Shown piece after piece: positions 1-64,000 of a stretch of DNA of 64,000 nt. The translations under genes and the position numbers were made by a program. The notes under the pieces were generated by a model, which was not told the DNA's origin, did no database searches, and worked only from the letters and a program-made list of their open reading frames with translations. Every line of letters starts with the position of its first letter. The stretch's first letter is position 1. The stretch comes from an uncultured Lachnospiraceae bacterium (GTDB taxonomy: Bacteria; Bacillota; Clostridia; Lachnospirales; Lachnospiraceae): contig CANDGI010000003.1 in assembly GCA_947384285.1 (NCBI GenBank), forward strand, positions 1-64,000, in the 5' to 3' direction.

Positions 1-91
1 CGAATTTATTTTGCTGTATCCCATGTCATCTCAAGGCTCTTTCAAAAATGGTGTATTAGTGGTGTAGTAAGTGCCTTTCCTCGCCGTGAAA
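1..91. other. Window edge, no feature seen
   Basis: These 91 bases lie downstream of the chimeric recombinase gene on the minus strand. I see no open reading frame or clear terminator in them. The mobile island probably continues to the left of the window. Confidence 0.4.
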
Positions 92-1783
92 TCATTTGAT
101 TTTGCAGGCTTTTCCAGAACATTTCAAGATACTGCCGTGGCAGACTGCGCTTCCCTTATTCTTCCAGTTCCCGCAGGCATAATAAGCCAGTTTGTGTCTG
201 CTTCCGTCGGCCCTTTTGTTGATTACCCTTGAAATCACCATTCCTGCGCCGTATTCCGGGCATTTCAATATCCCGGTCAGCGGGTATTCCCCGTCATAAA
301 TACGGGATGGCTTCCCTGATTTCTGGCTGATTAAAAACTGCACCTGGTTCCATTGCTCCTCTGTTATGATGGCTTCATGGATTCCCTCAACAATAATCGG
401 GTCCGGGTTGATGTTATTGCGTCTTTTCTCATTCCAGTCCCTGCGTACATTAAAACGTACTTTCCCAATATAGACCGGATTGGTAAGCATGGTGCGAAGC
501 TGTGCTGCGGAGAATGCTTTTCCAAGTTTGGTCTGATACCCTTTTTTGTTCAGGTAGTTTGCAATGGCCTTACAGCCTTTGCCGGACGCATACATTCCGT
601 AAATGATTTTAATTATCTCCGCCTCTTTTTCATCGATTTCAAGGCGTGGTTTCTTCCTGGCTGAATCTTCTGTCCCTTCCACGGGAACCCAATGGCAGCC
701 CAAAGGAGCAATCCCTCCGCACCACTCTCCTGCTCTTGCTTTTGCTTTCATCCCCATCTTTACATTCTGTGCAATGGTATTTCGTTCAAGCTCCCCCGCC
801 AGTGCCATCATCTGGAACTGCATTTTCCCTGCCGGGGTATCGGATTCAAAAGGCTCTGAATAAGAGCGGTGGGATATCCCGTATCTGTCCAGCGTGTTTA
901 CAATCTTTATGGCGTCTTCCAGTTTCCGGCTTAAGCGGTTGATTTTCCATGACATTACGATATCAAACTTCTTTTCTGCGGCTTTTTCGGAAATGGTCTT
1001 CATGTTCAGGAACACGCAGCGCTCAAGAAAATCCGACCGGTCTGAAAGTAGATGGATTCCATTCATACAGGCGGTAGACCTTATGTTAATCTCACACAAT
1101 TCACTGTCTGAATACTTCTTTCTCTTAACCGCTGTCGCCCCGGTCGCTACCTGGCAGAAGATATTTGCCTGTGCTCTGGTGATGCTGTCCATGTTGTCCA
1201 GACATACGATATCCTGTGATTCCAGAAGCAGTAAAAAGTCTTCCTCATTTTCCGGCGTGACGGTTGCATTACTGCTGGATATGTCCAGACAGCGTTTATC
1301 CATTTCCATGGAAGTGGTCTTGGAAGAACCCTTCGAGCCTTTGCAAATGGCAATAGGCTGTTCAATCCCTGTTATCAGCCTGACTATCAATATGACGTTA
1401 TGGAGAATCCGGTCTGAGCAACTGGCAAAATGGCAATATTTTTTCATCAGCTTCAAAAAGGATTTCCCTTTTTGCGGCACGGGCTGTGGAAGCAGCGTTT
1501 TCCTCTTTATCAGCCTGACAGGAGGTTCCCTGCAGGTATTTATTCCCGATTCATCTGCACAAAGCACGGCAGCTTCTTCGTCTGCAAGATTATAATACAT
1601 GCAGCCCTCATACAGAGCAAAACGGTTATATACCGGATATTCCTTTCCCTGGGAAAATGCCTTTGCTATGAGCGTTTCAATCACCGTCTGAATCATATCA
1701 TTCCTGCCTCCACGCTTATACGTCTGAAAATACAGGTTCCTCAGCCGCATTTGGTATAATCCGGATTTAAGCGGATAATTCAC
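92..1783 (-). pseudogene. Chimeric ORF: SCC-type ATPase N-terminal part fused to truncated large serine recombinase
   Basis: The 563-codon frame joins two unrelated proteins. Residues 1 to about 262 look like a mobile-element ATPase/helicase: a Walker A-like GSKGSSKTT at 149-157 (Ser where Gly is usual), a Walker B-like DIVCLDNMDS at 191-200 and an NGIHLLSDRSDFLERC sensor-like stretch at 241-256. From about residue 264 it is the end of a resolvase catalytic domain (WKINRLSR at 279-286, AGELERNTIAQN at 329-340), then a Recombinase domain and a zinc ribbon. The N-terminal catalytic serine region of the recombinase is absent, and the first zinc CxxC reads CPEY (508-511), so one metal ligand is lost. 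The start is GTG and overlaps the stop of the upstream 68-codon ORF (GTGA), suggesting translational coupling. I infer an internal deletion between adjacent ATPase and recombinase genes of an SCC-like element, leaving a recombinase that cannot cut DNA. Confidence 0.75.
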
Positions 1784-1986
1784 GAAGCCACTTTTTTGAG
1801 GAACCTGGATAAAAAGTTCCCCTGCAATAAGACAATAAATCCGTCTTTTCCCAGCTCTTTAGAGCGGAGGATGCGGGAAATCCTCGCTATCACTTCCCCC
1901 GGTATCTTTTTCTTCCCCAGGTACCTGTTTATCTGCTTCAGCAGGTGCCACTGGCTCACTGTCCTGATTCGGATTGTCTTTTTCAT
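1780..1986 (-). CDS. Small basic protein of mobile element (unknown)
   Basis: This 68-residue basic ORF (starts MKKTIRIRTVSQWHLLKQ) lies between the DUF1643-like gene and the ATPase/recombinase chimera. Its TGA stop overlaps the GTG start of the next ORF, which is typical of translationally coupled genes. A nearly identical stretch exists in the second repeat copy (about 3899-4097), but there the sequence holding the ATG was deleted. I recognise no domain. The mix of basic residues and helical heptads would suit a small DNA-binding protein, but that is a guess. Its conservation in both copies supports it being a genuine element gene. Confidence 0.5.
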   Translation of the reverse strand: MKKTIRIRTVSQWHLLKQINRYLGKKKIPGEVIARISRILRSKELGKDGFIVLLQGNFLSRFLKKVAS

Positions 1987-2022
1987 CCTGTTTCTTCCCC
2001 CTTTTCTCCTTTTCCGGTTTCA

Positions 2023-2487
2023 TTATTTTACCCGGCAGCTTTTTCTCCCTGTCTTCTCCCTGTCTTCTCCCGATTTTTCTGGCAGCTTTCCATTCCCGTC
2101 TTCTTTCAGTGTATTCTTTTCATCAAACTCAAACGGGCGTAATTTCCATCTGTCAGGAAAATATCTTCCTGTCATCAGTGGATGTGTGGCTTTGAGCCTT
2201 TCATATTCGCCTTTGTCATCTGCAGTATCCACCACTTTATCTTTATCATGTTTCAGAAGTTTTAACGGGTGTTCTTTTTCTTCTTTCACAAATTTATTTG
2301 CCAGGAATGTATTGCCATATCCAAGCAGTACAGCGTCAAAACCACGCTGTAACACTTCCTCAAGGTATTTCCGGTTCTCCGTGTTGTTCGCCACTTCCAA
2401 GGGCTTTAAACGCTTTGAAAAAAGGTCTGCATAAAGGCTGCAGACTGTCATTGTGGCATATCCCATGGGGTTAAATACAACTCTCAT
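2023..2487 (-). CDS. DUF1643-like protein
   Basis: The predicted 154-residue product begins MRVVFNPMGYATMTVCSLYA and contains DAVLLGYGNTF and later HPLMTGRYFPDRWKLRPFEF. This NP...VCSLYA...HPL...PF pattern resembles DUF1643 proteins, which have no settled biochemical role but are recurrent passengers of staphylococcal SCC elements near ccr genes. The ATG at 2487 is preferred over the longer TTG-started frame (to 2565), because the extra residues come from reading the att-like sequence. The last 40 residues are charged and low-complexity (Lys/Glu/Asp-rich) and do not look like the family, so the 3' end may be altered. A partial copy without its middle survives at 4098-4277. Confidence 0.6.
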   Translation of the reverse strand: MRVVFNPMGYATMTVCSLYADLFSKRLKPLEVANNTENRKYLEEVLQRGFDAVLLGYGNTFLANKFVKEEKEHPLKLLKHDKDKVVDTADDKGEYERLKATHPLMTGRYFPDRWKLRPFEFDEKNTLKEDGNGKLPEKSGEDREKTGRKSCRVK

Positions 2488-2525
2488 TCCCTTTATTCCA
2501 CCTGGATTTCTGTTCCCTTTCGCCT

Positions 2526-2543
2526 TTACTTGTGGTACGGTGC
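2526..2543 (-). other. att-like site, distal copy
   Basis: These 18 bases are identical to 4260-4277, the last codons and stop of rlmH. Read on the minus strand they would encode Ala-Pro-Tyr-His-Lys-stop, but no rlmH body is attached here. SCC elements integrate at this same codon position of rlmH in staphylococci. The site therefore marks the far boundary of the proximal cassette (2544-4259). Confidence 0.7.
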
Positions 2544-2637
2544 TCCATAACATGCCTAAATGCAAAAAAATCTCATAGTATTATTCAAAAACAGGCAGAA
2601 CAATGATATGTCCTGCCCATAAAATCATATATACAAA

Positions 2638-3477
2638 TTATTCTGCTTCTTCCATATATGCCCTTGCCTGTTCTTCTGTTAAATCAAATTTTTTCTGCAG
2701 TCTTATTATAATTTCTTCATCTAAAAGACGCAAATCTCTGTAAGCAGAAATTGCTCCAAAAACCTTACCGATTTCTTTTCCTATTTTCCTATTTTCCCTG
2801 TCACGCATTAACAACGTCATATACTCATGCCTCCATTCCCGATTCTTCTTCGCCTTTTCCACTGCATGTTTCAGTTTCTTCACAAATGTATCTTCTGATG
2901 GTCTTCCTGCCACATAATCCAGAAACACTTTTAATTCCTTGCTCACAATTCCATTTTTTCCATCTGCATTCAGGAAAACTTTCTTTGCCCCATCATTTAA
3001 TATAACCTCTGACTCTTCTTTACAGACATTCTCAAAGGTATACATATAACGGTTTTTCCCGAATAAGTTTGACAGGCAGATAAAGATAATATAACTATTA
3101 TTTAATGTATCGTAATCCTGCCCTTTATCGATTAACTGCAAATCTATCATGCTTTGGTAGTATCTGCTTCTCTTTGGTAAATATTTCGAGGTAACAGCCT
3201 GCATTTCTATGTTATATACAGTGCCTTTCCCATCATTTACATATACATCCAAACGGACACCCTTTGCATCAAAATCCTCTTTTATTGTCTTTTGCAGTTC
3301 AGGATATTCCACATGGTCAATATCCAAATCCGGCAGAATCCTCTGCAGTAATTCTTTACACAGTTGCGGATTCTGCATGACTTTCCCAAACAGGAAATCA
3401 TTGGATATGCCTAATTCTTCCCAGCTTCTTTGTCTGTCTTCCATACTTTCCATCTGCTCTTTTTCATTGCCATTCAT
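2638..3477 (-). CDS. Rpn-family PD-(D/E)XK nuclease / transposase-like protein
   Basis: The 279-residue product shows the Rpn/transposase_31-type layout: an N-terminal SNDFLFGKVM (25-34), the nuclease core RLDVYV (Asp77) followed by NIEMQ (Glu91, Gln93), RSRYYQSMID (103-112) and a C-terminal helical tail ending in LTEEQARAYMEEAE. Rpn proteins are Mg-dependent DNA nucleases linked to RecA-independent recombination and, in some cases, phage defence. The gene lies alone between the two att-like sites, so it is cargo of the proximal cassette. Active-site residues look intact. The Shine-Dalgarno sequence is weak. It is more A/T-rich than the flanking housekeeping genes. Confidence 0.85.
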   Translation of the reverse strand: MNGNEKEQMESMEDRQRSWEELGISNDFLFGKVMQNPQLCKELLQRILPDLDIDHVEYPELQKTIKEDFDAKGVRLDVYVNDGKGTVYNIEMQAVTSKYLPKRSRYYQSMIDLQLIDKGQDYDTLNNSYIIFICLSNLFGKNRYMYTFENVCKEESEVILNDGAKKVFLNADGKNGIVSKELKVFLDYVAGRPSEDTFVKKLKHAVEKAKKNREWRHEYMTLLMRDRENRKIGKEIGKVFGAISAYRDLRLLDEEIIIRLQKKFDLTEEQARAYMEEAE

Positions 3478-3671
3478 GTTATTTTAACCTGCTTTCTGTC
3501 ACTTCCTATGCCGGGAAACTGTATCTTCCATAAAGCTGCTTTCCTTTATGATTCTATTATACACAGTCCTAAGCTAAATTACAATCATCTATGCCTTTGC
3601 TTTTATGGTTTTTATTCTTTAAAATAACCAGCTTATTGGGGAAGCACTCTACACGCATACTGCACCCCACT
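3478..3671. other. Intergenic, cassette interior
   Basis: This A/T-rich 194-bp gap lies upstream of the Rpn-family gene. It should hold that gene's promoter, but I could not single out a convincing -35/-10 pair. No other structure was recognised. Confidence 0.3.
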
Positions 3672-3695
3672 TCAAATCCCCACTTCTTTACCCAG

Positions 3696-4277
3696 TTCGT
3701 CTGCAAGATGATAATACATGCAGCCCTCATACAGAGCAAAACGGTTATATACCGGATATTCCTTTCCCTGGGAAAATGCCTTTGCTATGAGCGTTTCAAT
3801 CACCGTCTGAATCATATCATTCCTGCCTCCACGCTTATACGTCTGAAAATACAGGTTCCTCAGCCGCATTTGGTATAATCCGGATTTAAGCGGATAATTC
3901 ACGAAGCCACTTTTTTGAGGAACCTGGATAAAAAGTTCCCCTGCAATAAGACAATAAATCCGTCTTTTCCCAGCTCTTTAGAGCGGAGGATGCGGGAAAT
4001 CCTCGCTATCACTTCCCCCGGTATCTTTTTCTTCCCCAGGTACCTGTTTATCTGCTTCGGCAGGTGCCACTGGCTCACTGTCCTGATTCGGATTGTCGGT
4101 ATTTACGGTTCTCCGTGTTGTTCGCCACTTCCGAGGGCTTTAAACGCTTTGAAAAAAGGTCTGCATAAAGGCTGCAGACTGTCATTGCGGCATATCCCAT
4201 GGAGTTAAATACAGCTCTCATTCCCTTTATTCCACCTGGACTTCTGTTCCCTTTCGCCTTTACTTGTGGTACGGTGC
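3696..4277. repeat. Direct repeat, copy 2 (internally deleted)
   Basis: Positions 3696-4097 match 1577-1978 and 4098-4277 match 2364-2543. The junction between the two blocks at 4097/4098 marks the internal deletion. The right edge is the rlmH-overlapping att-like sequence. Confidence 0.9.
4260..4277 (-). other. att-like site at the 3' end of rlmH
   Basis: The stop codon and final five sense codons of rlmH (Ala-Pro-Tyr-His-Lys) form the proximal copy of the 18-bp repeat shared with 2526-2543. Because the repeat lies inside the coding end, integration would restore an intact RlmH C terminus, as for SCC integration in Staphylococcus. Confidence 0.75.
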
Positions 4278-4739
4278 CTTCGACATAATCCGGCAGCTCC
4301 GGTAAATCTGCTCCAGCAAAATCACCCGCATCAGCTGATGGGGAAATGTCATTTTTGAAAAGCTTAGGGCAAAATCCGCCCGCCTTGCCACGGATTCTGA
4401 AAGCCCCAGGGATCCGCCAATCACAAAAATAATGTGGCTGGCGCCGGAAACAGCCAGATACTCCAGTTTTTCAGAAAGCTCCAGGGAATCCAGCATTTTC
4501 CCCTCTATGGCCAGCACGCAAATCCAGGCATCCTCCCGGAAATATTTCAAAAGCCGGCTTCCTTCTTTTTCTTTTATCTGAAGCTCTTGGGCATGGCTGG
4601 CATGATCCGGCGTTTTTTCATCTGCCACTTCAATGATTTCCAATTTACAGTACCGGCTCAGGCGTTTTTCAAATTCTTCAATGGCCTGGCGGTAAAACTT
4701 TTCTTTTACTTTTCCTACCGCTAATATTGTAATTTTCAT
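4260..4739 (-). CDS. rlmH: 23S rRNA (pseudouridine1915-N3)-methyltransferase RlmH
   Basis: RlmH is a SPOUT-class methyltransferase that methylates pseudouridine 1915 in helix 69 of 23S rRNA, using S-adenosylmethionine. The 159-residue length equals that of typical RlmH. MKITILAVGKVKEKF is at the N terminus, the knot/SAM segment HIIFVIGGSLGLSESV is present, and the C terminus SKAPYHK matches the family. The ATG at 4739 is chosen because GGAGG lies just upstream; the ATG at 4751 has no such site. The gene is divergent from xpt. Its 3' end doubles as an attachment site, so its last residues may derive from an inserted element. Confidence 0.96.
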   Translation of the reverse strand: MKITILAVGKVKEKFYRQAIEEFEKRLSRYCKLEIIEVADEKTPDHASHAQELQIKEKEGSRLLKYFREDAWICVLAIEGKMLDSLELSEKLEYLAVSGASHIIFVIGGSLGLSESVARRADFALSFSKMTFPHQLMRVILLEQIYRSCRIMSKAPYHK

Positions 4740-4756
4740 CTTCTCCTCCATACATG

Positions 4757-4785
4757 TTGTAATATGAATTTATTTCATTTATAAT
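4757..4785 (+). promoter_or_regulatory. SigA-type promoter of xpt
   Basis: TTGTAA (4757-4762) is separated by exactly 17 bp from TATAAT (4780-4785), 64 bp before the xpt start. No purine riboswitch is present in the short leader. Confidence 0.65.
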
Positions 4786-4848
4786 AATAGCATTGAAACA
4801 AACATGATTCAACAAAATCAAAATCCTACAGGCAGAGGTGAATCCATT

Positions 4849-5421
4849 ATGAAATTATTAGAAGAAAAAATCAAACAGGACGGTGTTGCCGTAAATAAGC
4901 ATATCTTAAAAGTGGACAGCTTTATCAACCATCAGGTAGACCCTGGACTGATGCAGGAGATGGGCCAAGAGATTGCGGGACATTTCAGAGAAAAGGGAAT
5001 TACAAAAGTTGCCACCATCGAAAGCTCCGGCATTTCTCCGGCGCTGATGACAGCCCTTGCGCTGAATGTCCCCATGGTAATCTTAAAAAAACAGCCTTCA
5101 AAAATATTAAACCAGGACTTGTACCAGACAGTAGTTACTTCTTTTACGAAGGAGACAAACTATGAGCTGACCCTTTCCAAAAAATATATCACAGCAGACG
5201 ACCATGTTCTTCTGGTGGATGATTTTCTTGCCAACGGCGAAGCTGCCACTGCTGCCATCCGCCTGATACGCATGTCCCATGCAACCATTGCCGGCCTTGG
5301 AGTGCTGATTGAAAAATCCTTCCAGCCTGGACATGAAAAGCTGGCAGCCCAGGGGATTGAGGTTTATGCACTGGCGCGGATTGCGAAAATGGGGGAGAAC
5401 TATATTGAATTTCAAGAGTAA
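4849..5421 (+). CDS. xpt: Xanthine phosphoribosyltransferase
   Basis: Xpt converts xanthine and PRPP to XMP in purine salvage, in the cytoplasm. The 190-residue product starts [20 protein letters not shown] and has the family's [11 protein letters not shown] segment and the PRPP-binding loop [17 protein letters not shown]. The length fits family members of about 190 residues. The ATG at 4849 is preferred over an upstream in-frame ATG at 4804 because AGAGGTG lies 10 bases before it and the family starts here. It is a single-gene unit with its own promoter and a strong terminator. The leader is too short for the purine riboswitch often found before xpt. Confidence 0.95.
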
Positions 5422-5512
5422 GTGGCTAGAGTAGACTTTTCATATTTGGATACGGACGGAAAGACAGGATGGGTATCGAAATGTAAATTTTCTCTCTAGG
5501 ATTTGGATAAAA

Positions 5513-5552
5513 ATGCAGGAGTGCCCTTGCAATAAATTGGGTGCTCCTGCAT
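5513..5552. terminator. Bidirectional Rho-independent terminator
   Basis: A 14-bp stem (two G-U pairs) with a 12-base loop is followed by TTTATTT on the plus strand and preceded by ATAAAA, which gives a U-rich tail on the minus strand. It sits between the convergent xpt and SCP2 genes and can end both transcripts. Confidence 0.85.
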
Positions 5553-5602
5553 TTTATTTGTATCGGAATATGGATTGTTCTGGGATATTCCTTTAGAATA
5601 TT

Positions 5603-5935
5603 TTATTTCTTTTTCCCAGCAATCAGGCTTTTCAGCTTTAAGGCTTTCTCGATGTTTCCGTCTACCTTTAGTTTCTGCAAGGTTACGGCAAGGATTGGGT
5701 CTAATTTTCCTTTGGCGATTTTCATTAAGTTTTCTGCGGAGCAGGTGAACATTGCGTCCCTGTCATGGTAGTCATATGGTTCTACGTAAAGCTTTCCTTC
5801 TTTTACCTCTACGTAGAAAACGCCTTCTGCTTCCCCGGTAATGTTAAACTGATAGGCCAGGTGTTCTGTGATGCTGCTTACATCCGTATCTTGAAATGCT
5901 TCCTTTACGTTAGAAAAAAATTCTTCAAATGTCAT
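5603..5935 (-). CDS. SCP2 sterol-binding domain protein
   Basis: The 110-residue protein is a single SCP2-like domain: an amphipathic start MTFEEFFSNVKEAFQ, the strands GVFYVEVKEGKLYVEPY and DAMFTCSAENLMKIAKGKLDPILAVTLQKLKVDGNIEKAL, and a basic C terminus. SCP2 domains form a hydrophobic tunnel that binds lipids or acyl chains; the bacterial ligand is generally unknown. The ATG is preceded by AAGGAGG. It starts 12 bp after polC stops, so it is probably the last gene of the polC operon and ends at the shared terminator. Confidence 0.85.
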   Translation of the reverse strand: MTFEEFFSNVKEAFQDTDVSSITEHLAYQFNITGEAEGVFYVEVKEGKLYVEPYDYHDRDAMFTCSAENLMKIAKGKLDPILAVTLQKLKVDGNIEKALKLKSLIAGKKK

Positions 5936-5947
5936 AGTGTTTCCTCC

Positions 5948-8900
5948 TTATAATAATTGGTCAAATAGTGATAACTGGTTGGATTCTGGCAGATTTCCGA
6001 GAATCCCTAAATCCCCCATCAAATCAATGACTGATTTGGACACCTTGGTTCGCTGGCGGAAATCATCTTTTGACAGGAACGGTCCGTCTTTTGCTGCTTC
6101 CACCACTGCCTCAGCCGCTTTATCTCCTAGTCCTTCAATACTGTCCAGTGCCGGCATCAGCTTGCCGTCCACAATCTGGAACGCATGAGCCTGAGCGTCA
6201 AAAAGGTTCAGCGGAACAAATTCAAATCCTCTTGCATACATTTCCTGCACAATCTTCATGTCCTTTACCGTATCCTGCTCTTTTTTCGTCAGGGTGTCTT
6301 TCCTGCGCTCGTAGTCTGCCATGAAATATTCCAGCTTTTCCTTGCCCTGGCACATCAGTTCATAGCTGAAGGATGTGGCGCGGATGCTGAAAAAAGCCGC
6401 ATAATAGGCCAAGGGGTAAAAAATCTTGCAGTAGGCAATCCGCCATGCCATCATAACGTAAGCTGCCGCATGGGCTTTCGGGAACATATATTTGATTTTT
6501 TTGCAGGACCAAATATACCAGTCCGGCACATTGTGCTCTGCCATCACTTCCTCCCACTCAGGCTTTAAGCCTTTTCCCTTTCGAACGCTCTCCATAATCG
6601 TAAAACTTAACTCGCTTTCTATGCCCATTCCAATCAGGTAAGTCATGATATCGTCACGGGTGCAGATTGCTGTGGAGATGGTGGCCTTTCCCTCCTGAAT
6701 CAGGGTCTGGGCATTTCCAAGCCACACGTCCGTCCCGTGGGATAAGCCGGAAATGCGCACCAAATCAGAAAAGGACTGGGGATTGGTGTCAATCAGCATT
6801 TGGATGACAAATTCTGTTCCGAATTCCGGGATGCCAAGGGAGCCCAGCTTGCAGCCCCCGATATCCTCCGGCAGTATCCCAAGAGCCTTGGTGCTCTGGA
6901 ATAAGGACATCACCTCTTTGTCATCCAGAGGAATCTTTTTGGCGTCAATCCCTGTCAAATCCTCCAGCATACGGATCATGGTGGGATCGTCGTGCCCGAG
7001 TATGTCAAGCTTTAACAGGTTGTGGTCAATGGAATGATAGTCAAAATGGGTGGTCACAATGTCCGTGGACATATCATTTGCCGGATGCTGAATGGGCGTG
7101 AAGGAATGGATTTCCTCTCCCAGGGGAAGCACAATGATTCCCCCTGGATGCTGCCCGGTGGTACGGCGGACTCCCACGCATCCCTGGACAATCCGGTCAA
7201 TTTCACAATTCCGTTTCCGCACGCCCCGCTCCTCGTAATAATTGCGGATATAGCCGAAGGCCGTTTTATCTGCCAGCGTGCCGATGGTTCCGGCACGGTA
7301 GGTCTGCCCGTACCCGAAAATCACTTCACAGTAGGCATGGGCTTTGCTCTGGTATTCCCCGGAAAAATTCAAATCGATATCCGGCTCTTTATTTCCCTTA
7401 AATCCCAAAAATGTCTCAAAGGGAATGTCAAACCCTTCTTTTTTCAGGGGTTCCCCACAGTTTGGGCAGATTTTATCCGGCATATCGCACCCGGCGCGTC
7501 CGGCATCTGCATAGGATTTCACTTCCTCTGAGTCAAAGTCGCAATAGTGGCATTTCTTACAGTAATAGTGGGGAGCCAGAGGATTTACCTCGGTAATCCC
7601 CGCCATGGTAGCTACAAAGGAAGACCCTACCGATCCTCGTGAGCCTACCAGATAGCCGTCCTCATTGGATTTCCATACCAGCTTTTGGGCAATAATATAC
7701 ATCACCGCATACCCGTTGCTTATGATGGAATTCAGCTCCCGTTCCAGCCGCTCTTTTACAATGGGCGGAAGCTTATCCCCATAAATCTCATGGGCTTTGT
7801 GGTAGCAGATATCCCGGAGCATCTGGTCAGAATTTTCAATGACAGGAGGGCACTTGTCCGGGCGTACCGGGGAAATCTTTTCACACATATCTGCGATTTT
7901 CCCTGGATTGGTAATCACCACTTCCTCCGCTTTCTCACTGCCCAGGTATTGGAACTCTTCCAGCATTTCCTCCGTGGTGCGAAGGAAAAGAGGCGCCTGG
8001 TTGTCCGCATCCTTAAATCCTTTCCCTGCCATAATAATCCGGCGGTATACCTCATCCTCCGGATCCAGGAAATGCACGTCGCAGGTGGCTACCACTGGTT
8101 TATGGAATTCCTCTCCCAGCCTTACAATCTTTCGGTTTATTTCCATTAACTCTTCCCTGGAGGAAAGGGCAGGGTCATCCCCCCGCAGCATAAATTCATT
8201 ATTTCCAATGGGCTGGATTTCCAGATAATCATAAAAATGCACCAGCCTTGCAATTTCCTCTTCCGGGCTTCCGCGGAAAACTGCCTGGTACAATTCTCCT
8301 GCTTCACAGGCGGAACCAATGAGAAGCCCCTCCCGGTGCTTTAAGAATTCACTTTTGGGGATTCTGGGCTGCCTGTGGAAATAAACCAGATGGGATTGGG
8401 ATACCAGCCGGTAGAGATTGATTCTTCCCGTATCATTGGTGGCAAGGATGATGGCATGATGGCTGGGCAGCTTCTTAATGGTCTCTATGGAGGTATTGCA
8501 AAGGTCATTCACTTCCTCCAGGTTGGAAATCCCTCGTTCCTTCAGCATCTCGATGAACTTTACAAATATTTCCGCGGTACAGGCGGCATCGTCCACGGCC
8601 CGGTGATGGTTTTCCAGGGAAATCTTTAAGGTCTTTGCCACCGTATCCAGCTTAAAGCGGTTCAGCTGGGGCAGCAAAACCCGTGCCAGAGCCACCGTAT
8701 CTATCACCGTATATTCACAGGGAAATCCCTGCTGCTCGCAGTTTTTGCTGATAAAGCTCATGTCAAACCCTGCATTGTGGGCTACCATAATAGCACCTTC
8801 ACAAAATTTTAAAAACTCAGGCAGCGCCTCTTCAATGGTTGGCGCATCCAATACCATATCGTCCCGGATGCCGGTCAGCTCCTCAATCTTAAAAGGAATG

Positions 8901-10693
8901 GGCACCTGGGGATTTACAAACGTAGAAAACCGTTCCGTAATCTTTCCCTCTGCCACCTTCACTGCGCCAATCTCAATAATCTTGTTGTAAATAGGGGAAA
9001 ACCCTGTGGTTTCCAGGTCGAATACCACATAGGTATCCTCTAGCTTCTGCCCTTTTGAATTTTCAATGATATTTTTCAGATCGTCCACCAGATAGGCTTC
9101 CACGCCATAGAGAATTTTAAAATCATCCTCTGGGGAAATGGCATGGTTGGCGTCTGGAAAAGACTGGACATCCCCATGGTCTGTAATGGCAATAGCTTTA
9201 TGCCCCCATTTCATGGCGCGCTTGATAATGTCCTTTACCTCGGAAACCCCGTCCATATCGCTCATTTTCGTGTGGCAGTGCAGCTCCACACGTTTCTGGG
9301 GGCTGTTGTCCATCCGGGTGGAAGTGAAATCCTGGATTTTCTTGATTCCGGCAGCAGAGCCAATGGTAAGCTCCCCGTCAAACCGGTCGATGGTTGTAAT
9401 TCCCTTGATTTTCAGAAAAGCGCCCTTTTTCACCTGGGAAGTGATCTCGGGAACGGCTTCATTCTTGGCAAACATTTTTACCATAATGGTATCGGTAAAA
9501 TCTGTAATGGAAAACAGGATAATGGTTTTCTCATTTCGGATTTCCCTAGTGTCCAGGCTTAATACCTTTCCCCGGACTACGACCTCTCCCATCTCCCCTG
9601 CAATCTGCTCGATGGGGATAGGCTCTTCCTCAAAATCACGTCCGTATACCACGTCCGGGTTGTCCGACTTCTTAAATCCGCCGCCATAGGAACTGCCTTT
9701 CCGCTTTCCATAAGAGTTTTCTTTCTTTTGGAACGTTCTTTTTTCCCCAGAAGGAGATTTCCGGTTTCCTCTTGCAGTTCCAGTTGGCTGCACTGCTTCC
9801 CACTCCCCAGAAGCGGCCAATTCGGCATTCTGGAATGGGATATTTCCCGAGGGCTGAAAAGCTGTCCCTTGGGGATTCTGAAACGGCATATTTTCCGGCG
9901 GCTGAAACGGTGCGCCCTGGGGATTCTGGAATGAAATTCCCTCCTGGGACAGAAATGGTGTGCCCTGGGGATTCTGAAACGGCATGTTTTCCGGCGGCTG
10001 AAACGGTGCGCCCTGGGGATTCTGGAATGGAATCCCTTCCGGGGATTGAAAGGGAACGCCCTGAGAACCCGCTGCAGCAGTATCCAGAAATGTTCCATCT
10101 TCGCTCCTATTGGCAGCTGACTGGCTGATAATCTGATGGATCTCGTTCTGGATTTGGATATCGCTGTTTTTCTTATGCTTCTTTTCCTTAGGCTCCTGGT
10201 AATCCACCTGAATCTTTACGCCAAGGCCGCAGCGCTCACAGATGATTTTTTCCAGAATCCGGGTAATCTCTTCTGACTTCTGTCTTGCAACGACAGAATC
10301 TTCAAAGGTAAGATGCATCTGCTCTTCCTGGGGAAACTCCATCTGCGCCATCCGCAGCACATTATATTCCAGCAGGCTGTAAGCGCGGAATTCATCCATA
10401 ATGCTGCCTTTATAGGCATCCATCAGCTTCCTGGGGTTATATTGGCTGGAAAGCTGGAATTTCTCAATAATCTTTATGGAAATATTATGGTTTGGAAAAA
10501 GCTGTTTTCGGATGTCCGATTCCAAACGGTAAATATGGTCTTTCTGAATCAGCCTGCGGCTTAAAAGATAAACCCTGAGATGATCCCGCTTCCGGTTGGC
10601 GGCAACCTTCGTCACCTCCACCTCTGCCATAAGGTTTTCCATCCCGGAAGGTACTTTCAAATCTGGAAACACGTCAAAAAACAGCTTATTCAT
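5948..10693 (-). CDS. polC: DNA polymerase III alpha subunit, Gram-positive type (PolC)
   Basis: PolC is the replicative polymerase of low-GC Gram-positives and carries its own 3'-5' exonuclease. The 1,581-residue product has the family order: PolC_N domain (1-190), a linker (191-345), an OB fold (about 365-455), the first PHP part (ELHCHTKMSDMDG from 470), the exonuclease (YVVFDLETTG at 555-564, Asp559/Glu561), the second PHP part, a zinc-binding CKKCHYC...CPNCG region, and the catalytic palm with PDIDLNFSGEYQ near 1105. It is longer than the usual roughly 1,430-1,450 residues, partly because of a repeat-rich linker (see 9824-10063). It follows ispG closely and precedes the SCP2 gene in one long operon. 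Confidence 0.98.
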   Translation of the reverse strand: MNKLFFDVFPDLKVPSGMENLMAEVEVTKVAANRKRDHLRVYLLSRRLIQKDHIYRLESDIRKQLFPNHNISIKIIEKFQLSSQYNPRKLMDAYKGSIMDEFRAYSLLEYNVLRMAQMEFPQEEQMHLTFEDSVVARQKSEEITRILEKIICERCGLGVKIQVDYQEPKEKKHKKNSDIQIQNEIHQIISQSAANRSEDGTFLDTAAAGSQGVPFQSPEGIPFQNPQGAPFQPPENMPFQNPQGTPFLSQEGISFQNPQGAPFQPPENMPFQNPQGTAFQPSGNIPFQNAELAASGEWEAVQPTGTARGNRKSPSGEKRTFQKKENSYGKRKGSSYGGGFKKSDNPDVVYGRDFEEEPIPIEQIAGEMGEVVVRGKVLSLDTREIRNEKTIILFSITDFTDTIMVKMFAKNEAVPEITSQVKKGAFLKIKGITTIDRFDGELTIGSAAGIKKIQDFTSTRMDNSPQKRVELHCHTKMSDMDGVSEVKDIIKRAMKWGHKAIAITDHGDVQSFPDANHAISPEDDFKILYGVEAYLVDDLKNIIENSKGQKLEDTYVVFDLETTGFSPIYNKIIEIGAVKVAEGKITERFSTFVNPQVPIPFKIEELTGIRDDMVLDAPTIEEALPEFLKFCEGAIMVAHNAGFDMSFISKNCEQQGFPCEYTVIDTVALARVLLPQLNRFKLDTVAKTLKISLENHHRAVDDAACTAEIFVKFIEMLKERGISNLEEVNDLCNTSIETIKKLPSHHAIILATNDTGRINLYRLVSQSHLVYFHRQPRIPKSEFLKHREGLLIGSACEAGELYQAVFRGSPEEEIARLVHFYDYLEIQPIGNNEFMLRGDDPALSSREELMEINRKIVRLGEEFHKPVVATCDVHFLDPEDEVYRRIIMAGKGFKDADNQAPLFLRTTEEMLEEFQYLGSEKAEEVVITNPGKIADMCEKISPVRPDKCPPVIENSDQMLRDICYHKAHEIYGDKLPPIVKERLERELNSIISNGYAVMYIIAQKLVWKSNEDGYLVGSRGSVGSSFVATMAGITEVNPLAPHYYCKKCHYCDFDSEEVKSYADAGRAGCDMPDKICPNCGEPLKKEGFDIPFETFLGFKGNKEPDIDLNFSGEYQSKAHAYCEVIFGYGQTYRAGTIGTLADKTAFGYIRNYYEERGVRKRNCEIDRIVQGCVGVRRTTGQHPGGIIVLPLGEEIHSFTPIQHPANDMSTDIVTTHFDYHSIDHNLLKLDILGHDDPTMIRMLEDLTGIDAKKIPLDDKEVMSLFQSTKALGILPEDIGGCKLGSLGIPEFGTEFVIQMLIDTNPQSFSDLVRISGLSHGTDVWLGNAQTLIQEGKATISTAICTRDDIMTYLIGMGIESELSFTIMESVRKGKGLKPEWEEVMAEHNVPDWYIWSCKKIKYMFPKAHAAAYVMMAWRIAYCKIFYPLAYYAAFFSIRATSFSYELMCQGKEKLEYFMADYERRKDTLTKKEQDTVKDMKIVQEMYARGFEFVPLNLFDAQAHAFQIVDGKLMPALDSIEGLGDKAAEAVVEAAKDGPFLSKDDFRQRTKVSKSVIDLMGDLGILGNLPESNQLSLFDQLL
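9824..10063 (-). repeat. Ten octapeptide repeats in the PolC linker
   Basis: Residues 211-290 of PolC consist of ten consecutive eight-residue units with consensus xPFQNPQG, alternating partly with xPFQPPEN to give a 16-residue (48-bp) higher-order unit. The segment is rich in Pro, Gln, Phe and Asn, probably disordered, and sits between the N-terminal domain and the OB fold. The frame is kept throughout. Confidence 0.92.
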
Positions 10694-10696
10694 GGT

Positions 10697-11764
10697 CTAT
10701 TCACTCCAATGCAGCAACTCATGCCGAAGGGTGGGAAGAAGCTCTTCTTCCTTTACTTTTTTATAGACTTCCCCATGCTTGATGATTAAGCCTTCGCCGA
10801 TTCCTCCTGCAATGCCGATATCTGCTTCCTTTGCTTCTCCAGGGCCATTCACCACGCACCCCATCACTGCAACTTTTAAGTCCAGGGGAATATCCCTTAC
10901 CATGTCTTCCACCCGGTTTGCCAATCCGATTAAATCAATCTGGGTTCTTCCGCAGGTAGGGCAGGACACCACCTCAATCCCCCCTTTGCGAAGGCCCAAT
11001 GTCCTTAAAATAATCTTTGCAGACTTAATTTCTTCCAGCGGATCTCCCGTCAAAGACACCCGTATGGTATCCCCGATTCCCTGGCCTAAAATCATGCCCA
11101 GGCCCATGGCAGACTTGATATTGCCGCTGGTGATAGTGCCTGCCTCGGTAATTCCCACATGCAGAGGATAATCGGACCTGTCTGCAATCAGCTCATGGGC
11201 TTTTACGCACATCAGCACATCGGAAGACTTAATGCTGATAACCAGGTTGTCATACCCCATATCTTCCATCATTTTTACTTTATCCATAGCGCTTTCCACC
11301 AGACCTTCCGCGGTCACGCCATGGTACTTTTCCACCAGTTCTTTTTCCAGGGAGCCGCTGTTGACCCCCACCCGGATCGGAATGTTACGCTCCTTCGCCG
11401 CGTCTATCACTGCACGAATCCGCTCTTTTGAACCGATATTTCCAGGATTAATACGGATTTTATCTGCTCCATGCTCCATGGCTGCAATGGCAAGGCGGTA
11501 ATCAAAATGGATATCAGCCACCAAAGGAATCCGAATCCCTTTCTTAATCTCTGCTAACGCTTCCGCAGCTTCCATGGTGGGCACAGCGCATCTTATGATC
11601 TCACAGCCTGCCTGGGTAAGCTCTTGAATCTGGGCAGTCGTCCCTTTGACATCCTCCGTCCTGGTATTTGTCATGGACTGGATCAGGATTGGATGCTTAC
11701 CTCCGATTATCTGATTCCCAATCCTCACTTCCCTTGTATTTTTTCGAATAATTTTTTCTTCCAT
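10697..11764 (-). CDS. ispG: 4-hydroxy-3-methylbut-2-en-1-yl diphosphate synthase (flavodoxin)
   Basis: IspG (GcpE) carries out the penultimate MEP-pathway step, reducing MEcPP to HMBPP with a [4Fe-4S] cluster. The 355-residue protein has the TIM-barrel start TREVRIGNQIIGGKHPILIQSMTNT, the segment MEHGADKIRINPGNIG, and the cluster cysteines in VSCPTCGRTQIDL and MGCVVNGPGEA. The length fits the short bacterial form. It lies between rseP and polC in the pyrH-to-polC run, where dxr and uppS give a local cluster of isoprenoid and undecaprenyl-phosphate genes. The start is ATG, 17 bases upstream of which rseP ends. Confidence 0.97.
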   Translation of the reverse strand: MEEKIIRKNTREVRIGNQIIGGKHPILIQSMTNTRTEDVKGTTAQIQELTQAGCEIIRCAVPTMEAAEALAEIKKGIRIPLVADIHFDYRLAIAAMEHGADKIRINPGNIGSKERIRAVIDAAKERNIPIRVGVNSGSLEKELVEKYHGVTAEGLVESAMDKVKMMEDMGYDNLVISIKSSDVLMCVKAHELIADRSDYPLHVGITEAGTITSGNIKSAMGLGMILGQGIGDTIRVSLTGDPLEEIKSAKIILRTLGLRKGGIEVVSCPTCGRTQIDLIGLANRVEDMVRDIPLDLKVAVMGCVVNGPGEAKEADIGIAGGIGEGLIIKHGEVYKKVKEEELLPTLRHELLHWSE

Positions 11765-11781
11765 AAAAACACTTCCCTCTT

Positions 11782-12819
11782 CTAAAGGATGTTGCGTATA
11801 TCATTGAACATTACAAAAACCATCAACGCCATCAGCGCCATCAACCCTACAAAATGCACCATGCCTTCTTTTTCCGGGGAAATCTTCTTTCTGCGGATTG
11901 CCTCAATCACCAAAAATACCAGCCGCCCCCCATCCAATGCTGGAATGGGAAGGAGATTCATAATCCCCAGGTTTGCAGACAGGAAAATAGAAAAGTTCAC
12001 CATGCTTAAAATTGCGCTTCCCGTACCGCCTGCAGACTGGCTGCTGTCATAAGTATCTCCCATAATTTTTACAATCCCTACCGGGCCGGACAAATCTTTA
12101 ACGCCCACCTTTCCAGTTACAAGCATCCGAAGGCTTTCTATTGTATTGTTAATCCAGTACCGCACTTCATAGAAGCTGTGTGTAAGCACATCCCAGAGAT
12201 TTCCTTTTTCCCGGTCAAAGGGCCTGCCGCTTAGGCCGACCAGATACCGGCCGGATTCTTCCTCCAGAATAGGGGAAAGCGTTGTCTCATACCGCTTTCC
12301 ATCCCGCTCATATACAAGCTCCACGTCCTCCCCTGGATGGAACAAGGAATACTGGCTTACTTCCCGGTAAAAGTGGGTGCGGTAGCCATTCATGGAGATA
12401 ATCTCATCTCCTGCCGAAAGTCCGGCTTCCTCCGCTGGAAATCCTTCCATGACGCCGGACAATACCGGACGGTCATATCCTGTGATTCCTACCACAATCA
12501 CAGCAAATACCCAGGCCATTATAAAATTAAAGATTGGGCCTGCGGCTACCACGCTGATGCGGGCCCAGACAGATTTGCTGTTAAAAGACCGCTCATCCTG
12601 GCTTTCTCCGTCTTCCCCTTCCATCATGCAGGCACCGCCAAAAGGCAATAGCTTAATGGAATACTTTGTCTCGCCTTTGGTAAACCCCACCAGCGTAGGC
12701 CCCATGCCAAGGCAGAATTCATTCACCTTTATGCCGTTTGATTTTGCCAGAAGAAAATGCCCCAGTTCGTGAAATAAAATAATGATACTAAAAATAACGA
12801 TTGCAATTATAATATTCAA
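11782..12819 (-). CDS. rseP: Site-2 zinc metalloprotease RseP/RasP
   Basis: This intramembrane protease cleaves single-pass membrane substrates such as anti-sigma factors and signal-peptide remnants. The 345-residue protein starts with a membrane segment carrying the zinc motif HELGHFLLAK (17-26), has a PDZ domain in the middle (GFPAEEAGLSAGDEIISMNG) and the second active-site motif MNLLPIPALDGGRL near the C terminus, with more membrane helices. The start is TTG, one base after the dxr stop, with AGGTGG at the end of dxr as ribosome-binding site. This tight coupling is usual for the dxr-rseP pair. Confidence 0.95.
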   Translation of the reverse strand: MNIIIAIVIFSIIILFHELGHFLLAKSNGIKVNEFCLGMGPTLVGFTKGETKYSIKLLPFGGACMMEGEDGESQDERSFNSKSVWARISVVAAGPIFNFIMAWVFAVIVVGITGYDRPVLSGVMEGFPAEEAGLSAGDEIISMNGYRTHFYREVSQYSLFHPGEDVELVYERDGKRYETTLSPILEEESGRYLVGLSGRPFDREKGNLWDVLTHSFYEVRYWINNTIESLRMLVTGKVGVKDLSGPVGIVKIMGDTYDSSQSAGGTGSAILSMVNFSIFLSANLGIMNLLPIPALDGGRLVFLVIEAIRRKKISPEKEGMVHFVGLMALMALMVFVMFNDIRNIL

Positions 12820-12820
12820 T

Positions 12821-13963
12821 TTACCACCTGCTCTCTATCAATGCATACGCTTCTGCTTCTGTTTCAAGGATTTCTGCTACGTTTGGATGCGCCTTGAATT
12901 TACATTCTTCCATGCATGTATTTATAATCTCTGGAATCTGCAGGAAAGAAATTTTCCTTTCTAAAAACAGCGATACCGCCTTCTCATTTGCCGCATTATA
13001 AGCCGTAGGGATATTGCCGCCCTTTTTCATCGCCTCAAAGGCCAGGCCAAGCCCCCAGAAGGTGTCGAAATCCGGCTCTTCAAAGGTTAAGCTGGAAAGC
13101 TGATAGAAATCAAGCCTTTTCCCAGACAAATGCCTGCGCTTTGGATAATACAGGGCATACTGGATGGGCAGGCGCATATCCGGCGTACCAAGCTGGGCAA
13201 TTACAGCCCCATCCTCATACTCCACCATGGAATGCACTACGCTCTGGGGGTGCACCACTACCTGTATCTGGCCTAAATCCACATCAAACAGCCATTTTGC
13301 TTCCATAACCTCCAGTCCCTTGTTTACCATGGTTGCAGAATCAATGGTGATTTTCCTTCCCATAGACCAATTTGGATGCTTTAATGCGTCCTCTACCTGT
13401 ATCTGTTTTAACTCTGCCTTCTTTTTCCCCCGGAAGGGGCCGCCGGAAGCGGTCAGAAGAATCTTTTGTATGTTATTCCCATGCTCTCCATGCAGAGACT
13501 GGAAAATTGCGCTATGCTCGCTGTCCACAGGAAGAATGGGCACCTGCTTCTCTTTTGCCAGAGGCATAATAATATGCCCGGCAGTGACCAGTGTTTCCTT
13601 GTTGGCAAGTGCAATGGTTTTTCCTGCCTCAATGGCCGCAATGGTTGGACGTATCCCAAGCATTCCTACAATTGCCGTTACAAGGATTTCCATTTCCGGC
13701 ATTGCAGCGATCTCCAAAAGGCCTTCCATCCCAGATAAAATTTTTACTGGTAAATCTTTGACGTTTTCCCGCAAAGAAGCTGCCGCCTTCTCATCCCATA
13801 AAGCCGCAATTTCCGGGTGGAATTCCCGAATCTGCGCTTCCAGGCGCGCTGCATTCCTTCCAGCTGCCAGGGCACATACCTCTATATCCTTTTGTTCCCG
13901 GACAATTTCAAGCGTCTGTGTTCCAATGGATCCTGTGGATCCAAGTATTGCAATTTTTTTCAT
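12821..13963 (-). CDS. dxr: 1-deoxy-D-xylulose 5-phosphate reductoisomerase
   Basis: Dxr makes 2-C-methyl-D-erythritol 4-phosphate from DXP with NADPH and a divalent metal, the committed step of the MEP pathway. The 380-residue product starts MKKIAILGSTGSIGTQTLEIV, the NADPH-binding loop, and contains LPVDSEHSAIFQ, LTASGGPFRG and WSMGRKITIDSATMVNKGLE with the metal and substrate ligands. The ATG at 13963 is preferred over a TTG six bases upstream, because AGGAG lies at the correct distance only for the ATG. It lies nine bases after cdsA and abuts rseP. Confidence 0.97.
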   Translation of the reverse strand: MKKIAILGSTGSIGTQTLEIVREQKDIEVCALAAGRNAARLEAQIREFHPEIAALWDEKAAASLRENVKDLPVKILSGMEGLLEIAAMPEMEILVTAIVGMLGIRPTIAAIEAGKTIALANKETLVTAGHIIMPLAKEKQVPILPVDSEHSAIFQSLHGEHGNNIQKILLTASGGPFRGKKKAELKQIQVEDALKHPNWSMGRKITIDSATMVNKGLEVMEAKWLFDVDLGQIQVVVHPQSVVHSMVEYEDGAVIAQLGTPDMRLPIQYALYYPKRRHLSGKRLDFYQLSSLTFEEPDFDTFWGLGLAFEAMKKGGNIPTAYNAANEKAVSLFLERKISFLQIPEIINTCMEECKFKAHPNVAEILETEAEAYALIESRW

Positions 13964-13972
13964 AAACAACTC

Positions 13973-14779
13973 CTATGATAATACAAGAAAACGTGCCAGA
14001 TAATATATTATCGGCGCTGTAAAGATTACGCTGTCAAACCGGTCCAAAATCCCTCCATGGCCTGGAATCAAGGTTCCGTAATCCTTAACGTCATAATTGC
14101 GTTTTATGGCGGATGCCGTTAAATCCCCAATCATAGAGATAACTCCGCCAGCTGCGGTGATTCCTGACAGGATGAAAATATTCTCCCAAGAAAGCCCCAT
14201 CTGCTTTTGAAATACAAATCCATACAAAATTGTAAGGAGAACTGTGCCGATTATGCCGCCTGCCGCGCCCTCCACCGATTTTTTCGGGCTTAACCTGGGC
14301 GCCATTTTGTGTTTCCCAATCAATACGCCTACGCAGTAAGCACAGGTATCGCACCCCCAGGAACACAGAAAAATCAGCCAGACAATATAATTACCGGCTG
14401 GGAGTTCTCTGGCCTGATATACGCAGGAAAGCATAACCGCCACATAGAACACGCCGATGAATCCTGCGAACACCTGCTCTGCCCGGTATTTTGGAAAAGA
14501 CAGCACGTATACGGCCATCAAAAGAATTAGGAAGCCGAGCACAAAAATCTCAAAATCCGGGAGAAAGGGGAATCCAAGATTGGCATAATAGACCACTGTC
14601 CCTATATAGCCAGCCATCCCCAAGACAGACCGTTCCATCTGAAACACCCGGTATAGCTCATACAGCCCAATGATAGAAATTGCCATCAAGCCAAACAACA
14701 GTACTTTCCCTCCTGTGATAATCAGGATAAGCGCTGTAATTACCAATACAATTCCGCTTAATAACCGTGTCCGGAACAC
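13973..14779 (-). CDS. cdsA: Phosphatidate cytidylyltransferase
   Basis: CdsA forms CDP-diacylglycerol from phosphatidic acid and CTP at the membrane, the entry to phospholipid synthesis. The 268-residue protein has about seven to eight membrane helices and the C-terminal signature SMIGDLTASAIKRNYDVKDYG, followed by HGGILDRFDS. The start is GTG at 14779 with AGGAGG nine bases upstream. A longer in-frame ORF (to 14836) begins inside a duplicated piece of uppS and has no ribosome-binding site. It sits in the usual uppS-cdsA-dxr order, with a 108-bp gap to uppS. Confidence 0.95.
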   Translation of the reverse strand: MFRTRLLSGIVLVITALILIITGGKVLLFGLMAISIIGLYELYRVFQMERSVLGMAGYIGTVVYYANLGFPFLPDFEIFVLGFLILLMAVYVLSFPKYRAEQVFAGFIGVFYVAVMLSCVYQARELPAGNYIVWLIFLCSWGCDTCAYCVGVLIGKHKMAPRLSPKKSVEGAAGGIIGTVLLTILYGFVFQKQMGLSWENIFILSGITAAGGVISMIGDLTASAIKRNYDVKDYGTLIPGHGGILDRFDSVIFTAPIIYYLARFLVLS

Positions 14780-14803
14780 TTTACATCCTCCTCTGCTTCT
14801 GCT

Positions 14804-14914
14804 CTTTTCCCTCTCAGGAACCTTCAATGCCGCCAAAACGCTACGCCATATTGTATTATCTTATCTCATAAGATTCACTTTTCCTTCTCAGGGGCTTTCA
14901 ATGCCGCCAAAACG
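14804..14914 (-). repeat. Duplicated 3' end of uppS
   Basis: A 37-bp sequence covering the last uppS codons and stop (14878-14914) recurs 74 bp downstream at 14804-14840 with 33 of 37 bases identical. The second copy lies in the uppS-cdsA gap and accounts for the false N-terminal extension of cdsA. It appears to be a small tandem duplication with no evident function. Confidence 0.85.
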
Positions 14915-15595
14915 CCTATCTCTTTTATTATAATCCTGGATAGCTTTTTCTAATTCCTTTTTTGTGAAATCAGGCCATGCCACATCTGTAAAATAAAGCT
15001 CACTGTAGGCAAGCTGCCAAAGAAGATAATTGGACAATCTTTGTTCTCCGCTGGTGCGGATAAGCAGATCCGGCGCCGGGATTTCCCTCGTATCCAGATA
15101 GCTTTCAAACCGTTCCTCATCCAGTTCTTCCAAGGTAAACTTGCTCTCTTTGTAATCCGCAAGCATTCTTTTCATTGCCCGCAGCATTTCATCCCGGCTG
15201 CCGTAATTGATTGCAATCTGGAAATTCAGCCCATCCTGATCCTTGGAAAACTCTTCCAATTTACGGATACTCTCTTGGATATCTGCATCCAGTTTGCTGG
15301 TATCTCCGATGACCCGCACCCGCATATGGTTCTTTTCCGCTGTTTTGATACAGTTTTTCATGTAATTGCGCAGAAGCTTCATCAATGCGTTCACTTCATC
15401 CCTGGGCCTGCTCCAGTTTTCGGTAGAAAATGCGTACACTGTCAAATATTTTATTCCCATATTCCAGGCTTCCCGGCAGATGGTTTCCACATTTTTTGCT
15501 CCCTGGGTATGCCCATAATTCCTTGGCATGCCATGTTGTTTTGCCCATCTTCCATTTCCATCCAAAATAATTGCTACATGCTGTGGAATTTTCAT
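14888..15595 (-). CDS. uppS: Isoprenyl (undecaprenyl diphosphate) synthase
   Basis: UppS condenses isopentenyl diphosphate onto farnesyl diphosphate in cis to give the C55 carrier of peptidoglycan synthesis. The 235-residue protein starts MKIPQHVAIILDGNGRWAKQ, which holds the catalytic Asp and diphosphate loop, continues with HTQGAKNVETICREAWNMGI and YAFSTENWSRP, and ends RRFGGIESP. The ATG at 15595 has GGGAGG five bases upstream; the longer frame to 15736 has no family similarity. It links dxr/ispG products to the wall genes at the other end of the window. Confidence 0.96.
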   Translation of the reverse strand: MKIPQHVAIILDGNGRWAKQHGMPRNYGHTQGAKNVETICREAWNMGIKYLTVYAFSTENWSRPRDEVNALMKLLRNYMKNCIKTAEKNHMRVRVIGDTSKLDADIQESIRKLEEFSKDQDGLNFQIAINYGSRDEMLRAMKRMLADYKESKFTLEELDEERFESYLDTREIPAPDLLIRTSGEQRLSNYLLWQLAYSELYFTDVAWPDFTKKELEKAIQDYNKRDRRFGGIESP

Positions 15596-15763
15596 AAAAA
15601 CCTCCCAAACTCCTGGTATGCCGCTATGTAACCAAACGGGGGCATTTTCCCCTCCCCTGCGGCGGCCATCTGCCCGGCTGTTATAAGGAAAAGGGACAGA
15701 CGCTTCCGCCATGCCCCTTTTAGACATTAAGTACAACCACTTGTCCGCACGGGTAAGGTGGCA

Positions 15764-16318
15764 TTATACTGTAAGAATCTCTTTTGTTTTTTCCTCTACT
15801 GCCTTGTCCACATTGGCAATATATTTATCCGTTAATTTCTGCACTTTCTCCTCTAATTCTTTTACTTCATCCTCAGAAATATCGCTGGATTTCCCTAACT
15901 TTTTAAAGGCATCATTGGCGTCCCTGCGGATATTGCGCACGGCAACCTTGGCCGCTTCTCCCTTTTTCTTAACATCCTTGGCAAGATCTTTCCTGCGCTC
16001 CTCTGTCAATTCCGGGAATGCCAGGCGAATCACCTTTCCATCATTCGTTGGATTGATACCCAAATCAGAGGTAAGAATTGCCTTTTCAATCACGCGCACC
16101 ATACTTGGCTCCCATGGCTGAATCAAAAGCATCCGCGGCTCAGGAACTGAAATATTTGCTACCTGCTGCAGCCCGGTAGGGGTTCCATAATAGTCGACCT
16201 TTAATTTGTCCAGTACATGGGGATTGGCACGCCCTGCACGGATGGAACCAAACTCCTCCAACAGATTATCGTATGATTTCTGCATTTTGTTATCATATTT
16301 CTGTAATCTCTCATCCAT
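15764..16318 (-). CDS. frr: Ribosome recycling factor
   Basis: RRF splits post-termination ribosomes together with EF-G. The 184-residue protein shows the family from start to end: a helical N terminus, SIRAGRANPHVLDKLKVDYYGTP, the domain II strand region, INPTNDGKVIRLAFPELTEERRKDL and a long C-terminal helix. The length matches the usual 185. It follows pyrH by 26 bp, a nearly universal order in Firmicutes. Confidence 0.98.
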   Translation of the reverse strand: MDERLQKYDNKMQKSYDNLLEEFGSIRAGRANPHVLDKLKVDYYGTPTGLQQVANISVPEPRMLLIQPWEPSMVRVIEKAILTSDLGINPTNDGKVIRLAFPELTEERRKDLAKDVKKKGEAAKVAVRNIRRDANDAFKKLGKSSDISEDEVKELEEKVQKLTDKYIANVDKAVEEKTKEILTV

Positions 16319-16344
16319 ACTAAAAACCCTCCCAATTTCTAAAG

Positions 16345-17040
16345 CTAGACCGTAACTTTTGTGCCGGAAAACGCTCCGCCCACTGCTTTTACAATGCTGT
16401 TTTCTTCGTTTAAGCCAAAGACATACATCGGCATTTTATTTTCCATACACATGATAGAAGCTGTCAAGTCAATCACCGCAAGCTTCTGGTCAATCACTTC
16501 CTGTATGGATATCTCATCATACTTCACAGCCTCTGGATTCAGCTTGGGATCACTGTCGTATACGCCGTCGATGGCCTTTGCCAGGAAAATCCCCTCTGCT
16601 TCAATCTCCACTGCCCGGAGTACCGTTGCTGTGTCTGTAGAAAAATACGGATGGCCTGTTCCCCCTGCAAAAAAGCAAACCATGCCCTTGGAAAAATATT
16701 TATTGGCTCTGTCTTTGGAAAACAGTTTTGTAAACGCCCCGCAAGTAAAGGGCGTCAGTACCTGGGTCTTCATTCCGATGGAACGGAAAATCTCAGATAC
16801 ATAGATACAGTTCATGACAGTGGCAAGCATTCCAATCTGATCTGCCTTTGTACGGTCAATGGTTTCGCTTGTTCTTCCGCGCCAGAAATTACCGCCGCCA
16901 ATCACAATCCCTGCTTCCACACCATCGTCCACAAGCTGTTTCACCTGCTTTGCCACTACGGTAACCGTTTCCTCGTCAAATCCAGTATGCTTTTCACCTG
17001 CCAGCGCTTCTCCGCTTAATTTCAATAATATTCTTTTCAT
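16345..17040 (-). CDS. pyrH: UMP kinase
   Basis: PyrH phosphorylates UMP to UDP and belongs to the amino acid kinase fold. The 231-residue product begins MKRILLKLSGEALAGEK and has GIVIGGGNFWRGR, DRTKADQIGMLATVMNC and YFSTDTATVLRAVEIEAE in the expected order. In many Firmicutes rpsB and tsf precede pyrH; here a bactofilin gene lies 12 bp upstream instead, so the translation genes are elsewhere. Confidence 0.98.
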   Translation of the reverse strand: MKRILLKLSGEALAGEKHTGFDEETVTVVAKQVKQLVDDGVEAGIVIGGGNFWRGRTSETIDRTKADQIGMLATVMNCIYVSEIFRSIGMKTQVLTPFTCGAFTKLFSKDRANKYFSKGMVCFFAGGTGHPYFSTDTATVLRAVEIEAEGIFLAKAIDGVYDSDPKLNPEAVKYDEISIQEVIDQKLAVIDLTASIMCMENKMPMYVFGLNEENSIVKAVGGAFSGTKVTV

Positions 17041-17052
17041 CGGCTGCCTTTC

Positions 17053-17955
17053 TTACTTTTTTTCAAAAAAAGTGTCCATATCCACATCTGCATAGCATTG
17101 AGAACAGAATCCCTCAATGACTGCGCCATTGTTAATCTGTACGGAACGTGACTTGATATTTCCCATTACTACAGCAGAAGTATCCACTACAACAGGCCCC
17201 TGCACGTCAATATCGCCCTTGATAGCACCTGCAATGACTGCGCTGGTAGCGGTAATATTTCCAACTACTACGGAGCCAAGGCCGATTTTTACAGTTCCGC
17301 TGGTAGAAATCTCACCCTCTACCTTTGCAGCGTCTGCAAAAAATTCTGATGCTTCCGCATTGCCTTTAATGCTGCCTGTCACAGTTACTTTGCCATTGCA
17401 GCGTACATTTCCGTCAATTCTGCCTCTCAACTCAAAAGAGCCGATGGATTCCAAATCACCTTTTAAAGAAGTCCCTTCTGTAATTACAGTAACCTCATCT
17501 GAAATTTCCTTTGGCAGGCTGGCAGCTGGATTTGTATCTGCAGCCATCTCCTCTACCGGAATATTTGTTCCCTCATTTGCAACATTTTCATTCATAACAG
17601 TCTCTGTACTCACAATCGTTTCCTCCTTATGTTCTGGCTCTTTTGCCACAGTCTCTACTATTTTTGTTTCTGGTTGTTCTCTTTGCATTGTATCCTGTAC
17701 CGGCTTCTCCGGGACGGGCACCGGCTCTCTTCTCACAGGAGCTGCCGGCCTTTCCTGACGCTTGGGTGCAGTTCCGTCTACTTTTTCAAACAAGCCTTCC
17801 AGCTTTTTCAACTCAGACTCCACATCCACTTCCTGTTCCAGCGTATTTATTACCAAGTCTGGCTGGCCGGAACCGGTCTTTGCCATCTCTTCTCCTGGAA
17901 GCAGTTCATTGACTGCCTGAGATAAATCCTCTTTAAAATCTTTAAAAAAACTCAT
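17053..17955 (-). CDS. Bactofilin family polymer-forming protein
   Basis: The 300-residue protein has an acidic, Pro/Glu-rich N-terminal half and a repetitive beta-helical half, with TVITEGTSLKGDLESIGSFE as the domain entry and a series of short turns with V/I-x-G steps (residues about 155-270). Bactofilins self-assemble into filaments that scaffold cell shape or wall enzymes. The long, probably disordered N-terminal arm (about 150 residues) is larger than in classic bactofilins. It lies between a membrane-anchored polysaccharide deacetylase and pyrH, which fits a role in wall organisation. The C terminus (CSQCYADVDMDTFFEKK) carries two cysteines. Confidence 0.9.
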   Translation of the reverse strand: MSFFKDFKEDLSQAVNELLPGEEMAKTGSGQPDLVINTLEQEVDVESELKKLEGLFEKVDGTAPKRQERPAAPVRREPVPVPEKPVQDTMQREQPETKIVETVAKEPEHKEETIVSTETVMNENVANEGTNIPVEEMAADTNPAASLPKEISDEVTVITEGTSLKGDLESIGSFELRGRIDGNVRCNGKVTVTGSIKGNAEASEFFADAAKVEGEISTSGTVKIGLGSVVVGNITATSAVIAGAIKGDIDVQGPVVVDTSAVVMGNIKSRSVQINNGAVIEGFCSQCYADVDMDTFFEKK

Positions 17956-18015
17956 ATATGTACCTCCATAATTTTGTCTTTTTGGGCTGTCGGTACAGCC
18001 AATGTCATTTTACGT

Positions 18016-18048
18016 ATAATCCTTTGGCACAAAGAGACAAAGGATTAT
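18016..18048 (-). terminator. Hairpin at the deacetylase stop codon
   Basis: An 11-bp inverted repeat (ATAATCCTTTG / CAAAGGATTAT) overlaps the stop codon of the deacetylase gene. No T-run follows on the minus strand, so it may only weaken read-through into the bactofilin gene or stabilise the mRNA end. Confidence 0.35.
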
Positions 18049-18992
18049 TTTACACTGTCTGCTGGTATTTGTTGAATCAGCGTTGTATTTTCATCAATCG
18101 CAAGCAGCTCCACGCCCATCTCCTGCAGCTTCTCAATCATTGGAACCAGCGCTTCCACGGTGCTGGACTTATTGGCTGCATCATGCATCAATACAATGGA
18201 CGTCTCATATCTTCCGACATCATTCATTACATTCTCCACCAGCTCATCCGGCGTATATGCCTGGCTTGTTGCATCGCCGCTGGCCACATTCCAATCGTAG
18301 TAAGTAATGTTTTTTTCGTTCAGGAAACGAATAAACTCTGTCATATCTGTATTACTTACCTGGTTCCTGCTTCCGCCCGGAAACCGCATAATCTCAGGCG
18401 TTACCCCGGTTACTTCCGCCAGATAAGACTGCAGGTGCGCCACATCCTCTGAAAAAGCTTCCAGTGATTCGTAAATTACATTATATTTATGTGAAAAAGA
18501 ATGCATCCCAAGCGTATGGCCTTCTGAAACAATCCGCTGGTACAATTCTTTCGATTTTTTATCCTCCTGTCCGATGACAAAAAAAGTCGCCTTGATATTT
18601 TTTTCTTTCAAAATATCAAGAATTTTTGCCGTATTTTCGCTTGGGCCGTCGTCAAAGGTCAGATACACCTTCTGCTTCTGCCCTTCTTTGTGCGCGTTCT
18701 CTAATCCATCCTGCATTTCCCCAGGCATATTGGATGTCCCGGCGCTCCCCTCGGGAGACGGTGCGCTTTTTTCATTTACATTCTCCACTACCTGCTCTAC
18801 AGAAATAATCGACTGTGCAAGCTCATTGAGCCTGTTTTCCATATGGAACAATTTTACCAAAAGGGTAATTGTCAATATGCTTGTCACTAAAATCCATGCT
18901 GCCATTCCTGCAACAATCGTTGATTTTATCTTTCTAATCCGTTTGCGCCGCAGCTGCTGCTCACGTAATCCACTGGCTGTGTTCTCTTCCAT
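18045..18992 (-). CDS. Membrane-anchored polysaccharide deacetylase (NodB family)
   Basis: The 315-residue protein has a basic cytoplasmic start (EQQLRRKRIRKIK), one membrane helix (about 27-48), a coiled-coil stalk and a NodB domain. It shows motif 1 TFDDGPSENT, the metal-binding motif 2 MHSFSHK (HxxxH), motif 3 RFPGGSRNQ and a late LMHDA. Such enzymes remove N-acetyl groups from peptidoglycan sugars, often giving lysozyme resistance, using a divalent metal. All key residues are visible. GGGGAGG lies before the ATG. It lies upstream of the bactofilin gene on the same strand. Confidence 0.92.
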   Translation of the reverse strand: MEENTASGLREQQLRRKRIRKIKSTIVAGMAAWILVTSILTITLLVKLFHMENRLNELAQSIISVEQVVENVNEKSAPSPEGSAGTSNMPGEMQDGLENAHKEGQKQKVYLTFDDGPSENTAKILDILKEKNIKATFFVIGQEDKKSKELYQRIVSEGHTLGMHSFSHKYNVIYESLEAFSEDVAHLQSYLAEVTGVTPEIMRFPGGSRNQVSNTDMTEFIRFLNEKNITYYDWNVASGDATSQAYTPDELVENVMNDVGRYETSIVLMHDAANKSSTVEALVPMIEKLQEMGVELLAIDENTTLIQQIPADSVK

Positions 18993-19190
18993 ATATGACC
19001 TCCCCAGTTTTTTTTACGTTACTACTCCTTATTGTAACACATTTTTTTTAAATTACATCATAAATATGCGAAATAATAGTGGTATTTTTTGACATATTTT
19101 TCTTTGTTTTCTGATTATATAATGAATTTTTCTATATTTTTAATAAATATAAGTTTTTTCTCCTTAATCCCAAAAATATTTCTGCGAGAA

Positions 19191-19220
19191 AAAGGGATGA
19201 TGAATATTCATCACCCCTTT
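19191..19220 (-). terminator. Rho-independent terminator
   Basis: AAAGGG(A/G)TGATGAATATTCATCA forms a long perfect stem with one wobble, followed by TTTCTC on the minus strand. It overlaps the stop codon of the 111-residue ORF. On the plus side a T-run also follows after a few bases. Confidence 0.7.
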
Positions 19221-19546
19221 GCTGTTTTTTGTCTTTTCTGCTTTTTGAGCTTTGCAGCCGCAAGGCGTTCCCTCCGCTGCTCATTCACCATGCGTTTTAT
19301 CCCAGCAGCCCTCTCTGCTTCCGCTGCATCCAGTTCTTTCCGCTTCTGCTCTGCCAGCTTCTGGCATTCCTTCTGCAGAACCGAATCCTCCAATATAAGG
19401 AATTTTTCAAAAGCAATGGGAAAAGCAAAAATTTTGGGCTGATCTGCGCCTGAAAACTGTACCCATATCTTCAGGCCTGTTTCTTCTACAATTTTTCCTG
19501 TGCCAAACTTGTTGTGGGAAACTTTTTCATTGACTAATGATTTCAT
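19211..19546 (-). CDS. Small protein with Tudor-like FGxG domain and basic coiled-coil tail
   Basis: The 111-residue product starts MKSLVNEKVSHNKFGTGKIV, which resembles the small SH3/Tudor-like fold (VxHxKFGxGxI) found at the C terminus of PcrA/UvrD helicases and in free-standing proteins. The second half (ILEDSVLQKECQKLAEQKRK onward) is a basic, helical, coiled-coil-like tail ending KKQKRQKTAKG. Nucleic-acid or RNA-polymerase binding would suit this, but I do not recognise a named family. The ATG at 19546 is favoured by AAGGGG eight bases upstream. It is monocistronic with its own promoter and terminator. Confidence 0.7.
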   Translation of the reverse strand: MKSLVNEKVSHNKFGTGKIVEETGLKIWVQFSGADQPKIFAFPIAFEKFLILEDSVLQKECQKLAEQKRKELDAAEAERAAGIKRMVNEQRRERLAAAKLKKQKRQKTAKG

Positions 19547-19569
19547 CCTTTTCACCCCTTGTCTGATTT

Positions 19570-19598
19570 ATGGTACTATTGTACTATGATTGTACCAT
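19570..19598. promoter_or_regulatory. Inverted repeat operator candidate
   Basis: ATGGTAC (19570-19576) and GTACCAT (19592-19598) form an inverted repeat with a third GTAC between them, at about one-helical-turn spacing. It overlaps the -10 and spacer of the promoter below and could bind a repressor. Confidence 0.45.
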
Positions 19599-19607
19599 CT
19601 TTTTCAA
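19578..19607 (-). promoter_or_regulatory. SigA-type promoter of the 111-residue ORF
   Basis: On the minus strand TTGAAA (19602-19607) lies 18 bp from TACAAT (19578-19583), and the gene starts about 30 bp further on. Confidence 0.6.
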
Positions 19608-19693
19608 GGATTTTCCAGGAAAAAATTATTTTTTGTAAAAAAGTACAAGGCAATGTTGCGGTGTTTTTGTGCACTTTTGCAGAAAAAATCCTG

Positions 19694-19903
19694 TTACTGG
19701 ATGGAAAGCACTTTGTAGTCTTTGTCCTCCACGGCTTTTTTCAGCGTCTCATCGGAGATTTCGCCTGAAAGCTTCACTACCGCTGTCCCTTTTTCATGGC
19801 TGACAACAGCTTCCGATACTTCTTCAAACGCCTCCAGGCATTTTTTCACCGCAGCCTCACAGTGCCCGCACATCATGCCTTCGATTTTCAATGTTTTTTC
19901 CAT
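19694..19903 (-). CDS. copZ: Putative internally started CopZ copper chaperone
   Basis: The last 69 codons of copA encode a complete CopZ-like domain (MEKTLKIEGMMCGHC, metal site MCGHC). Its first codon is an ATG with a perfect AAGGAGGA seven bases upstream, inside the copA frame. Ribosomes could therefore make free CopZ from the same mRNA as well as the full CopA fusion. CopZ hands Cu(I) to CopA and CsoR. An alternative is that an older separate copZ was fused by loss of the copA stop codon and the site is only a relic. In E. coli a free chaperone is made from copA by frameshifting, so two products from one copA gene have a precedent. Confidence 0.6.
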   Translation of the reverse strand: MEKTLKIEGMMCGHCEAAVKKCLEAFEEVSEAVVSHEKGTAVVKLSGEISDETLKKAVEDKDYKVLSIQ

Positions 19904-22261
19904 TTCTATGTCCTCCTTATTTTGAATATGTTCCGCTTGCCTGTCTGAACCATGTATCGATTCCGGCTTACGGCTTCTGTGCTTTTTCAAGGGTTTATCC
20001 TTCCCGGCGTCATGGATGCGGAGCATATTCAGCCGCAGCGCATTTGTTACCACGCAGAAGCTGGAAAGGCTCATTGCAGCCGCCCCGAACATTGGATTTA
20101 GCTGCCATCCAAACAGGGGAATCCAGATTCCTGCCGCAAGAGGTATCCCTATAATATTGTAGATAAACGCCCAAAACAGATTTTCATGGATGTTCCTTAA
20201 GGTTGCACGGCTCAAACGGATTGCTGCCGCAACATCGCTTAAGCGGCTTTTCATCAGTACGATATCTGCCGCATCTATGGCGATATCCGTTCCAGCGCCG
20301 ATGGCAATGCCCATATCCGCCCGGGTCAGTGCCGGAGCGTCATTGATGCCATCCCCCACCATGGCAACCTTTCCCTTTTCCTGCAAGGAGCGTATCACGC
20401 TTTCTTTCCCATCTGGCAGCACGCCGGCAATCACTTCGTCCACGCCTGCCTGTCTGCCGATGGCATTGGCGGTGCGCATATTATCCCCGGTAAGCATCAC
20501 CACGTAAAGACCCATGGCTTTCAATTCACGGATTGCCTTTGCGCTGTCTTCCTTCATCACATCCGCCACTGCAATCATACCGATGCTCTCCCCTTCCCTG
20601 GAAAAAAACAGCGGGGTCTTTCCCGTTTCCGCCAGGCGTTCCGACTGCCGCTTTAAATTTTCTGGAATCTGCGCCTGGCTGCTGATGAAACTATAGTTTC
20701 CACCGCAAAGGAGAGACTGGTTCCACATCCCCGACAGCCCATTCCCCGGCAATGCCTGGAACCCGGAAACCTCTGGAATCTCTATCTTTTCATTCTCGGC
20801 ATATGCAAGGACAGCCTTTGCTAAGGGATGCTCGCTCCTTTGTTCCAGCACGCTTGCCATCTGCAGCAGCTCCTGTTCTGAAATGCCCTCCGCTGGTATG
20901 ATATCCGTCACCCGGGGTTCTCCATTTGTAATGGTACCCGTTTTGTCTAATGCCACAATCTCCATCTTTCCGGTTTCTTCCAAGGATACGGCTGTTTTAA
21001 ACATAATGCCGTTTTTGGCGCCCATCCCATTTCCTACCATAATGGCCACTGGGGTTGCAAGCCCCAACGCACAGGGACAGCTGATGACAAGAACGGAAAT
21101 GCTTCTTGCCAAGGCAAAACCAACGGATTCCCCAAAAAGCAGCCAAACCAGCAATGCTGCCAAGGCAATTCCGATTACGGTTGGAACAAATACATAAGAG
21201 ACTTTATCTGCCACTTTCGCAATGGGCGCTTTCGTAGCCGCGGCATCGCTTACCATCTGGATAATCTGGGACAATGTGGTGTCTTCCCCCACCCTGGACG
21301 CTTCGCATTTCAGGAAGCCGGACTGATTCGTGGTGGCTGCTGACACCGTATCTCCCACAGTTTTATCGCAGGGAATGCTCTCGCCAGTCAATGCGGCTTC
21401 ATTGACTGCGCTGTTTCCCTCCAGGACAATCCCATCTACCGGGATATTTTCTCCGGGGCGCACCAGGAAGATATCGCCTTTTTTTACTTGTTCAATGGAA
21501 ACCTCCATCTCTTTTCCATTTTTCAGGACGACTGCTGTCTTTGGTGCCAGCTTCATCAAGCTCTTTAATGCATCTGTGGTCCGGCCCTTTGACCTGGCTT
21601 CCAGCATTTTCCCTACGGTAATCAGAGTAAGTATCATGGCGGCTGATTCGAAATAGAATTCATGCATATATGCCATCACCCCTGCCGTGTCTCCCCGCAT
21701 CTGGGCGTCGGCCATGGCAAAAAGGGCATATGTGCTGTACACAAAGGCTGCACCGGAGCCAAGAGCCACTAAGGTATCCATATTGGGAGATTTGTGCAGC
21801 AGGCTCTTAAAACCGCTGACAAAAAATTTCTGGTTGATTACCATAATAATCACAGTCAAAAGCAGCTGCAGCAGACCCATTGCCACATGGTTCCCTTCTA
21901 AAAAAGCAGGGATGGGCCAGCCCCACATCATATGCCCCATGGAAAGGTACATCAATACTGCCAAAAAACCCAGGGAGGAAAAAAGCCTTTGCTTTAGCAT
22001 GGGAGTTTCCTGGTCTTTCAGCAAATCATCGGATGGCGCTGCCTGGCTGCCAATGTTCGATGCATCTTTTTTGGATGCGCCATATCCGGCTTCTTCCACT
22101 GCTTTTATAATTGCCGATTGGGCTGCCGTTCCTTCCACACCCATGGAGTTTGTCAGAAGGCTGACCGAACAGGAGGTTACGCCGTCTACCTGGGATACTG
22201 CTTTTTCTACCCGGGCGCTGCAGGCGGCGCAGCTCATGCCGGTTACGGTATATTGTTCCAT
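19694..22261 (-). CDS. copA: Copper-exporting P1B-type ATPase with C-terminal CopZ-like domain
   Basis: CopA pumps Cu(I) out of the cytoplasm. The 855-residue protein has an N-terminal heavy-metal domain (GMSCAAC, Cys11/Cys14), membrane helices, the actuator region with TGES, the ion-path motif SCPCALGLATP, phosphorylation site DKTGTITNG, SEHPLAKA and GDGINDAPAL. It then has about 50 linker residues and a second heavy-metal domain, MEKTLKIEGMMCGHC, at the extreme C terminus. A metal-binding domain at the C terminus is unusual, because CopA normally carries them at the N terminus; this one looks like a fused CopZ chaperone (see 19694-19903). It follows csoR on the same strand, 51 bp downstream, under the csoR promoter. 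Confidence 0.97.
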   Translation of the reverse strand: MEQYTVTGMSCAACSARVEKAVSQVDGVTSCSVSLLTNSMGVEGTAAQSAIIKAVEEAGYGASKKDASNIGSQAAPSDDLLKDQETPMLKQRLFSSLGFLAVLMYLSMGHMMWGWPIPAFLEGNHVAMGLLQLLLTVIIMVINQKFFVSGFKSLLHKSPNMDTLVALGSGAAFVYSTYALFAMADAQMRGDTAGVMAYMHEFYFESAAMILTLITVGKMLEARSKGRTTDALKSLMKLAPKTAVVLKNGKEMEVSIEQVKKGDIFLVRPGENIPVDGIVLEGNSAVNEAALTGESIPCDKTVGDTVSAATTNQSGFLKCEASRVGEDTTLSQIIQMVSDAAATKAPIAKVADKVSYVFVPTVIGIALAALLVWLLFGESVGFALARSISVLVISCPCALGLATPVAIMVGNGMGAKNGIMFKTAVSLEETGKMEIVALDKTGTITNGEPRVTDIIPAEGISEQELLQMASVLEQRSEHPLAKAVLAYAENEKIEIPEVSGFQALPGNGLSGMWNQSLLCGGNYSFISSQAQIPENLKRQSERLAETGKTPLFFSREGESIGMIAVADVMKEDSAKAIRELKAMGLYVVMLTGDNMRTANAIGRQAGVDEVIAGVLPDGKESVIRSLQEKGKVAMVGDGINDAPALTRADMGIAIGAGTDIAIDAADIVLMKSRLSDVAAAIRLSRATLRNIHENLFWAFIYNIIGIPLAAGIWIPLFGWQLNPMFGAAAMSLSSFCVVTNALRLNMLRIHDAGKDKPLKKHRSRKPESIHGSDRQAEHIQNKEDIEMEKTLKIEGMMCGHCEAAVKKCLEAFEEVSEAVVSHEKGTAVVKLSGEISDETLKKAVEDKDYKVLSIQ

Positions 22262-22312
22262 GTTATCACCTCTTGCTCTTATAGATTCTTAGTATTTTCA
22301 AATGGCGGCTAT

Positions 22313-22621
22313 CTATTTCATTAATTTTTGCAGGGTTGCCAGCAGTTCATCTACGGTTTCCTCCCGTCCCTCCCGGATATCATTGGTGACGCAGGTTTTA
22401 ATGTGGTTTGCCAGCAGGACTTTATTGAAGCTGTTTAAGGCTGCGTTGGCTGCGGCTACCTGAATCAGTATGTCCGGGCAGTAGGCGTCTTTTTCTACCA
22501 TTCCTTTGATGCCACGTATCTGGCCTTCAATCCGGTTTAGGCGGTTGATTAAATCTTTGTATTCTTTTTCGGAGCGTTCTTTGGTTCTGTGGCAATTGCA
22601 GGATTCCTTTTCTTCTTCCAT
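22313..22621 (-). CDS. csoR: Copper-sensing repressor CsoR
   Basis: CsoR is an all-helical tetrameric repressor that leaves DNA when it binds Cu(I). The 102-residue product carries the family signature INRLNRIEGQIRGIKGMVEK and the Cu(I) ligands Cys48, His73 and Cys77 (AYCPDI and ANHIKTC), with the neighbouring Tyr47 also conserved. It has extra N-terminal Cys residues (ESCNCH). It is the first gene of the csoR-copA unit, and its own promoter contains a CsoR-type operator, so it should repress itself and copA until copper rises. Confidence 0.93.
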   Translation of the reverse strand: MEEEKESCNCHRTKERSEKEYKDLINRLNRIEGQIRGIKGMVEKDAYCPDILIQVAAANAALNSFNKVLLANHIKTCVTNDIREGREETVDELLATLQKLMK

Positions 22622-22644
22622 TATTTTTCCCCCTTCCTGGGTAT

Positions 22645-22673
22645 ATTATATACCCTATAGGGGTATATTGCAA
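22645..22673 (-). promoter_or_regulatory. csoR-copA promoter with CsoR operator in the spacer
   Basis: On the minus strand TTGCAA (22668-22673) and TATAAT (22645-22650) are exactly 17 bp apart. The spacer is almost filled by the near-palindrome TATACCCTATAGGGGTATA (22649-22667), which fits the G-tract pseudo-palindrome bound by CsoR. Bound repressor would cover both promoter elements. Confidence 0.8.
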
Positions 22674-22739
22674 GAGGAAAATTCTTTCACTGTCAATGCG
22701 GATTGCCCCTTTTAGGATATCAGCTGCAAATTAATCATT

Positions 22740-24281
22740 TTATGTTTCACTTGTCACTGTTGTTATAGCGGATTCTGACACAGAGTGCAATCCCTGCCCA
22801 GCATTCAAATCATATTTCACCACATCCATAACAGCTATACCGTCCACAAGAAAAGAGATGCCTTCCGCAGCCTTATCAGTATACATGGCTGCAGACAATA
22901 CATGTTCCCCGTCATTGACAAAAACTTCCACGCTGAACATATCCAGGATAATCCGCAATTTGATTTCCCCGTTCCTGCTGTCCACCCGGCTGCGCCGCTG
23001 ATGGATGATTGCCCTTCTGCTTCCAGAAAACTTCCGGTCTATTTTTACAATGGATTCCAGGGGGCGGAAGCTTACCGCAGTGTGGTAAATCTCATTTTGT
23101 GCAAACCGGACGGCAAATTTCCGGTAAATGTTTTCCTCGTTCAAAGGCCGGATGGATACTTCCATGTCAATCTTCCGCCCCTTGACGCCTTCCAGTTTTG
23201 TAAGCCCGGAAAAGGTAACGTTTTCATGCCTTACCTCTTCCCCGCGCAGGCTTTCCAGTTCCCGGACCGGCCTTTGAATCAGCCTTCCATCTGCCACCGA
23301 AAGCTCCCTGGGCAGGCTCATCTGGCCAAACCACGGCTGCTCTGGAGAATGAAGGCTGCAGGTATCCCAATTCTGCATCCAGCCAACCATAATCCTTCTG
23401 CCATCCGGCGCAAGGACAGTCTGGGGCGCATAAAAATCAATGCCATAATCAATGGCCTGGTTGTGCTCCTCCGTAAAAACTTCTTCTTTCTCATCATAAG
23501 TTCCAATGAGACAGAGGGTTCCGTTTCCATTATGATACTCCAGACCTTGGGGAAGCATATCCATGGGGCTTGCCAGCAGCACCTGCTTCCCATCCAGGGC
23601 AAAGAAATCCGGGCATTCCCAGGCTTTCCCAAAGCGGCCTCCATTCACAGCCAGGATTTTTTCATACTTCCAGTCCAGCCCATCCTGGCTGCTGTAAAGC
23701 AGAATCTGCCCATCCCGGCCAGGCCCGCAGTTTCCAACCACGCAGCGGAATGTCCCATCCTTTGCTTTCCACATTTTCGGATCCCTGAAATCATATTTGC
23801 TGCCGCCGTCTGGAAGGTCTTTTTCATCCAGCACCGGATTCCCCGGATGCTTTTCATAGTCCCTTCCATCCCCAATGGCAATGCACTGGGTCTGCACTTC
23901 CCGGAATCCGCCGTCTTCCTGGGCTTCTTTGCGGACTCCTGTGTACATCAAGAGCTGCCTGCCATCCGAAAGCTCCACCGCGCTCCCGGAAAAACATCCA
24001 GCCTCATCATATGCGGTGTCCGGCGCCAATGCTGCCGGAAGATAGGTCCAGTGCAGCAAATCTTCACTGACTGCATGGCCCCAGTGCATGGGACCCCAGT
24101 GGGAGTTAAAGGGGTGATATTGGTAAAACATATGGTATTTCCCCTGGTAGAAGGAAAAACCATTGGGATCGTTCATCCAGCCCACCCTTGCTGACAAATG
24201 AAATCCTGGTTTCTCTTCCTTTTTATTTTTACGCTCTGTTATTTCTTCATATCTCCGTGCATCACGCAAAGTCTGGCTCAT
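22740..24281 (-). CDS. GH32 beta-fructosidase / sucrose-6-phosphate hydrolase
   Basis: GH32 enzymes hydrolyse beta-fructosides such as sucrose, sucrose-6-phosphate or fructans. The 513-residue protein has the nucleophile motif WMNDPNG (Asp38), FRDPKMW with the transition-state Asp, WECPDFF with the acid/base Glu and a C-terminal beta-sandwich (IILDMFSVEVFVNDGEHVLS). There is no signal peptide, so it acts inside the cell on imported sugar. It is the last gene of the unit permease-permease-binding protein-GH32. As the import is by ABC transporter (no phosphorylation), free sucrose or fructo-oligosaccharides are likelier substrates than sucrose-6-phosphate. Confidence 0.93.
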   Translation of the reverse strand: MSQTLRDARRYEEITERKNKKEEKPGFHLSARVGWMNDPNGFSFYQGKYHMFYQYHPFNSHWGPMHWGHAVSEDLLHWTYLPAALAPDTAYDEAGCFSGSAVELSDGRQLLMYTGVRKEAQEDGGFREVQTQCIAIGDGRDYEKHPGNPVLDEKDLPDGGSKYDFRDPKMWKAKDGTFRCVVGNCGPGRDGQILLYSSQDGLDWKYEKILAVNGGRFGKAWECPDFFALDGKQVLLASPMDMLPQGLEYHNGNGTLCLIGTYDEKEEVFTEEHNQAIDYGIDFYAPQTVLAPDGRRIMVGWMQNWDTCSLHSPEQPWFGQMSLPRELSVADGRLIQRPVRELESLRGEEVRHENVTFSGLTKLEGVKGRKIDMEVSIRPLNEENIYRKFAVRFAQNEIYHTAVSFRPLESIVKIDRKFSGSRRAIIHQRRSRVDSRNGEIKLRIILDMFSVEVFVNDGEHVLSAAMYTDKAAEGISFLVDGIAVMDVVKYDLNAGQGLHSVSESAITTVTSET

Positions 24282-24309
24282 ATCTTCGAAACCCTCCTGT
24301 ATCTATTTC

Positions 24310-25983
24310 TTATTCTTGACTTTTCACTCCGGCATACCGGTCGTACGCCTCCTGGTATACCTTCAGAAGCTTATCCATGCCGCATTTTTTCCGCAGGTTC
24401 TCAATGTAGCTTTCCCATTCCGCATCGTCAGGGCCGCCGTTTTTCAGCCACAGGCCTTCCTGTTCCGACACAGCGCTTTCAAAATCTGCCTTGTACCAGT
24501 CAATATCGTCCAATTCTTCTCCCGTAAACACACAGTCCACCGGATAGGCGGTCTTGCTATCCACATAAGGCAGCCAGAATTCATTCAGGTCTGTCAGTCT
24601 TTCAATGGCGCGGTCTTCCATCTTGAAGGTGCTAAGGTAGTAATCGCTGAGAATCAGCTTCGGCCCGTACACTTCCTGTTCTCCACGCAGCTCTCCAGAA
24701 CCCTTTCCAAATTTTTCCCGGGATTCTTCATCGGTAATGCTCAGCCAAATGCCGTTTTCATCTTTTTGTGTAAAATAAGTCCCAATCGACCCATAATGAA
24801 GCTGCATGACGATTTCTGGTTCATACCATCTGTCAAAAAACCGCAGCAGATTGGCCGGGCTTTTACATGCCTTTGTAATATTCAGCTGTCCGCTGTTGGT
24901 GGGTCCTCCCGTACGCAGCGTCACATTGTGTGTGCCGTCCGGTCCGTCAAGGACTGGCAAAAACACATAATCCTTGGCATAATCGCCCATCAGCTCCTCA
25001 ATATACCACCAGGTAGAAACTCCCACATAGCCCTGGGAACATTTGGAGATTAACTGCGTATCATCCTGGCTGAACATTTCAACGTCCATCAGCCCTTCTG
25101 CGTACCAGTCATGGAAATAGGTCAGGGCGTCCCGGTAATCGTCCGTGGTACACACAAACTCCACCTTCCCGTCGTCCCGCAGCACCAGATCATTGCACAC
25201 ATCATTGGGCCAGTTGGTAAAGCCAAAGCCTGCATAGAAAATATTCTGTCCCCAGCACCACTGGTCAAACCCCGTACTCATGGGAATCGTGCTTCCCGGC
25301 GCGTTTCCATAATATTTTGCGCTCATGTCATTCTCTTTAAATGCTTTCAGCGCTGCATGAAGCTCCTCTAGGGTGGCGGGCACTTCCAGCCCCAAATCAT
25401 CCAGCCATGCCTTATTAATCATAGAAAATTGAGGGATGCTGTAAATGCTGTAATCCTCTTTAGCGCCGATGCCGGCGGTTCCCATGCGCTCTCCTGCCGG
25501 AAGGCCGTAAATATATCCGTCATCCATGGTAATGGCTTTGCGGATATCCGGGTTTTCCTCCAGGATTTTCGTTAAATTGGGCATATATTCTTCTGTCAGG
25601 TAAGGGGTCAGGTCAATGAACGTTCCGTCGTCCCCATACCGTGAAATGTCATAGTTATTGAATCCGACGCCTATGAAAGCATCCGGCAGGTCGCCGCCGG
25701 CAATGCGGATGTTGACCTGCTCGCCCAACGATTCACTCATGGTATTCCAGTCAATATGGATTCCTGCTTCCTCCTGAAGCTGGTTTAATACATCCTTTTT
25801 GTCATAGCTTGTACTCAGGGCTCCCATTCCTCCCATAATGGAAAAATCCGCCTGGGAAGTATCTGTATTGGCAGCTCCTTTTTCATGATTTCCATAGTCA
25901 TTGCCGCATGCCGCTGCCGACAGCCCAAGGCTTACGGCCATCATACATGATACAAGCTTTTTCCACAATCCTTTTTTTCTCAT
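24310..25983 (-). CDS. Extracellular sugar-binding lipoprotein of ABC importer
   Basis: The 557-residue protein starts with a lipoprotein signal (MRKKGLWKKLVSCMMAVSLG, then lipobox-like SAAAC, Cys at about 27) and continues as a large solute-binding protein of the LplA/YtcQ type (for example IHIDWNTMSESLGEQVNIRI and GDLPDAFIGVGFNN). These large binding proteins pair with LplB/YteP-type permeases and take up oligosaccharides. It lies between the two permease genes and the GH32 gene, so fructose-containing oligosaccharides are the likely ligand (inference). No ATPase gene is present in the locus; a shared MsmK-type ATPase elsewhere is expected. Confidence 0.92.
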   Translation of the reverse strand: MRKKGLWKKLVSCMMAVSLGLSAAACGNDYGNHEKGAANTDTSQADFSIMGGMGALSTSYDKKDVLNQLQEEAGIHIDWNTMSESLGEQVNIRIAGGDLPDAFIGVGFNNYDISRYGDDGTFIDLTPYLTEEYMPNLTKILEENPDIRKAITMDDGYIYGLPAGERMGTAGIGAKEDYSIYSIPQFSMINKAWLDDLGLEVPATLEELHAALKAFKENDMSAKYYGNAPGSTIPMSTGFDQWCWGQNIFYAGFGFTNWPNDVCNDLVLRDDGKVEFVCTTDDYRDALTYFHDWYAEGLMDVEMFSQDDTQLISKCSQGYVGVSTWWYIEELMGDYAKDYVFLPVLDGPDGTHNVTLRTGGPTNSGQLNITKACKSPANLLRFFDRWYEPEIVMQLHYGSIGTYFTQKDENGIWLSITDEESREKFGKGSGELRGEQEVYGPKLILSDYYLSTFKMEDRAIERLTDLNEFWLPYVDSKTAYPVDCVFTGEELDDIDWYKADFESAVSEQEGLWLKNGGPDDAEWESYIENLRKKCGMDKLLKVYQEAYDRYAGVKSQE

Positions 25984-26007
25984 AAATACGACTTCCTTTC
26001 TGTTTCA

Positions 26008-26916
26008 TCAGCCTTTTACCGCGCCTGCCATAAAGCCTTTCTCAAAGTATTTCTGGACAAATGGATAAATCACCAGCATAGGCAATGCCGCAATGATAAT
26101 GGATGAGAACTTAATCATTTCTGTCATTTTGTTCAGTTCTGCATATCCTCCGGCCACAGTGCTGGCCTGGCTGGCGCTGGCAGAGCTCTTAATCAATATG
26201 TTGCGCAATACCAAAGGCAGAGGAGCCTTTTCCGGTGAAGGCAGGTAAATCATGGATGTAAACCAGTCATTCCAGTAGGCAACCATGGAAAACACCACCA
26301 TAACCGCCATAATGGAACGGCTCAAGGGCACTACGATACGGATAAACGTGGTCCATTTGGAGGCGCCGTCGATTTCTGCAGCCTCTATCATTTCTTTCGG
26401 GATGCTGTTTTCAAAAAAGTTCCTTACGATAATCATATTCCCCACTGCAACGCCGCCCGGGAGAAACAGCGCCCACATATTGTTGATCAGCCCGGTATCT
26501 TTTACAATCAGATAGGTAGGAACCAGGCCGCCGCCAAAATACATGGTGATAATAAAGAAAATACTTAAAAATTTTCTGCCTGGCAGATCCTTTACGCTGA
26601 GAGGATACGCCGCCAGATAAAGAACCACAACGGAAAAAACTGTACCGATAATCGTATATTTGAAGCTGTTTAAAATTCCAGTCAGAATATTGGGATCCGC
26701 AAATACCGACTGATATCCATCCAAGGTAAACTTGCTTGGCAGAAGAAAGGTTTTCCCTGCATATACATCATACGGGTCGGACACAGAGGCAATCAATACA
26801 TAATACAGGGGATAAGCAACAATAAGCAGAACAACTGTACATATGATGACCAGGACGATACCGCTGGTCCTTTCGGAAAATCCTGACAGCTTTCCAGATT
26901 TTGCATTCGCTTTCAT
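26008..26916 (-). CDS. Sugar ABC transporter permease (LplC/YtcP type)
   Basis: The 302-residue product has six membrane helices, with the ABC-coupling EAA loop EMIEAAEIDGASKWTTFIRIVVPLS. The C terminus FVQKYFEKGFMAGAVKG is typical of the CUT1 inner permease. The ATG at 26916 has TAGGAGG seven to eight bases before it; the longer frame overlaps the upstream gene without a ribosome-binding site. It is co-transcribed with the neighbouring permease, 10 bp downstream of its stop. Confidence 0.93.
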   Translation of the reverse strand: MKANAKSGKLSGFSERTSGIVLVIICTVVLLIVAYPLYYVLIASVSDPYDVYAGKTFLLPSKFTLDGYQSVFADPNILTGILNSFKYTIIGTVFSVVVLYLAAYPLSVKDLPGRKFLSIFFIITMYFGGGLVPTYLIVKDTGLINNMWALFLPGGVAVGNMIIVRNFFENSIPKEMIEAAEIDGASKWTTFIRIVVPLSRSIMAVMVVFSMVAYWNDWFTSMIYLPSPEKAPLPLVLRNILIKSSASASQASTVAGGYAELNKMTEMIKFSSIIIAALPMLVIYPFVQKYFEKGFMAGAVKG

Positions 26917-26926
26917 ACCGCACCTC

Positions 26927-27856
26927 CTAAACAAAGCTTGTATCTTCAGATATCTTGCTGGCTATCTTATTGACGGCAATCAGCAGGATGATATTGACGG
27001 CTGTGTTAAACAATCCCACCGCCGTAGAGTAACTGTATTTGGCATTCTCAATACCCTGTTGGTAAACATATACGGCAATCACATCACTGGCAGCCTTATT
27101 CAAATCGGTCTGCAAGAGCCATACCTTTTCAAACCCTACATTCATCAGGCCTCCTGCGCTCATGATCAGGTTCAGCACCATAATGGACCGAAGCTCCGGT
27201 ATGTCAATATGCCAAATACGCTGGAACAAAGATGCGCCGTCCACCTTTGCGGCTTCGTACAGGGACGTATCAACGTTAGATAAGGTAGCCATATAAACAA
27301 TGATTCCCCAGCCTGCATCCTGCCAGATGCCCGAGGCTATGTAAATGGTCCGGAAGGCAGAAGACTCTGTGAGAAAATCAACGCTGCTTCCCAGCAGCAG
27401 GTTAATCAAACCGCCGGAAGGGCTTAAAAAGATACGGATCATACCGCAGATAACCATTGTGGAGATAAAATGAGGTGCATAAAGCACTGTCTGGGTGGCC
27501 CGCTTAAAGCGCTGGAACCTTACCTGGTTCAGCATCAGCGCAAGGATAATCGGAATCGGGAAGCTCCACAGCAGACTGTAAAAGCTTAGCAATATGGTGT
27601 TTTTCAGCATGCGCACGCAGGTTGGCGCTGAAAAAAAGCGCTCAAACCACTTAAGGCCCACCCACTCGCTCCCAAACATTCCCCGGCTTGCCTTATAATC
27701 CCGGAAGGCAATCTGTATGCCATACATAGGAAGATACTTGTAGACAATGGTCAGTACGATAGGAATCAGGAGCATTGCATACAGCTGCCAGTTATCCAGC
27801 AAACGCTGTTTGAGGGGTCTGCTGTGCAATACAGCAGCTGATTTTTGATTTTTCAT
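26927..27856 (-). CDS. Sugar ABC transporter permease (LplB/YteP type)
   Basis: The 309-residue protein has six predicted helices, the N-terminal YLPMYGIQIAFRDYKASRGM segment characteristic of LplB-type permeases, and the coupling loop SLYEAAKVDGASLFQRIWHI. It is the first gene of the importer-GH32 operon, starting directly after the regulatory region shared with the divergent LacI gene. It would form a heterodimer with the product of the next gene. Confidence 0.93.
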   Translation of the reverse strand: MKNQKSAAVLHSRPLKQRLLDNWQLYAMLLIPIVLTIVYKYLPMYGIQIAFRDYKASRGMFGSEWVGLKWFERFFSAPTCVRMLKNTILLSFYSLLWSFPIPIILALMLNQVRFQRFKRATQTVLYAPHFISTMVICGMIRIFLSPSGGLINLLLGSSVDFLTESSAFRTIYIASGIWQDAGWGIIVYMATLSNVDTSLYEAAKVDGASLFQRIWHIDIPELRSIMVLNLIMSAGGLMNVGFEKVWLLQTDLNKAASDVIAVYVYQQGIENAKYSYSTAVGLFNTAVNIILLIAVNKIASKISEDTSFV

Positions 27857-27970
27857 AATTTACTCTCCTTTCTCTTTTTCAGACAGCATCCTTTCATTCT
27901 GCGTATCATAATTTCATGAAATAAACTATCTGATCTGTCATATTTCGTTTCATATGTGCACATATTTTCA

Positions 27971-27982
27971 TGAAACGTTATT
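27971..27982. promoter_or_regulatory. LacI-type operator candidate O1
   Basis: TGAAACGTTATT has a CG-centred half-palindrome (TGAAACG) of the LacI-family consensus, 115 bp from the permease start. Confidence 0.55.
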
Positions 27983-28123
27983 TTACCTGGTAATTGAAAT
28001 ATATCATTTTCCATTGTTTAAGTCAATGTTTTTCCTTTATATTATTGTATATTTACCTATTTTCGTCACATATTACAAATACTTTTTATCCTTTTTGTAC
28101 ACATTTACGATTTTCTCTCTATA

Positions 28124-28135
28124 TGTAACGTTTCA
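28124..28135. promoter_or_regulatory. LacI-type operator candidate O2
   Basis: TGTAACGTTTCA differs at one position from the perfect LacI-family palindrome TGAAACGTTTCA. It lies about 140 bp upstream of the LacI gene and is followed by TGAAA. Confidence 0.6.
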
Positions 28136-28276
28136 TGAAATTTTTGCATCTATCCCCTTTACATTCTAAAATCATTCCAGTATAATAGAACTAGAAAGAA
28201 CAAAACAGTGAAACAATCTTTTCTTCTTCCCTCATGGATACCGTTTCACTGGCGCTTGTAAAGGAGGTCTAAATTT

Positions 28277-29284
28277 ATGAAAAAAGAAAACTATGTTCCA
28301 ACCATGAAAGATGTTGCAAAAGAAGCAGGCGTTGCCCTTGGAACAGTATCCAAGGTTGTCAACGGCCTGCCGGTAGGAGAACCCTACCGCATCCGGGTGG
28401 AGGAAGCCATAAAAAAGCTGAATTACCAGGTCAACAGCTATGCCCAAGGGTTAAAAGCAAGCAAAACCTATACCGCTGCCCTCTTAATTCCAAACACCCA
28501 GGATCCTTTCTTTTCGTCCATCACCTATCACATCAATACGGCTCTTTTGAAACGGAATTACCGGATGCTTTTGTGCTGCACCGATTATGATTCCAACCTG
28601 GAACAGGAATACGTCATAATGGCCCAGCAGAACAAAGTGGATGGAATCATCGGGCTGACCTACAACCCCGGCCTTAAGATAGAGGAACAAACGCCTTTCG
28701 TATCCATTGACCGTTCCATGGGCGCTAAAATCCCCTGCGTGGCCAGTGACAATTTTGCAGGCGGGCAGCTTGCCGCTGAAAAGCTGGCGGACTTGGGCTG
28801 TAAGCATGCAGCCTTCCTGCGCATCGGTTCCTCCTTGAGCAATGAGCCTAACAAACGGAAGTCCGGCTTCGAAAATGGCTGCCTGGCCCGGGGGCTTTCC
28901 TATGAAATGAAAATTTTAAACGATGGGGATTCCTTCGAAGAATTTGAACATTTCCTAAATGAGCATATAGAGGATGGAAAATTGTCTTTTGACGGGATAT
29001 TCTGCGTCACAGACAGTGTAGCTTATTCCGTTTTAAAAATACTGGGCAAGCTGGGCCAAAGGGTTCCAGAAGACGTGCAGGTCATCGGCTATGACGGCAC
29101 ACGCATCCTGGGGGACAAGGAATATGTATGCTCCACCATTGTGCAGCCTGTCCCAGACATTGCAGAAATGTGCGTAGAGCTTCTCCTCCAGGAAAACATG
29201 ATGCAGAAACCTCCGCTGGTCTGCCTCCCTGTAACCTATGTTCCTGGCGGCACAACGCTGGAGCCTTCCCAGGAACAGGAGTGA
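28277..29284 (+). CDS. LacI-family transcriptional regulator of the sucrose/fructan locus
   Basis: The 335-residue protein has an N-terminal helix-turn-helix (TMKDVAKEAGVALGTVSKVVNG, residues 9-30), the hinge and a periplasmic-binding-protein-like effector domain (LLIPNTQDPFFSSITYHI onward). It is divergent from the importer-GH32 operon and shares a 420-bp control region with LacI-type operators. I infer that it represses both sides and releases DNA on binding a sugar such as sucrose or fructose. AAAGGAGG precedes the ATG by about ten bases. Confidence 0.93.
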   Translation: MKKENYVPTMKDVAKEAGVALGTVSKVVNGLPVGEPYRIRVEEAIKKLNYQVNSYAQGLKASKTYTAALLIPNTQDPFFSSITYHINTALLKRNYRMLLCCTDYDSNLEQEYVIMAQQNKVDGIIGLTYNPGLKIEEQTPFVSIDRSMGAKIPCVASDNFAGGQLAAEKLADLGCKHAAFLRIGSSLSNEPNKRKSGFENGCLARGLSYEMKILNDGDSFEEFEHFLNEHIEDGKLSFDGIFCVTDSVAYSVLKILGKLGQRVPEDVQVIGYDGTRILGDKEYVCSTIVQPVPDIAEMCVELLLQENMMQKPPLVCLPVTYVPGGTTLEPSQEQE

Positions 29285-29289
29285 CTCCT

Positions 29290-29943
29290 ATGAAAAACTG
29301 GTGGTATTATCATAAATGGTATGTCATCTGCGGCATCGTCCTTTTGGGCATTGTCTGCAACGTAGTTGGAAATGCCCTGGGCCTTTGGCACAAAGCCCCT
29401 GATTTCCAGATTGCATATATCGGAAAGACAGAACTTCCAAAGGATACGGTATCTGCGCTGGAACAGTCATTTGCATCTGCAGGATGGGATTTTAACAAAG
29501 ATGGGGAAGTGATTGTAAAAATCAACCAGTACATCAGCGGAAACCAAAGCCAGGATGCAGAGCTTGCTTACTACGAATATGCGTCCGAGCTGACCTTGAT
29601 TGGAGATATCTCGGACTGTGAAAGCTATTTTTTCCTAATGGAATCTCCAGATGATTTCCAGCGGAATTTCCAGCTGCTTGCCGATTTTGACGGAAGCTGC
29701 CCCAAGGAGACGGATTACTCCGCGGAAAATAAGGCTGTTTTATGGTCGGACTGCCCTGCCCTCTCCGGGATGGAGCTTGGCTCCTATTCCACTGTCATAT
29801 CCGGGAAAGAAGCGGCCGGGGATAGTCAAGAACTGCTTTCTTCCCTCTATTTCGGAAGACGATGCTTCTATACCAAAGACCGGACAAAGAATGTAAAAGA
29901 CTGTGATAAATTGTGGAACTCACTGGTATGTTCTGGAAAATAA
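29290..29943 (+). CDS. Membrane-anchored protein of unknown function
   Basis: The 217-residue protein begins MKNWWYYHKWYVICGIVLLG, a short cytoplasmic end and one membrane helix. The extracellular-facing part has a substrate-binding-protein-like look (FQIAYIGKTELPKDTVSALE) and several Cys residues, but I recognise no family. The ATG at 29290 is chosen because GGAG lies eight bases upstream, within the end of the LacI gene; the much longer frame reads through LacI sequence. It is probably co-transcribed with the LacI gene and the lipoprotein and YesL-like genes that follow. Confidence 0.7.
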   Translation: MKNWWYYHKWYVICGIVLLGIVCNVVGNALGLWHKAPDFQIAYIGKTELPKDTVSALEQSFASAGWDFNKDGEVIVKINQYISGNQSQDAELAYYEYASELTLIGDISDCESYFFLMESPDDFQRNFQLLADFDGSCPKETDYSAENKAVLWSDCPALSGMELGSYSTVISGKEAAGDSQELLSSLYFGRRCFYTKDRTKNVKDCDKLWNSLVCSGK

Positions 29944-29995
29944 GGTTTTTTCATTGCGATTTGTGCCTGAGCAGGGCGAAGAGAATGAATGATTA

Positions 29996-30034
29996 ATGTG
30001 GACAATTATATTTTTCATTGCGATTTGCGCCTGA
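29996..30034 (+). other. 12-codon ORF in the tandem repeat (copy 1)
   Basis: ATG TGG ACA starts a frame encoding MWTIIFFIAICA then TGA, a hydrophobic peptide that looks like a truncated signal sequence. A weak GAAGAGA lies about ten bases upstream. Translation is not demonstrated; it may only reflect the origin of the repeat. Confidence 0.3.
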
Positions 30035-30059
30035 GCAGGGCGAAGAGAATGAATGATTA

Positions 30060-30098
30060 ATGTGGACAATTATATTTTTCATTGCGATTTGCGCCTGA
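30060..30098 (+). other. 12-codon ORF in the tandem repeat (copy 2)
   Basis: It is an identical copy of the preceding hydrophobic 12-codon frame. Its TGA lies 28 bases before the start codon of the lipoprotein gene, so re-initiation or coupling is possible. Confidence 0.3.
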
Positions 30099-30125
30099 GC
30101 AGGGCGAAAGGAATGGGTGATTTTA

Positions 30126-30716
30126 ATGAAAACAAAATGTTTTATCTTTTTTCTTAGCATAGCTCTCTTACTATCGGGCTGCGCCCCTTTTTCCACGAAA
30201 TTGGAAAAAGAACCTGTAGAAAACAAATCCCACCTTCTGGTGGGGCACCGCATGGAGGTGGAGAACACCGACAGCCGCCTTATCCTGGTGGATGACAACA
30301 GCGTCCTTGCTGCCGACGGGCTTTACTATGTATCCTGGGGAATGGGAGAGCCAAAACCTTATGAAAACAGCGACGGCGATACCGCGAACCTGTATGACGC
30401 CACCCTCTATCTCCTGCTGGGGGAATCTAAGGATGCTGCATCCGCACAGAAAAATATGGATACCTGGCTCGAAGCCGCCAAGACAACTTATGAGGTTTTG
30501 GAAGAAACAGAATCCACTTACAACGGGCAGCCTTACATATTGCTTGCCTACAACTGTATCAGCGAAGAAAATCCTTACGACAGGGGCATCTCCGCATTTG
30601 CTTCCATCGGCGATATCTCCCTGTGCGTGGAATTAACCTGCCAGAAGGATTTCCAGGAAGATTTGGAAGGCATGATGGCGAATTTCTTAGAGCACTGTTC
30701 TTATATTGATGAATGA
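30126..30716 (+). CDS. Lipoprotein of unknown function
   Basis: The 196-residue protein starts MKTKCFIFFLSIALLLSGCA, a lipoprotein signal with lipobox LSGC (Cys19), so it is anchored outside the membrane. The rest (for example RLILVDDNSVLAADGLYYVS) matches no family I know. The ATG at 30126 has AAAGGAATGGG upstream and is preferred over the codon nine bases earlier. It lies between a membrane-anchored protein and a YesL-like protein in one plus-strand run, suggesting a shared envelope task near the sugar importer. Confidence 0.8.
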   Translation: MKTKCFIFFLSIALLLSGCAPFSTKLEKEPVENKSHLLVGHRMEVENTDSRLILVDDNSVLAADGLYYVSWGMGEPKPYENSDGDTANLYDATLYLLLGESKDAASAQKNMDTWLEAAKTTYEVLEETESTYNGQPYILLAYNCISEENPYDRGISAFASIGDISLCVELTCQKDFQEDLEGMMANFLEHCSYIDE

Positions 30717-30840
30717 AATATCCTGTCAGGCAGCCGCCGCCTTTTCCTTGCCTGCCGCTGCAGAATATGGAAGGGCGTTTGAGACGGCCAAAGCCTGGAA
30801 CAAGGATGAAAAACCATTATTATATTTAGGAGGGATTCAC

Positions 30841-31677
30841 ATGAATTTATCTGCAAACCACAACCTGCCGGAGGGAACCGGACGGCGGCTCACCGGTTCC
30901 CAACGCTGCTGGGAACTTGCCGGCCGGGATTTCAAACGCTTTTTTGCCGTAAACCTGCTAACCTTGCTGGGACTTTCCCCTTTTGGGTTCGGGGTTCTGC
31001 TTTCCATCCTGTCCTCCAGCATCCTGGCGCTTATCCCCGCCTGCGTAATCGGTGGAATTGCTGCAGGCCCGGCGCTTTCCTGCATGCATGACGCCATATT
31101 CCGAAGCCTGCGGGATGCCCCTGGAGCATGGTTCGAGAACTATAAGCGTGCCTGGAAACAAAACTGGCGGCAATCCATCATTCCCGGCATCATTTTCTGC
31201 CTGCTGCTTGGCTTTTACAGTTTTATGCTGATGACTTTCTGGTGGGCTTCGCGCCTTCCAAGCCCCGGCACTATTGCAGTCTATGTTCTCGGCCTTGTGC
31301 TGCTTACTATGTTTTTCTCCTTGTACTGGCCCCAGATTGCGCTGTTTGAACAGTCTGGAAAACAACGGTTTCAGAACTGTCTGCTGTTTATAATCCGCTA
31401 TTTTGGCAAAACCCTGGGCTGCGCCCTGCTCCAGCTTCTATACTGGACAGCAATGGTATTGTTTCTTCCCTGGACATCCATGCTGCTGCCTTTCCTGGGC
31501 GTCTGGTTTATCCTGTTTACCGCAGATTTCCTCCTTTATCCTGCCATGGATGAAGCCTTCCAGATTGAGGAACAGATTACGCAGGCTTTCCCGGAGCAGG
31601 CTCCGTTTTATGAAGATGATGAGGCCTGGCTGGAACGGAAACAGAGGGAAAACAATATTTCAGGGAAGCGCTTTTGA
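30841..31677 (+). CDS. YesL/DUF624-like integral membrane protein
   Basis: The 278-residue protein has about five to six membrane helices. Its pattern NLLTLLGLSPFGFGVLLSIL and GGIAAGPALSCMHDAIFRSLRD, followed by YKRAWKQNWRQSIIPGII, is that of YesL-family proteins, which often sit beside LplB/LplC-type sugar importers. Function is unknown. The ATG at 30841 has TTAGGAGG six to seven bases upstream; the longer frame from 30706 overlaps the lipoprotein stop and has no such site. It is the last gene of the plus-strand run that begins with LacI. Confidence 0.85.
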   Translation: MNLSANHNLPEGTGRRLTGSQRCWELAGRDFKRFFAVNLLTLLGLSPFGFGVLLSILSSSILALIPACVIGGIAAGPALSCMHDAIFRSLRDAPGAWFENYKRAWKQNWRQSIIPGIIFCLLLGFYSFMLMTFWWASRLPSPGTIAVYVLGLVLLTMFFSLYWPQIALFEQSGKQRFQNCLLFIIRYFGKTLGCALLQLLYWTAMVLFLPWTSMLLPFLGVWFILFTADFLLYPAMDEAFQIEEQITQAFPEQAPFYEDDEAWLERKQRENNISGKRF

Positions 31678-31690
31678 GTGCGCTTCCCTG
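31661..31690 (+). terminator. Hairpin at the end of the YesL-like gene
   Basis: CAGGGAAGCGC and GCGCTTCCCTG form an 11-bp stem overlapping the stop codon. No T-run follows, so termination efficiency is uncertain. It separates convergent transcripts. Confidence 0.5.
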
Positions 31691-31752
31691 GATTAGGCGT
31701 AATGGAGGAGGCTGCAGAAGGCTCCGGCTTCCGTCATAGGAATGGCCTCGCC

Positions 31753-32835
31753 CTAAAGAACCCTATGATTCTCAATCTCTGACGACACAACAGGCATTTC
31801 TGGATACAGCCAGCTATCATTCATTCCATTTTCCAACATTTGCAACGCAACTTTTTGAGGATTTTTTATCAAAATCTGATATAGGCAATCATTTGCCATA
31901 TTGTTATATTCCATCGCATCAGGATTGATCTTGTTTTTTCTCATGTATTGATCATAAGGCCGTTCCTCATAAAAAGGAAACACTGAGAAAACCCCTTTTT
32001 GCGCTTTAATCCTTTCCGAATGATACGGATGCACTACACACAAGGGCGGCAGTTTCCTATCCTTTAACACATAGCCATCGGAATAGATTCTTGCCAGCAA
32101 ATAATAGTACGGATTCACAACATCACCCTTGATTAATAACTCCTTCATCCTGTTTCTGTCACGCAAAAGTTCATCATTAATACTGCTAAGGTTAAAAATA
32201 TAGTCAATATGGCTTGTCTCATCTGTTTGTGAATATACATCAAATTTTCCATATTCCTGGAAATTATTCAGTATTTTGTTCCTGTCCTCTCTCGTAACGT
32301 CTAAATCATTCATCAAGTCTTCCTGCAAGCTTTTATCCTGTTGCAAATACTGCATAATTCTTTTATTTAATGTCTTTGGCAACAACACCCATACACAGGG
32401 AACACATTTTTTCCTGGATTCTTCATTGTATTTATTTCCGTCAAAAAAAGGTTCTAATGCAAATAATAAAGAATGCAGGCTGGATTCGGACCAATCCAAT
32501 ACCCTGGTATTCACCTGATGGTGCTGCATAACCTCCAGCCATTCCACTCTTGAAGATGGCTCTTGCGAAAGCAGATGAAAATTCTTGGCTATGTAATGCT
32601 GTGTGCGAATGTCTTCTGCATAATGAAGCTTCGTATAATTGCCCCTTCCAGCTCCCCTTTTTGCATGGGCTTTTGTCCGAAACAAGGAGGGAACCAGGGA
32701 ATAATCTGCACTGCTTTGCCCCCGGAACCACAATATAGGCGGACTCATGGATGTTTTCAAAGATTGCTGTGCAATTGCTGCAACTCGTTCCATATATGCT
32801 CCCAAACTATCAACACATTCTCTTATGAATGACAT
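31753..32835 (-). CDS. FRG-domain protein
   Basis: The 360-residue protein has the FRG signature: ILWFRGQSSADYSLVPSLFR (34-53), with Phe37-Arg38-Gly39, then EWLEVMQHHQVNTRVLDWSE (98-117) and a hydrophobic helix SLLFALEPF. FRG domains are named for this Phe-Arg-Gly motif; their activity is not well defined, and they recur in phage and defence-associated proteins. The start overlaps the end of the 1,209-residue gene by 13 bp, with GGGGGAG before the ATG, so the two are translated as a coupled pair. The DNA is A/T-rich compared with both flanks. I infer an effector partner of the large protein. Confidence 0.85.
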   Translation of the reverse strand: MSFIRECVDSLGAYMERVAAIAQQSLKTSMSPPILWFRGQSSADYSLVPSLFRTKAHAKRGAGRGNYTKLHYAEDIRTQHYIAKNFHLLSQEPSSRVEWLEVMQHHQVNTRVLDWSESSLHSLLFALEPFFDGNKYNEESRKKCVPCVWVLLPKTLNKRIMQYLQQDKSLQEDLMNDLDVTREDRNKILNNFQEYGKFDVYSQTDETSHIDYIFNLSSINDELLRDRNRMKELLIKGDVVNPYYYLLARIYSDGYVLKDRKLPPLCVVHPYHSERIKAQKGVFSVFPFYEERPYDQYMRKNKINPDAMEYNNMANDCLYQILIKNPQKVALQMLENGMNDSWLYPEMPVVSSEIENHRVL

Positions 32836-35800
32836 TTTTCTCCCCCTATCTGCTGTGCAACACGCCGCTTATTCACATAATACATATTCAGCAAAAATTC
32901 TATGCTGCTGGCATTCATTTTTCCTCTTTTTTCAACATTCTCTTCCAGTAAATACGGCTCATTCTGCAATGCGCCTATCTCTTTACAAAATTCTCCTAAC
33001 TGCCGCACCAGCGGTTCCCCATCCGTGCGCATTTCGCAATTCAAATCTTTCAATTTTCCGATTCCCCTTATATAGTCATCCCGCAACTCTTTGAAATCAT
33101 TAAAATAGTCTATTTGATCCATTCCCTGATCAATCAGCTGTTCCATCATATGCGCCATAATCCCATAAAATTTAATCATTTTACGTTCATATTTGATAGA
33201 AAGATTCTCTTGTGTGAACAGTTCTTTTTCCACATATTTACAATACTCTGCCAATTCTTCCGCTCGATCCAATATGCCAATTACCTGTTTTTCATCTTCC
33301 TCGCTGTCCCATACCAGTGAAATACCTTCCTCATCTGGCAGCCCTCGCAATTCTATACCAAAATCAATCATCCTTTGGCATGTTTTGTGAATCGCCTTTT
33401 CCAGCATCTCAACCAAACTGACACACAATTCCCTGAATTTTTCATAGCTTAATTGCTGCTTGTCATTCAAACACCACTGGAATAGCAATATATTCTGGCT
33501 TCTATTATAATGTGCTCTGGATAATTCCTGGTTGCTTGGCCATCCAATAGCAAGCATATGCATATAACCAAAGGGAGTTAAATTCATGGCATTGCACATA
33601 AACATATCTGCTGTCTCTTCCCGGTATTTTCCAATGCGCCATGCTGCCATCTTCTTCATCCAGTCCATATTTTGGCTAACAACAAATGTAATCTGTTCTT
33701 CAAAAATCCTATAATTTCCCTTTGTATTGCAATCAATGCCCAATGCCCGTCCCATGGATGACAGGAGACTGTCGTAATCAGATGCCAAATCCCTCTGCAT
33801 TCTTTCTCCAGCCCATTCCCTGCACATTTTTTCATATGCTTTTGCTAAAAATTCCGTTCTTTTGTTGTTTTTATAAGTTTTAACTTTTTCATCATTTCCA
33901 CAAAGATCGTAGATCCAGCTGGAAAATTGAAAAAAGTTATTCCAAATTTTTTTATTATTGGTTCCCTCTTTCTCTATTTGCCCAAACGCTTCCTCCCACT
34001 TTTCCTCATATACAAATTTATTTTCATCCATGATCCATTCCCTAAAACCCATACTTTCCCAAACACAGCAAACATCAATGCTTACATTCTGGCACGCACA
34101 TTCCCAGGAAAGGCCATATGCGCATTTAACAATTTGTTCTGACAGTGCCTCCTTGTCCTCCTCAGTTTCCATCTGTCCAATCAGTTCATCCAAAATTGGA
34201 ATAGCATCCGGACACCGGCTGTTATCTGGTTGATAATGATGCACTATTTCTTTTAAAAATGTACAGAGTACAGATTTTAAGTCATTCTTTTGTTCCCACC
34301 TGTCCAAAACATTACATAAATCGCGGCCCAAACAATATTGAAAGTTACTAAGCGGAGCTTCCTGAAAAGAATATTCCAACAAACCGTCCTCATTAATGTA
34401 ATTGGTTTCTAAATATGCTTCTATCAGAGAATCTTCCAAGCTTCTTCCAAAATTATTATTCCAGTCCCTAAGCCCAGTATCATTTTGAAGCTTTTGAATC
34501 AAATTATTTCTGATATCCCTCATAACGGTACGAACCACATGCCTTAGAAGGGCATCATTCCGTACCTTTCTCGGTTCATACCGGAATTGGTGCGCCACCT
34601 CATGGAATAGTGATGTAACCATTGTCCTCACATTCCCAAGCTCCGACAAGGTTGGAACCCTAATAACCAAACAGCTCCTGTCCCCCTTTTGACTCAACTC
34701 TTTTCTAATTTCCTCCTCTTTCGCCCATTCATCCATTACTCCTTTTTGAAAAAGGGTTTCAACAGACAAATCCCTGGAGGATAAAACCGGAACCACAATA
34801 GGAAGATATTCACAAGAGCCCTCTCCACTGACCAGCCCCATTTTTCTTCTTTGATAAAATTCTGTAAACACCTTAAGGAACTCGCTATATCCGATTAATA
34901 ATTTTTCCATGCTCATATTGGATTCAATGTTATAATTTGGAGTCTGCAGTGATTGCAAATTGTTATTTCTTATATACTGGGCATAACCATCCAGGGCACA
35001 GACGGATTCCCTGATATATTCTTCAAGCAGGCAAAGAATTTCTTCATCTTCTTTTGCTCTATGGTACATTTCCACATATACCTCAATGGAATCCATAATA
35101 ACTTCTAACTGTTCCAACAAAACTGCCGCATAAATACGGGTATCAGAAAAACCATTAATTCCATAACAAAGTTTTATTAACTTATCAAGCAAATTCATAT
35201 AATGCCCCATATTTTTAAGATAATCATTAATCCGAATAACTTTATTACGCACTATCTGGCATTTCTTTGCCACTGCATGATACATTTCACCAATTTTATA
35301 ATCCAAAAAATCATTTCTGGATCCCACAGGGGCAGCATAAATCATAGCGCTAATTCTATCTTTGTACAAATCATTCAATTTATCATTATTTTCATCCTGT
35401 GCTACCAAATACCTTTCATTGATATAAGATAAATAATGATGTTTCATTAAATATCTCATATACTTTACAATGCCATCTTCTCCTGATGTTCCGCCTGCCT
35501 CAGCATTTACACTTGCCGCCTGTTTCTTTTTTTGCAGCTGCCTTCCTGTTTCTTTATAAGCTTTTATATCATCCAACAATTCCAAAAACTGTTTTTCTGT
35601 AATGCGGACACTAAAATCATATCTCCCATTCAAACCATATAGCGAAACACCCGAAAGCATATTGTTTTTTTCCAAAAATTCATCAATATTTTCTTTATTG
35701 CTCCAATATAAATTAGAATAACAGCATCTTAAAACAAAACGATCATTCCTAATCACTTTTTCATGTGAATCCTCATTGTTCTCTCTTTGTTCCTCTATCT

Positions 35801-36452
35801 CTTGTCCAATAATATCGCTTCCAAATGTTAAAAGAGTATATGTCTTATACAGAACAATCTTTCCATGGCCAGTTCCCTCCATAATCCTTCTTCTCAACAA
35901 AGAAGATACTTTAAATGAAGTCTCCGCTTCAGCGCTGCGAATCACCACTGCAAAATCACCTGCTGAAAGCATTTTGTATATACGATACACAAATGTACCG
36001 CCTTTACATAACGAAACAAACTCACTTATGGCAGTATGTAAATCTTTATAAACAGCTTCAATAAGTTCTTCTGCAGATTGTTCTCCCAACGCACGGGAAA
36101 AAACTTCTGGTGTTATGTGCACCTGTATGATGCTTAAAAAATAGTTATTTTTATCTTCCAGCAAAAATGGATCTCCGCATTCTTCCCTGTCCTTTTCTAA
36201 TTCCATCATTTCAGAGCTGCAATATAAAGAATAACTTTGGGCAGCCACATCTAAAACATCTATTTTTTCATCCGGCCATATTCCTATGATAGAAGTAAAA
36301 GAAGACGACAATTCTTTCTTTTCCACTTTCATTACATCAAAATAATCTGTTGCAAAGTAGTCACTTTGTTCCGTTTCATCCACGATATTTTTATCATTTT
36401 GATCCCGAATAATTTTCCTCATTAATCGAACAACACGTACATCTGCTCCCAT
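32823..36452 (-). CDS. Large protein with HEVAH zinc-peptidase motif (unknown)
   Basis: I do not recognise this protein as a whole. The 1,209-residue product (start MGADVRVVRLMRKIIRDQND, ATG at 36452 with GAGAGGGGAAGG upstream) contains SLFHEVAHQF, an HExxH zinc motif at residues 617-621. About 325 residues later KYREETADMFMCNAM offers a plausible glutamate third ligand in an ExxxD context. The N-terminal 300 residues look like a repeated alpha/beta unit (YFLSIIQVHITPE, YRIYKMLSAGDFAVVIRS, RYDFSVRITEKQF) and may be a sensor. The middle is long and helical. There is no signal peptide or membrane helix, so it is cytoplasmic. It lies between a 58-residue basic ORF and a coupled FRG-domain gene. 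A frame extending to 36503 lacks a ribosome-binding site. Confidence 0.75.
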   Translation of the reverse strand: MGADVRVVRLMRKIIRDQNDKNIVDETEQSDYFATDYFDVMKVEKKELSSSFTSIIGIWPDEKIDVLDVAAQSYSLYCSSEMMELEKDREECGDPFLLEDKNNYFLSIIQVHITPEVFSRALGEQSAEELIEAVYKDLHTAISEFVSLCKGGTFVYRIYKMLSAGDFAVVIRSAEAETSFKVSSLLRRRIMEGTGHGKIVLYKTYTLLTFGSDIIGQEIEEQRENNEDSHEKVIRNDRFVLRCCYSNLYWSNKENIDEFLEKNNMLSGVSLYGLNGRYDFSVRITEKQFLELLDDIKAYKETGRQLQKKKQAASVNAEAGGTSGEDGIVKYMRYLMKHHYLSYINERYLVAQDENNDKLNDLYKDRISAMIYAAPVGSRNDFLDYKIGEMYHAVAKKCQIVRNKVIRINDYLKNMGHYMNLLDKLIKLCYGINGFSDTRIYAAVLLEQLEVIMDSIEVYVEMYHRAKEDEEILCLLEEYIRESVCALDGYAQYIRNNNLQSLQTPNYNIESNMSMEKLLIGYSEFLKVFTEFYQRRKMGLVSGEGSCEYLPIVVPVLSSRDLSVETLFQKGVMDEWAKEEEIRKELSQKGDRSCLVIRVPTLSELGNVRTMVTSLFHEVAHQFRYEPRKVRNDALLRHVVRTVMRDIRNNLIQKLQNDTGLRDWNNNFGRSLEDSLIEAYLETNYINEDGLLEYSFQEAPLSNFQYCLGRDLCNVLDRWEQKNDLKSVLCTFLKEIVHHYQPDNSRCPDAIPILDELIGQMETEEDKEALSEQIVKCAYGLSWECACQNVSIDVCCVWESMGFREWIMDENKFVYEEKWEEAFGQIEKEGTNNKKIWNNFFQFSSWIYDLCGNDEKVKTYKNNKRTEFLAKAYEKMCREWAGERMQRDLASDYDSLLSSMGRALGIDCNTKGNYRIFEEQITFVVSQNMDWMKKMAAWRIGKYREETADMFMCNAMNLTPFGYMHMLAIGWPSNQELSRAHYNRSQNILLFQWCLNDKQQLSYEKFRELCVSLVEMLEKAIHKTCQRMIDFGIELRGLPDEEGISLVWDSEEDEKQVIGILDRAEELAEYCKYVEKELFTQENLSIKYERKMIKFYGIMAHMMEQLIDQGMDQIDYFNDFKELRDDYIRGIGKLKDLNCEMRTDGEPLVRQLGEFCKEIGALQNEPYLLEENVEKRGKMNASSIEFLLNMYYVNKRRVAQQIGGEKCHS

Positions 36453-36490
36453 AAAGCCTTCCCCTCTCGTATCTTTTATGTCATTGATTA

Positions 36491-36521
36491 AAGCCCGATA
36501 CATAATATACGTACCGGGCTT
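36491..36521 (-). promoter_or_regulatory. Hairpin between the 58-residue ORF and the large gene
   Basis: AAGCCCGATAC (36491-36501) and GTACCGGGCTT (36511-36521) form an 11-bp stem with one wobble and a nine-base loop. It lies just after the small ORF and about 40 bases before the large gene's start. There is no T-run, so it may tune relative expression or RNA stability rather than end transcription. Confidence 0.5.
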
Positions 36522-36529
36522 CCGATGTT

Positions 36530-36706
36530 TTAAATAATCGTTTGCTTTTTTCTCTTACGTCTGCGTCTGCGTAATTCCAAGCCATATCCTTTCCGTAGCG
36601 AATATTCCCTAAGGCTATCCATCGGATTCTGTCCCTCTGGCATTTTCAAATCTCTTGCAGCAAACGTATCAATTATGCGGCTTTTTTCCAATAATCCTGC
36701 ACCCAT
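36530..36706 (-). CDS. 58-residue protein with Arg/Lys-rich tail
   Basis: This short frame begins MGAGLLEKSRIIDTFAARDL and ends with a strongly basic tail, ELRRRRRKRKKQTII. AGGTGG lies nine bases before the ATG. It starts just downstream of a 17-bp perfect palindrome and is the first ORF ahead of the HEVAH protein and FRG genes on the same strand. The tail would bind nucleic acid or an acidic partner. It may be an antitoxin-like or DNA-binding regulator, but no family is recognised and it could still be a chance frame. Confidence 0.5.
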   Translation of the reverse strand: MGAGLLEKSRIIDTFAARDLKMPEGQNPMDSLREYSLRKGYGLELRRRRRKRKKQTII

Positions 36707-36740
36707 TCTATCTACCCACCTATTGTTTTATTAAACTCCC

Positions 36741-36780
36741 AGAGCAAATGGGATATATAGCATTATATCCCATTTGCTCT
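36741..36780. promoter_or_regulatory. Perfect 17-bp palindrome upstream of the FRG cassette
   Basis: AGAGCAAATGGGATATA and its exact complement flank a six-base centre. On the minus strand TATAAT lies inside the palindrome, about 50 bp before the 58-residue ORF, so it may combine a -10 element and an operator. As RNA it would form a strong hairpin that could also end the ppdK transcript, although only a weak U-rich stretch follows on that strand. Confidence 0.6.
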
Positions 36781-36891
36781 TCCTTTATTCGAACATCAAG
36801 GCACAATATTAAAAGCCCTGAACGTATCGATTTATCTAGTACTATTGTAATCCTTTTTTTGCTCTTTTTCAACTACAATCTTAAAAAATTA

Positions 36892-39522
36892 TTAATTTTT
36901 CTGGGCGATAGCCGCCTGAGCCGCTGCCAGCCTTGCAATCGGTACACGGAATGGTGAGCAGGAAACATAGTCCAAACCAATCTTATGGCAGAACTCTACC
37001 GAAGAAGGATCTCCGCCGTGCTCGCCGCAGATACCGATATGGAGGCTCGGATTTACCGGTTTTCCTAATTTGATTGCTGTTTCCATCAACTTGCCAACAC
37101 CAGTCTGGTCAAGCTTTGCAAATGGGTCGTTCTCAAAAATCTTAGCGTCATAGTAAGCTTCTAAGAATTTGCCGGAATCGTCACGAGAGAAACCAAAGGT
37201 CATCTGTGTCAAGTCGTTGGTACCGAAGCAGAAGAAATCAGCTTCTTTTGCAATTTCATCTGCAGTAAGGGCAGCTCTTGGAATCTCAATCATAGTTCCT
37301 ACTTCATATTCCAATTCAACGCCTGCAGCAGCGATTTCTGCGTCAGCAGTCTCAACAACTACTTTCTTTACATATTTTAACTCTTTGATATCACCGATCA
37401 ATGGAATCATGATTTCAGGCTTCAGTGCCCAGTCCGTATGGGCTTTCTTTACATTGATGGCTGCACGGATGACTGCGCTTGTCTGCATTTTTGCAATTTC
37501 CGGATAGGTAACTGCAAGACGGCATCCCCGGTGTCCCATCATTGGATTGAACTCATGAAGGGAATCAATCAATGCTTTGATATCTTCTACCGATTTGCCC
37601 TGGGCGTCTGCCAGTTTCTTAATGTCTTCTTCTTCAGTAGGAACGAACTCATGCAATGGAGGATCCAGGAAACGGATGGTAACTGGGTTGCCTTCCAAAG
37701 CTTCGTATAATTTTTCAAAGTCTCCCTGCTGATACGGAAGAATCTTATCCAGAGCAGCTTCTCTTTCTTCTACAGTATCTGCACAGATCATTTCACGGAA
37801 TGCAGCAATTCTGTCCTCTTCAAAGAACATATGCTCAGTACGGCAAAGTCCAATACCTTCTGCACCCAGCTCACGTGCTTTCTTAGCATCAGCAGGTGTA
37901 TCTGCATTGGTACGAACCTTTAAGGTTCTGTATTTATCAGCCCATGCCATAATTCTTCCGAATTCGCCTGCGATCGTTGCGTCAACCGTAGGAATCAAAC
38001 CATCGTAAATGTTACCTGTAGTACCATCAATTGAGATTGGATCTCCTTCATGGTATTCTTTGCCTGCTAAGGTGAATTTCTTATTTTCTTCATCCATAGC
38101 AATGTCTCCACATCCAGATACACAGCAGGTTCCCATACCACGTGCAACAACGGCTGCATGGCTGGTCATGCCTCCACGAACAGTCAGAATACCCTGAGCA
38201 GCTTTCATTCCTGTGATATCTTCTGGAGAAGTCTCAAGACGTACTAATACAACCTTTTCACCCTTTTCTGCCCATGCCACAGCATCATCAGCAGAGAACA
38301 CAACTTTACCACATGCTGCTCCTGGAGAAGCGCCAAGTCCCTTACCAGCAGGTGTTGCCGCTTTCAATGCAGCAGCATCAAACTGAGGATGCAGTAAAGT
38401 ATCAAGGTTACGCGGATCAATCATAGCAACTGCTTCTTCTTCTGTTCTCATGCCTTCGTCTACCAAATCGCAGGCAATTTTCAGAGCAGCCTGAGCAGTT
38501 CTCTTACCATTACGGGTCTGAAGCATATAGAGCTTTTCATTTTCAACGGTAAACTCCATATCCTGCATATCTCTGTAGTGATTTTCCAATGTAGCACAAA
38601 CTTCTGTAAACTGTTTGTATGCTGCTGGGAATTTTTCTTCCATCTGAGCAATCGGCATTGGAGTACGAACACCTGCAACTACGTCTTCACCTTGTGCATT
38701 TGTTAAGAATTCTCCCATCAGTTTCTTCTCGCCAGTAGCTGGGTCACGGGTAAATGCAACGCCAGTGCCGCAGTCATCGCCCATATTGCCAAATGCCATA
38801 CTCTGTACGTTTACAGCAGTACCCCAGGAATAAGGAATATCATTGTCACGACGGTATACATTTGCACGAGGGTTGTCCCAAGAACGGAATACAGCTTTTA
38901 CTGCTCCCATCAACTGTTCCTTGGGATCATCTGGGAAATCTTCACCGATTTTCTCTTTATATTCAGCCTTAAACTGAGATGCCAGCTCTTTCAAATCTTC
39001 TGCTGTCAGGTCAACGTCCTGTGTTACGCCCTTGTCAGCTTTCATTTTATCAATCAGCTCTTCGAAATATTTCTTGCCGACTTCCATAACTACGTCAGAA
39101 TACATCTGGATAAATCTTCTGTAGCAGTCCCATGCCCACCGAGCATTTCCTGATTTCTCTGCAATTACATTTACAACAGTCTCATTCAGGCCCAGATTCA
39201 GGATGGTGTCCATCATACCAGGCATGGAAGCTCTTGCGCCGGAACGTACAGATACCAAAAGCGGGTTCTCTTTATCGCCGAATTTCTTTCCTGTGATCTC
39301 TTCCATTTTGCCAATGTACTCATTAATCTGTGACTGGATCTCCTCATTAATCTGACGTCCGTCCTCATAATACTGGGTACATGCTTCTGTTGTGATAGTA
39401 AAACCCTGTGGTACCGGAAGACCTAAGCTGGTCATTTCAGCAAGGTTCGCGCCTTTTCCTCCAAGAAGTTCACGCATGCTTGCATTTCCCTCTTTGAAGA
39501 GATAAACCCATTTGTTTGCCAT
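36892..39522 (-). CDS. ppdK: Pyruvate, phosphate dikinase
   Basis: PPDK interconverts pyruvate + ATP + phosphate and PEP + AMP + PPi; in anaerobic clostridia it works in glycolysis or gluconeogenesis. The 876-residue protein starts MANKWVYLFKEGNASMRELL and has the nucleotide-binding domain, the swivelling domain with the catalytic histidine in GGMTSHAAVVARGMGTC (about 455) and the PEP/pyruvate barrel (GAEGIGLCRTEHMFF, FGTNDLTQMTFGFSRDD, HIGICGEHGGDPSSVEF). The length equals the bacterial enzyme. AGGAGG precedes the ATG. It is a single-gene unit with codon use typical of a highly expressed gene. Confidence 0.98.
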   Translation of the reverse strand: MANKWVYLFKEGNASMRELLGGKGANLAEMTSLGLPVPQGFTITTEACTQYYEDGRQINEEIQSQINEYIGKMEEITGKKFGDKENPLLVSVRSGARASMPGMMDTILNLGLNETVVNVIAEKSGNARWAWDCYRRFIQMYSDVVMEVGKKYFEELIDKMKADKGVTQDVDLTAEDLKELASQFKAEYKEKIGEDFPDDPKEQLMGAVKAVFRSWDNPRANVYRRDNDIPYSWGTAVNVQSMAFGNMGDDCGTGVAFTRDPATGEKKLMGEFLTNAQGEDVVAGVRTPMPIAQMEEKFPAAYKQFTEVCATLENHYRDMQDMEFTVENEKLYMLQTRNGKRTAQAALKIACDLVDEGMRTEEEAVAMIDPRNLDTLLHPQFDAAALKAATPAGKGLGASPGAACGKVVFSADDAVAWAEKGEKVVLVRLETSPEDITGMKAAQGILTVRGGMTSHAAVVARGMGTCCVSGCGDIAMDEENKKFTLAGKEYHEGDPISIDGTTGNIYDGLIPTVDATIAGEFGRIMAWADKYRTLKVRTNADTPADAKKARELGAEGIGLCRTEHMFFEEDRIAAFREMICADTVEEREAALDKILPYQQGDFEKLYEALEGNPVTIRFLDPPLHEFVPTEEEDIKKLADAQGKSVEDIKALIDSLHEFNPMMGHRGCRLAVTYPEIAKMQTSAVIRAAINVKKAHTDWALKPEIMIPLIGDIKELKYVKKVVVETADAEIAAAGVELEYEVGTMIEIPRAALTADEIAKEADFFCFGTNDLTQMTFGFSRDDSGKFLEAYYDAKIFENDPFAKLDQTGVGKLMETAIKLGKPVNPSLHIGICGEHGGDPSSVEFCHKIGLDYVSCSPFRVPIARLAAAQAAIAQKN

Positions 39523-39842
39523 TTGAATTCCTCCTAAAATTTACTTTGGTTTATTGTTATGCGAATATGGATTGCCGTCTGGAAACGCTACCATCCCATT
39601 CCATATTCAGCCATTACACAATAAGACATGCATCGCCGCAAAATGCACATATTTATTCTAACATATTTTGGAAGAATAGCAAGTCTATTTTTTGCTTTTT
39701 TTGCTGTTATATGAATCTTAAGCAACAGTTAAAACACACCTTATTCCACCATAAAACAGGAGGACTCATATGGAATGTAAACATGCGGCGCCAAAAACCT
39801 GGACGGCATCCGTTACTGCAGGAACTGCGGCAGGGATTTTGT
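39523..39842. other. Intergenic between ppdK and the alpha-galactosidase gene
   Basis: This 320-bp gap holds the ppdK leader and a promoter candidate on the minus strand (39655-39682), and on the plus strand the start of a short zinc-ribbon-like relic (39770-39846). The rest is A/T-rich and without recognisable structure. Confidence 0.5.
39655..39682 (-). promoter_or_regulatory. Promoter candidate for ppdK
   Basis: On the minus strand TTGCTA (39677-39682) lies 16 bp from TAGAAT (39655-39660), which carries an extended -10 TG. The transcript would have a leader of about 130 bases. Confidence 0.45.
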
Positions 39843-39846
39843 CTAA
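39770..39846 (+). pseudogene. Frameshifted mini zinc-ribbon ORF
   Basis: A strong AGGAGG precedes an ATG encoding MECKHAAPK. One extra A in the run of five A at the ninth codon would continue the frame as NLDGIRYCRNCGRDFV and a stop at 39844-39846, giving a 25-residue protein with Cys, His and CxxC arranged like a zinc ribbon. As it stands the frame shifts and runs antisense into the alpha-galactosidase gene. It is either a real one-base loss, programmed slippage in the A-run, or a sequencing error. Confidence 0.4.
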
Positions 39847-42059
39847 CTTTCCCCGCAGAGTTCCTCAAGGCAGAGATATATCTGGCAGGAATCATAATTT
39901 TCCACCGGCACAGGCAGAAGAATTCCGCCGCTCATTAACGCAGCGCCAGAATAGGTTCCTGCCAGCTCGTTGTTTTTCCACATGACGTAATTCCCTTCTG
40001 GCAGAAGCCCCTGCAGCCTTACAATTTGAGCCGCTGGATTCCCGTGCAAATCCGTATAGACAACGCCAAGATACGCCTCTTTCCCATCCTTATCTGCATA
40101 TTCCCAGGCAGTGAAATCATGGTTCTCCAGGGGGGATGTGATTCTGTAATAATCTCCAAATTGGAACAAGCGGTAATGCTCCTTGAAAATACGGACCTGT
40201 TCCTTTGCTTCTTCCTTCTCTTCCTTTGTCAGCTTGCTCAAATCCAGCTCATATCCAAAGGTCCCCTGCATCGCGCAGATGCCCCTTGTCTGGAAAGGCG
40301 TAACCCTGCCGTTCTGATGGTTCGGGCAGACAGACACATGGGCAGATACGGAAGACATGGGATACCCAAAGGAGGTTCCGTACTGAATCCTTAAGCGCTC
40401 AATGGCATCCGTATTGTCACTGCACCAAATCTGGGGCGCATAGTAGAGCATTCCTGCGTCGAACCTTCCCCCTCCGCCGCTGCAGCCTTCCAGCAGCAAA
40501 TCAGGATATCTCTTTAGCATAGCCTCCATCACTTCGTAAAGGCCCAGCACATACCGGTGGCGCAGCTCTCCCTGCCGCTCCCTGGGCAGAAGCGCACTGT
40601 AGGCTGCCGCCACAGAACGGTTCATATCCCATTTCACATATTGGATATTTGCAGAATCCAAGATGGCAAACAGCCGCTCTTTAATATACTCCCGCACATC
40701 CTCCCGGCTCATATCCAAAACCAGCTGTGATCTTCCCCGGATGGGTTTCCTGCCAGGCACCACCATCGCCCACTCAGGATGGCTCCGGTAAAGCATGCTG
40801 TCCTCTGAAATCATTTCCGGCTCAAACCAAAGCCCAAACATCAGCCCCATCTCATTCACTTTATCTGCCAGTTCCTTCAAAGAACAGCCCAGCTTGTCCT
40901 CATTGGCAAACCAATCCCCAAGGCCGGAATAATCGTCATCCCGTTTTCCAAACCATCCGTCGTCCAAAACCAGCATGTCCAGACCAAGCTCCGCTCCTTC
41001 TTTTGCAATCTCCAAAAGCTTCTCTGCATTGAAATCAAAATAAGTAGCCTCCCAATTATTGATAAGAATGGGCCGCCTTTTATCCTTCCAGCTGCTGCGG
41101 ATCAGATTCTTTTGGAAACCATTGTGATAGCAATGGGACAGATGGGACAATCCCTGGCTGCTAAAGGCCAGAGCCGCCTCCGGCGCCACAAACTGCTCTC
41201 CTGGCTGCAAGCTCCATGTAAAGACAGAATCATCAATCCCCATCACCAGCCTGGTCTGGTGGAACTGGTCAACCTCTGCCTGTATATGGAAGCCTCCGCT
41301 GTATAAAAGAGAAAATCCATAGCATTCCCCCATCTCCTCACTGGTGGTCTTTTCTGCAAGGATTACAAAAGGATTGTGCTGATGGCTGGAGGTTCCCCGT
41401 GTGCTTCTTAATTCTGTTACTCCGTGGAACAATGGCACCCGTTCCATCTCCCGCTCTCCTGCATGGCGTCCATAGAAATGAATCAAATCCAGGCCGTCAT
41501 GATTCATATCCAGGCAGGAAGACAAAACCTTCGACAGCCGGACTTCCCGGTCTGTCCTGTTCTCAACCATTGCCGCTCTGGTAATGATATCATGCTCCTC
41601 AAATACGCCGTAAAACAGATGCAGATATAATTCTTCCTGGCTGTCCTTTAAAACAACCTCCAACGTGTCAACCGCTTCTTCTTCCGAGGCAAACATAGCT
41701 GGAAGCCCTTCTAACATATATTTTCCATGATAGGTTTGATAGCTGTGGAAAAACATCAGGCAGTCTCTCACTCCTGTTCCCAAATCTGCATACATGCAGC
41801 TAATCCGGTAATCTCCGCTGCCTCTTGCAGGAAATTCCTGGGGCAGAAAATCAAGAGAGTACGTCCTGTCCTCCCTTGCCTCATAAATGTTCCCGGAAAA
41901 TCCCCGGTCTGCCATGGATATCAGGTAAGAATAGTCCGTTTCATCTGTTTTTTTGCCGTAATAAGTATGCAGAAGAACGCCCTTGCTGTCCGCCTTCATT
42001 TGATATGTGCTGTTTTTCGTTTGAAGAGTAAATACATTGTCCTTAATAATAATCGCCAT
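39843..42059 (-). CDS. GH36 alpha-galactosidase
   Basis: This enzyme removes terminal alpha-1,6-galactose from melibiose, raffinose and stachyose. The 738-residue product has the N-terminal beta-supersandwich and the barrel with LVLDDGWFGKRDDD, the nucleophile motif YVKWDMNRS and the acid/base motif EGCSGGGGRFD. The length and motifs fit the intracellular tetrameric type (AgaN/RafA/MelA). The ATG at 42059 is chosen since the family starts MAIIIKDNVFTLQT. It follows the two permease genes, but a hairpin and palindromes in the 285-bp gap suggest partly separate control. Products would be galactose plus sucrose, the latter a substrate for the GH32 enzyme at 22740-24281. Confidence 0.96.
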   Translation of the reverse strand: MAIIIKDNVFTLQTKNSTYQMKADSKGVLLHTYYGKKTDETDYSYLISMADRGFSGNIYEAREDRTYSLDFLPQEFPARGSGDYRISCMYADLGTGVRDCLMFFHSYQTYHGKYMLEGLPAMFASEEEAVDTLEVVLKDSQEELYLHLFYGVFEEHDIITRAAMVENRTDREVRLSKVLSSCLDMNHDGLDLIHFYGRHAGEREMERVPLFHGVTELRSTRGTSSHQHNPFVILAEKTTSEEMGECYGFSLLYSGGFHIQAEVDQFHQTRLVMGIDDSVFTWSLQPGEQFVAPEAALAFSSQGLSHLSHCYHNGFQKNLIRSSWKDKRRPILINNWEATYFDFNAEKLLEIAKEGAELGLDMLVLDDGWFGKRDDDYSGLGDWFANEDKLGCSLKELADKVNEMGLMFGLWFEPEMISEDSMLYRSHPEWAMVVPGRKPIRGRSQLVLDMSREDVREYIKERLFAILDSANIQYVKWDMNRSVAAAYSALLPRERQGELRHRYVLGLYEVMEAMLKRYPDLLLEGCSGGGGRFDAGMLYYAPQIWCSDNTDAIERLRIQYGTSFGYPMSSVSAHVSVCPNHQNGRVTPFQTRGICAMQGTFGYELDLSKLTKEEKEEAKEQVRIFKEHYRLFQFGDYYRITSPLENHDFTAWEYADKDGKEAYLGVVYTDLHGNPAAQIVRLQGLLPEGNYVMWKNNELAGTYSGAALMSGGILLPVPVENYDSCQIYLCLEELCGES

Positions 42060-42095
42060 ATACAAACTACCTTTCTTGATTTTTAAAGAGAATGA

Positions 42096-42121
42096 TACCA
42101 TAATCACTTCGTGACATGGTA
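42096..42121. promoter_or_regulatory. Palindrome upstream of the alpha-galactosidase gene
   Basis: TACCAT (42096-42101) and ATGGTA (42116-42121) are arranged as an inverted repeat with an inner CAC/GTG pair, about 40 bp before the start codon. It is downstream of the likely -10 region, so it fits a repressor site or leader hairpin. Confidence 0.45.
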
Positions 42122-42147
42122 TGGTCACACATGCGCACTTCGGCGCG

Positions 42148-42170
42148 TATAATATCTTCCGAATATTATA
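42148..42170 (-). promoter_or_regulatory. TATAAT-containing palindrome, likely -10/operator
   Basis: TATAATAT and ATATTATA flank seven bases; TATAAT occurs in both orientations. It lies about 90 bp before the alpha-galactosidase start codon and probably includes the -10 of its own promoter. Confidence 0.45.
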
Positions 42171-42255
42171 TCATCCAAAGGAACTGGTGTCTACCCAATG
42201 CTCCGGGAAACGGCTGTTTCATGGAGCAAGACAAGGATAAGCGAAATAAACGAAC

Positions 42256-42308
42256 AGCCTGCGCTATGTACTCATTCATGTAAGCATGATGCGCACATAG
42301 CGCAGGCT
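42256..42308 (-). terminator. Hairpin after the permease operon
   Basis: AGCCTGCGCTATGT and ACATAGCGCAGGCT form a 14-bp perfect stem with a 25-base loop, followed on the minus strand by a moderately T-rich stretch. It may terminate or attenuate transcription between the permease genes and the alpha-galactosidase gene. Confidence 0.6.
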
Positions 42309-42344
42309 ATGGCTAAACTCATAATCTTATGGCTATGCAGCCTT

Positions 42345-43214
42345 TTATTTTACTGCTCCATTTACAACACCGTTGATAATCTGCTTCTGACATACGATAT
42401 AGAAAATCAGAATCGGCAGCAAAGCTAACAGGTAAGATGCAAATGCCAGGTTATAATTGGTTCCGAACTGTGACTGGAAATTTAACTGTGCCAAAGGAAG
42501 TGTATTCACGTCGCTTCCTGACATAATAACCAACGGGGTCATTACGTCGTTCCATGTGCTCATAGCTGTCAAAACTGCTACAGTTGCATGCATAGGCTTC
42601 ATATTCGGGAAAATAATCTTCCAATAAGTCTGCCATATGCTTGCACCGTCCACGCAGGCTGCTTCTTCCAGCGCCAGAGGGATATTTTTCAGGTATCCTG
42701 AATACAGCATAATGTTCATAGGCATAAAGAATACCACATATAGTACAATAACGCCAAACCGATTTGCGATCCCCATCTGGGAAGTCTGTTTTACCAAAGG
42801 CATCATCAATACTGCAAAAGGCACAAACATACCGCTTACAATATAGAAATAAGATACCTTGAATAATTTCAGCTTCGCCATTTTTCTTCCGATTACATAA
42901 CCTGCAAGGGAATGGAGTAAAATACAGATAATTACGGTTGCTCCTGTCAGCAGCAAACTGTTGCCCAGGGAACGCCAGAAATCTGTTACACGCATTGCCT
43001 CTGCAAAATTACTAAAACTCCAGCTTGCTGGGAATCCCAACGCCCCTGCTACGTCATTGGTCATTTCAGAAGGTTTTTTAAAAGCAATGATCACTGTCAT
43101 ATAAATAGGGAATAATATGGTAAGACAGCCAATTGCTAAAAGTACATTGATTACATTATTCACGGCCTTGCCGCCAACTGCTCCTTCGCTTCCTTTGCTT
43201 CCTTTTTTTCCCAT
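42345..43214 (-). CDS. Sugar ABC transporter permease (MsmG/RafG type)
   Basis: The 289-residue CUT1 permease has six helices, the coupling loop LALEEAACVDGASIWQTYWKI and the C-terminal VCQKQIINGVVNGAVK typical of the MalG-type subunit. It overlaps the preceding permease gene by one base. Next to an alpha-galactosidase it is expected to import raffinose-family sugars. No ATPase gene accompanies it. Confidence 0.94.
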   Translation of the reverse strand: MGKKGSKGSEGAVGGKAVNNVINVLLAIGCLTILFPIYMTVIIAFKKPSEMTNDVAGALGFPASWSFSNFAEAMRVTDFWRSLGNSLLLTGATVIICILLHSLAGYVIGRKMAKLKLFKVSYFYIVSGMFVPFAVLMMPLVKQTSQMGIANRFGVIVLYVVFFMPMNIMLYSGYLKNIPLALEEAACVDGASIWQTYWKIIFPNMKPMHATVAVLTAMSTWNDVMTPLVIMSGSDVNTLPLAQLNFQSQFGTNYNLAFASYLLALLPILIFYIVCQKQIINGVVNGAVK

Positions 43215-44107
43215 TACAACTGCTCCTCCTTACCTCCTAAGAATTTCATCTGCAGGAACGAAATAACTACGATTACTATAAAGAATACAAACGCATTTGC
43301 ACTTTGGAACCCAAACTGCCCGCCGCTCATACCATTGTTATAAATCAGGTAAGAAATGGATTCTGTACTCTGGGACGGGCCGCCCTTTGTCAAAGACATA
43401 ATCTGGTCGAATACCATCAATGCATTTTTCATGCAAAGCACCAGGTTGATACTAAAGAACGGCAGAATCAATGGGAAGGTAAGGCTCCAGAATTTTTTCC
43501 ATCCGCTGACTCCATCAATCATTCCTGCTTCATAAACTTCCGCTGGAACGGTCTGCAATCCTGAAATATAAATAATCGTATTCATTGCAATTCCCTGCCA
43601 TGCGCCTACAATCACGATAGCAATCCATGCTGTCTTGGTGCTTGCAAGCATACTGTTTTGGAGAAATCCGATTCCGGTTGCTTCTCCCACTGCCGGAAGG
43701 ATATATGTAAATACAAAGCTGAAAATATAACCTACAACCAATCCTCCCAATATATTCGGTACAAAATATATTCCTCGTAACGCACTTTTTCCCCGTATTT
43801 CACGATTTAACCCTAAAGCAAGGATTAAACTTATTATATTGACCGCAATGGTCATAACTACTGCATATTTAAATGTAAACAGATAAGATTTCCCTACACG
43901 AAGGTCGGTAAATAAGTCTTTAAAATTCCGAAGGCCGACTATATCAAAATCGCCGTATCCTTTGTAATTGGTAAGCCCATAATAGAAACCTTTCAACAAC
44001 GGAAGGGTATTGAATAAGAAGAACAGAATAAGCACAGGAATCAGCATCCCAAGAAAAATCTTATCATTTTTTGTCCATAATTTATCTCTCTTTCCTTCAT
44101 TTCCCAT
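43214..44107 (-). CDS. Sugar ABC transporter permease (MsmF/RafF type)
   Basis: The 297-residue MalF-type permease has six helices and the coupling loop VYEAGMIDGVSGWKKFWSLTFPL. The N-terminal LFFLFNTLPLLKGFYYGLTNYKGYG is usual for this group. It starts three bases after the binding-protein gene and forms a heterodimer with the product of the next gene. Confidence 0.94.
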   Translation of the reverse strand: MGNEGKRDKLWTKNDKIFLGMLIPVLILFFLFNTLPLLKGFYYGLTNYKGYGDFDIVGLRNFKDLFTDLRVGKSYLFTFKYAVVMTIAVNIISLILALGLNREIRGKSALRGIYFVPNILGGLVVGYIFSFVFTYILPAVGEATGIGFLQNSMLASTKTAWIAIVIVGAWQGIAMNTIIYISGLQTVPAEVYEAGMIDGVSGWKKFWSLTFPLILPFFSINLVLCMKNALMVFDQIMSLTKGGPSQSTESISYLIYNNGMSGGQFGFQSANAFVFFIVIVVISFLQMKFLGGKEEQL

Positions 44108-44110
44108 GAT

Positions 44111-45403
44111 CTATTCCCCCTTTTCCTGGTATTTTTGTACTTTGGCGATAATATCTCGGTTATATCTAACCCATTCGTTATCAAACCTGGTAAGGAAAGT
44201 GTCAAGGGCATTGCTGCTGTCATCAAACAGGTATGTCTGGATCATGGCATCCACTGCCATCTCATTGGGATAATGGTGGTCCTGATAATCCGCAATAATA
44301 CCATTATCTATGTACTCTTTCATACCAGCCAGTTCTGGAGCAAGCTCAAATTCACCTTTCTTACATGGCACTGCACTCTGGTCATCCAAGTAGCCCTGGA
44401 TATTTTCGTCTTCCAACAGAAATCTTAATACTTCATATGCTTCTTCTTTGTGTTCACAATCTTCCATGACACAGAACATTAAATCGTTACCAGAATTTAA
44501 GATGTTCTCTTCTGCATTGCTGCTTGCCGGGAATACAAAAGAATCAATATTCATATCCGGGTTTACCGACTTAATCTGTGGGATTGCATAACTACCGATG
44601 GTGTACATGGCAGCCTGGCCTCTTGCAAAAGCTGTACATGCATCATTATAGCTGTATGCTACCGGATCGGACTGTCCATATTTCAGAAGTTCTTTATCTT
44701 TTATTGCAATTTCTTCATATGCTTCTGAAAATTTAGCATTTCCGCTGTTTACCTGATATGCAATATCTGTTTCACACAAGTTTACCGCAATCGCATTCCA
44801 TGGTGCAAGGCAGGTCCAGGTATCCTTATATCCAAAATACAAAGGCTGGATTCCCTCTGCTGCTATGGTGTCGCAAAGTTCCGTAAATTCTTCCCATGTG
44901 GTGGGAATCGTCCATCCATGTTCCTCAAACATATCCTTGTTGTAAAGGATGCCTGCCGCATTTGCCATATAAGGCACGGCATAAACGCCATCCTGGGGAA
45001 CATATTCCAAATCCTTGTTGGCAGAAAGATAATTCTCCTTGATGTCAGAAAGCCCATCAAAATCGGAAATATCCATCAGCATTTTAGCATCCAGGAAATT
45101 GGAATAGTTAATATCGCCGCCGATTCCAATAATATCAGGATTGTTTTCCCGGATAAACCTGGTCTTTAAAATTACCATGGCATCATTGGGTGAATCAATC
45201 ACCAGCTTGATGTTGTCGTGGGTAGCATTGAACTTTTCTTCCAGGGCTTCAAATACATCCACCGCCTCTGGCTTGTAATGAACCAGCTCAATCACGACCT
45301 TTCCGTCCGCATCATCCTTGTTGCCGCAGCCACTAAGCAAAAGCCCTGAGACAATTGTCATAGCAAGGAATAATGCCATTACTCTTTTCTTTTTCTTTGC
45401 CAT
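44111..45403 (-). CDS. Raffinose-type sugar-binding lipoprotein
   Basis: The 430-residue protein starts MAKKKKRVMALFLAMTIVSG and has the lipobox LLSGC (Cys25), so it is anchored outside the membrane. The rest is an extracellular solute-binding family 1 protein (VIELVHYKPEAVDVFEALEE, AYSYNDACTAFARGQAAMYT). The ATG at 45403 has GAGGAGG six to seven bases upstream; the longer frame lacks one. It is the first gene after an operator-like region and precedes both permeases and the alpha-galactosidase, pointing to melibiose, raffinose or stachyose as ligand. Confidence 0.94.
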   Translation of the reverse strand: MAKKKKRVMALFLAMTIVSGLLLSGCGNKDDADGKVVIELVHYKPEAVDVFEALEEKFNATHDNIKLVIDSPNDAMVILKTRFIRENNPDIIGIGGDINYSNFLDAKMLMDISDFDGLSDIKENYLSANKDLEYVPQDGVYAVPYMANAAGILYNKDMFEEHGWTIPTTWEEFTELCDTIAAEGIQPLYFGYKDTWTCLAPWNAIAVNLCETDIAYQVNSGNAKFSEAYEEIAIKDKELLKYGQSDPVAYSYNDACTAFARGQAAMYTIGSYAIPQIKSVNPDMNIDSFVFPASSNAEENILNSGNDLMFCVMEDCEHKEEAYEVLRFLLEDENIQGYLDDQSAVPCKKGEFELAPELAGMKEYIDNGIIADYQDHHYPNEMAVDAMIQTYLFDDSSNALDTFLTRFDNEWVRYNRDIIAKVQKYQEKGE

Positions 45404-45485
45404 TTTTAACCTCCTCGTCTTTTTAAACAAATTTTCTGTTGGAACCTTGCTCTTTGCATTGCTAATTTTATTTAGTTATGTTTTG

Positions 45486-45509
45486 TTTTGCAATATATTA
45501 TGTGCAAAA
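45486..45509. promoter_or_regulatory. Operator candidate of the raffinose operon
   Basis: TTTTGCA and TGCAAAA form a perfect inverted repeat separated by ten bases. On the minus strand it overlaps a promoter-like TTGTAT-N17-CATAAT about 90 bp upstream of the binding-protein gene. The adjacent LacI protein is the likely ligand, although LacI sites are usually contiguous. Confidence 0.5.
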
Positions 45510-45562
45510 CCAATTTTTTATACAAATTTTATAAATATTTTATGTATATTTTATACAAAAAA

Positions 45563-45595
45563 CGGACAGTGTACAAATTTCTTGTCCACTGTCCG
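45563..45595 (-). terminator. Rho-independent terminator of the LacI gene
   Basis: CGGACAGTGGACAAG pairs with TTGTACACTGTCCG (one mismatch) and is followed by six T on the minus strand. It separates the LacI transcript from the sugar importer operon. Confidence 0.85.
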
Positions 45596-45602
45596 CGATA
45601 AA

Positions 45603-46610
45603 TTAATTGATGTTTTTTACGCTTTCCCGCACAATCAGCTCTACCGGAAGCTTAAATGATTTGGCTATAATCTCCTCCCCCTTGATTCTTTGAACCAAAA
45701 GCTTTACCGCCTCCTCGCCTTTTTCCTGCACAGACTGCCGAACCGTTGTAAGCATCGGGCGGCTGAGCCTTGCATAAACGTTATCATCAAAGCCTGCCAC
45801 AGAAATATCGTCTGGAACCCTCAAGCCTTCCCCAAAGAAAATGCTGATCGCCTCGTTTGCCAACAGGTCTGATACCACAAAAACAGCTGTGTATTTTTCC
45901 TGTTTGGCTTTGAGGGCAAAGTTCCTAAGCGCCTCCCGCCGCAGATTCCTGCTGCTGGGAAGATAGTAATAGTCCTTGTTGCTGTAGGTTACGCCATAAT
46001 CCTCCAATGCATCGCAATAGCCCCGGAACCGCTCATAGGTACTGGATACCGGGCTCTTCTTATCACAGAAAAAAGCAATTTTCCGGTGTCCCTGCTTGAG
46101 CATATATTCCGTAATCTGCTTTCCTCCCTCGTAATCGGCAATTCCCACATTATCATAATCGCCCTCGCCGCAGTCAACATACACCAAAGGCTTTCCAACC
46201 CTCTCTGCAAACCTTTGGCATTCCCAGGGATCAAAGCCTATTACAATTCCGCCCTGGATATTGCGTGCCTGCAGTTTATGGTAGATATCCTCTTCATCCT
46301 GGGGAATTCCGCAGACTGGATACCTGCCATATTCCTGTAGTTTTACACAAATGGAATTTAAAAGCTCTGCACAGAAAGGGTCTGTAAAAACACTTTCCTT
46401 ATAACGCAGATAGAAATCCACCGATATCAGCTTTAAGTCCTTTCCATATTCTTCCTGATGAACAGCCTTTTGAAACCCATATTGTATCAGCGCCTCTTCA
46501 ATTCTCTGCCTTGTGGCAGGGGACATCTTTTCTGTATGTCCATTTACAACATTCGATACGGTTGTAGGGCTAAGACCTAATATCGATGCAATTTCTTTAA
46601 TCGTAATCAT
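45603..46610 (-). CDS. LacI-family regulator of the raffinose operon
   Basis: The 335-residue protein starts MITIKEIASILGLSPTTVSN, a typical LacI helix-turn-helix, then NVVNGHTEKMSPATRQRIEE and an effector domain (GGIVIGFDPWECQRFAERVG, VAGFDDNVYARLSRPMLTTV). It lies upstream of and in line with the binding-protein/permease/alpha-galactosidase operon, separated by a terminator and an operator-like palindrome. Local repression of that operon is the expected role. It starts 50 bp after the fructokinase gene and is probably co-transcribed with it. Confidence 0.93.
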   Translation of the reverse strand: MITIKEIASILGLSPTTVSNVVNGHTEKMSPATRQRIEEALIQYGFQKAVHQEEYGKDLKLISVDFYLRYKESVFTDPFCAELLNSICVKLQEYGRYPVCGIPQDEEDIYHKLQARNIQGGIVIGFDPWECQRFAERVGKPLVYVDCGEGDYDNVGIADYEGGKQITEYMLKQGHRKIAFFCDKKSPVSSTYERFRGYCDALEDYGVTYSNKDYYYLPSSRNLRREALRNFALKAKQEKYTAVFVVSDLLANEAISIFFGEGLRVPDDISVAGFDDNVYARLSRPMLTTVRQSVQEKGEEAVKLLVQRIKGEEIIAKSFKLPVELIVRESVKNIN

Positions 46611-46660
46611 AACCGCTCCCTAACTTCACATCTTCCGCTGCATGCAGACTTGCACGCCAA

Positions 46661-47629
46661 TTAACAGTCATTTTCCTTTATAACCTTATACACATCATCC
46701 ATTTCCGGCATAGAACGGATGGCTCCTTTTTTGGTGGTAACCAAATAAGCCGCCGCATTGGCAAAGGTAAGCATCTGCTCTAAGTCATCTTTTGTCAGGC
46801 TGTCAATATCACGGTCCAGCAAACCATGGAGGATACTGCCGCAGAAGGTATCTCCTGCACCTGTAGTTTCAATGGTTCCGCCCAATTTAAAGCTGGGCTT
46901 GTACACGGTCAGATCTTTATAAAAGGCATAGCTTCCATCTGCCCCGGCCGTCACCTGGAACAGCTTTACCGGGAATTTCTCTCTCAGAATCTTTGCGCCC
47001 TTTTCAATATCCTTTTCTCCGGTGAGGAATTCCACTTCTTCTTCTGAAATCTTGCATACATCACATTTGCTCAGTCCATATTCCATCTTCTCTTTTGCAT
47101 TACTTAAATCCTTCCAAAGAGGAATCCGCAGATTCGGGTCAAAGGAAACCAGAACTCCATTGTCCTTTGCAATGTTTACAGCCTTCTCGGTTGCTTTGCA
47201 AACGCCCTCATGGGTCATAGACAAGGTTCCGAAATGGAAAATCCGGCTGTTTTTAATCTGCTCCTCATCCACCTCTTCTTCCGTCAGCATCATGTCCGCT
47301 CCTGGATTGCGGTAAAATGCGAAATCACGGTCGCCGTTTTCAAAGGTTTTCACAAATGCCAATGTTGTCTTCACTTCATCATCAAAGCACAGCCCTTCCG
47401 TACCTATTTCCAAATCTGTTAAGGTATCCCGAAGCAGGTATCCGAACTGGTCTTTTCCCACCTTGCCGATAAAATTCGTGGTTCTCCCACACTTATTCAG
47501 CAATGCCAAAACATTGCAGGGCGCACCGCCCGGGTTTGCCTCCAACAGGGAATTCCCCTGCTGGGATTCCCCCGTATAAGTAAAATCAATTAATAGTTCC
47601 CCCAATGCTGTTACATCATACTTTGCCAT
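46661..47629 (-). CDS. Fructokinase (PfkB family)
   Basis: The 322-residue sugar kinase starts MAKYDVTALGELLIDFTYTG, has the PfkB signature GGAPCNVLALLNKCGR and the catalytic motif TTGAGDTFCGSILHGL with the base Asp. Closest by pattern are clostridial fructokinases, which make fructose-6-phosphate from free fructose. That would serve the fructose released by the GH32 enzyme from sucrose left after raffinose cleavage. It lies between argS and a LacI gene, 29 bp after argS. Confidence 0.88.
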   Translation of the reverse strand: MAKYDVTALGELLIDFTYTGESQQGNSLLEANPGGAPCNVLALLNKCGRTTNFIGKVGKDQFGYLLRDTLTDLEIGTEGLCFDDEVKTTLAFVKTFENGDRDFAFYRNPGADMMLTEEEVDEEQIKNSRIFHFGTLSMTHEGVCKATEKAVNIAKDNGVLVSFDPNLRIPLWKDLSNAKEKMEYGLSKCDVCKISEEEVEFLTGEKDIEKGAKILREKFPVKLFQVTAGADGSYAFYKDLTVYKPSFKLGGTIETTGAGDTFCGSILHGLLDRDIDSLTKDDLEQMLTFANAAAYLVTTKKGAIRSMPEMDDVYKVIKENDC

Positions 47630-47658
47630 TTTTCTATCCTCCTGTTTTTATCTTTTTC

Positions 47659-49428
47659 TTACATACGTTCCGGCGCTTCAAATCCTAATACATCAATGGA
47701 GATTTCCAATGCTCTCTTGGCCAGCTCCAATAATTTGATATAGCCAGCCTGTATCATCTCATCCTGCTCTCCCATGATTTTTGTCTCATGATAAAAATGG
47801 TTAAAGGCATTGGCCAGATCATAAATGTAGGCGCACACCTTATGAGGGGCAGATTCTTCGAATGCGCTCTCCATCACGCCGTTGAACTTGCTGATTTCAA
47901 GCATCAATGCCTTTTCGCTGTCGGAATGAGCCGGCAGAATCTGCGCCTGCTCCGGCATTCTTTTCTCTGCCTGGTATCTCTTTAAAATAGACTTAATGCG
48001 CACAATGGTATATAAGATATATGGTCCCGTATTTCCCTCAAAGGACGTAAACCTGTCAATATCGAAAATATAATCCTTGGAAGCTTGATTGGACAAATCT
48101 CCGTATTTGATTGCAGAAAGAGCCACAATCTTTGCCGTCTTACGGCCTTCCTCCTCTTCTACGGTATGGTTGTCCGTAATTTTTTTGTACATTTCCTCAT
48201 TAATGCCAGACAAAAGGTATTCCAGGCGCATCACGCCGCCTTCCCTGGTCTTAAAGGGCTTGCCGTCCTTTCCGTTCATGGTGCCAAAGCCCAGGAATTT
48301 CAGCTTCGTCTCTGGCCCAGCCAGCCCTGTCTTTCTTGCGCAGCGGAAAACCTGTGTAAAATACAGCTCCTGGCGCTTATCCACCACATAAATGATTTCA
48401 TCCGGGTGGTAATCCTGCATACGCCATACAATCGTAGCAAGATCCGTGGTATTGTAAAGGGAAGCCCCATCTGATTTCAAAATCATGCAGGGCGGAACCT
48501 CTTTCGCATCCGTCTCCTCTTTCACATCTACCACCAATGCGCCCTCGCTGATATAGGCAAACCCATCTTTTTTCATCTTCTCGACCATATCTGGAATATA
48601 AGGCTGGGCGTCCGATTCCCCTTTCCATAATTCAAAGGATACGTTTAGATTTTCATAATTGCGTTTCAAATCGCTGACAGATACATGTAAGATATGCCCA
48701 AGCAAAGCCTGATAGCCTTTCCTGCCGTGCTGCAGCTCATAAGTCGCCTCCATGGCTGCTTCTTTATATGCCTCATCCTCTTTGGATTTCCCGCTGGCAG
48801 CAGGATATATCTCCTCAAGCTCAGAAATGGTAAAAGGCGGCTCTTTGGGATATTCCCCGGAATATGTTTCATCAAAATATACAAGCTCTGGCTTGCGCTC
48901 CCTCAACTCTGTAATAATCAATCCCATCTGCAGGCCCCAGTCCCCCAGATGCACGTCGCCAATCATATTGTGGCCCATGAATTTTCCAATCCGCTTTACG
49001 CTTTCCCCGATAATAGCAGAACGCAGATGGCCCACATGGAGAGGTTTTGCCACATTCGGCCCGCCGTAATCAATGAGAATGGTTTTGGGATGCTCGCATT
49101 TCTTACATCCAAGCCGCTCTTTGTCCGCCTCCATCTGCCTGAGATAATCTGCCAGATACCCAGGATCCAGCTTTAAATTCAAAAAACCCGGCTTCACAGA
49201 TTCTGCAGACTGGAACATCCCATTGCCCTTTAGCTGCTTTGCCACCTTATCTGCAATCAAAAAAGGAGCACATTTGTATTCCTTTGCTGCCGCCATGGCT
49301 CCATTACACTGATATTCACAGAGATCCGGGCGGTTGGATAAGGTTACCTTCCCATATTTCTCATCATAACCGCTGGCCTTCATGGCTTCCATCACCTGTT
49401 CACTAATCACATCTAATATCTTTTCCAT
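47659..49428 (-). CDS. argS: Arginyl-tRNA synthetase
   Basis: ArgRS charges tRNA-Arg. The 589-residue class I enzyme begins MEKILDVISEQVMEAMKASG, has the HIGH-type motif KPLHVGHLRSAIIG, the N-terminal additional domain and the C-terminal anticodon-binding region (YTIVRIKSILKRY ... AFNHFYHETKIM). In place of KMSKS it has the TMNGKDGKPFKTREGG loop usual for ArgRS. The ATG at 49428 has AGGAGAG upstream. No T-box sequence was found in the 193-bp leader region. It is followed at 29 bp by the fructokinase gene, an unusual partner. Confidence 0.97.
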   Translation of the reverse strand: MEKILDVISEQVMEAMKASGYDEKYGKVTLSNRPDLCEYQCNGAMAAAKEYKCAPFLIADKVAKQLKGNGMFQSAESVKPGFLNLKLDPGYLADYLRQMEADKERLGCKKCEHPKTILIDYGGPNVAKPLHVGHLRSAIIGESVKRIGKFMGHNMIGDVHLGDWGLQMGLIITELRERKPELVYFDETYSGEYPKEPPFTISELEEIYPAASGKSKEDEAYKEAAMEATYELQHGRKGYQALLGHILHVSVSDLKRNYENLNVSFELWKGESDAQPYIPDMVEKMKKDGFAYISEGALVVDVKEETDAKEVPPCMILKSDGASLYNTTDLATIVWRMQDYHPDEIIYVVDKRQELYFTQVFRCARKTGLAGPETKLKFLGFGTMNGKDGKPFKTREGGVMRLEYLLSGINEEMYKKITDNHTVEEEEGRKTAKIVALSAIKYGDLSNQASKDYIFDIDRFTSFEGNTGPYILYTIVRIKSILKRYQAEKRMPEQAQILPAHSDSEKALMLEISKFNGVMESAFEESAPHKVCAYIYDLANAFNHFYHETKIMGEQDEMIQAGYIKLLELAKRALEISIDVLGFEAPERM

Positions 49429-49621
49429 AAAATCTCTCCTGTAACTCTTACTTGCTTTTCTGCACACCTGCATTTCATCCATGCCAGACAGGTGTATTCC
49501 GCAGAATATGTAACTAATTTCCTATATCATAACAAAAAGCAGGCAAAATGTCACCTACTTTTTATTACTTCTTCTTATTTTATATATGATAGGCATTTCG
49601 TCCACATCTGTCAAGCCAATT

Positions 49622-50233
49622 CTATGCAGAAAAATTTCCTGCCAGGGGAAAATCCCCCATCTCTTTTGCACTTCCTGCCATATAGATGGTTCCATCCTCC
49701 GCTATCTCTTTTGCACTTCCTGCCATATAGATGATTCCATCCTCCGCTATCTCTTTTGCACTCCCTGTCATATAGATGGTTCCATCCTCCGCTATCTCTA
49801 TCCTTACATCCCTGTCTTGCATGTGTACCGTAACAGTTCCGTCTGCCAGCCCCATCCGCCTTGCCGCTGCCGCTGCTGCGCAGGCTCCTGTCCCAGACGC
49901 CAGCCTATCCCCTGTTCCCCGTTCATAAACCTCCATCACAATATTTTTCCGGTCAGCCACCTTGCAAAGCTGCATGTTCATGCGGTCTACATAGGGTTCC
50001 GGTGCTTCCGCCTTCCGAGGGGCAACCTCCTCCATCATAAACACACAATTAGGATTTCCCACAGACAGGCATACTGCATTATAATCATTGCCATGGAATT
50101 TTAAGTGTGCATTTACCATCTCTTCCTGGAATCCAGAAAAATTCATTTCCCGGCCTCCGTATACAGGCTTTCCCATATTTATCCGCATCATGCTGCCCAA
50201 CCCATGGTATTTTTTCATCTTCATATGAGCCAT
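49622..50233 (-). pseudogene. dapF: Degenerate diaminopimelate epimerase (dapF) with deletion and C-terminal repeats
   Basis: DapF normally converts LL- to meso-diaminopimelate with two catalytic cysteines. This frame starts like DapF (KKYHGLG) but jumps directly to MMRINMGKPVYGG, losing roughly 80 residues including the first catalytic Cys. The second active-site motif reads ERGTGDRLASGTGACA, where the family has an ACGTG-type motif, so the catalytic Cys is Ser. The C-terminal strand AEDGTIYMTGSAKEI is repeated three times (45-bp units). It cannot be a working epimerase. The frame is nevertheless open over about 200 codons, so a non-catalytic role cannot be excluded. I set the start at the ATG at 50233 (AAAGGA upstream); the frame is open to 50380. 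Confidence 0.8.
49661..49795 (-). repeat. Three 45-bp in-frame tandem repeats
   Basis: Units at 49661-49705, 49706-49750 and 49751-49795 are nearly identical and each encodes 15 residues (AEDGTIYMAGSAKEI type). They lengthen the C terminus of the DapF relic without breaking the frame. Confidence 0.95.
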
Positions 50234-50331
50234 ATCCATCCATCCTTTCCTATATCTTCCAAATCCATCAGCAAAACCATCTATACCTCCATTATATTCC
50301 CCATTTTTGCATATAACAGCACATAAACTGC

Positions 50332-50360
50332 TTGAAACCATGCAAAAAATGCTGTATACT
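50332..50360 (+). promoter_or_regulatory. SigA-type promoter of the AraC gene
   Basis: TTGAAA (50332-50337) is 17 bp from TATACT (50355-50360). The first ATG follows five bases after the -10, so transcripts would begin at or next to a start codon (leaderless). Confidence 0.75.
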
Positions 50361-50378
50361 TTACCATGAGGATTTACC

Positions 50379-50417
50379 ATGAGGAGGGATCCAGCCCAGC
50401 ACCACGAATCCCCATAA
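50379..50417 (+). other. Leader-like ORF copy A (interrupted)
   Basis: ATGAGGAGG starts a frame encoding MRRDPAQHHESP then TAA. Ignoring that stop, the same frame runs 45 codons through GGVLMVP to a TGA that overlaps the AraC start as ATGA. It matches leader B (54767-54871) in both sequence and frame spacing, so it is a related leader with a stop at codon 13. Confidence 0.5.
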
Positions 50418-50512
50418 CCTCCCCTGCTGGGAGGAGTCCTGATGGTTCCTGGTGCAATTCACAGTGCCCTGACGGTTCACAACCCCCAAACAATTTACGG
50501 AGGAACAAAAGC

Positions 50513-51418
50513 ATGACCCAAAAACCACATCCCAACCCCCAGACAAAAAAAGAAAAACAGACCGGATACCTTCACCAGAATTTCCGTCTGTTCCATCTAA
50601 AAGATAAAAAAAACCAAGAATTCGAATTCCATTACCATGACTTCAACAAAATTATCATATTCCTATCAGGAAACGTAACCTACCTGGTAGAAGGAAAAGC
50701 CTACGACCTAAAACCTGGGGATATCCTGCTAATCAACAACCATGACCTCCACAAGCCCATCATAGACCCCAATACTGACTACGAACGCATCATCCTATGG
50801 CTGCAGCAGGATTTCATCCGGTCCCAGAAGGACCGCTCCTGCGACTTATCCCAATGCTTCACCACTGCAAATGAAAAAAGATTTAACCTGATACGCTTAA
50901 ATCCACAGCTGCAGACTGACATCCAAACCCTGCTGAAGCAATTGGAGGCTTCCCTTGCCAGCCAGGAATTTGGGCACGAGGCATTAAGCCAGGCATATTT
51001 TCTGCAGCTAATGGTGTATTTAAACCGGGTGTTCCTGCCGGGAGCATACCAGCCCCAGTGCTCCGATTCCCGATATGACAAACAGATTTCAGAAATCTTA
51101 GACTATATCAACCGCCATTTGGACAAAGACTTGTCCAACGAAACCTTATCCAAACAGTTTTATGTAAGCAAATATTACTTAATGCATAAATTCAAAGAGC
51201 ATACCGGCTACACCCTCCACGCCTATGTCCAGCAAAAACGTCTGCTGCACGCAAAAGACTTGATGCAGGACGGCGTTCCCGTACTAAAGGCAGCCGCTCT
51301 CTGCGGCTTTTCCGACTATTCCACGTTCCTGCGGGCTTTTCGTAAATTTTACGGCATCCCGCCGAAAACTTTTGCCATGACTTCCTGTGAAACCCTTGTC
51401 CCGGAAGGCTTTGAGTAA
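50513..51418 (+). CDS. AraC-family transcriptional regulator
   Basis: The 301-residue protein has an N-terminal cupin-like sensor (EFHYHDFNKIIIFLSGNVTY, GDILLINNHDLHKP) and two C-terminal helix-turn-helix motifs (LSNETLSKQFYVSKYYLMHK and PVLKAAALCGFSDYSTFLRA, then FRKFYGIPPKTF). It probably senses a small ligand, often a sugar, and activates a nearby or distant operon; the target is not evident. The ATG at 50513 has ACGGAGGA upstream. The frame is open 49 codons further to the leaderless ATG at 50366, but those residues come from the leader element and are not AraC-like. Confidence 0.92.
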   Translation: MTQKPHPNPQTKKEKQTGYLHQNFRLFHLKDKKNQEFEFHYHDFNKIIIFLSGNVTYLVEGKAYDLKPGDILLINNHDLHKPIIDPNTDYERIILWLQQDFIRSQKDRSCDLSQCFTTANEKRFNLIRLNPQLQTDIQTLLKQLEASLASQEFGHEALSQAYFLQLMVYLNRVFLPGAYQPQCSDSRYDKQISEILDYINRHLDKDLSNETLSKQFYVSKYYLMHKFKEHTGYTLHAYVQQKRLLHAKDLMQDGVPVLKAAALCGFSDYSTFLRAFRKFYGIPPKTFAMTSCETLVPEGFE

Positions 51419-51452
51419 TGCCGTAGAGAAAATGAAAAAACCCTCATGCTGC

Positions 51453-51605
51453 CTACTGGCGGATATAAATTCCCTGCTGTTCAATGAAATCTTCTAATTC
51501 ATCCTGGGCATCCTGCGGCCAGGTCTCACTCAGCAGGGTTTTATTTTTCTGCCCCTCTGGCTGGCTGCCCTTCATTACCTTTTTTACATCCTTCTCCTGC
51601 TCCAT
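51453..51605 (-). CDS. Small acidic/basic hypothetical protein
   Basis: The 50-residue product starts MEQEKDVKKVMKGSQPEGQK and ends WPQDAQDELEDFIEQQGIYIRQ. GGAAGGAG lies about nine bases before the ATG at 51605. No family is recognised. It follows a coiled-coil protein gene by 51 bp on the same strand and may be co-transcribed with it. It is convergent with the AraC gene. Confidence 0.5.
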   Translation of the reverse strand: MEQEKDVKKVMKGSQPEGQKNKTLLSETWPQDAQDELEDFIEQQGIYIRQ

Positions 51606-51656
51606 GCTGCCTTTCTCCTTCCCTGTGCTTTTCAAGCTTTATTCATTTCCCAAGCT

Positions 51657-52190
51657 TTACTCTTCTATATCCGTTTCCGCTTCCAGCTCACCGCCGCCCA
51701 TATCTGCTTCCTGATCCGGGACAGCATTTTCCTTATGTATCTCTTCTGCCAGGGATCCATCTGCTGGATTCTCTTCTTGTAGAGATACCTCCACAGGCTC
51801 ATCTTCCTTGCCAGCTTCCACGAAGCTGGCAGTAATAATATTTTGCAGCTTTTTATTCTTTTCACTTAAAATCGCCTCTACTCTTTCTTGCGTCACATCA
51901 TCCATAGGTTTTTTTCCTGTGGCGTCCATGCCTGTCTCCAACTGCCTTTTTAACATCTCCTGATCAGCCAAAAGACGCTCAATCTCCATGGCCTGCTTCT
52001 TGTTTGCATCATCCTTAAACTGCTTCACAAGCTGTTCTGCCAGCTCCTTCTGCTTTTTATTCTGCTCTTCTAATTCCTCTTTTTTCTTCCGATCCAATTC
52101 TTCCTGGCTGATATAAACTATATTCCTGCGTTTTACAATGCTTCTTGCAATTCTCTCTTTCTCATTTCTTTTATCAATCGCATCTTTCAT
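51657..52190 (-). CDS. Coiled-coil protein of unknown function
   Basis: The 177-residue product is strongly charged and helical from about residue 25 to 115 (EELDRKKKEELEEQNKKQKE onward), with a disordered acidic tail (EADMGGGELEAETDIEE). The N terminus KRRNIVYISQEELDR is the most conserved-looking part. There is no signal peptide. It is divergent from sigG with an extended -10 promoter (TGCTATAAT) in the gap. Function is unknown; proximity to sigG alone does not make it a sporulation protein. Confidence 0.65.
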   Translation of the reverse strand: MKDAIDKRNEKERIARSIVKRRNIVYISQEELDRKKKEELEEQNKKQKELAEQLVKQFKDDANKKQAMEIERLLADQEMLKRQLETGMDATGKKPMDDVTQERVEAILSEKNKKLQNIITASFVEAGKEDEPVEVSLQEENPADGSLAEEIHKENAVPDQEADMGGGELEAETDIEE

Positions 52191-52218
52191 CGTTATCTAT
52201 CTCCCAATAAAGTTGTTA

Positions 52219-52236
52219 GTGAATCATTTGATTCAC
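52219..52236. promoter_or_regulatory. Palindrome between the coiled-coil gene and sigG
   Basis: GTGAATCATTTGATTCAC is a perfect inverted repeat about 30 bp upstream of the coiled-coil gene and just downstream of its -10 element. This position fits a repressor site. Confidence 0.5.
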
Positions 52237-52248
52237 GGATATGTAAAC

Positions 52249-52258
52249 ATTATAGCAC
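52249..52258 (-). promoter_or_regulatory. Extended -10 promoter of the coiled-coil gene
   Basis: On the minus strand TGCTATAAT lies about 60 bp before the start codon. A -35 element is not clear. Confidence 0.5.
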
Positions 52259-52269
52259 GAAAATTTCAT

Positions 52270-52299
52270 GAATAAAAGTAGCAAATTACGTGCATTCTT
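52270..52299 (+). promoter_or_regulatory. SigG/SigF-type promoter of sigG
   Basis: GAATA (52270-52274) and CATTCTT (52293-52299) are separated by 18 bp and fit the forespore sigma-G consensus, as expected for autoregulation of sigG. Confidence 0.55.
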
Positions 52300-52330
52300 T
52301 TAATACACTAAACTTTCCGGAGGTAATTCC

Positions 52331-53134
52331 ATGGCTGCATATAAAGTAGAAATCTGCGGGGTCAACACAGCAAAACTCCCTGTATTAAAAGAAGAGGAAA
52401 AAAGCGACCTGTTCTCCCGCATCAAAGCGGGGGATCAGGCCGCGCGTGAAGCTTACATTAAGGGCAATCTGCGCCTGGTCTTAAGCGTTATCAAACGGTT
52501 TTCCAACAGCAATGAAAATGTAGACGATTTATTCCAGATCGGCTGCATTGGCTTAATCAAATCTATCGACAACTTCAACCCGGATATCGGCGTGAAATTT
52601 TCCACCTATGCAGTTCCCATGATTATCGGCGAAATCAGGCGGTATCTAAGGGACAACAACTCCATCCGTGTGAGCCGTTCCCTGCGCGATACCGCCTACA
52701 AAGCCATCCATGCCAAAGAAATCCTATCCAAAGAGCTGTCCCGGGAACCCACCATAGAGGATATCGCCAAAGAAATTGACATTCCCAAAGAAGATATCGT
52801 ATTCGCCCTGGACGCCATCCAATGTCCCGTCAGCCTATACGACCCGGTCTACACCGACGGCGGCGACACCCTCTATGTCATGGATCAAATCAGCGATAAA
52901 AAGAACAAGGAAGACACCTGGGTGGAAGAGCTCTCCTTAAGCGATGCCATGAAACGGCTGAATGAGCGGGAAAACTATATCATCAAGCTCCGTTTCTTTG
53001 AAGGCAAAACTCAAATGGAGGTAGCAGAGGAAATCCATATCTCCCAGGCGCAGGTCAGCAGACTGGAGAAATCTGCATTAAAAAGCATGAAAAATTATCT
53101 GTCCCTTACTCCCACTTATCACAGAGAGAATTAA
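52331..53134 (+). CDS. sigG: RNA polymerase sporulation sigma factor SigG
   Basis: SigG directs late forespore transcription. The 267-residue protein begins MAAYKVEICGVNTAKLPVLK, a SigG-specific start, then has region 2 (LRLVLSVIKRFSNSNENVDDLFQIG, KFSTYAVPMIIGEIRRYLRD), region 3 and region 4 (LNERENYIIKLRFFEGKTQM, ISQAQVSRLEKSALK). CGGAGG precedes the ATG. In Bacillus and many clostridia sigG follows sigE directly in the same direction; here it is inverted and a beta-CASP gene lies between. Its last 29 bp overlap the end of that convergent gene. Confidence 0.97.
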   Translation: MAAYKVEICGVNTAKLPVLKEEEKSDLFSRIKAGDQAAREAYIKGNLRLVLSVIKRFSNSNENVDDLFQIGCIGLIKSIDNFNPDIGVKFSTYAVPMIIGEIRRYLRDNNSIRVSRSLRDTAYKAIHAKEILSKELSREPTIEDIAKEIDIPKEDIVFALDAIQCPVSLYDPVYTDGGDTLYVMDQISDKKNKEDTWVEELSLSDAMKRLNERENYIIKLRFFEGKTQMEVAEEIHISQAQVSRLEKSALKSMKNYLSLTPTYHREN

Positions 53135-54704
53135 TCTGGTCTGCAAGTTTCCCAAGCTCTTTATTGGGATGCCCTTCTGATTTGCGGATTACAGACATCA
53201 GCCGTTCGCCAGCCGCCAAAAGCCTTGCAAAAACATTGGATACGGTATGGGATTTGCTGGTTTTGCAAACCTTCTTTTCCCTGCTTCCTTGTGCCAGGCA
53301 GGCGTTTGTCTCCAAATCGTAAATATCCCCGCTATAGGGAGCGACAGCCGAAAGCCCGGTTTCTTTTGTTACCAGGGACGCAAAGGCATCGCATACACTG
53401 TCTTCCCCGTGAACCACAAAGACACGCTTTGGCGTATCCCCAAATGCTTTTACCCATTCCAGGAGATGCTGCTGGTCCGCATGGCCGCTGATTCCCGCCA
53501 GGTTCAGGATTTTTGCGTGAACCTCAATGGATTCCCCAAACAGCTTTACCTCCTTTACCCCGTTCAGCAGCATATTGCCAAGGGTTCCGGGCACCTGATA
53601 GCCCACAAAAAGAATGGTAGAATCTGTCCGCCAGAGGTTGTGCTTCAAATGATGGCGGATACGCCCGGCTTCGCACATACCGGAAGCGGAAATAATCACA
53701 ATGGGTTTCTGGATAAAATTAATCATTTTAGATTCATCGCTGGATACCGCTACCTTAAGCCCTGGAAAACTGATGGGATTCTTCCCTTTCCGCACCAGCT
53801 CCAACGCCTCCTCGTCAAAGCATTCCTTCACATTTTTATGGAAAATGCTGGTAGCCTCCACCGCCAGAGGGCTGTCAATATACACTTCAAAATCCTCAAA
53901 TTCCGGCAAGAGATGCTCCACCTTGATTTTCCGCAGGAAATAGAGCATTTCCTGGGTTCTGCCTACGGAAAAGGCGGGGATTACCACATTCCCCCCTCTG
54001 GCAAAGGTATCCTGGCAGACAGCGGCCAGCTCCGCGGCATAATCCGGCGGATTCTTGTGAAGCCGGTCCCCATAGGTGGACTCCATAACCACATAATCTG
54101 CATCCCTGATAAACTGTGGATTTCGGATGAGGGGCTTATTCCCATGGCCGATATCCCCGGAAAATGCCAGCTTCACTTTCTCCTCTCCCTCTGTTCCCCA
54201 GATTTCGATACTGGAAGAGCCCAAAAGATGGCCTGCATCTGTAAAACGAATGGTAATTTCCGGGCACAAGGTGATAATCTCATCATATTCACATGGGATA
54301 AAATGTTCTAATACTCCGATTGCGTCATCCATGTTGTACATGGGCTCCACCAGCGGCCTTCCCGCACGTTTCGCCTTCCGGTTTTTCCATTCTGCCTCAA
54401 ACATCTGGATATGGGCAGAATCCTTCAACATAATGCTGCACAGTTCCATAGTAGCCCTTGTGGCATAGATTTTCCCCCGGAATCCATGGCTGTACAAAAG
54501 CGGCAGCAAGCCGGAATGGTCTATGTGGGCATGGGTAATCAATATGTAATCAATTTCCGCCGTATTGACCGGAATTTCCTGGTTCTCATACAAATCCGGC
54601 CCCTGCTCCATCCCACAGTCTACCAAAAGATGTACGTCCCCCATCTGTACATAATGGCAGCTTCCAGTTACCTCATGGGCAGCCCCCAAAAATTCAAGTT
54701 TCAA
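53106..54704 (-). CDS. MBL-fold/beta-CASP RNA-processing-type hydrolase
   Basis: The 532-residue protein has the metallo-beta-lactamase core with HAHIDH (58-63), an FSGDIG motif, the beta-CASP insert (PAFSVGRTQEMLYF), then GMCEAGRIRHHLKHNL and a late VHGE. It belongs to the group of metal-dependent RNA nucleases (RMMBL proteins) related to KH-domain-free CPSF73-like enzymes. The exact substrate is unknown. I use the TTG at 54704 (AAGGAG eight bases upstream), where family similarity begins. An ATG at 54767 with its own AGGAGG adds 21 residues and is a serious alternative, because it overlaps the stop of leader B. Confidence 0.9.
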   Translation of the reverse strand: MKLEFLGAAHEVTGSCHYVQMGDVHLLVDCGMEQGPDLYENQEIPVNTAEIDYILITHAHIDHSGLLPLLYSHGFRGKIYATRATMELCSIMLKDSAHIQMFEAEWKNRKAKRAGRPLVEPMYNMDDAIGVLEHFIPCEYDEIITLCPEITIRFTDAGHLLGSSSIEIWGTEGEEKVKLAFSGDIGHGNKPLIRNPQFIRDADYVVMESTYGDRLHKNPPDYAAELAAVCQDTFARGGNVVIPAFSVGRTQEMLYFLRKIKVEHLLPEFEDFEVYIDSPLAVEATSIFHKNVKECFDEEALELVRKGKNPISFPGLKVAVSSDESKMINFIQKPIVIISASGMCEAGRIRHHLKHNLWRTDSTILFVGYQVPGTLGNMLLNGVKEVKLFGESIEVHAKILNLAGISGHADQQHLLEWVKAFGDTPKRVFVVHGEDSVCDAFASLVTKETGLSAVAPYSGDIYDLETNACLAQGSREKKVCKTSKSHTVSNVFARLLAAGERLMSVIRKSEGHPNKELGKLADQINSLCDKWE

Positions 54705-54766
54705 ATCACCATCTCCTTTGTGAAAGTCTCTATAATTTTTAAGTAACATCAAACTTCGAAAAACCA

Positions 54767-54871
54767 TCAGGATCCCTCCTGATAAGTACGAGATGTTCTA
54801 GGAACCATCAGGGCTCCTCCCGGCTCGTTATGGTATGGGAACTCATGGTTTTGAGCCGGATTCCTCCTCAT
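54767..54871 (-). CDS. 34-codon leader-like ORF copy B
   Basis: The frame encodes MRRNPAQNHEFP...GGALMVP...TYQEGS and ends in TGA that overlaps the next ATG as TGATG. A TGATATAAT extended -10 lies five bases before its ATG, so its mRNA would be leaderless. About 80 bp are clearly related to 50372-50452 upstream of the AraC gene, with the same frame and the same coupling to the downstream gene. This conservation favours a translated leader peptide, but the role is unknown. Confidence 0.5.
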   Translation of the reverse strand: MRRNPAQNHEFPYHNEPGGALMVPRTSRTYQEGS

Positions 54872-54876
54872 GGTAA

Positions 54877-54882
54877 ATTATA
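54877..54882 (-). promoter_or_regulatory. Extended -10 of the beta-CASP transcript
   Basis: TATAAT preceded by TGA on the minus strand lies just after the sigE stop codon and five bases before the leader ATG. No good -35 is visible. Confidence 0.5.
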
Positions 54883-54888
54883 TCACAC

Positions 54889-55629
54889 TTACTCAAATTT
54901 TACGATTTCTTTTTTCAGTCTTTTCATAATCTTTTTCTCTAAACGTGAGATATAAGACTGGGAAATCCCTAAAAGGTCTGCCACTTCCTTCTGGGTCATT
55001 TCATCCCCCTGGGGGCTGTTCAGCCCAAAACGCAGCTCCACAATGGTGCGCTCCCTGTCTGAAAGCTTTTCTACGGCTTTTTTCAAAAGGTTTTTCTCCA
55101 CCTCCGTTTCGATATCCCGGTAAATAATATCCTCATCCGTTCCCAGGATATCCGATAAAAGCAGCTCATTGCCATCCCAGTCCACATTCAGCGGTTCATC
55201 GATGGAAACCTCCATCCTGGTCTTATTGTTGCGCCGCAGGTACATCAATATCTCGTTTTCGATGCACCGGGAGGCATAAGTGGCAAGCTTAATATTTTTG
55301 GTGGGATTGAAGGTATTGATTGCCTTAATCAGCCCGATTGTGCCAATGGAAATCAAATCCTCCACACCGATTCCTGTATTGTCAAACTTCTTTGCTATGT
55401 ACACCACCAGCCGCAGGTTATGCTCAATCAATATGCTCCTGGCACGCTCTGATTCCTCTCCGCCCAGCATCTGGATGCAGCGGTTTTCCTCCCTTGCGTC
55501 TAAAGGCGGCGGCAGGATTTCCGCACCTCCAATATAATGGATATCCCCTTTTTTCAAAAACAGGCAGTTCCAAACATTTGGTATCAGTTTCATCTGAAAA
55601 TGCTGGGGTACTGTGATTTTTATGTACAT
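54889..55629 (-). CDS. sigE: RNA polymerase sporulation sigma factor SigE (pro-form)
   Basis: SigE directs early mother-cell transcription. The 246-residue protein begins [20 protein letters not shown], the membrane-associating pro-sequence that SpoIIGA removes. It then has sigma region 2 ([44 protein letters not shown]) and region 4 ([37 protein letters not shown]). The ATG at 55629 is six bases after AGGAGG; the ATG two codons earlier overlaps that site. It follows spoIIGA by 12 bp in the classic order. Confidence 0.96.
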
Positions 55630-55641
55630 ATTCATCCTCCT

Positions 55642-56427
55642 TCAATTCTCCATGCTTTTCCCATTTAATATCACATCACATTCGTCATCCTGGAACAACT
55701 GTTCATCCGCAATGCCGAAGACAGGTTTTTTCAGATACAATGGATGATCCTCTTTCATAATGTACATTCCTTCTAAGGTAACAGCCGCAAGCATGCCCGA
55801 CTCCTGGCCTAACGAATGAAATGGAATCATCCTTAGGGGAAGCTGCTCTTTTTGAATCTGTTCCCACAGAACTTTTTTCTTTATAATATGTACCGGCCGG
55901 TTGACCAAAGGGTCTACCAGCAGATTTCCTGTATCATAAAATCCCTTTACAGAAATATTCCCTTCCCTGGTAACCAGAAGAAGGTCATATTTTGTCTCTT
56001 TTTCTCTTTTTAAATTTCCAAGAAGCCTTCCCGTTATCATCAAAAATACTGCCGCGGCTGGCAGCCAAAGGATAAACTGCCTGTTTCCCGCCCCGTCTGC
56101 CATTCCCCACTCCAGGATTCCGCCTAACAGGATAAAAGCAAGATAAGTAACCGCCCACTGGCCTAAAAACTGCTTTTTGCTTCTGCTATGGTAACACAAG
56201 TACACCATCAAAGGGTTCACCAGGAAATGCACGTATATCTGATACCAGTTATAATCTTTCAATTGGAAAAAAAGGAGCATGGAGGCAGAGGTTCCTGCAA
56301 AGCTTCCCAATAAAAGCCTTCCAGCCCTGATGCGTTCCTTCATCAATTTTCCTGCAATCAAAAGAGCGGCGCTATCCATAATAAAATTCATCAAAAACCA
56401 GACATCTGCATATATTTCATATTCCAC
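55642..56427 (-). CDS. spoIIGA: Sigma-E processing peptidase SpoIIGA
   Basis: SpoIIGA is a membrane aspartic protease that activates pro-SigE after septation. The 261-residue protein has five N-terminal membrane helices (residues 7-135) and a cytoplasmic protease domain with the catalytic motif FYDTGN (Asp165). It ends with the substrate-contacting region (DECDVILNGKSMEN). The start is GTG with GGAGG upstream. It lies directly ahead of sigE, as in Bacillus and clostridia, and shows no sign of decay. Confidence 0.94.
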   Translation of the reverse strand: MEYEIYADVWFLMNFIMDSAALLIAGKLMKERIRAGRLLLGSFAGTSASMLLFFQLKDYNWYQIYVHFLVNPLMVYLCYHSRSKKQFLGQWAVTYLAFILLGGILEWGMADGAGNRQFILWLPAAAVFLMITGRLLGNLKREKETKYDLLLVTREGNISVKGFYDTGNLLVDPLVNRPVHIIKKKVLWEQIQKEQLPLRMIPFHSLGQESGMLAAVTLEGMYIMKEDHPLYLKKPVFGIADEQLFQDDECDVILNGKSMEN

Positions 56428-56485
56428 CTACACCCTCCTTCCCTAAGATTCATACAGCCTCATCTAACAGCCATCTGATAATGAC

Positions 56486-56518
56486 AGTATAAAATGAAAC
56501 AACCGATTTTTTTGTCAA
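56486..56518 (-). promoter_or_regulatory. Candidate spoIIG promoter with 21-bp spacing
   Basis: On the minus strand TTGACA (56513-56518) is 21 bp from TATACT (56486-56491), about 60 bp upstream of spoIIGA. The B. subtilis spoIIG promoter is known for near-consensus elements spaced too far apart and for activation by Spo0A, so this may be the equivalent. I see no perfect Spo0A box. Confidence 0.5.
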
Positions 56519-56562
56519 ACCATTGTCCCCTTTTCCAAAAATTCTTTTACAAAAAACGACAA

Positions 56563-56602
56563 AAACCCTATAACAGCACAAGGCAGGGCTGTTATAGGGT
56601 TT
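56563..56602 (-). terminator. Rho-independent terminator of ftsZ
   Basis: AAACCCTATAACAGC and GCTGTTATAGGGTTT form a 15-bp perfect stem with a ten-base loop, followed by a T-rich stretch on the minus strand. It separates ftsZ from the spoIIGA transcript. Confidence 0.9.
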
Positions 56603-56625
56603 CCCAATCTTTCTATGTATCGCTC

Positions 56626-57858
56626 TTATTTTTTTGTGGTCTTCAAAAACTCGGGAATCTTAATATCCCGCTCGGGGATACTGCTTTCCGGCCTTCTGGG
56701 CCGCTGGATTCCCAGGGTAGAAGCCGTCACTCCCAGATTGCTGCCTGTGGAAGGGGATGGCTGCACAGTCCCATAGGTGTTGGCAGGACGGGTAACGCTT
56801 CCAATGTTGGTGGCAGGCCTTGCAGCCGTTGTTCTTGCTGTGCCAGCCATTCTTGGCACTGTATTCTGCCCGTATTTCATGCCAGGCATTACCTTAGGCG
56901 ATGCCGCTGCCTCACCCAGGCCAGTGGCAATTACCGTGATAATTGCCTGATCCGACATATCCTCATCAAATTTCGCACCGAAAATAATATTGGCGCTGTC
57001 CCCTGCCAAATCCTGTACATAGCTGGCTGCATCATTGGCATCCATCAGGGAAATATCACCGGAAATATTGATAATCACGTGGGAAGCCCCTGTTATGGTG
57101 GTTTCCAGAAGAGGACTTGCAACTGCAAGCTTCACAGCCTCTATGGCCTTATCATCTCCGGTTGCCATGCCGATGCCGATATGGGCTAACCCTTTATCCT
57201 TCATAACCGTCTGGACATCTGCAAAATCCAGATTAATCAGCGCCGGCACATTAATCAAATCTGTAATCCCCTGCACGGCCTGCTGAAGCACTTCATCCGC
57301 CTTCTTTAAAGCGTCAGGCATAGTGGTACGCCTGTCCACAATCTCAAGGAGCTTATCATTGGGAATTACAATCAAGGTATCAACGTTCTCCTTCAGCCGT
57401 TCGATGCCGCCCATGGCATTGACCATGCGCGCCTTGGCCTCAAATTTAAAGGGCTTTGTCACAACGCCTACGGTCAATATTCCCATTTCCTTTGCAATCC
57501 TTGCGACCACCGGCGCAGCGCCTGTCCCGGTTCCGCCGCCCATACCGCAGGTTACGAATACCATATCCGCGCCCTTAATCTCCGCAGTCAGCTCCTCCAC
57601 ATTCTCCTCTGCAGCTTTCTCTCCAATCTCCGGCTGTGCTCCCGCTCCTAGCCCTTTTGTCAGCTTCTCGCCGATCTGAACCAGCGTAGGCGCCTTACAA
57701 AGCGTCAGTGCCTGCTTGTCCGTATTAATCCCGACAAACTCAACACCACCGATATTTTCTTCAATCATTCTATTGACAGCATTATTTCCAGCTCCTCCCA
57801 CACCGATTACGATGATTTTTGCACTGGACTCTGCCTCTGGCGTCATTATTTCAAGCAA
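56626..57858 (-). CDS. ftsZ: Cell division protein FtsZ
   Basis: FtsZ is the tubulin-like GTPase of the division ring. The 410-residue protein has [14 protein letters not shown] (19-32), the GTP-binding signature GGGTGTG (107-113), the T7 loop [11 protein letters not shown], a disordered linker and the C-terminal binding peptide [13 protein letters not shown]. The start is TTG (57858) with AAGGAGGA six bases upstream. It lies between divIB and spoIIGA and ends at a strong terminator. Confidence 0.98.
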
Positions 57859-58047
57859 GGTTCTTCCTCCTTTTGTCCTATATCTAAAGACTTTCTTTTT
57901 TTACTCACTAATCCCACTTTAAACTCTTATACACTATACTATAATTTTTTAGGGAATTAATCAAGTAAGAATTTATAATTTATTTGTTTTTTTCATTGAT
58001 TTCCATTTGTTCCTCACAAAATCAACTTTCTTTTTGACAAAATTCGC

Positions 58048-58800
58048 CTACCCAGCCTTCTCAAATGTAATATCTGTCGTATTTTCTGTCCAGCTTTCTA
58101 AATGGAGCGTGCCTTTCTGCCCTTCCAACTTTGGCAGCACATGGGAAAGCCTTACAATCTTTTCATTCAAATTCTGTGCTGATCCGATAAGAACTTTAAT
58201 TTCGCCATATTGAAGAGTGTAACTCCCCTCCTCCCCGTATTTGATATTGTCTGGAACCTGCTCATATTTTTTCAGCATCTGGGTCAATGACAGCAGATTT
58301 TTCAGAATGTTTTTTCCCTTAATCGGAAGCTTCTCATATAATACAATCTGCTCCACATCCAATCCGCTTACCACCGGCACCCCTTCAATGACCTCCGAGG
58401 ACAGCTCCACCACAAAGCCGTCTTTGTCAAAGTAAGCATTCTGCCCCAAAGCGTCAATGTAGACCCGGCCCAGAAGAGCTTTCTCATAGACTTCTATCCG
58501 CAAAGCCTGGGGTGATTCCAGAAAAACCTCCATGCTGTCCACAAAGGGCATTTCCTGGGGCTCTACAAATTTGTATTTAAAATACACATATAAGCTGTTC
58601 CAGCAATATTCGTCATCCAAAAGCCAATCTTCCATTGTCTCATCTGGATAATGCTCATTTCCCGTAACCTTTACCTTTTTCACCACAAATACTTTTACAA
58701 CAACCAAAGCTGCAATGGACAAAAACAATGCAATCATCAGAAACGTAAGCCCAATGGCTTTCCACCGTTTCTTACGTTTCCTCGTTTCTCTTCTTCCCAT
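58048..58800 (-). CDS. divIB: Cell division protein DivIB/FtsQ
   Basis: The 250-residue bitopic protein has a basic start (MGRRETRKRKKRWKAIG), one membrane helix (about 16-38), a POTRA domain (VKKVKVTGNEHYPDETMEDW) and a beta domain. DivIB stabilises the divisome with FtsL and DivIC. It starts three bases after the SEDS gene and precedes ftsZ; ftsA is absent at this place, as in many clostridia. A 189-bp gap before ftsZ probably holds the ftsZ promoter. Confidence 0.92.
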   Translation of the reverse strand: MGRRETRKRKKRWKAIGLTFLMIALFLSIAALVVVKVFVVKKVKVTGNEHYPDETMEDWLLDDEYCWNSLYVYFKYKFVEPQEMPFVDSMEVFLESPQALRIEVYEKALLGRVYIDALGQNAYFDKDGFVVELSSEVIEGVPVVSGLDVEQIVLYEKLPIKGKNILKNLLSLTQMLKKYEQVPDNIKYGEEGSYTLQYGEIKVLIGSAQNLNEKIVRLSHVLPKLEGQKGTLHLESWTENTTDITFEKAG

Positions 58801-58803
58801 ATC

Positions 58804-59922
58804 CTACTCCTGTTCAAAATGGATGCCTCTGGATACGCTGAGTACCAGCCCGATTTCTGCCAGCAGAAACAGCACCGACGTCCCGCCGTAGCTGATAAAA
58901 GGCAGGGAAATACCTGTATTTGGTATCGTATTGGTTACCACCGCAATATTCAAAATAACTTGTATGGAAATATGTGCAAGCGCTCCGGTTACAATCAACG
59001 CCCCATACAAATCCTGGGCATTGCTGGCAATTACCATAAACCGCCAGATAATAATCACAAACAGCAAAATCACGCTGATCGCCCCAAACAGCCCCAGCTC
59101 CTCGCAGATAATGGAAAAAATCATATCATTCTGGGCTTCCGGCACGAACCCTAATTTCTGCATGCTGCCCCCAAGCCCTTTTCCAAACAATCCGCCGGAG
59201 CCTATGGCGTAGAGGCCCTGGAGGGTTTGATACCCCTTGGCATATTTTTCAGGATTCCTCCAAATCAGCAGACGTTCCGCACGGTAGGATTCCATCATAA
59301 TGAATATGGCGCCAAACACAACTACTGCGCCTCCAGCAACCAGAAACTGCATATATTTGGGGCTTGCAACAAACACCATGGAGATTGCAATCCCCAGGAT
59401 AATAATTGCGGTGCTCAAGTTCTCTGTGGCTACAATTCCCACCATAGGCAGGACAATTGCAATTATTTTTACCAGTGAAGAAAATTTTCCCATCTGTTTT
59501 GGCATTTTACTGATAATCGTTGCCAAAAACACGATAATTGCCAGCTTTGCCGCCTCGGAGGGCTGAAAGCTTGTAAACCCTAAATTCAGCCAGCGTTTTG
59601 CACCGTGGGACTCTGATCCGATAAAAAGAACCAAGGTACACAGCCCAAAGGCGCCTATGTACGCGATAAGCCAAAAATTCTTCCAGACGCGGTAATCAAT
59701 CCTGGAAATGACTATCATAACTGCTATCCCCAAAACATCCGCCTGAAGCTGCTTTTTTAAATAATACGCTCCATCCTTAAATTTCAGCTGCCCATTGTAG
59801 GCGCTGGTACTGTACAGCATAACCAGTCCAAAACAAATCAGGAAAAAGACAATCAGCAGCAGCGTATAGTCAAAATAGCGGATATTTTTTTGTCTTCTGT
59901 CAGTCTTTCGTTCTCTACCCAT
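58804..59922 (-). CDS. ftsW: SEDS peptidoglycan polymerase FtsW/SpoVE
   Basis: The 372-residue protein has about ten membrane helices and the SEDS signatures RWLNLGFTSFQPSEAAKLAI, GYQTLQGLYAIGSGGLFGKGLG and GISLPFISYGGTSVLFLLAEIG. It polymerises lipid II into glycan strands together with a class B PBP, probably the one at 62375 onward. FtsW and SpoVE cannot be told apart from sequence alone here. In many genomes murG follows ftsW; here divIB follows directly. Confidence 0.93.
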   Translation of the reverse strand: MGRERKTDRRQKNIRYFDYTLLLIVFFLICFGLVMLYSTSAYNGQLKFKDGAYYLKKQLQADVLGIAVMIVISRIDYRVWKNFWLIAYIGAFGLCTLVLFIGSESHGAKRWLNLGFTSFQPSEAAKLAIIVFLATIISKMPKQMGKFSSLVKIIAIVLPMVGIVATENLSTAIIILGIAISMVFVASPKYMQFLVAGGAVVVFGAIFIMMESYRAERLLIWRNPEKYAKGYQTLQGLYAIGSGGLFGKGLGGSMQKLGFVPEAQNDMIFSIICEELGLFGAISVILLFVIIIWRFMVIASNAQDLYGALIVTGALAHISIQVILNIAVVTNTIPNTGISLPFISYGGTSVLFLLAEIGLVLSVSRGIHFEQE

Positions 59923-59951
59923 ATCAGCACTCCTGACTTACGATTTCACAG

Positions 59952-61319
59952 TTATTCTTTTAATCCCCTCGCCAGTTCTTTAAATATTTCTCCACGCTGT
60001 TCATAATTTTCAAACATGCCCCAGCTGGCACAGGCTGGGGAAAGCAGCACCGCATCCCCGCTTACCGCATGCTGGAAGCAGACAGTTACCGCCTCTTCCA
60101 GGCTATCCACCAGGATGATATCATCCTCAGGATATCCCAGACGGACTGCCGTATCCCTTATTTTATCCCTGGTAGCTCCAAGCAGGACAAATTTCTTTAC
60201 CTTTCCGTCAAAGGCGTCAATCCACCCATCATATTCCGAGTTCTTATCGTATCCCCCTCCAATGAGCAATGTGGGCCATTCCATGGCACGGACTGCCTGA
60301 ATGGCTGCGTCAGGATTGGTCCCTTTGGAATCATTGTAAAACCGGACGCCCCGTTTTGTTGCCACATACTCTATTCTATGCTCCACAGCCGGAAATGCAA
60401 CCAAAACTTCCTTTATTTTTTCCAGGGAAACTCCCGCCGCTTTTGCCATGGCGGCGGCAGCCATCACGTTTTCATAATTATGTTTTCCAAGAAGCATAAG
60501 CTCCTTGACATTGCATAGTTTATCCTTTTTCCCATCCCACGCAAAAATAATTTCTTCCCCATCCAGGTAAATGCCCCGATCCAATTTCCTCTGGCTGCTG
60601 AAAAACACCACTTCTGCCTTCACCTGATGGGAAAATTCCCGCAATACCTGATCCTCATAATTTAACACACACACCTGCCCCTCTCCCTGGTTGGCAGCGA
60701 TCCTCATTTTTGCCTGCTGATAATTCTCCATGGTGTGATGGCGGTTCAAATGATCCGGCGTAATATTCAAAATAGCTGAAATCTGAGGACAGAACTCATG
60801 TACCGTTTCCAGTTGGAAGCTGCTGATTTCTGCCACTGTTACAGAATCCTTTGTAGTGCCAGCCGCTAAACTGGTGTATGGAATCCCAATATTGCCGACC
60901 ACCTTTGTATCCAAGCCTGCGTGCTTCATAATTTCTCCCAAAAGAGATGTGGTGGTAGTCTTTCCGTTGGTTCCGGTTACTGCCAGCACCTTCCCCTTCT
61001 CAAAGGCATAGGCAAGCTCTATCTCTCCCCAGATTTCCATCCCAGCCTGCCGGATTTGGCCTGCCAGCGGAAGATCCGTAGGAACTCCCGGGCTGAACAC
61101 TGCAATATCACAATCCTTTAAGACACGATTTGGCAGTTCGCCCGCCAGGATTTCCACCTGCTCCAGCAAGGGTGACTTTTTCCTGACCTCTTCTATCTCA
61201 AGCTCCTGGTTCCCATCATACAAAATAACTGGAAACCCCTGGCTTGCCAAAAGCTTAGCCGCTGCAATCCCGCTGATACCGGTTCCTACCACTAAAAATT
61301 TTTTTCCATTCAGGTCCAA
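59952..61319 (-). CDS. murD: UDP-N-acetylmuramoylalanine-D-glutamate ligase
   Basis: MurD adds D-glutamate to UDP-MurNAc-L-alanine. The 455-residue product has the N-terminal Rossmann-like domain (VVGTGISGIAAAKLLASQGF), the ATP loop LAVTGTNGKTTTTSLLGEIM, NITPDHLNRH, and YNDSKGTNPDAAIQAVRAM. The start is TTG at 61319 with AGGAGGG six to seven bases upstream; the longer frame (to 61358) overlaps mraY and has no family similarity. It lies between mraY and ftsW. Confidence 0.97.
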   Translation of the reverse strand: MDLNGKKFLVVGTGISGIAAAKLLASQGFPVILYDGNQELEIEEVRKKSPLLEQVEILAGELPNRVLKDCDIAVFSPGVPTDLPLAGQIRQAGMEIWGEIELAYAFEKGKVLAVTGTNGKTTTTSLLGEIMKHAGLDTKVVGNIGIPYTSLAAGTTKDSVTVAEISSFQLETVHEFCPQISAILNITPDHLNRHHTMENYQQAKMRIAANQGEGQVCVLNYEDQVLREFSHQVKAEVVFFSSQRKLDRGIYLDGEEIIFAWDGKKDKLCNVKELMLLGKHNYENVMAAAAMAKAAGVSLEKIKEVLVAFPAVEHRIEYVATKRGVRFYNDSKGTNPDAAIQAVRAMEWPTLLIGGGYDKNSEYDGWIDAFDGKVKKFVLLGATRDKIRDTAVRLGYPEDDIILVDSLEEAVTVCFQHAVSGDAVLLSPACASWGMFENYEQRGEIFKELARGLKE

Positions 61320-61330
61320 TGTTATCCCTC

Positions 61331-62296
61331 CTACAGCGCGAGCAGCCCAACCAGGCATAATATGGCAGTCGTAATGGAAAATACTGCTACCACCCTTGTT
61401 TCAGACCATCCGCCTAATTCAAAATGATGATGTATGGGCGCCATGCGGAAAATGCGTTTTCCTCCCGTCTTTTTAAAATAAGTTACTTGTATCATAACGG
61501 ACAGAAGCTCCACCCAATAAATCAACGCCACAATCAAAATAAAGATAGGCATATGCAGCACATAAGCAGTGGAAGCCACAAAGCCTCCCAATGCCAACGA
61601 ACCGGTATCACCCATAAATACACTGGCGGGATACACATTAAACAATAAAAATCCCAGCAATGCGCCTACGACCGCACAGGTAACCGGCTCAATGCCGCTT
61701 CCCGTCCCCACAGCAACCACAGAAAAAAATGTTGCAATCAATACCGTTACGCTGGAAGCAAGGCCATCCAGCCCGTCTGTAAAATTCGCTCCGTTGACCG
61801 TGCCTAAAATAGCCAGAAACATAACCGGAGCCGCCAGCCAGCCCAAATCCAGATACATCCCATCTGCAAATCCCCCTGTAAAGGGAATCAGCATCTTCGT
61901 GGCTCCTTCGGTATACTGGTTCATATAGAAAATAAACACAACCGTTACCAGAATCTGCCCCGCCATTTTCTGCCAGGGCAAAAGCCCGTCTGACCGCCGT
62001 AATACCACTTTTAAATAATCATCCAGAAAACCGATAATGCCAAACCCCACCGTCACAAACAGAATCGGCAGAATCCCCGGATAATCCCTCATATAAATCA
62101 GGGAAGTGGCAATAATGCCAGCCAATATCATCAGACCGCCCATGGTAGGCGTACCCGCCTTTTTCAAATGAGATTTCAACTCTTCCCGCTCTGTCTGTCC
62201 TACTTTTAATTTCCTTAAAACCGGAATGACCACCGGGCCTAGGACGGCTGTGATTGCAAAAGCTATCAATACTGGAATTATCACTTTTTGTGCCAT
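61331..62296 (-). CDS. mraY: Phospho-N-acetylmuramoyl-pentapeptide transferase
   Basis: MraY transfers phospho-MurNAc-pentapeptide to undecaprenyl phosphate to form lipid I. The 321-residue protein has ten membrane helices and the family motifs KKAGTPTMGGL, GFLDDYLKV, NGANFTDGLDGLASS, FMGDTGSLALGG and APIHHHFELGGWSE. It follows the class B PBP gene by 78 bp and murD by 11 bp. Its lipid acceptor derives from the UppS product encoded earlier in the window. Confidence 0.97.
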   Translation of the reverse strand: MAQKVIIPVLIAFAITAVLGPVVIPVLRKLKVGQTEREELKSHLKKAGTPTMGGLMILAGIIATSLIYMRDYPGILPILFVTVGFGIIGFLDDYLKVVLRRSDGLLPWQKMAGQILVTVVFIFYMNQYTEGATKMLIPFTGGFADGMYLDLGWLAAPVMFLAILGTVNGANFTDGLDGLASSVTVLIATFFSVVAVGTGSGIEPVTCAVVGALLGFLLFNVYPASVFMGDTGSLALGGFVASTAYVLHMPIFILIVALIYWVELLSVMIQVTYFKKTGGKRIFRMAPIHHHFELGGWSETRVVAVFSITTAILCLVGLLAL

Positions 62297-62374
62297 TTTC
62301 TCTACACCTCTTTGTTCTTACGATGTTTCTGCCACCGTATCTTTCTTTCTCATTTTCTCTTCAATTATGAATGT

Positions 62375-64000
62375 TTATTCCTGCTCCTCTTCCTTTTCTT
62401 GTTCCGGCAGCGCCTGCTTTTCAATGCCAAGGTACGGCAGGATATTGGAAAAAATTTCCTTTACCACAGGAGCCGCTATGGTTCCTCCATAATAAATGCC
62501 CTGAGGGTTATTTATGATTACTAATGCCAACACCTGCGGGTCATCTGCAGGGGAGAACCCTAAAAAGGAAGAAATATATTTATTTGCACTTCTGGGCAGC
62601 GTCTGGGAAGTAGCTGTCTTTCCTCCTATGGAAAATCCTTCGATGTATGCACGGTTTCCGCTTCCCTCTGCTACAACCTTTTCCAGCACGCTCCGCAGGA
62701 CTCCTGATGTTTCATCACTTACAATCCCCTCCTCCACTTTATATTGAAGGGTCTCTATCAAATCACCCTGATCGTTTTTCACAGATACTCCAAAATGGGG
62801 CGTAACCCTGTTTCCTCCATTAATTAAGGAAGAAACTGTTGTGGCAAGCTGGATGGGGGTAATCTGAAAGGACTGGCCGAAAGAAACTGTAGCCAACTCT
62901 ACCGGCCCTACATTTTTCTTATCATGCATGATGGTAGAAGCTTCTCCTGGCAAATCAATCCCGGTACGCTTTAACAGCCCGAACTGTTCAAAATATTTAT
63001 ACATATTATCCACGCCCAGGCGCAGCCCTAATTCAATAAATACCGGATTGCAGGAATTCATAATTCCCTGGGTAAAATCTTCGGAGCCGTGGCCTGTTCG
63101 TTTATGGCAGTGAATCCGCCTGTCCTCCACCATCTTGTATCCCGGGCAGAAGAAATGGTCATTTAAGGATACCACTCCCTCCTCAAAGGAAGCTGCTGTG
63201 GTAATCGTCTTAAATACAGACCCTGGCTCATACGTATCGTTGATACAGGGATTCCTCCACATCCGGTTTAACAGATCCTGTTTGGTTTCTTCTTTTGTCT
63301 TCTCCTTCTCTGTCCCTTCTGGTTCTTGGGTGCTTTCTCCTTCTGTCTCTTCCGGCCCTTTCTGGCTTTCTTCTGCATCCTCTGGTTCCCGGGTGCTTTC
63401 TCCTTCTGTCTCTTCCGGCTCTATTTGGCTTTCTTCTGCACCCTCTGGTTCTTGGGTGCTTTCTCCCGCTGCCGCCATGGCTTCTGTCTCTTCCGGCTGC
63501 TGGGATGCTGCCCCGGCATCTATTAGTGTAAAGGGGTCATTTAAGTCAAACTCCGGCACATTTACCATTGCCAGGATTTCCCCGTTGTCCGGTTTCATTA
63601 CAATCACGGAAACTCCATCCGCAGATTTTGCTTCCATCACCTTTTTCGCTGCCTGCTCACAATACATCTGAATATTGTAATCCAAGCTGATGTGCAGGTT
63701 ATTTCCATCCACCGGCTCTTGGCGCCGTTCTCCTGCATTTTCAATCTCCACCCCTCTGGCATCCGTGAGGGTAAGAATCTTGCCATTGCTTCCTTTCAGG
63801 TAATCTTCATAGATAACCTCCAGCCCGATGATTCCCTGGTTATCCCCGCCGGTAAATCCAAGCACCCGGGAGGCCAATGTTCCATATGGATAATAGCGTT
63901 TATAATCTTCATCCACTTTTACTCCTGCCAGCCCGTAATTGCGGATGCGGTCGCCCACCTCCTTATCTACATTGGATTTCACCCGTTCAATGGAGCTTAC
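62375..64000 (-). CDS. Class B penicillin-binding protein (SpoVD/FtsI type), 5' end outside the window
   Basis: About 541 residues are visible; the N terminus with the membrane anchor lies beyond base 64000. The visible part has the end of the PBP dimer domain (YYPYGTLASRVLGFTGGDNQ) and the transpeptidase domain with the SxxK motif EPGSVFKT, the SxN motif MNSCNP and GGKTATSQ at the usual KTG position (KTA instead). There is no C-terminal PASTA domain, as it ends in an acidic EQEKEEEQE. A Glu-rich repeat of 21-residue units is inserted before the SxxK motif (63278-63466). It is the first visible gene of the dcw run, probably partner of the SEDS protein. Confidence 0.94.
   Translation of the reverse strand, partial: VSSIERVKSNVDKEVGDRIRNYGLAGVKVDEDYKRYYPYGTLASRVLGFTGGDNQGIIGLEVIYEDYLKGSNGKILTLTDARGVEIENAGERRQEPVDGNNLHISLDYNIQMYCEQAAKKVMEAKSADGVSVIVMKPDNGEILAMVNVPEFDLNDPFTLIDAGAASQQPEETEAMAAAGESTQEPEGAEESQIEPEETEGESTREPEDAEESQKGPEETEGESTQEPEGTEKEKTKEETKQDLLNRMWRNPCINDTYEPGSVFKTITTAASFEEGVVSLNDHFFCPGYKMVEDRRIHCHKRTGHGSEDFTQGIMNSCNPVFIELGLRLGVDNMYKYFEQFGLLKRTGIDLPGEASTIMHDKKNVGPVELATVSFGQSFQITPIQLATTVSSLINGGNRVTPHFGVSVKNDQGDLIETLQYKVEEGIVSDETSGVLRSVLEKVVAEGSGNRAYIEGFSIGGKTATSQTLPRSANKYISSFLGFSPADDPQVLALVIINNPQGIYYGGTIAAPVVKEIFSNILPYLGIEKQALPEQEKEEEQE
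63278..63466 (-). repeat. Three 63-bp in-frame repeats in the PBP gene
   Basis: The units encode GESTQEPEGAEESQIEPEETE, GESTREPEDAEESQKG... and GESTQEPEGTEKEK..., 21 residues each, with the third diverged. They form an acidic, probably disordered loop on the outer face of the transpeptidase domain, between NDPFTLIDAG and NRMWRNPCINDTYEPG. Confidence 0.92.

What the first reader, a model, noticed from the sequence alone, without database searches (positions are those of the whole stretch)
31753..36780. Candidate new system: basic mini-protein + giant HEVAH protein + FRG-domain protein
Three same-strand genes form one tight cassette: a 58-residue Arg/Lys-tailed ORF, a roughly 1,209-residue cytoplasmic protein with an HExxH motif and a distant ExxxD glutamate motif, and an FRG-domain protein overlapping it by 13 bp. 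The cassette is visibly more A/T-rich than both flanks, stands between a sugar locus and ppdK, and begins at a perfect 17-bp palindrome. A large sensor-like protease coupled to a small effector resembles the logic of anti-phage systems. FRG domains have been noted in defence contexts. I do not recognise this combination as a described system.
Basis: partly seen in the sequence, partly recalled or inferred. Interest (0 to 1): 0.85.

Follow-up and report, generated by a model that had tools for sequence, protein, structure and literature searches.

The report
Candidate mobile protease and effector cassette
A gut bacterium carries a mobile three-gene unit, made of a small basic protein, a very large predicted metal-dependent protease and a predicted NAD-consuming enzyme; the last two recur together in related bacteria and look like an undescribed immune-type module, although nobody has yet tested what it does.

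Summary
Three same-strand genes exist: a 58-aa basic protein, a 1,209-aa HExxH protein and a 360-aa FRG protein overlapping it by 13 bp, in the most A/T-rich 5.1 kb of the window. The small ORF is a real gene: two relatives keep it, dN/dS about 0.1. The large protein matches no library model significantly. It occurs at 11 further loci found; an FRG gene follows directly in 12 of 12. HExxH is in 11 of 11 members readable there, ExxAD in 10 of 11; the eleventh, UC5.1-1D2, is frame-broken there. Sites differ, so the unit moves. Partner FRGs carry a ~70-90-residue insertion absent from six lone FRGs aligned. At two loci an NAD/ADP-ribose-type defence gene follows. Best reading: a mobile immune-type module in which the peptidase gates an ART/NADase-type FRG effector, perhaps by proteolysis. 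Coupling and mobility are supported; both activities, cleavage and defence are inferred.

The parts
31753..32835 (-). FRG-domain protein, 360 aa; predicted ART-superfamily effector
   Evidence: Pfam FRG PF08867 E 1.1e-17, 65.2 bits against a cut-off of 25; PADLOC PDC-S15 E 1.3e-27; subfamily alignments
32053..32265 (-). approximate insertion in the FRG protein (about residues 191-261) between its two conserved halves
   Evidence: in the alignment present in 10 of 10 partner FRGs and absent from 6 of 6 lone FRGs; 162-176 residues between TRxLDW and the Q..xF motif in 11 of 11 partners measured against 86 in the 4 lone FRGs that could be measured
32823..36452 (-). large HExxH protein, 1,209 aa, predicted zinc metallopeptidase; ORF can be extended to 36503
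   Evidence: no significant family match; relatives
34590..34604 (-). HEVAH motif (residues 634-638 counted from the first ATG)
   Evidence: H, E and H invariant in 7 of 7 aligned members; HExxH in 11 of 11 members where the region can be read
33606..33620 (-). EETAD motif, candidate third zinc ligand (E962) in an ExxAD context
   Evidence: E, A and D invariant in 7 of 7; ExxAD in 10 of 11 members searched by pattern; not found in the UC5.1-1D2 pieces, whose frame breaks there
36490..36522 (-). hairpin between the small gene and the large gene, attenuator-like
   Evidence: 15-pair stem; counterpart in COE1; a different, stronger terminator-like hairpin there in G290
36530..36706 (-). 58-aa basic protein with a C-terminal Arg/Lys tail
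   Evidence: homologues upstream of the large gene in COE1 (79% identity) and G290 (66%); dN 0.10, dS 0.87 against COE1
36741..36780 (.). leader hairpin, perfect 17-bp inverted repeat with 6-nt loop
   Evidence: leader partly conserved in COE1 at a different genomic site

Best explanation
A mobile conflict (most likely anti-phage) module. The large protein is a cytoplasmic zinc metallopeptidase, probably also the sensing or regulatory scaffold. The FRG protein is an ADP-ribosyltransferase-superfamily effector that consumes NAD+ or makes an ADP-ribose-type product. The peptidase holds the effector inactive or, more likely, activates it when infection is sensed, plausibly by cutting the insertion that this FRG subfamily carries; NAD+ loss or an ADP-ribose signal then stops the infected cell. 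The small basic protein with its downstream hairpin is probably a regulatory or bait component expressed in excess. Shown: genes, conservation, linkage, mobility, motifs, insertion. Inferred: both catalytic activities, location in the cell, cleavage, sensing, defence. My split: mobile conflict module about 0.65; FRG is the effector about 0.55; peptidase activates FRG by cleavage about 0.3.
For: FRG follows the large gene in 12 of 12 loci. Distance matrices of the two proteins in 7 loci agree (r = 0.987; 3 of 5040 label permutations as high, the observed one included). HExxH in 11 of 11 readable members, ExxAD in 10 of 11. FRG core motifs are kept. PMC9503650 (passages) places Frg in the ART superfamily, lists it among NAD+-processing signal-generating enzymes, and calls it a potential anti-viral effector that might be a NADase. 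At G002 a bSEFIR protein with a macro-like N-terminus lies 44 bp after FRG and is absent at the same site in G012; at UC5.1-1D2 a ThsA-type macro protein lies about 770 bp downstream. A plasmid-borne shorter FRG lies near AbiH and CBASS genes. [quoted passage not shown]). In UC5.1-1D2 and G020 the large gene is interrupted while FRG stays open, which fits an activator better than an antidote.
Against: No activity, phage phenotype or structure. No solved structure matches either protein significantly by profile. The large protein matches no peptidase model, whole or in pieces, and the 285-424 residues from HExxH to ExxAD are unusually long (recalled comparison). In UC5.1-1D2 ExxAD was not found in the pieces. 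The window's other genes do not look like a defence island (by eye). The large protein was not found in 72,556 plasmid and 50,697 phage records by tblastn. The interrupted large genes could be assembly errors. The shared insertion is not shown to block anything.
Confidence: 0.45

Rival explanations
1. Toxin-antitoxin or element-addiction unit: FRG is the toxin, the small basic protein or the large protein restrains it, and the module mainly maintains itself or its element.
For: Small gene upstream followed by a hairpin, an arrangement that could over-express it (inference); contexts with integrase-like and IS-like genes in G477 and G361 (labels by eye).
Against: Large gene interrupted with FRG still open in 2 loci. 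The conserved small protein was recognised at 3 of the 10 loci inspected while FRG is at all of them.
Confidence: 0.17
2. The metallopeptidase is the effector and FRG the regulator: FRG ADP-ribosylates or otherwise licenses the peptidase, which then degrades phage or host proteins.
For: The two peptidase motifs are among the 23 invariant columns of the large protein and the pair co-varies.
Against: FRG evolves more slowly than the large protein and keeps its motifs; downstream extras at two loci are NAD/ADP-ribose proteins.
Confidence: 0.15
3. FRG makes an ADP-ribose-derived signal, as TIR does in Thoeris, that macro or other downstream effectors read; the module is a signalling core with exchangeable effectors.
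For: PMC9503650 lists Frg among NAD+-processing signal-generating enzymes. ThsA-type macro protein at UC5.1-1D2 and macro-like bSEFIR at G002, the latter missing at the same site in G012.
Against: At 9 of 12 loci the reading of ORFs shows no such gene directly downstream (A65_57, L022, ends about 640 bp after FRG and cannot be judged); at UC5.1-1D2 the gap is about 770 bp; the macro part of the bSEFIR protein is only E 0.024 in Pfam.
Confidence: 0.12
4. Not immunity: a gut-specific stress, competition or regulatory module carried by mobile elements.
For: Rare, and seen only in the window's own class (of these only looked outside the phylum, and with one pattern); housekeeping-like neighbours in the window (by eye).
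Against: Patchy, mobile distribution and defence-type neighbours at three loci.
Confidence: 0.11

Closest known systems
FRG-domain proteins (Pfam PF08867; PADLOC candidate PDC-S15; ART superfamily according to PMC9503650)
   Same: FRG core motifs and Pfam score above cut-off
   Different: this subfamily is about 360-394 aa, against 249-250 aa for four lone FRGs measured and 298 aa for a plasmid one, carries a central insertion and was always found beside the large gene
Protease-activated pro-nuclease pairs in Hachiman, AVAST and canu (PMC12799240; abstract, introduction and Discussion read)
   Same: protease and effector encoded together and co-inherited; effector with an insertion
   Different: HExxH-type large protein instead of trypsin- or caspase-like protease; FRG/ART instead of MBL nuclease; no cleavage shown
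Thoeris (TIR plus ThsA) and bSEFIR
   Same: predicted NAD+/ADP-ribose chemistry; a ThsA-type macro or a bSEFIR gene lies downstream at one locus each
   Different: no TIR or ThsA match in the cassette; FRG and a large HExxH protein form the core
Gluzincin metallopeptidases with HExxH...ExxAD, such as M48 (motif recalled, not tested as a fold)
   Same: HExxH plus a later ExxAD, invariant in the 7 members aligned
   Different: no Pfam match; 285-424 residues between the motifs; about 1,140-1,460 aa

Membership tests
FRG domain (PF08867) | profile match above the curated cut-off | tested here: met
   65.2 bits against 25, residues 35-128
FRG domain (PF08867) | core motifs xRG, QH...TRxLDW and Q..xF shared with lone FRGs | tested here: met
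   alignment of 10 partner and 6 lone FRGs; lone L047 departs at DW. Of 8 lone FRGs fetched, L046 failed the ORF filter and L042 (at a contig start) was left out
ART superfamily | ART fold with NAD+ pocket | not testable with these tools
   structure prediction switched off; superfamily assignment taken from PMC9503650 passages
Zinc metallopeptidase (gluzincin type) | HExxH with a conserved downstream acidic ligand | tested here: met
   HExxH 11 of 11 readable, ExxAD 10 of 11 (UC5.1-1D2 frame-broken there); invariant in 7 of 7 aligned
Zinc metallopeptidase (gluzincin type) | match to a known peptidase family model | tested here: not met
   no significant match in Pfam, NCBIfam, PADLOC or PHROGs
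Zinc metallopeptidase (gluzincin type) | fold bringing the ligands together | not testable with these tools
Nuclease-protease pairs (Hachiman, AVAST, canu) | trypsin- or caspase-like protease with an MBL-type pro-nuclease | tested here: not met
   no such domain matched in the three cassette proteins
Nuclease-protease pairs (Hachiman, AVAST, canu) | effector insertion that blocks the active site until cut | tested here: inconclusive
   insertion present; blocking and cutting not tested
Thoeris | TIR protein plus ThsA | tested here: not met
   no TIR or ThsA match in the cassette; a ThsA-type macro protein at one related locus
Anti-phage defence system | protection against phage | not tested
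   needs the bench
Toxin-antitoxin | toxic gene neutralised by its neighbour | tested here: inconclusive
   interrupted large gene beside open FRG in 2 loci argues against the large protein as antidote; the small protein is untested

The most novel reading that the evidence does not exclude
A new immune system type: a giant HExxH metallopeptidase of an undescribed family senses infection and cuts the insertion of a dedicated FRG pro-enzyme, unleashing NAD+ destruction or an ADP-ribose signal. It would be a metallopeptidase-gated ART zymogen, unlike the trypsin- and caspase-activated nucleases of PMC12799240, with macro or SEFIR effectors as optional add-ons.
Probability: 0.27. Interest if true: 0.85.

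Novelty: new variant of a known kind. Interest (0 to 1): 0.66.

Why it matters
Tuck et al. [quoted passage not shown] This cassette shows protease-effector linkage and an insertion (blocking untested), with a large protein that no library used here describes. If the mechanism is right, it extends protease-gated immunity to metallopeptidases and to NAD+-targeting effectors, and gives the FRG domain, whose NADase role is put only as a possibility in the one paper seen (PMC9503650, passages), a testable partner.

Tried and rejected
Considered and dropped: (1) Small ORF as chance. Rejected: homologues and dN/dS. A first tblastn of it in 61 genomes gave, besides its own genome, two weak hits, one with stops inside, so that search alone would have misled. 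(2) G601 as a relative. Rejected on context: the matched stretch lies across ordinary genes and no large HExxH protein is there. G349 (E 9.6e-4, 78 profile positions, 245-aa frame) was not followed and is not counted. (3) Known peptidase family. Pieces of the large protein at E up to 10 gave nothing convincing; best was DUF6913 at 0.002, below its cut-off; MLKL_N, EAD4 and Tox-MPTase2 (a metallopeptidase toxin) at 0.01-0.04, each in a single member, are too weak to use. (4) N-terminal part as tandem ferredoxin-like sensor domains: a reading by eye of LSAGDFAVV and GLNGRYDFSV patterns; Pfam gave no support; not claimed. (5) Leader hairpin as a mobile-element end: no convincing flanking direct repeat; not claimed. 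(6) Promoter scan: 19 found against 19.3 expected by chance, so uninformative. (7) Presence on phages or plasmids: none for the large protein; FRG only as partial, distant matches covering at most 44% of the query in the rows listed, none in viral contigs; none for the small protein in phages. (8) Rfam and tRNA: nothing in the window.
Full report
WHAT IS THERE. On the minus strand, in transcription order, lie a leader with a perfect 17-bp inverted repeat (36741-36780), a 58-aa basic ORF (36530-36706), a second hairpin (36490-36522), a large gene (36452 to 32823, 1,209 aa; longer ORF to 36503) and an FRG gene (32835 to 31753, 360 aa), the last two overlapping by 13 bp. The start at 36452 follows GAGGGGAAGG and matches the start of the COE1 homologue. 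GC over 31753-36890 is 0.375; the rest of the window is 0.460; of 58,863 equal-length stretches 19 are lower, all starting within about 20 bases.

FAMILIES. FRG: Pfam E 1.1e-17, 65.2 bits against a cut-off of 25; PADLOC candidate PDC-S15 E 1.3e-27; PHROG 4962 (unknown function) E 7.5e-20. Large protein: no significant match in Pfam, NCBIfam, PADLOC or PHROGs, nor for six further members in Pfam or four in PADLOC, nor by pieces, nor in solved structures by profile (one hit at E 4.4). The FRG profile also found no solved relative (best E 0.27). Small protein: no family match.

RELATIVES. tblastn of the large protein: 4 of 99 relative genomes, the window's own included. Profile searches, the window's genome being one of the hits in each: 4 of 397 family genomes; 3 of 391 class genomes, one of which, G601, I reject; 1 of 299 phylum genomes; 2 of 383 order genomes, one of which, G349, is weak and was not followed. 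The draws overlap. No relative in viral contigs, 72,556 plasmids or 50,697 phages. This makes 12 loci: window, A65_57 (L022), COE1 (L024), G290 (L016), UC5.1-1D2 (L025), G361 (L017), G249 (L018), G016 (L005), G020 (L006), G002 (L007), G012 (L048, only the C-terminal end at a contig start) and G477 (L033). COE1 and A65_57 are nearly identical, so about 11 are independent. Named ones are Lachnospiraceae or 'Clostridia bacterium'; G477 is of the window's class but another family.

LINKAGE. An FRG gene directly follows the large gene on the same strand in 12 of 12. The converse: with the FRG profile, 12 of 145 relative genomes, the own included, had a match at E 1e-10 or better; 5 are full-length partner type (over 470 bits) and all 5 adjoin a large gene (G012 through its C-terminal end). 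The other 7 score 42-60 bits and are partial or shorter; the context of 3 of these 7 was read and no large HExxH protein is there. Pairwise distances of the two proteins in 7 loci correlate at r = 0.987, with 3 of 5040 label permutations as high, the observed one included; this shows co-inheritance, not contact.

THE CATALYTIC MOTIFS. In 7 aligned large proteins (the others at 17-57% identity to the window) H634, E635, H638, R648, N649, E962, A965, D966, M969, Y980 and R1001 are among 23 invariant columns. By pattern, HExxH is in 11 of 11 members in which the region is readable (G012 is not). ExxAD is in 10 of these 11; in UC5.1-1D2, whose large gene is interrupted, the pattern was not found in the two pieces around that place, and the frame breaks there. 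This is the ligand pattern of a gluzincin-type zinc peptidase (recalled). The spacing, 328 residues in the window and 285-424 in the family, is unusual, so peptidase activity is likely but inferred.

THE SMALL GENE. Homologues lie upstream of the large gene in COE1 (79% identity) and G290 (66%); dN 0.10 and dS 0.87 for window against COE1, that is dN/dS about 0.12; synonymous sites are saturated against G290. Ten loci with at least 750 bp upstream were read: three carry this family, G361 has a small ORF that looks similar by eye only, G016 and G020 share a different one, G002 and G249 have their own, UC5.1-1D2 and G477 show none that stands out. Between small and large gene, window and COE1 share a hairpin and G290 has a different, terminator-like one; no such hairpin passed the scan in that place in G016, G020, G002, G361 or G477. 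I infer a regulatory or stoichiometry role.

MOBILITY. Window-COE1 homology is contiguous over 31763-36890 (74.7%) and stops two bases short of ppdK, and COE1 has other neighbours. G290, of another genus, also has the unit beside ppdK. Of 22 other same-genus genomes with a ppdK match, 17 have at least 950 bases downstream and by their ORFs 0 of 17 carry the unit there; the contents vary and include ParA-like and transposase-like ORFs by my reading. The five with under 450 bases were dropped. In the six relatives with a match, the YesL-like gene has other neighbours. G477's unit lies within about 8 kb of integrase-like and relaxase-like genes, G361's near IS-type genes (labels by my reading).

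DEFENCE-TYPE COMPANY. Four neighbour proteins, picked by eye, were scanned against PADLOC. G002: 44 bp after FRG lies a protein with PADLOC bSEFIR E 4e-51, Pfam TIR_2 3.6e-11 and a macro-like N-terminus (Pfam Macro 0.024, below cut-off); G012 has the same flank without it. UC5.1-1D2: a ThsA_Macro protein (Pfam 4.2e-12; PADLOC ThsA 6.7e-13) about 770 bp after FRG, then a TPR protein (weak PDC-S31). G016: DUF4007, PADLOC SspB E 9.9e-45, about 1 kb on the upstream side. Apart from this, a Klebsiella plasmid FRG (298 aa) lies near AbiH and CBASS genes. Against this reading, the window's own neighbourhood looks like housekeeping and 9 of 12 loci show no such gene directly after FRG.

THE INSERTION. 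Between TRxLDW and the Q..xF motif, 11 of 11 partner FRGs measured have 162-176 residues (G249 corrected after a false anchor; A65_57 not measured), against 86 in the 4 lone FRGs that could be measured. In an alignment of 10 partner and 6 lone FRGs the difference is a block at about window residues 191-261, present in all 10 and absent from all 6; two of the six, L047 and L083, are more divergent and align less surely. Of 8 lone FRGs fetched, L046 failed my filter and L042 was left out.

MECHANISM. PMC9503650 (passages found by term) puts Frg in the ART superfamily, lists it among NAD+-processing signal-generating enzymes, and calls it a potential anti-viral effector that might function as a NADase; the primary paper it cites is not held. 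[quoted passage not shown]). The cassette shows linkage and an insertion. In two loci the large gene is interrupted while FRG stays open, easier to reconcile with an activating than a protecting large protein, unless these are assembly errors. Hence the best reading: peptidase-gated FRG effector. Steps not shown: catalysis by either protein, cleavage, what is sensed, protection.

NOVELTY. No described system with this combination turned up in the listings of nine paper searches (one search listed 15 of 28), which cover only openly licensed papers, nor in PADLOC 2023; later or closed literature may hold it. I rate it a new variant of a known kind: the logic is known, the large protein family and the pairing appear undescribed.

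Noticed in passing
L007 4974-5972 (G002): Macro-like plus bSEFIR protein 44 bp after the FRG gene, missing at the same site in G012: an optional add-on that may be an ADP-ribose-responsive effector.
   Followed up: partly
L025 7268-11151 (UC5.1-1D2): ThsA-type macro protein followed by a TPR protein with weak DUF2971/PDC-S31 similarity, downstream of the cassette.
   Followed up: partly
window 36700-36890: The downstream flank of ppdK looks like a variable site in this genus: ParA-like, transposase-like and other ORFs in different genomes (labels by eye).
   Followed up: partly
window 36741-36835 and L024 6600-6750: Leader of window and COE1 shares a GATACGTTCAGGGCTTT-like segment whose parts could pair with arms of the hairpin before the large gene; a possible antiterminator, read by eye.
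   Followed up: no
L024 2193-2555 and 11940-12377: Similar sequences on both sides of the cassette in COE1, also downstream in L022; perhaps an interspersed repeat (read by eye from the translations).
   Followed up: no
L005 and L006, about 490 bp upstream of the large gene: G016 and G020 share a different small ORF (58-63 aa, acidic by eye) in the leader region.
   Followed up: no
window 2638-3477: A/T-rich ORF (GC 0.37, 279 aa) in a housekeeping-like stretch; looks like a Rpn/PD-(D/E)XK-type transposase-like protein by eye.
   Followed up: no
L083 7007-14516 (Klebsiella plasmid pSCLC9-2_3): Shorter FRG gene (annotated 7007-7897) near AbiH and CBASS genes, with an IS4-type element between FRG and AbiH.
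   Followed up: no
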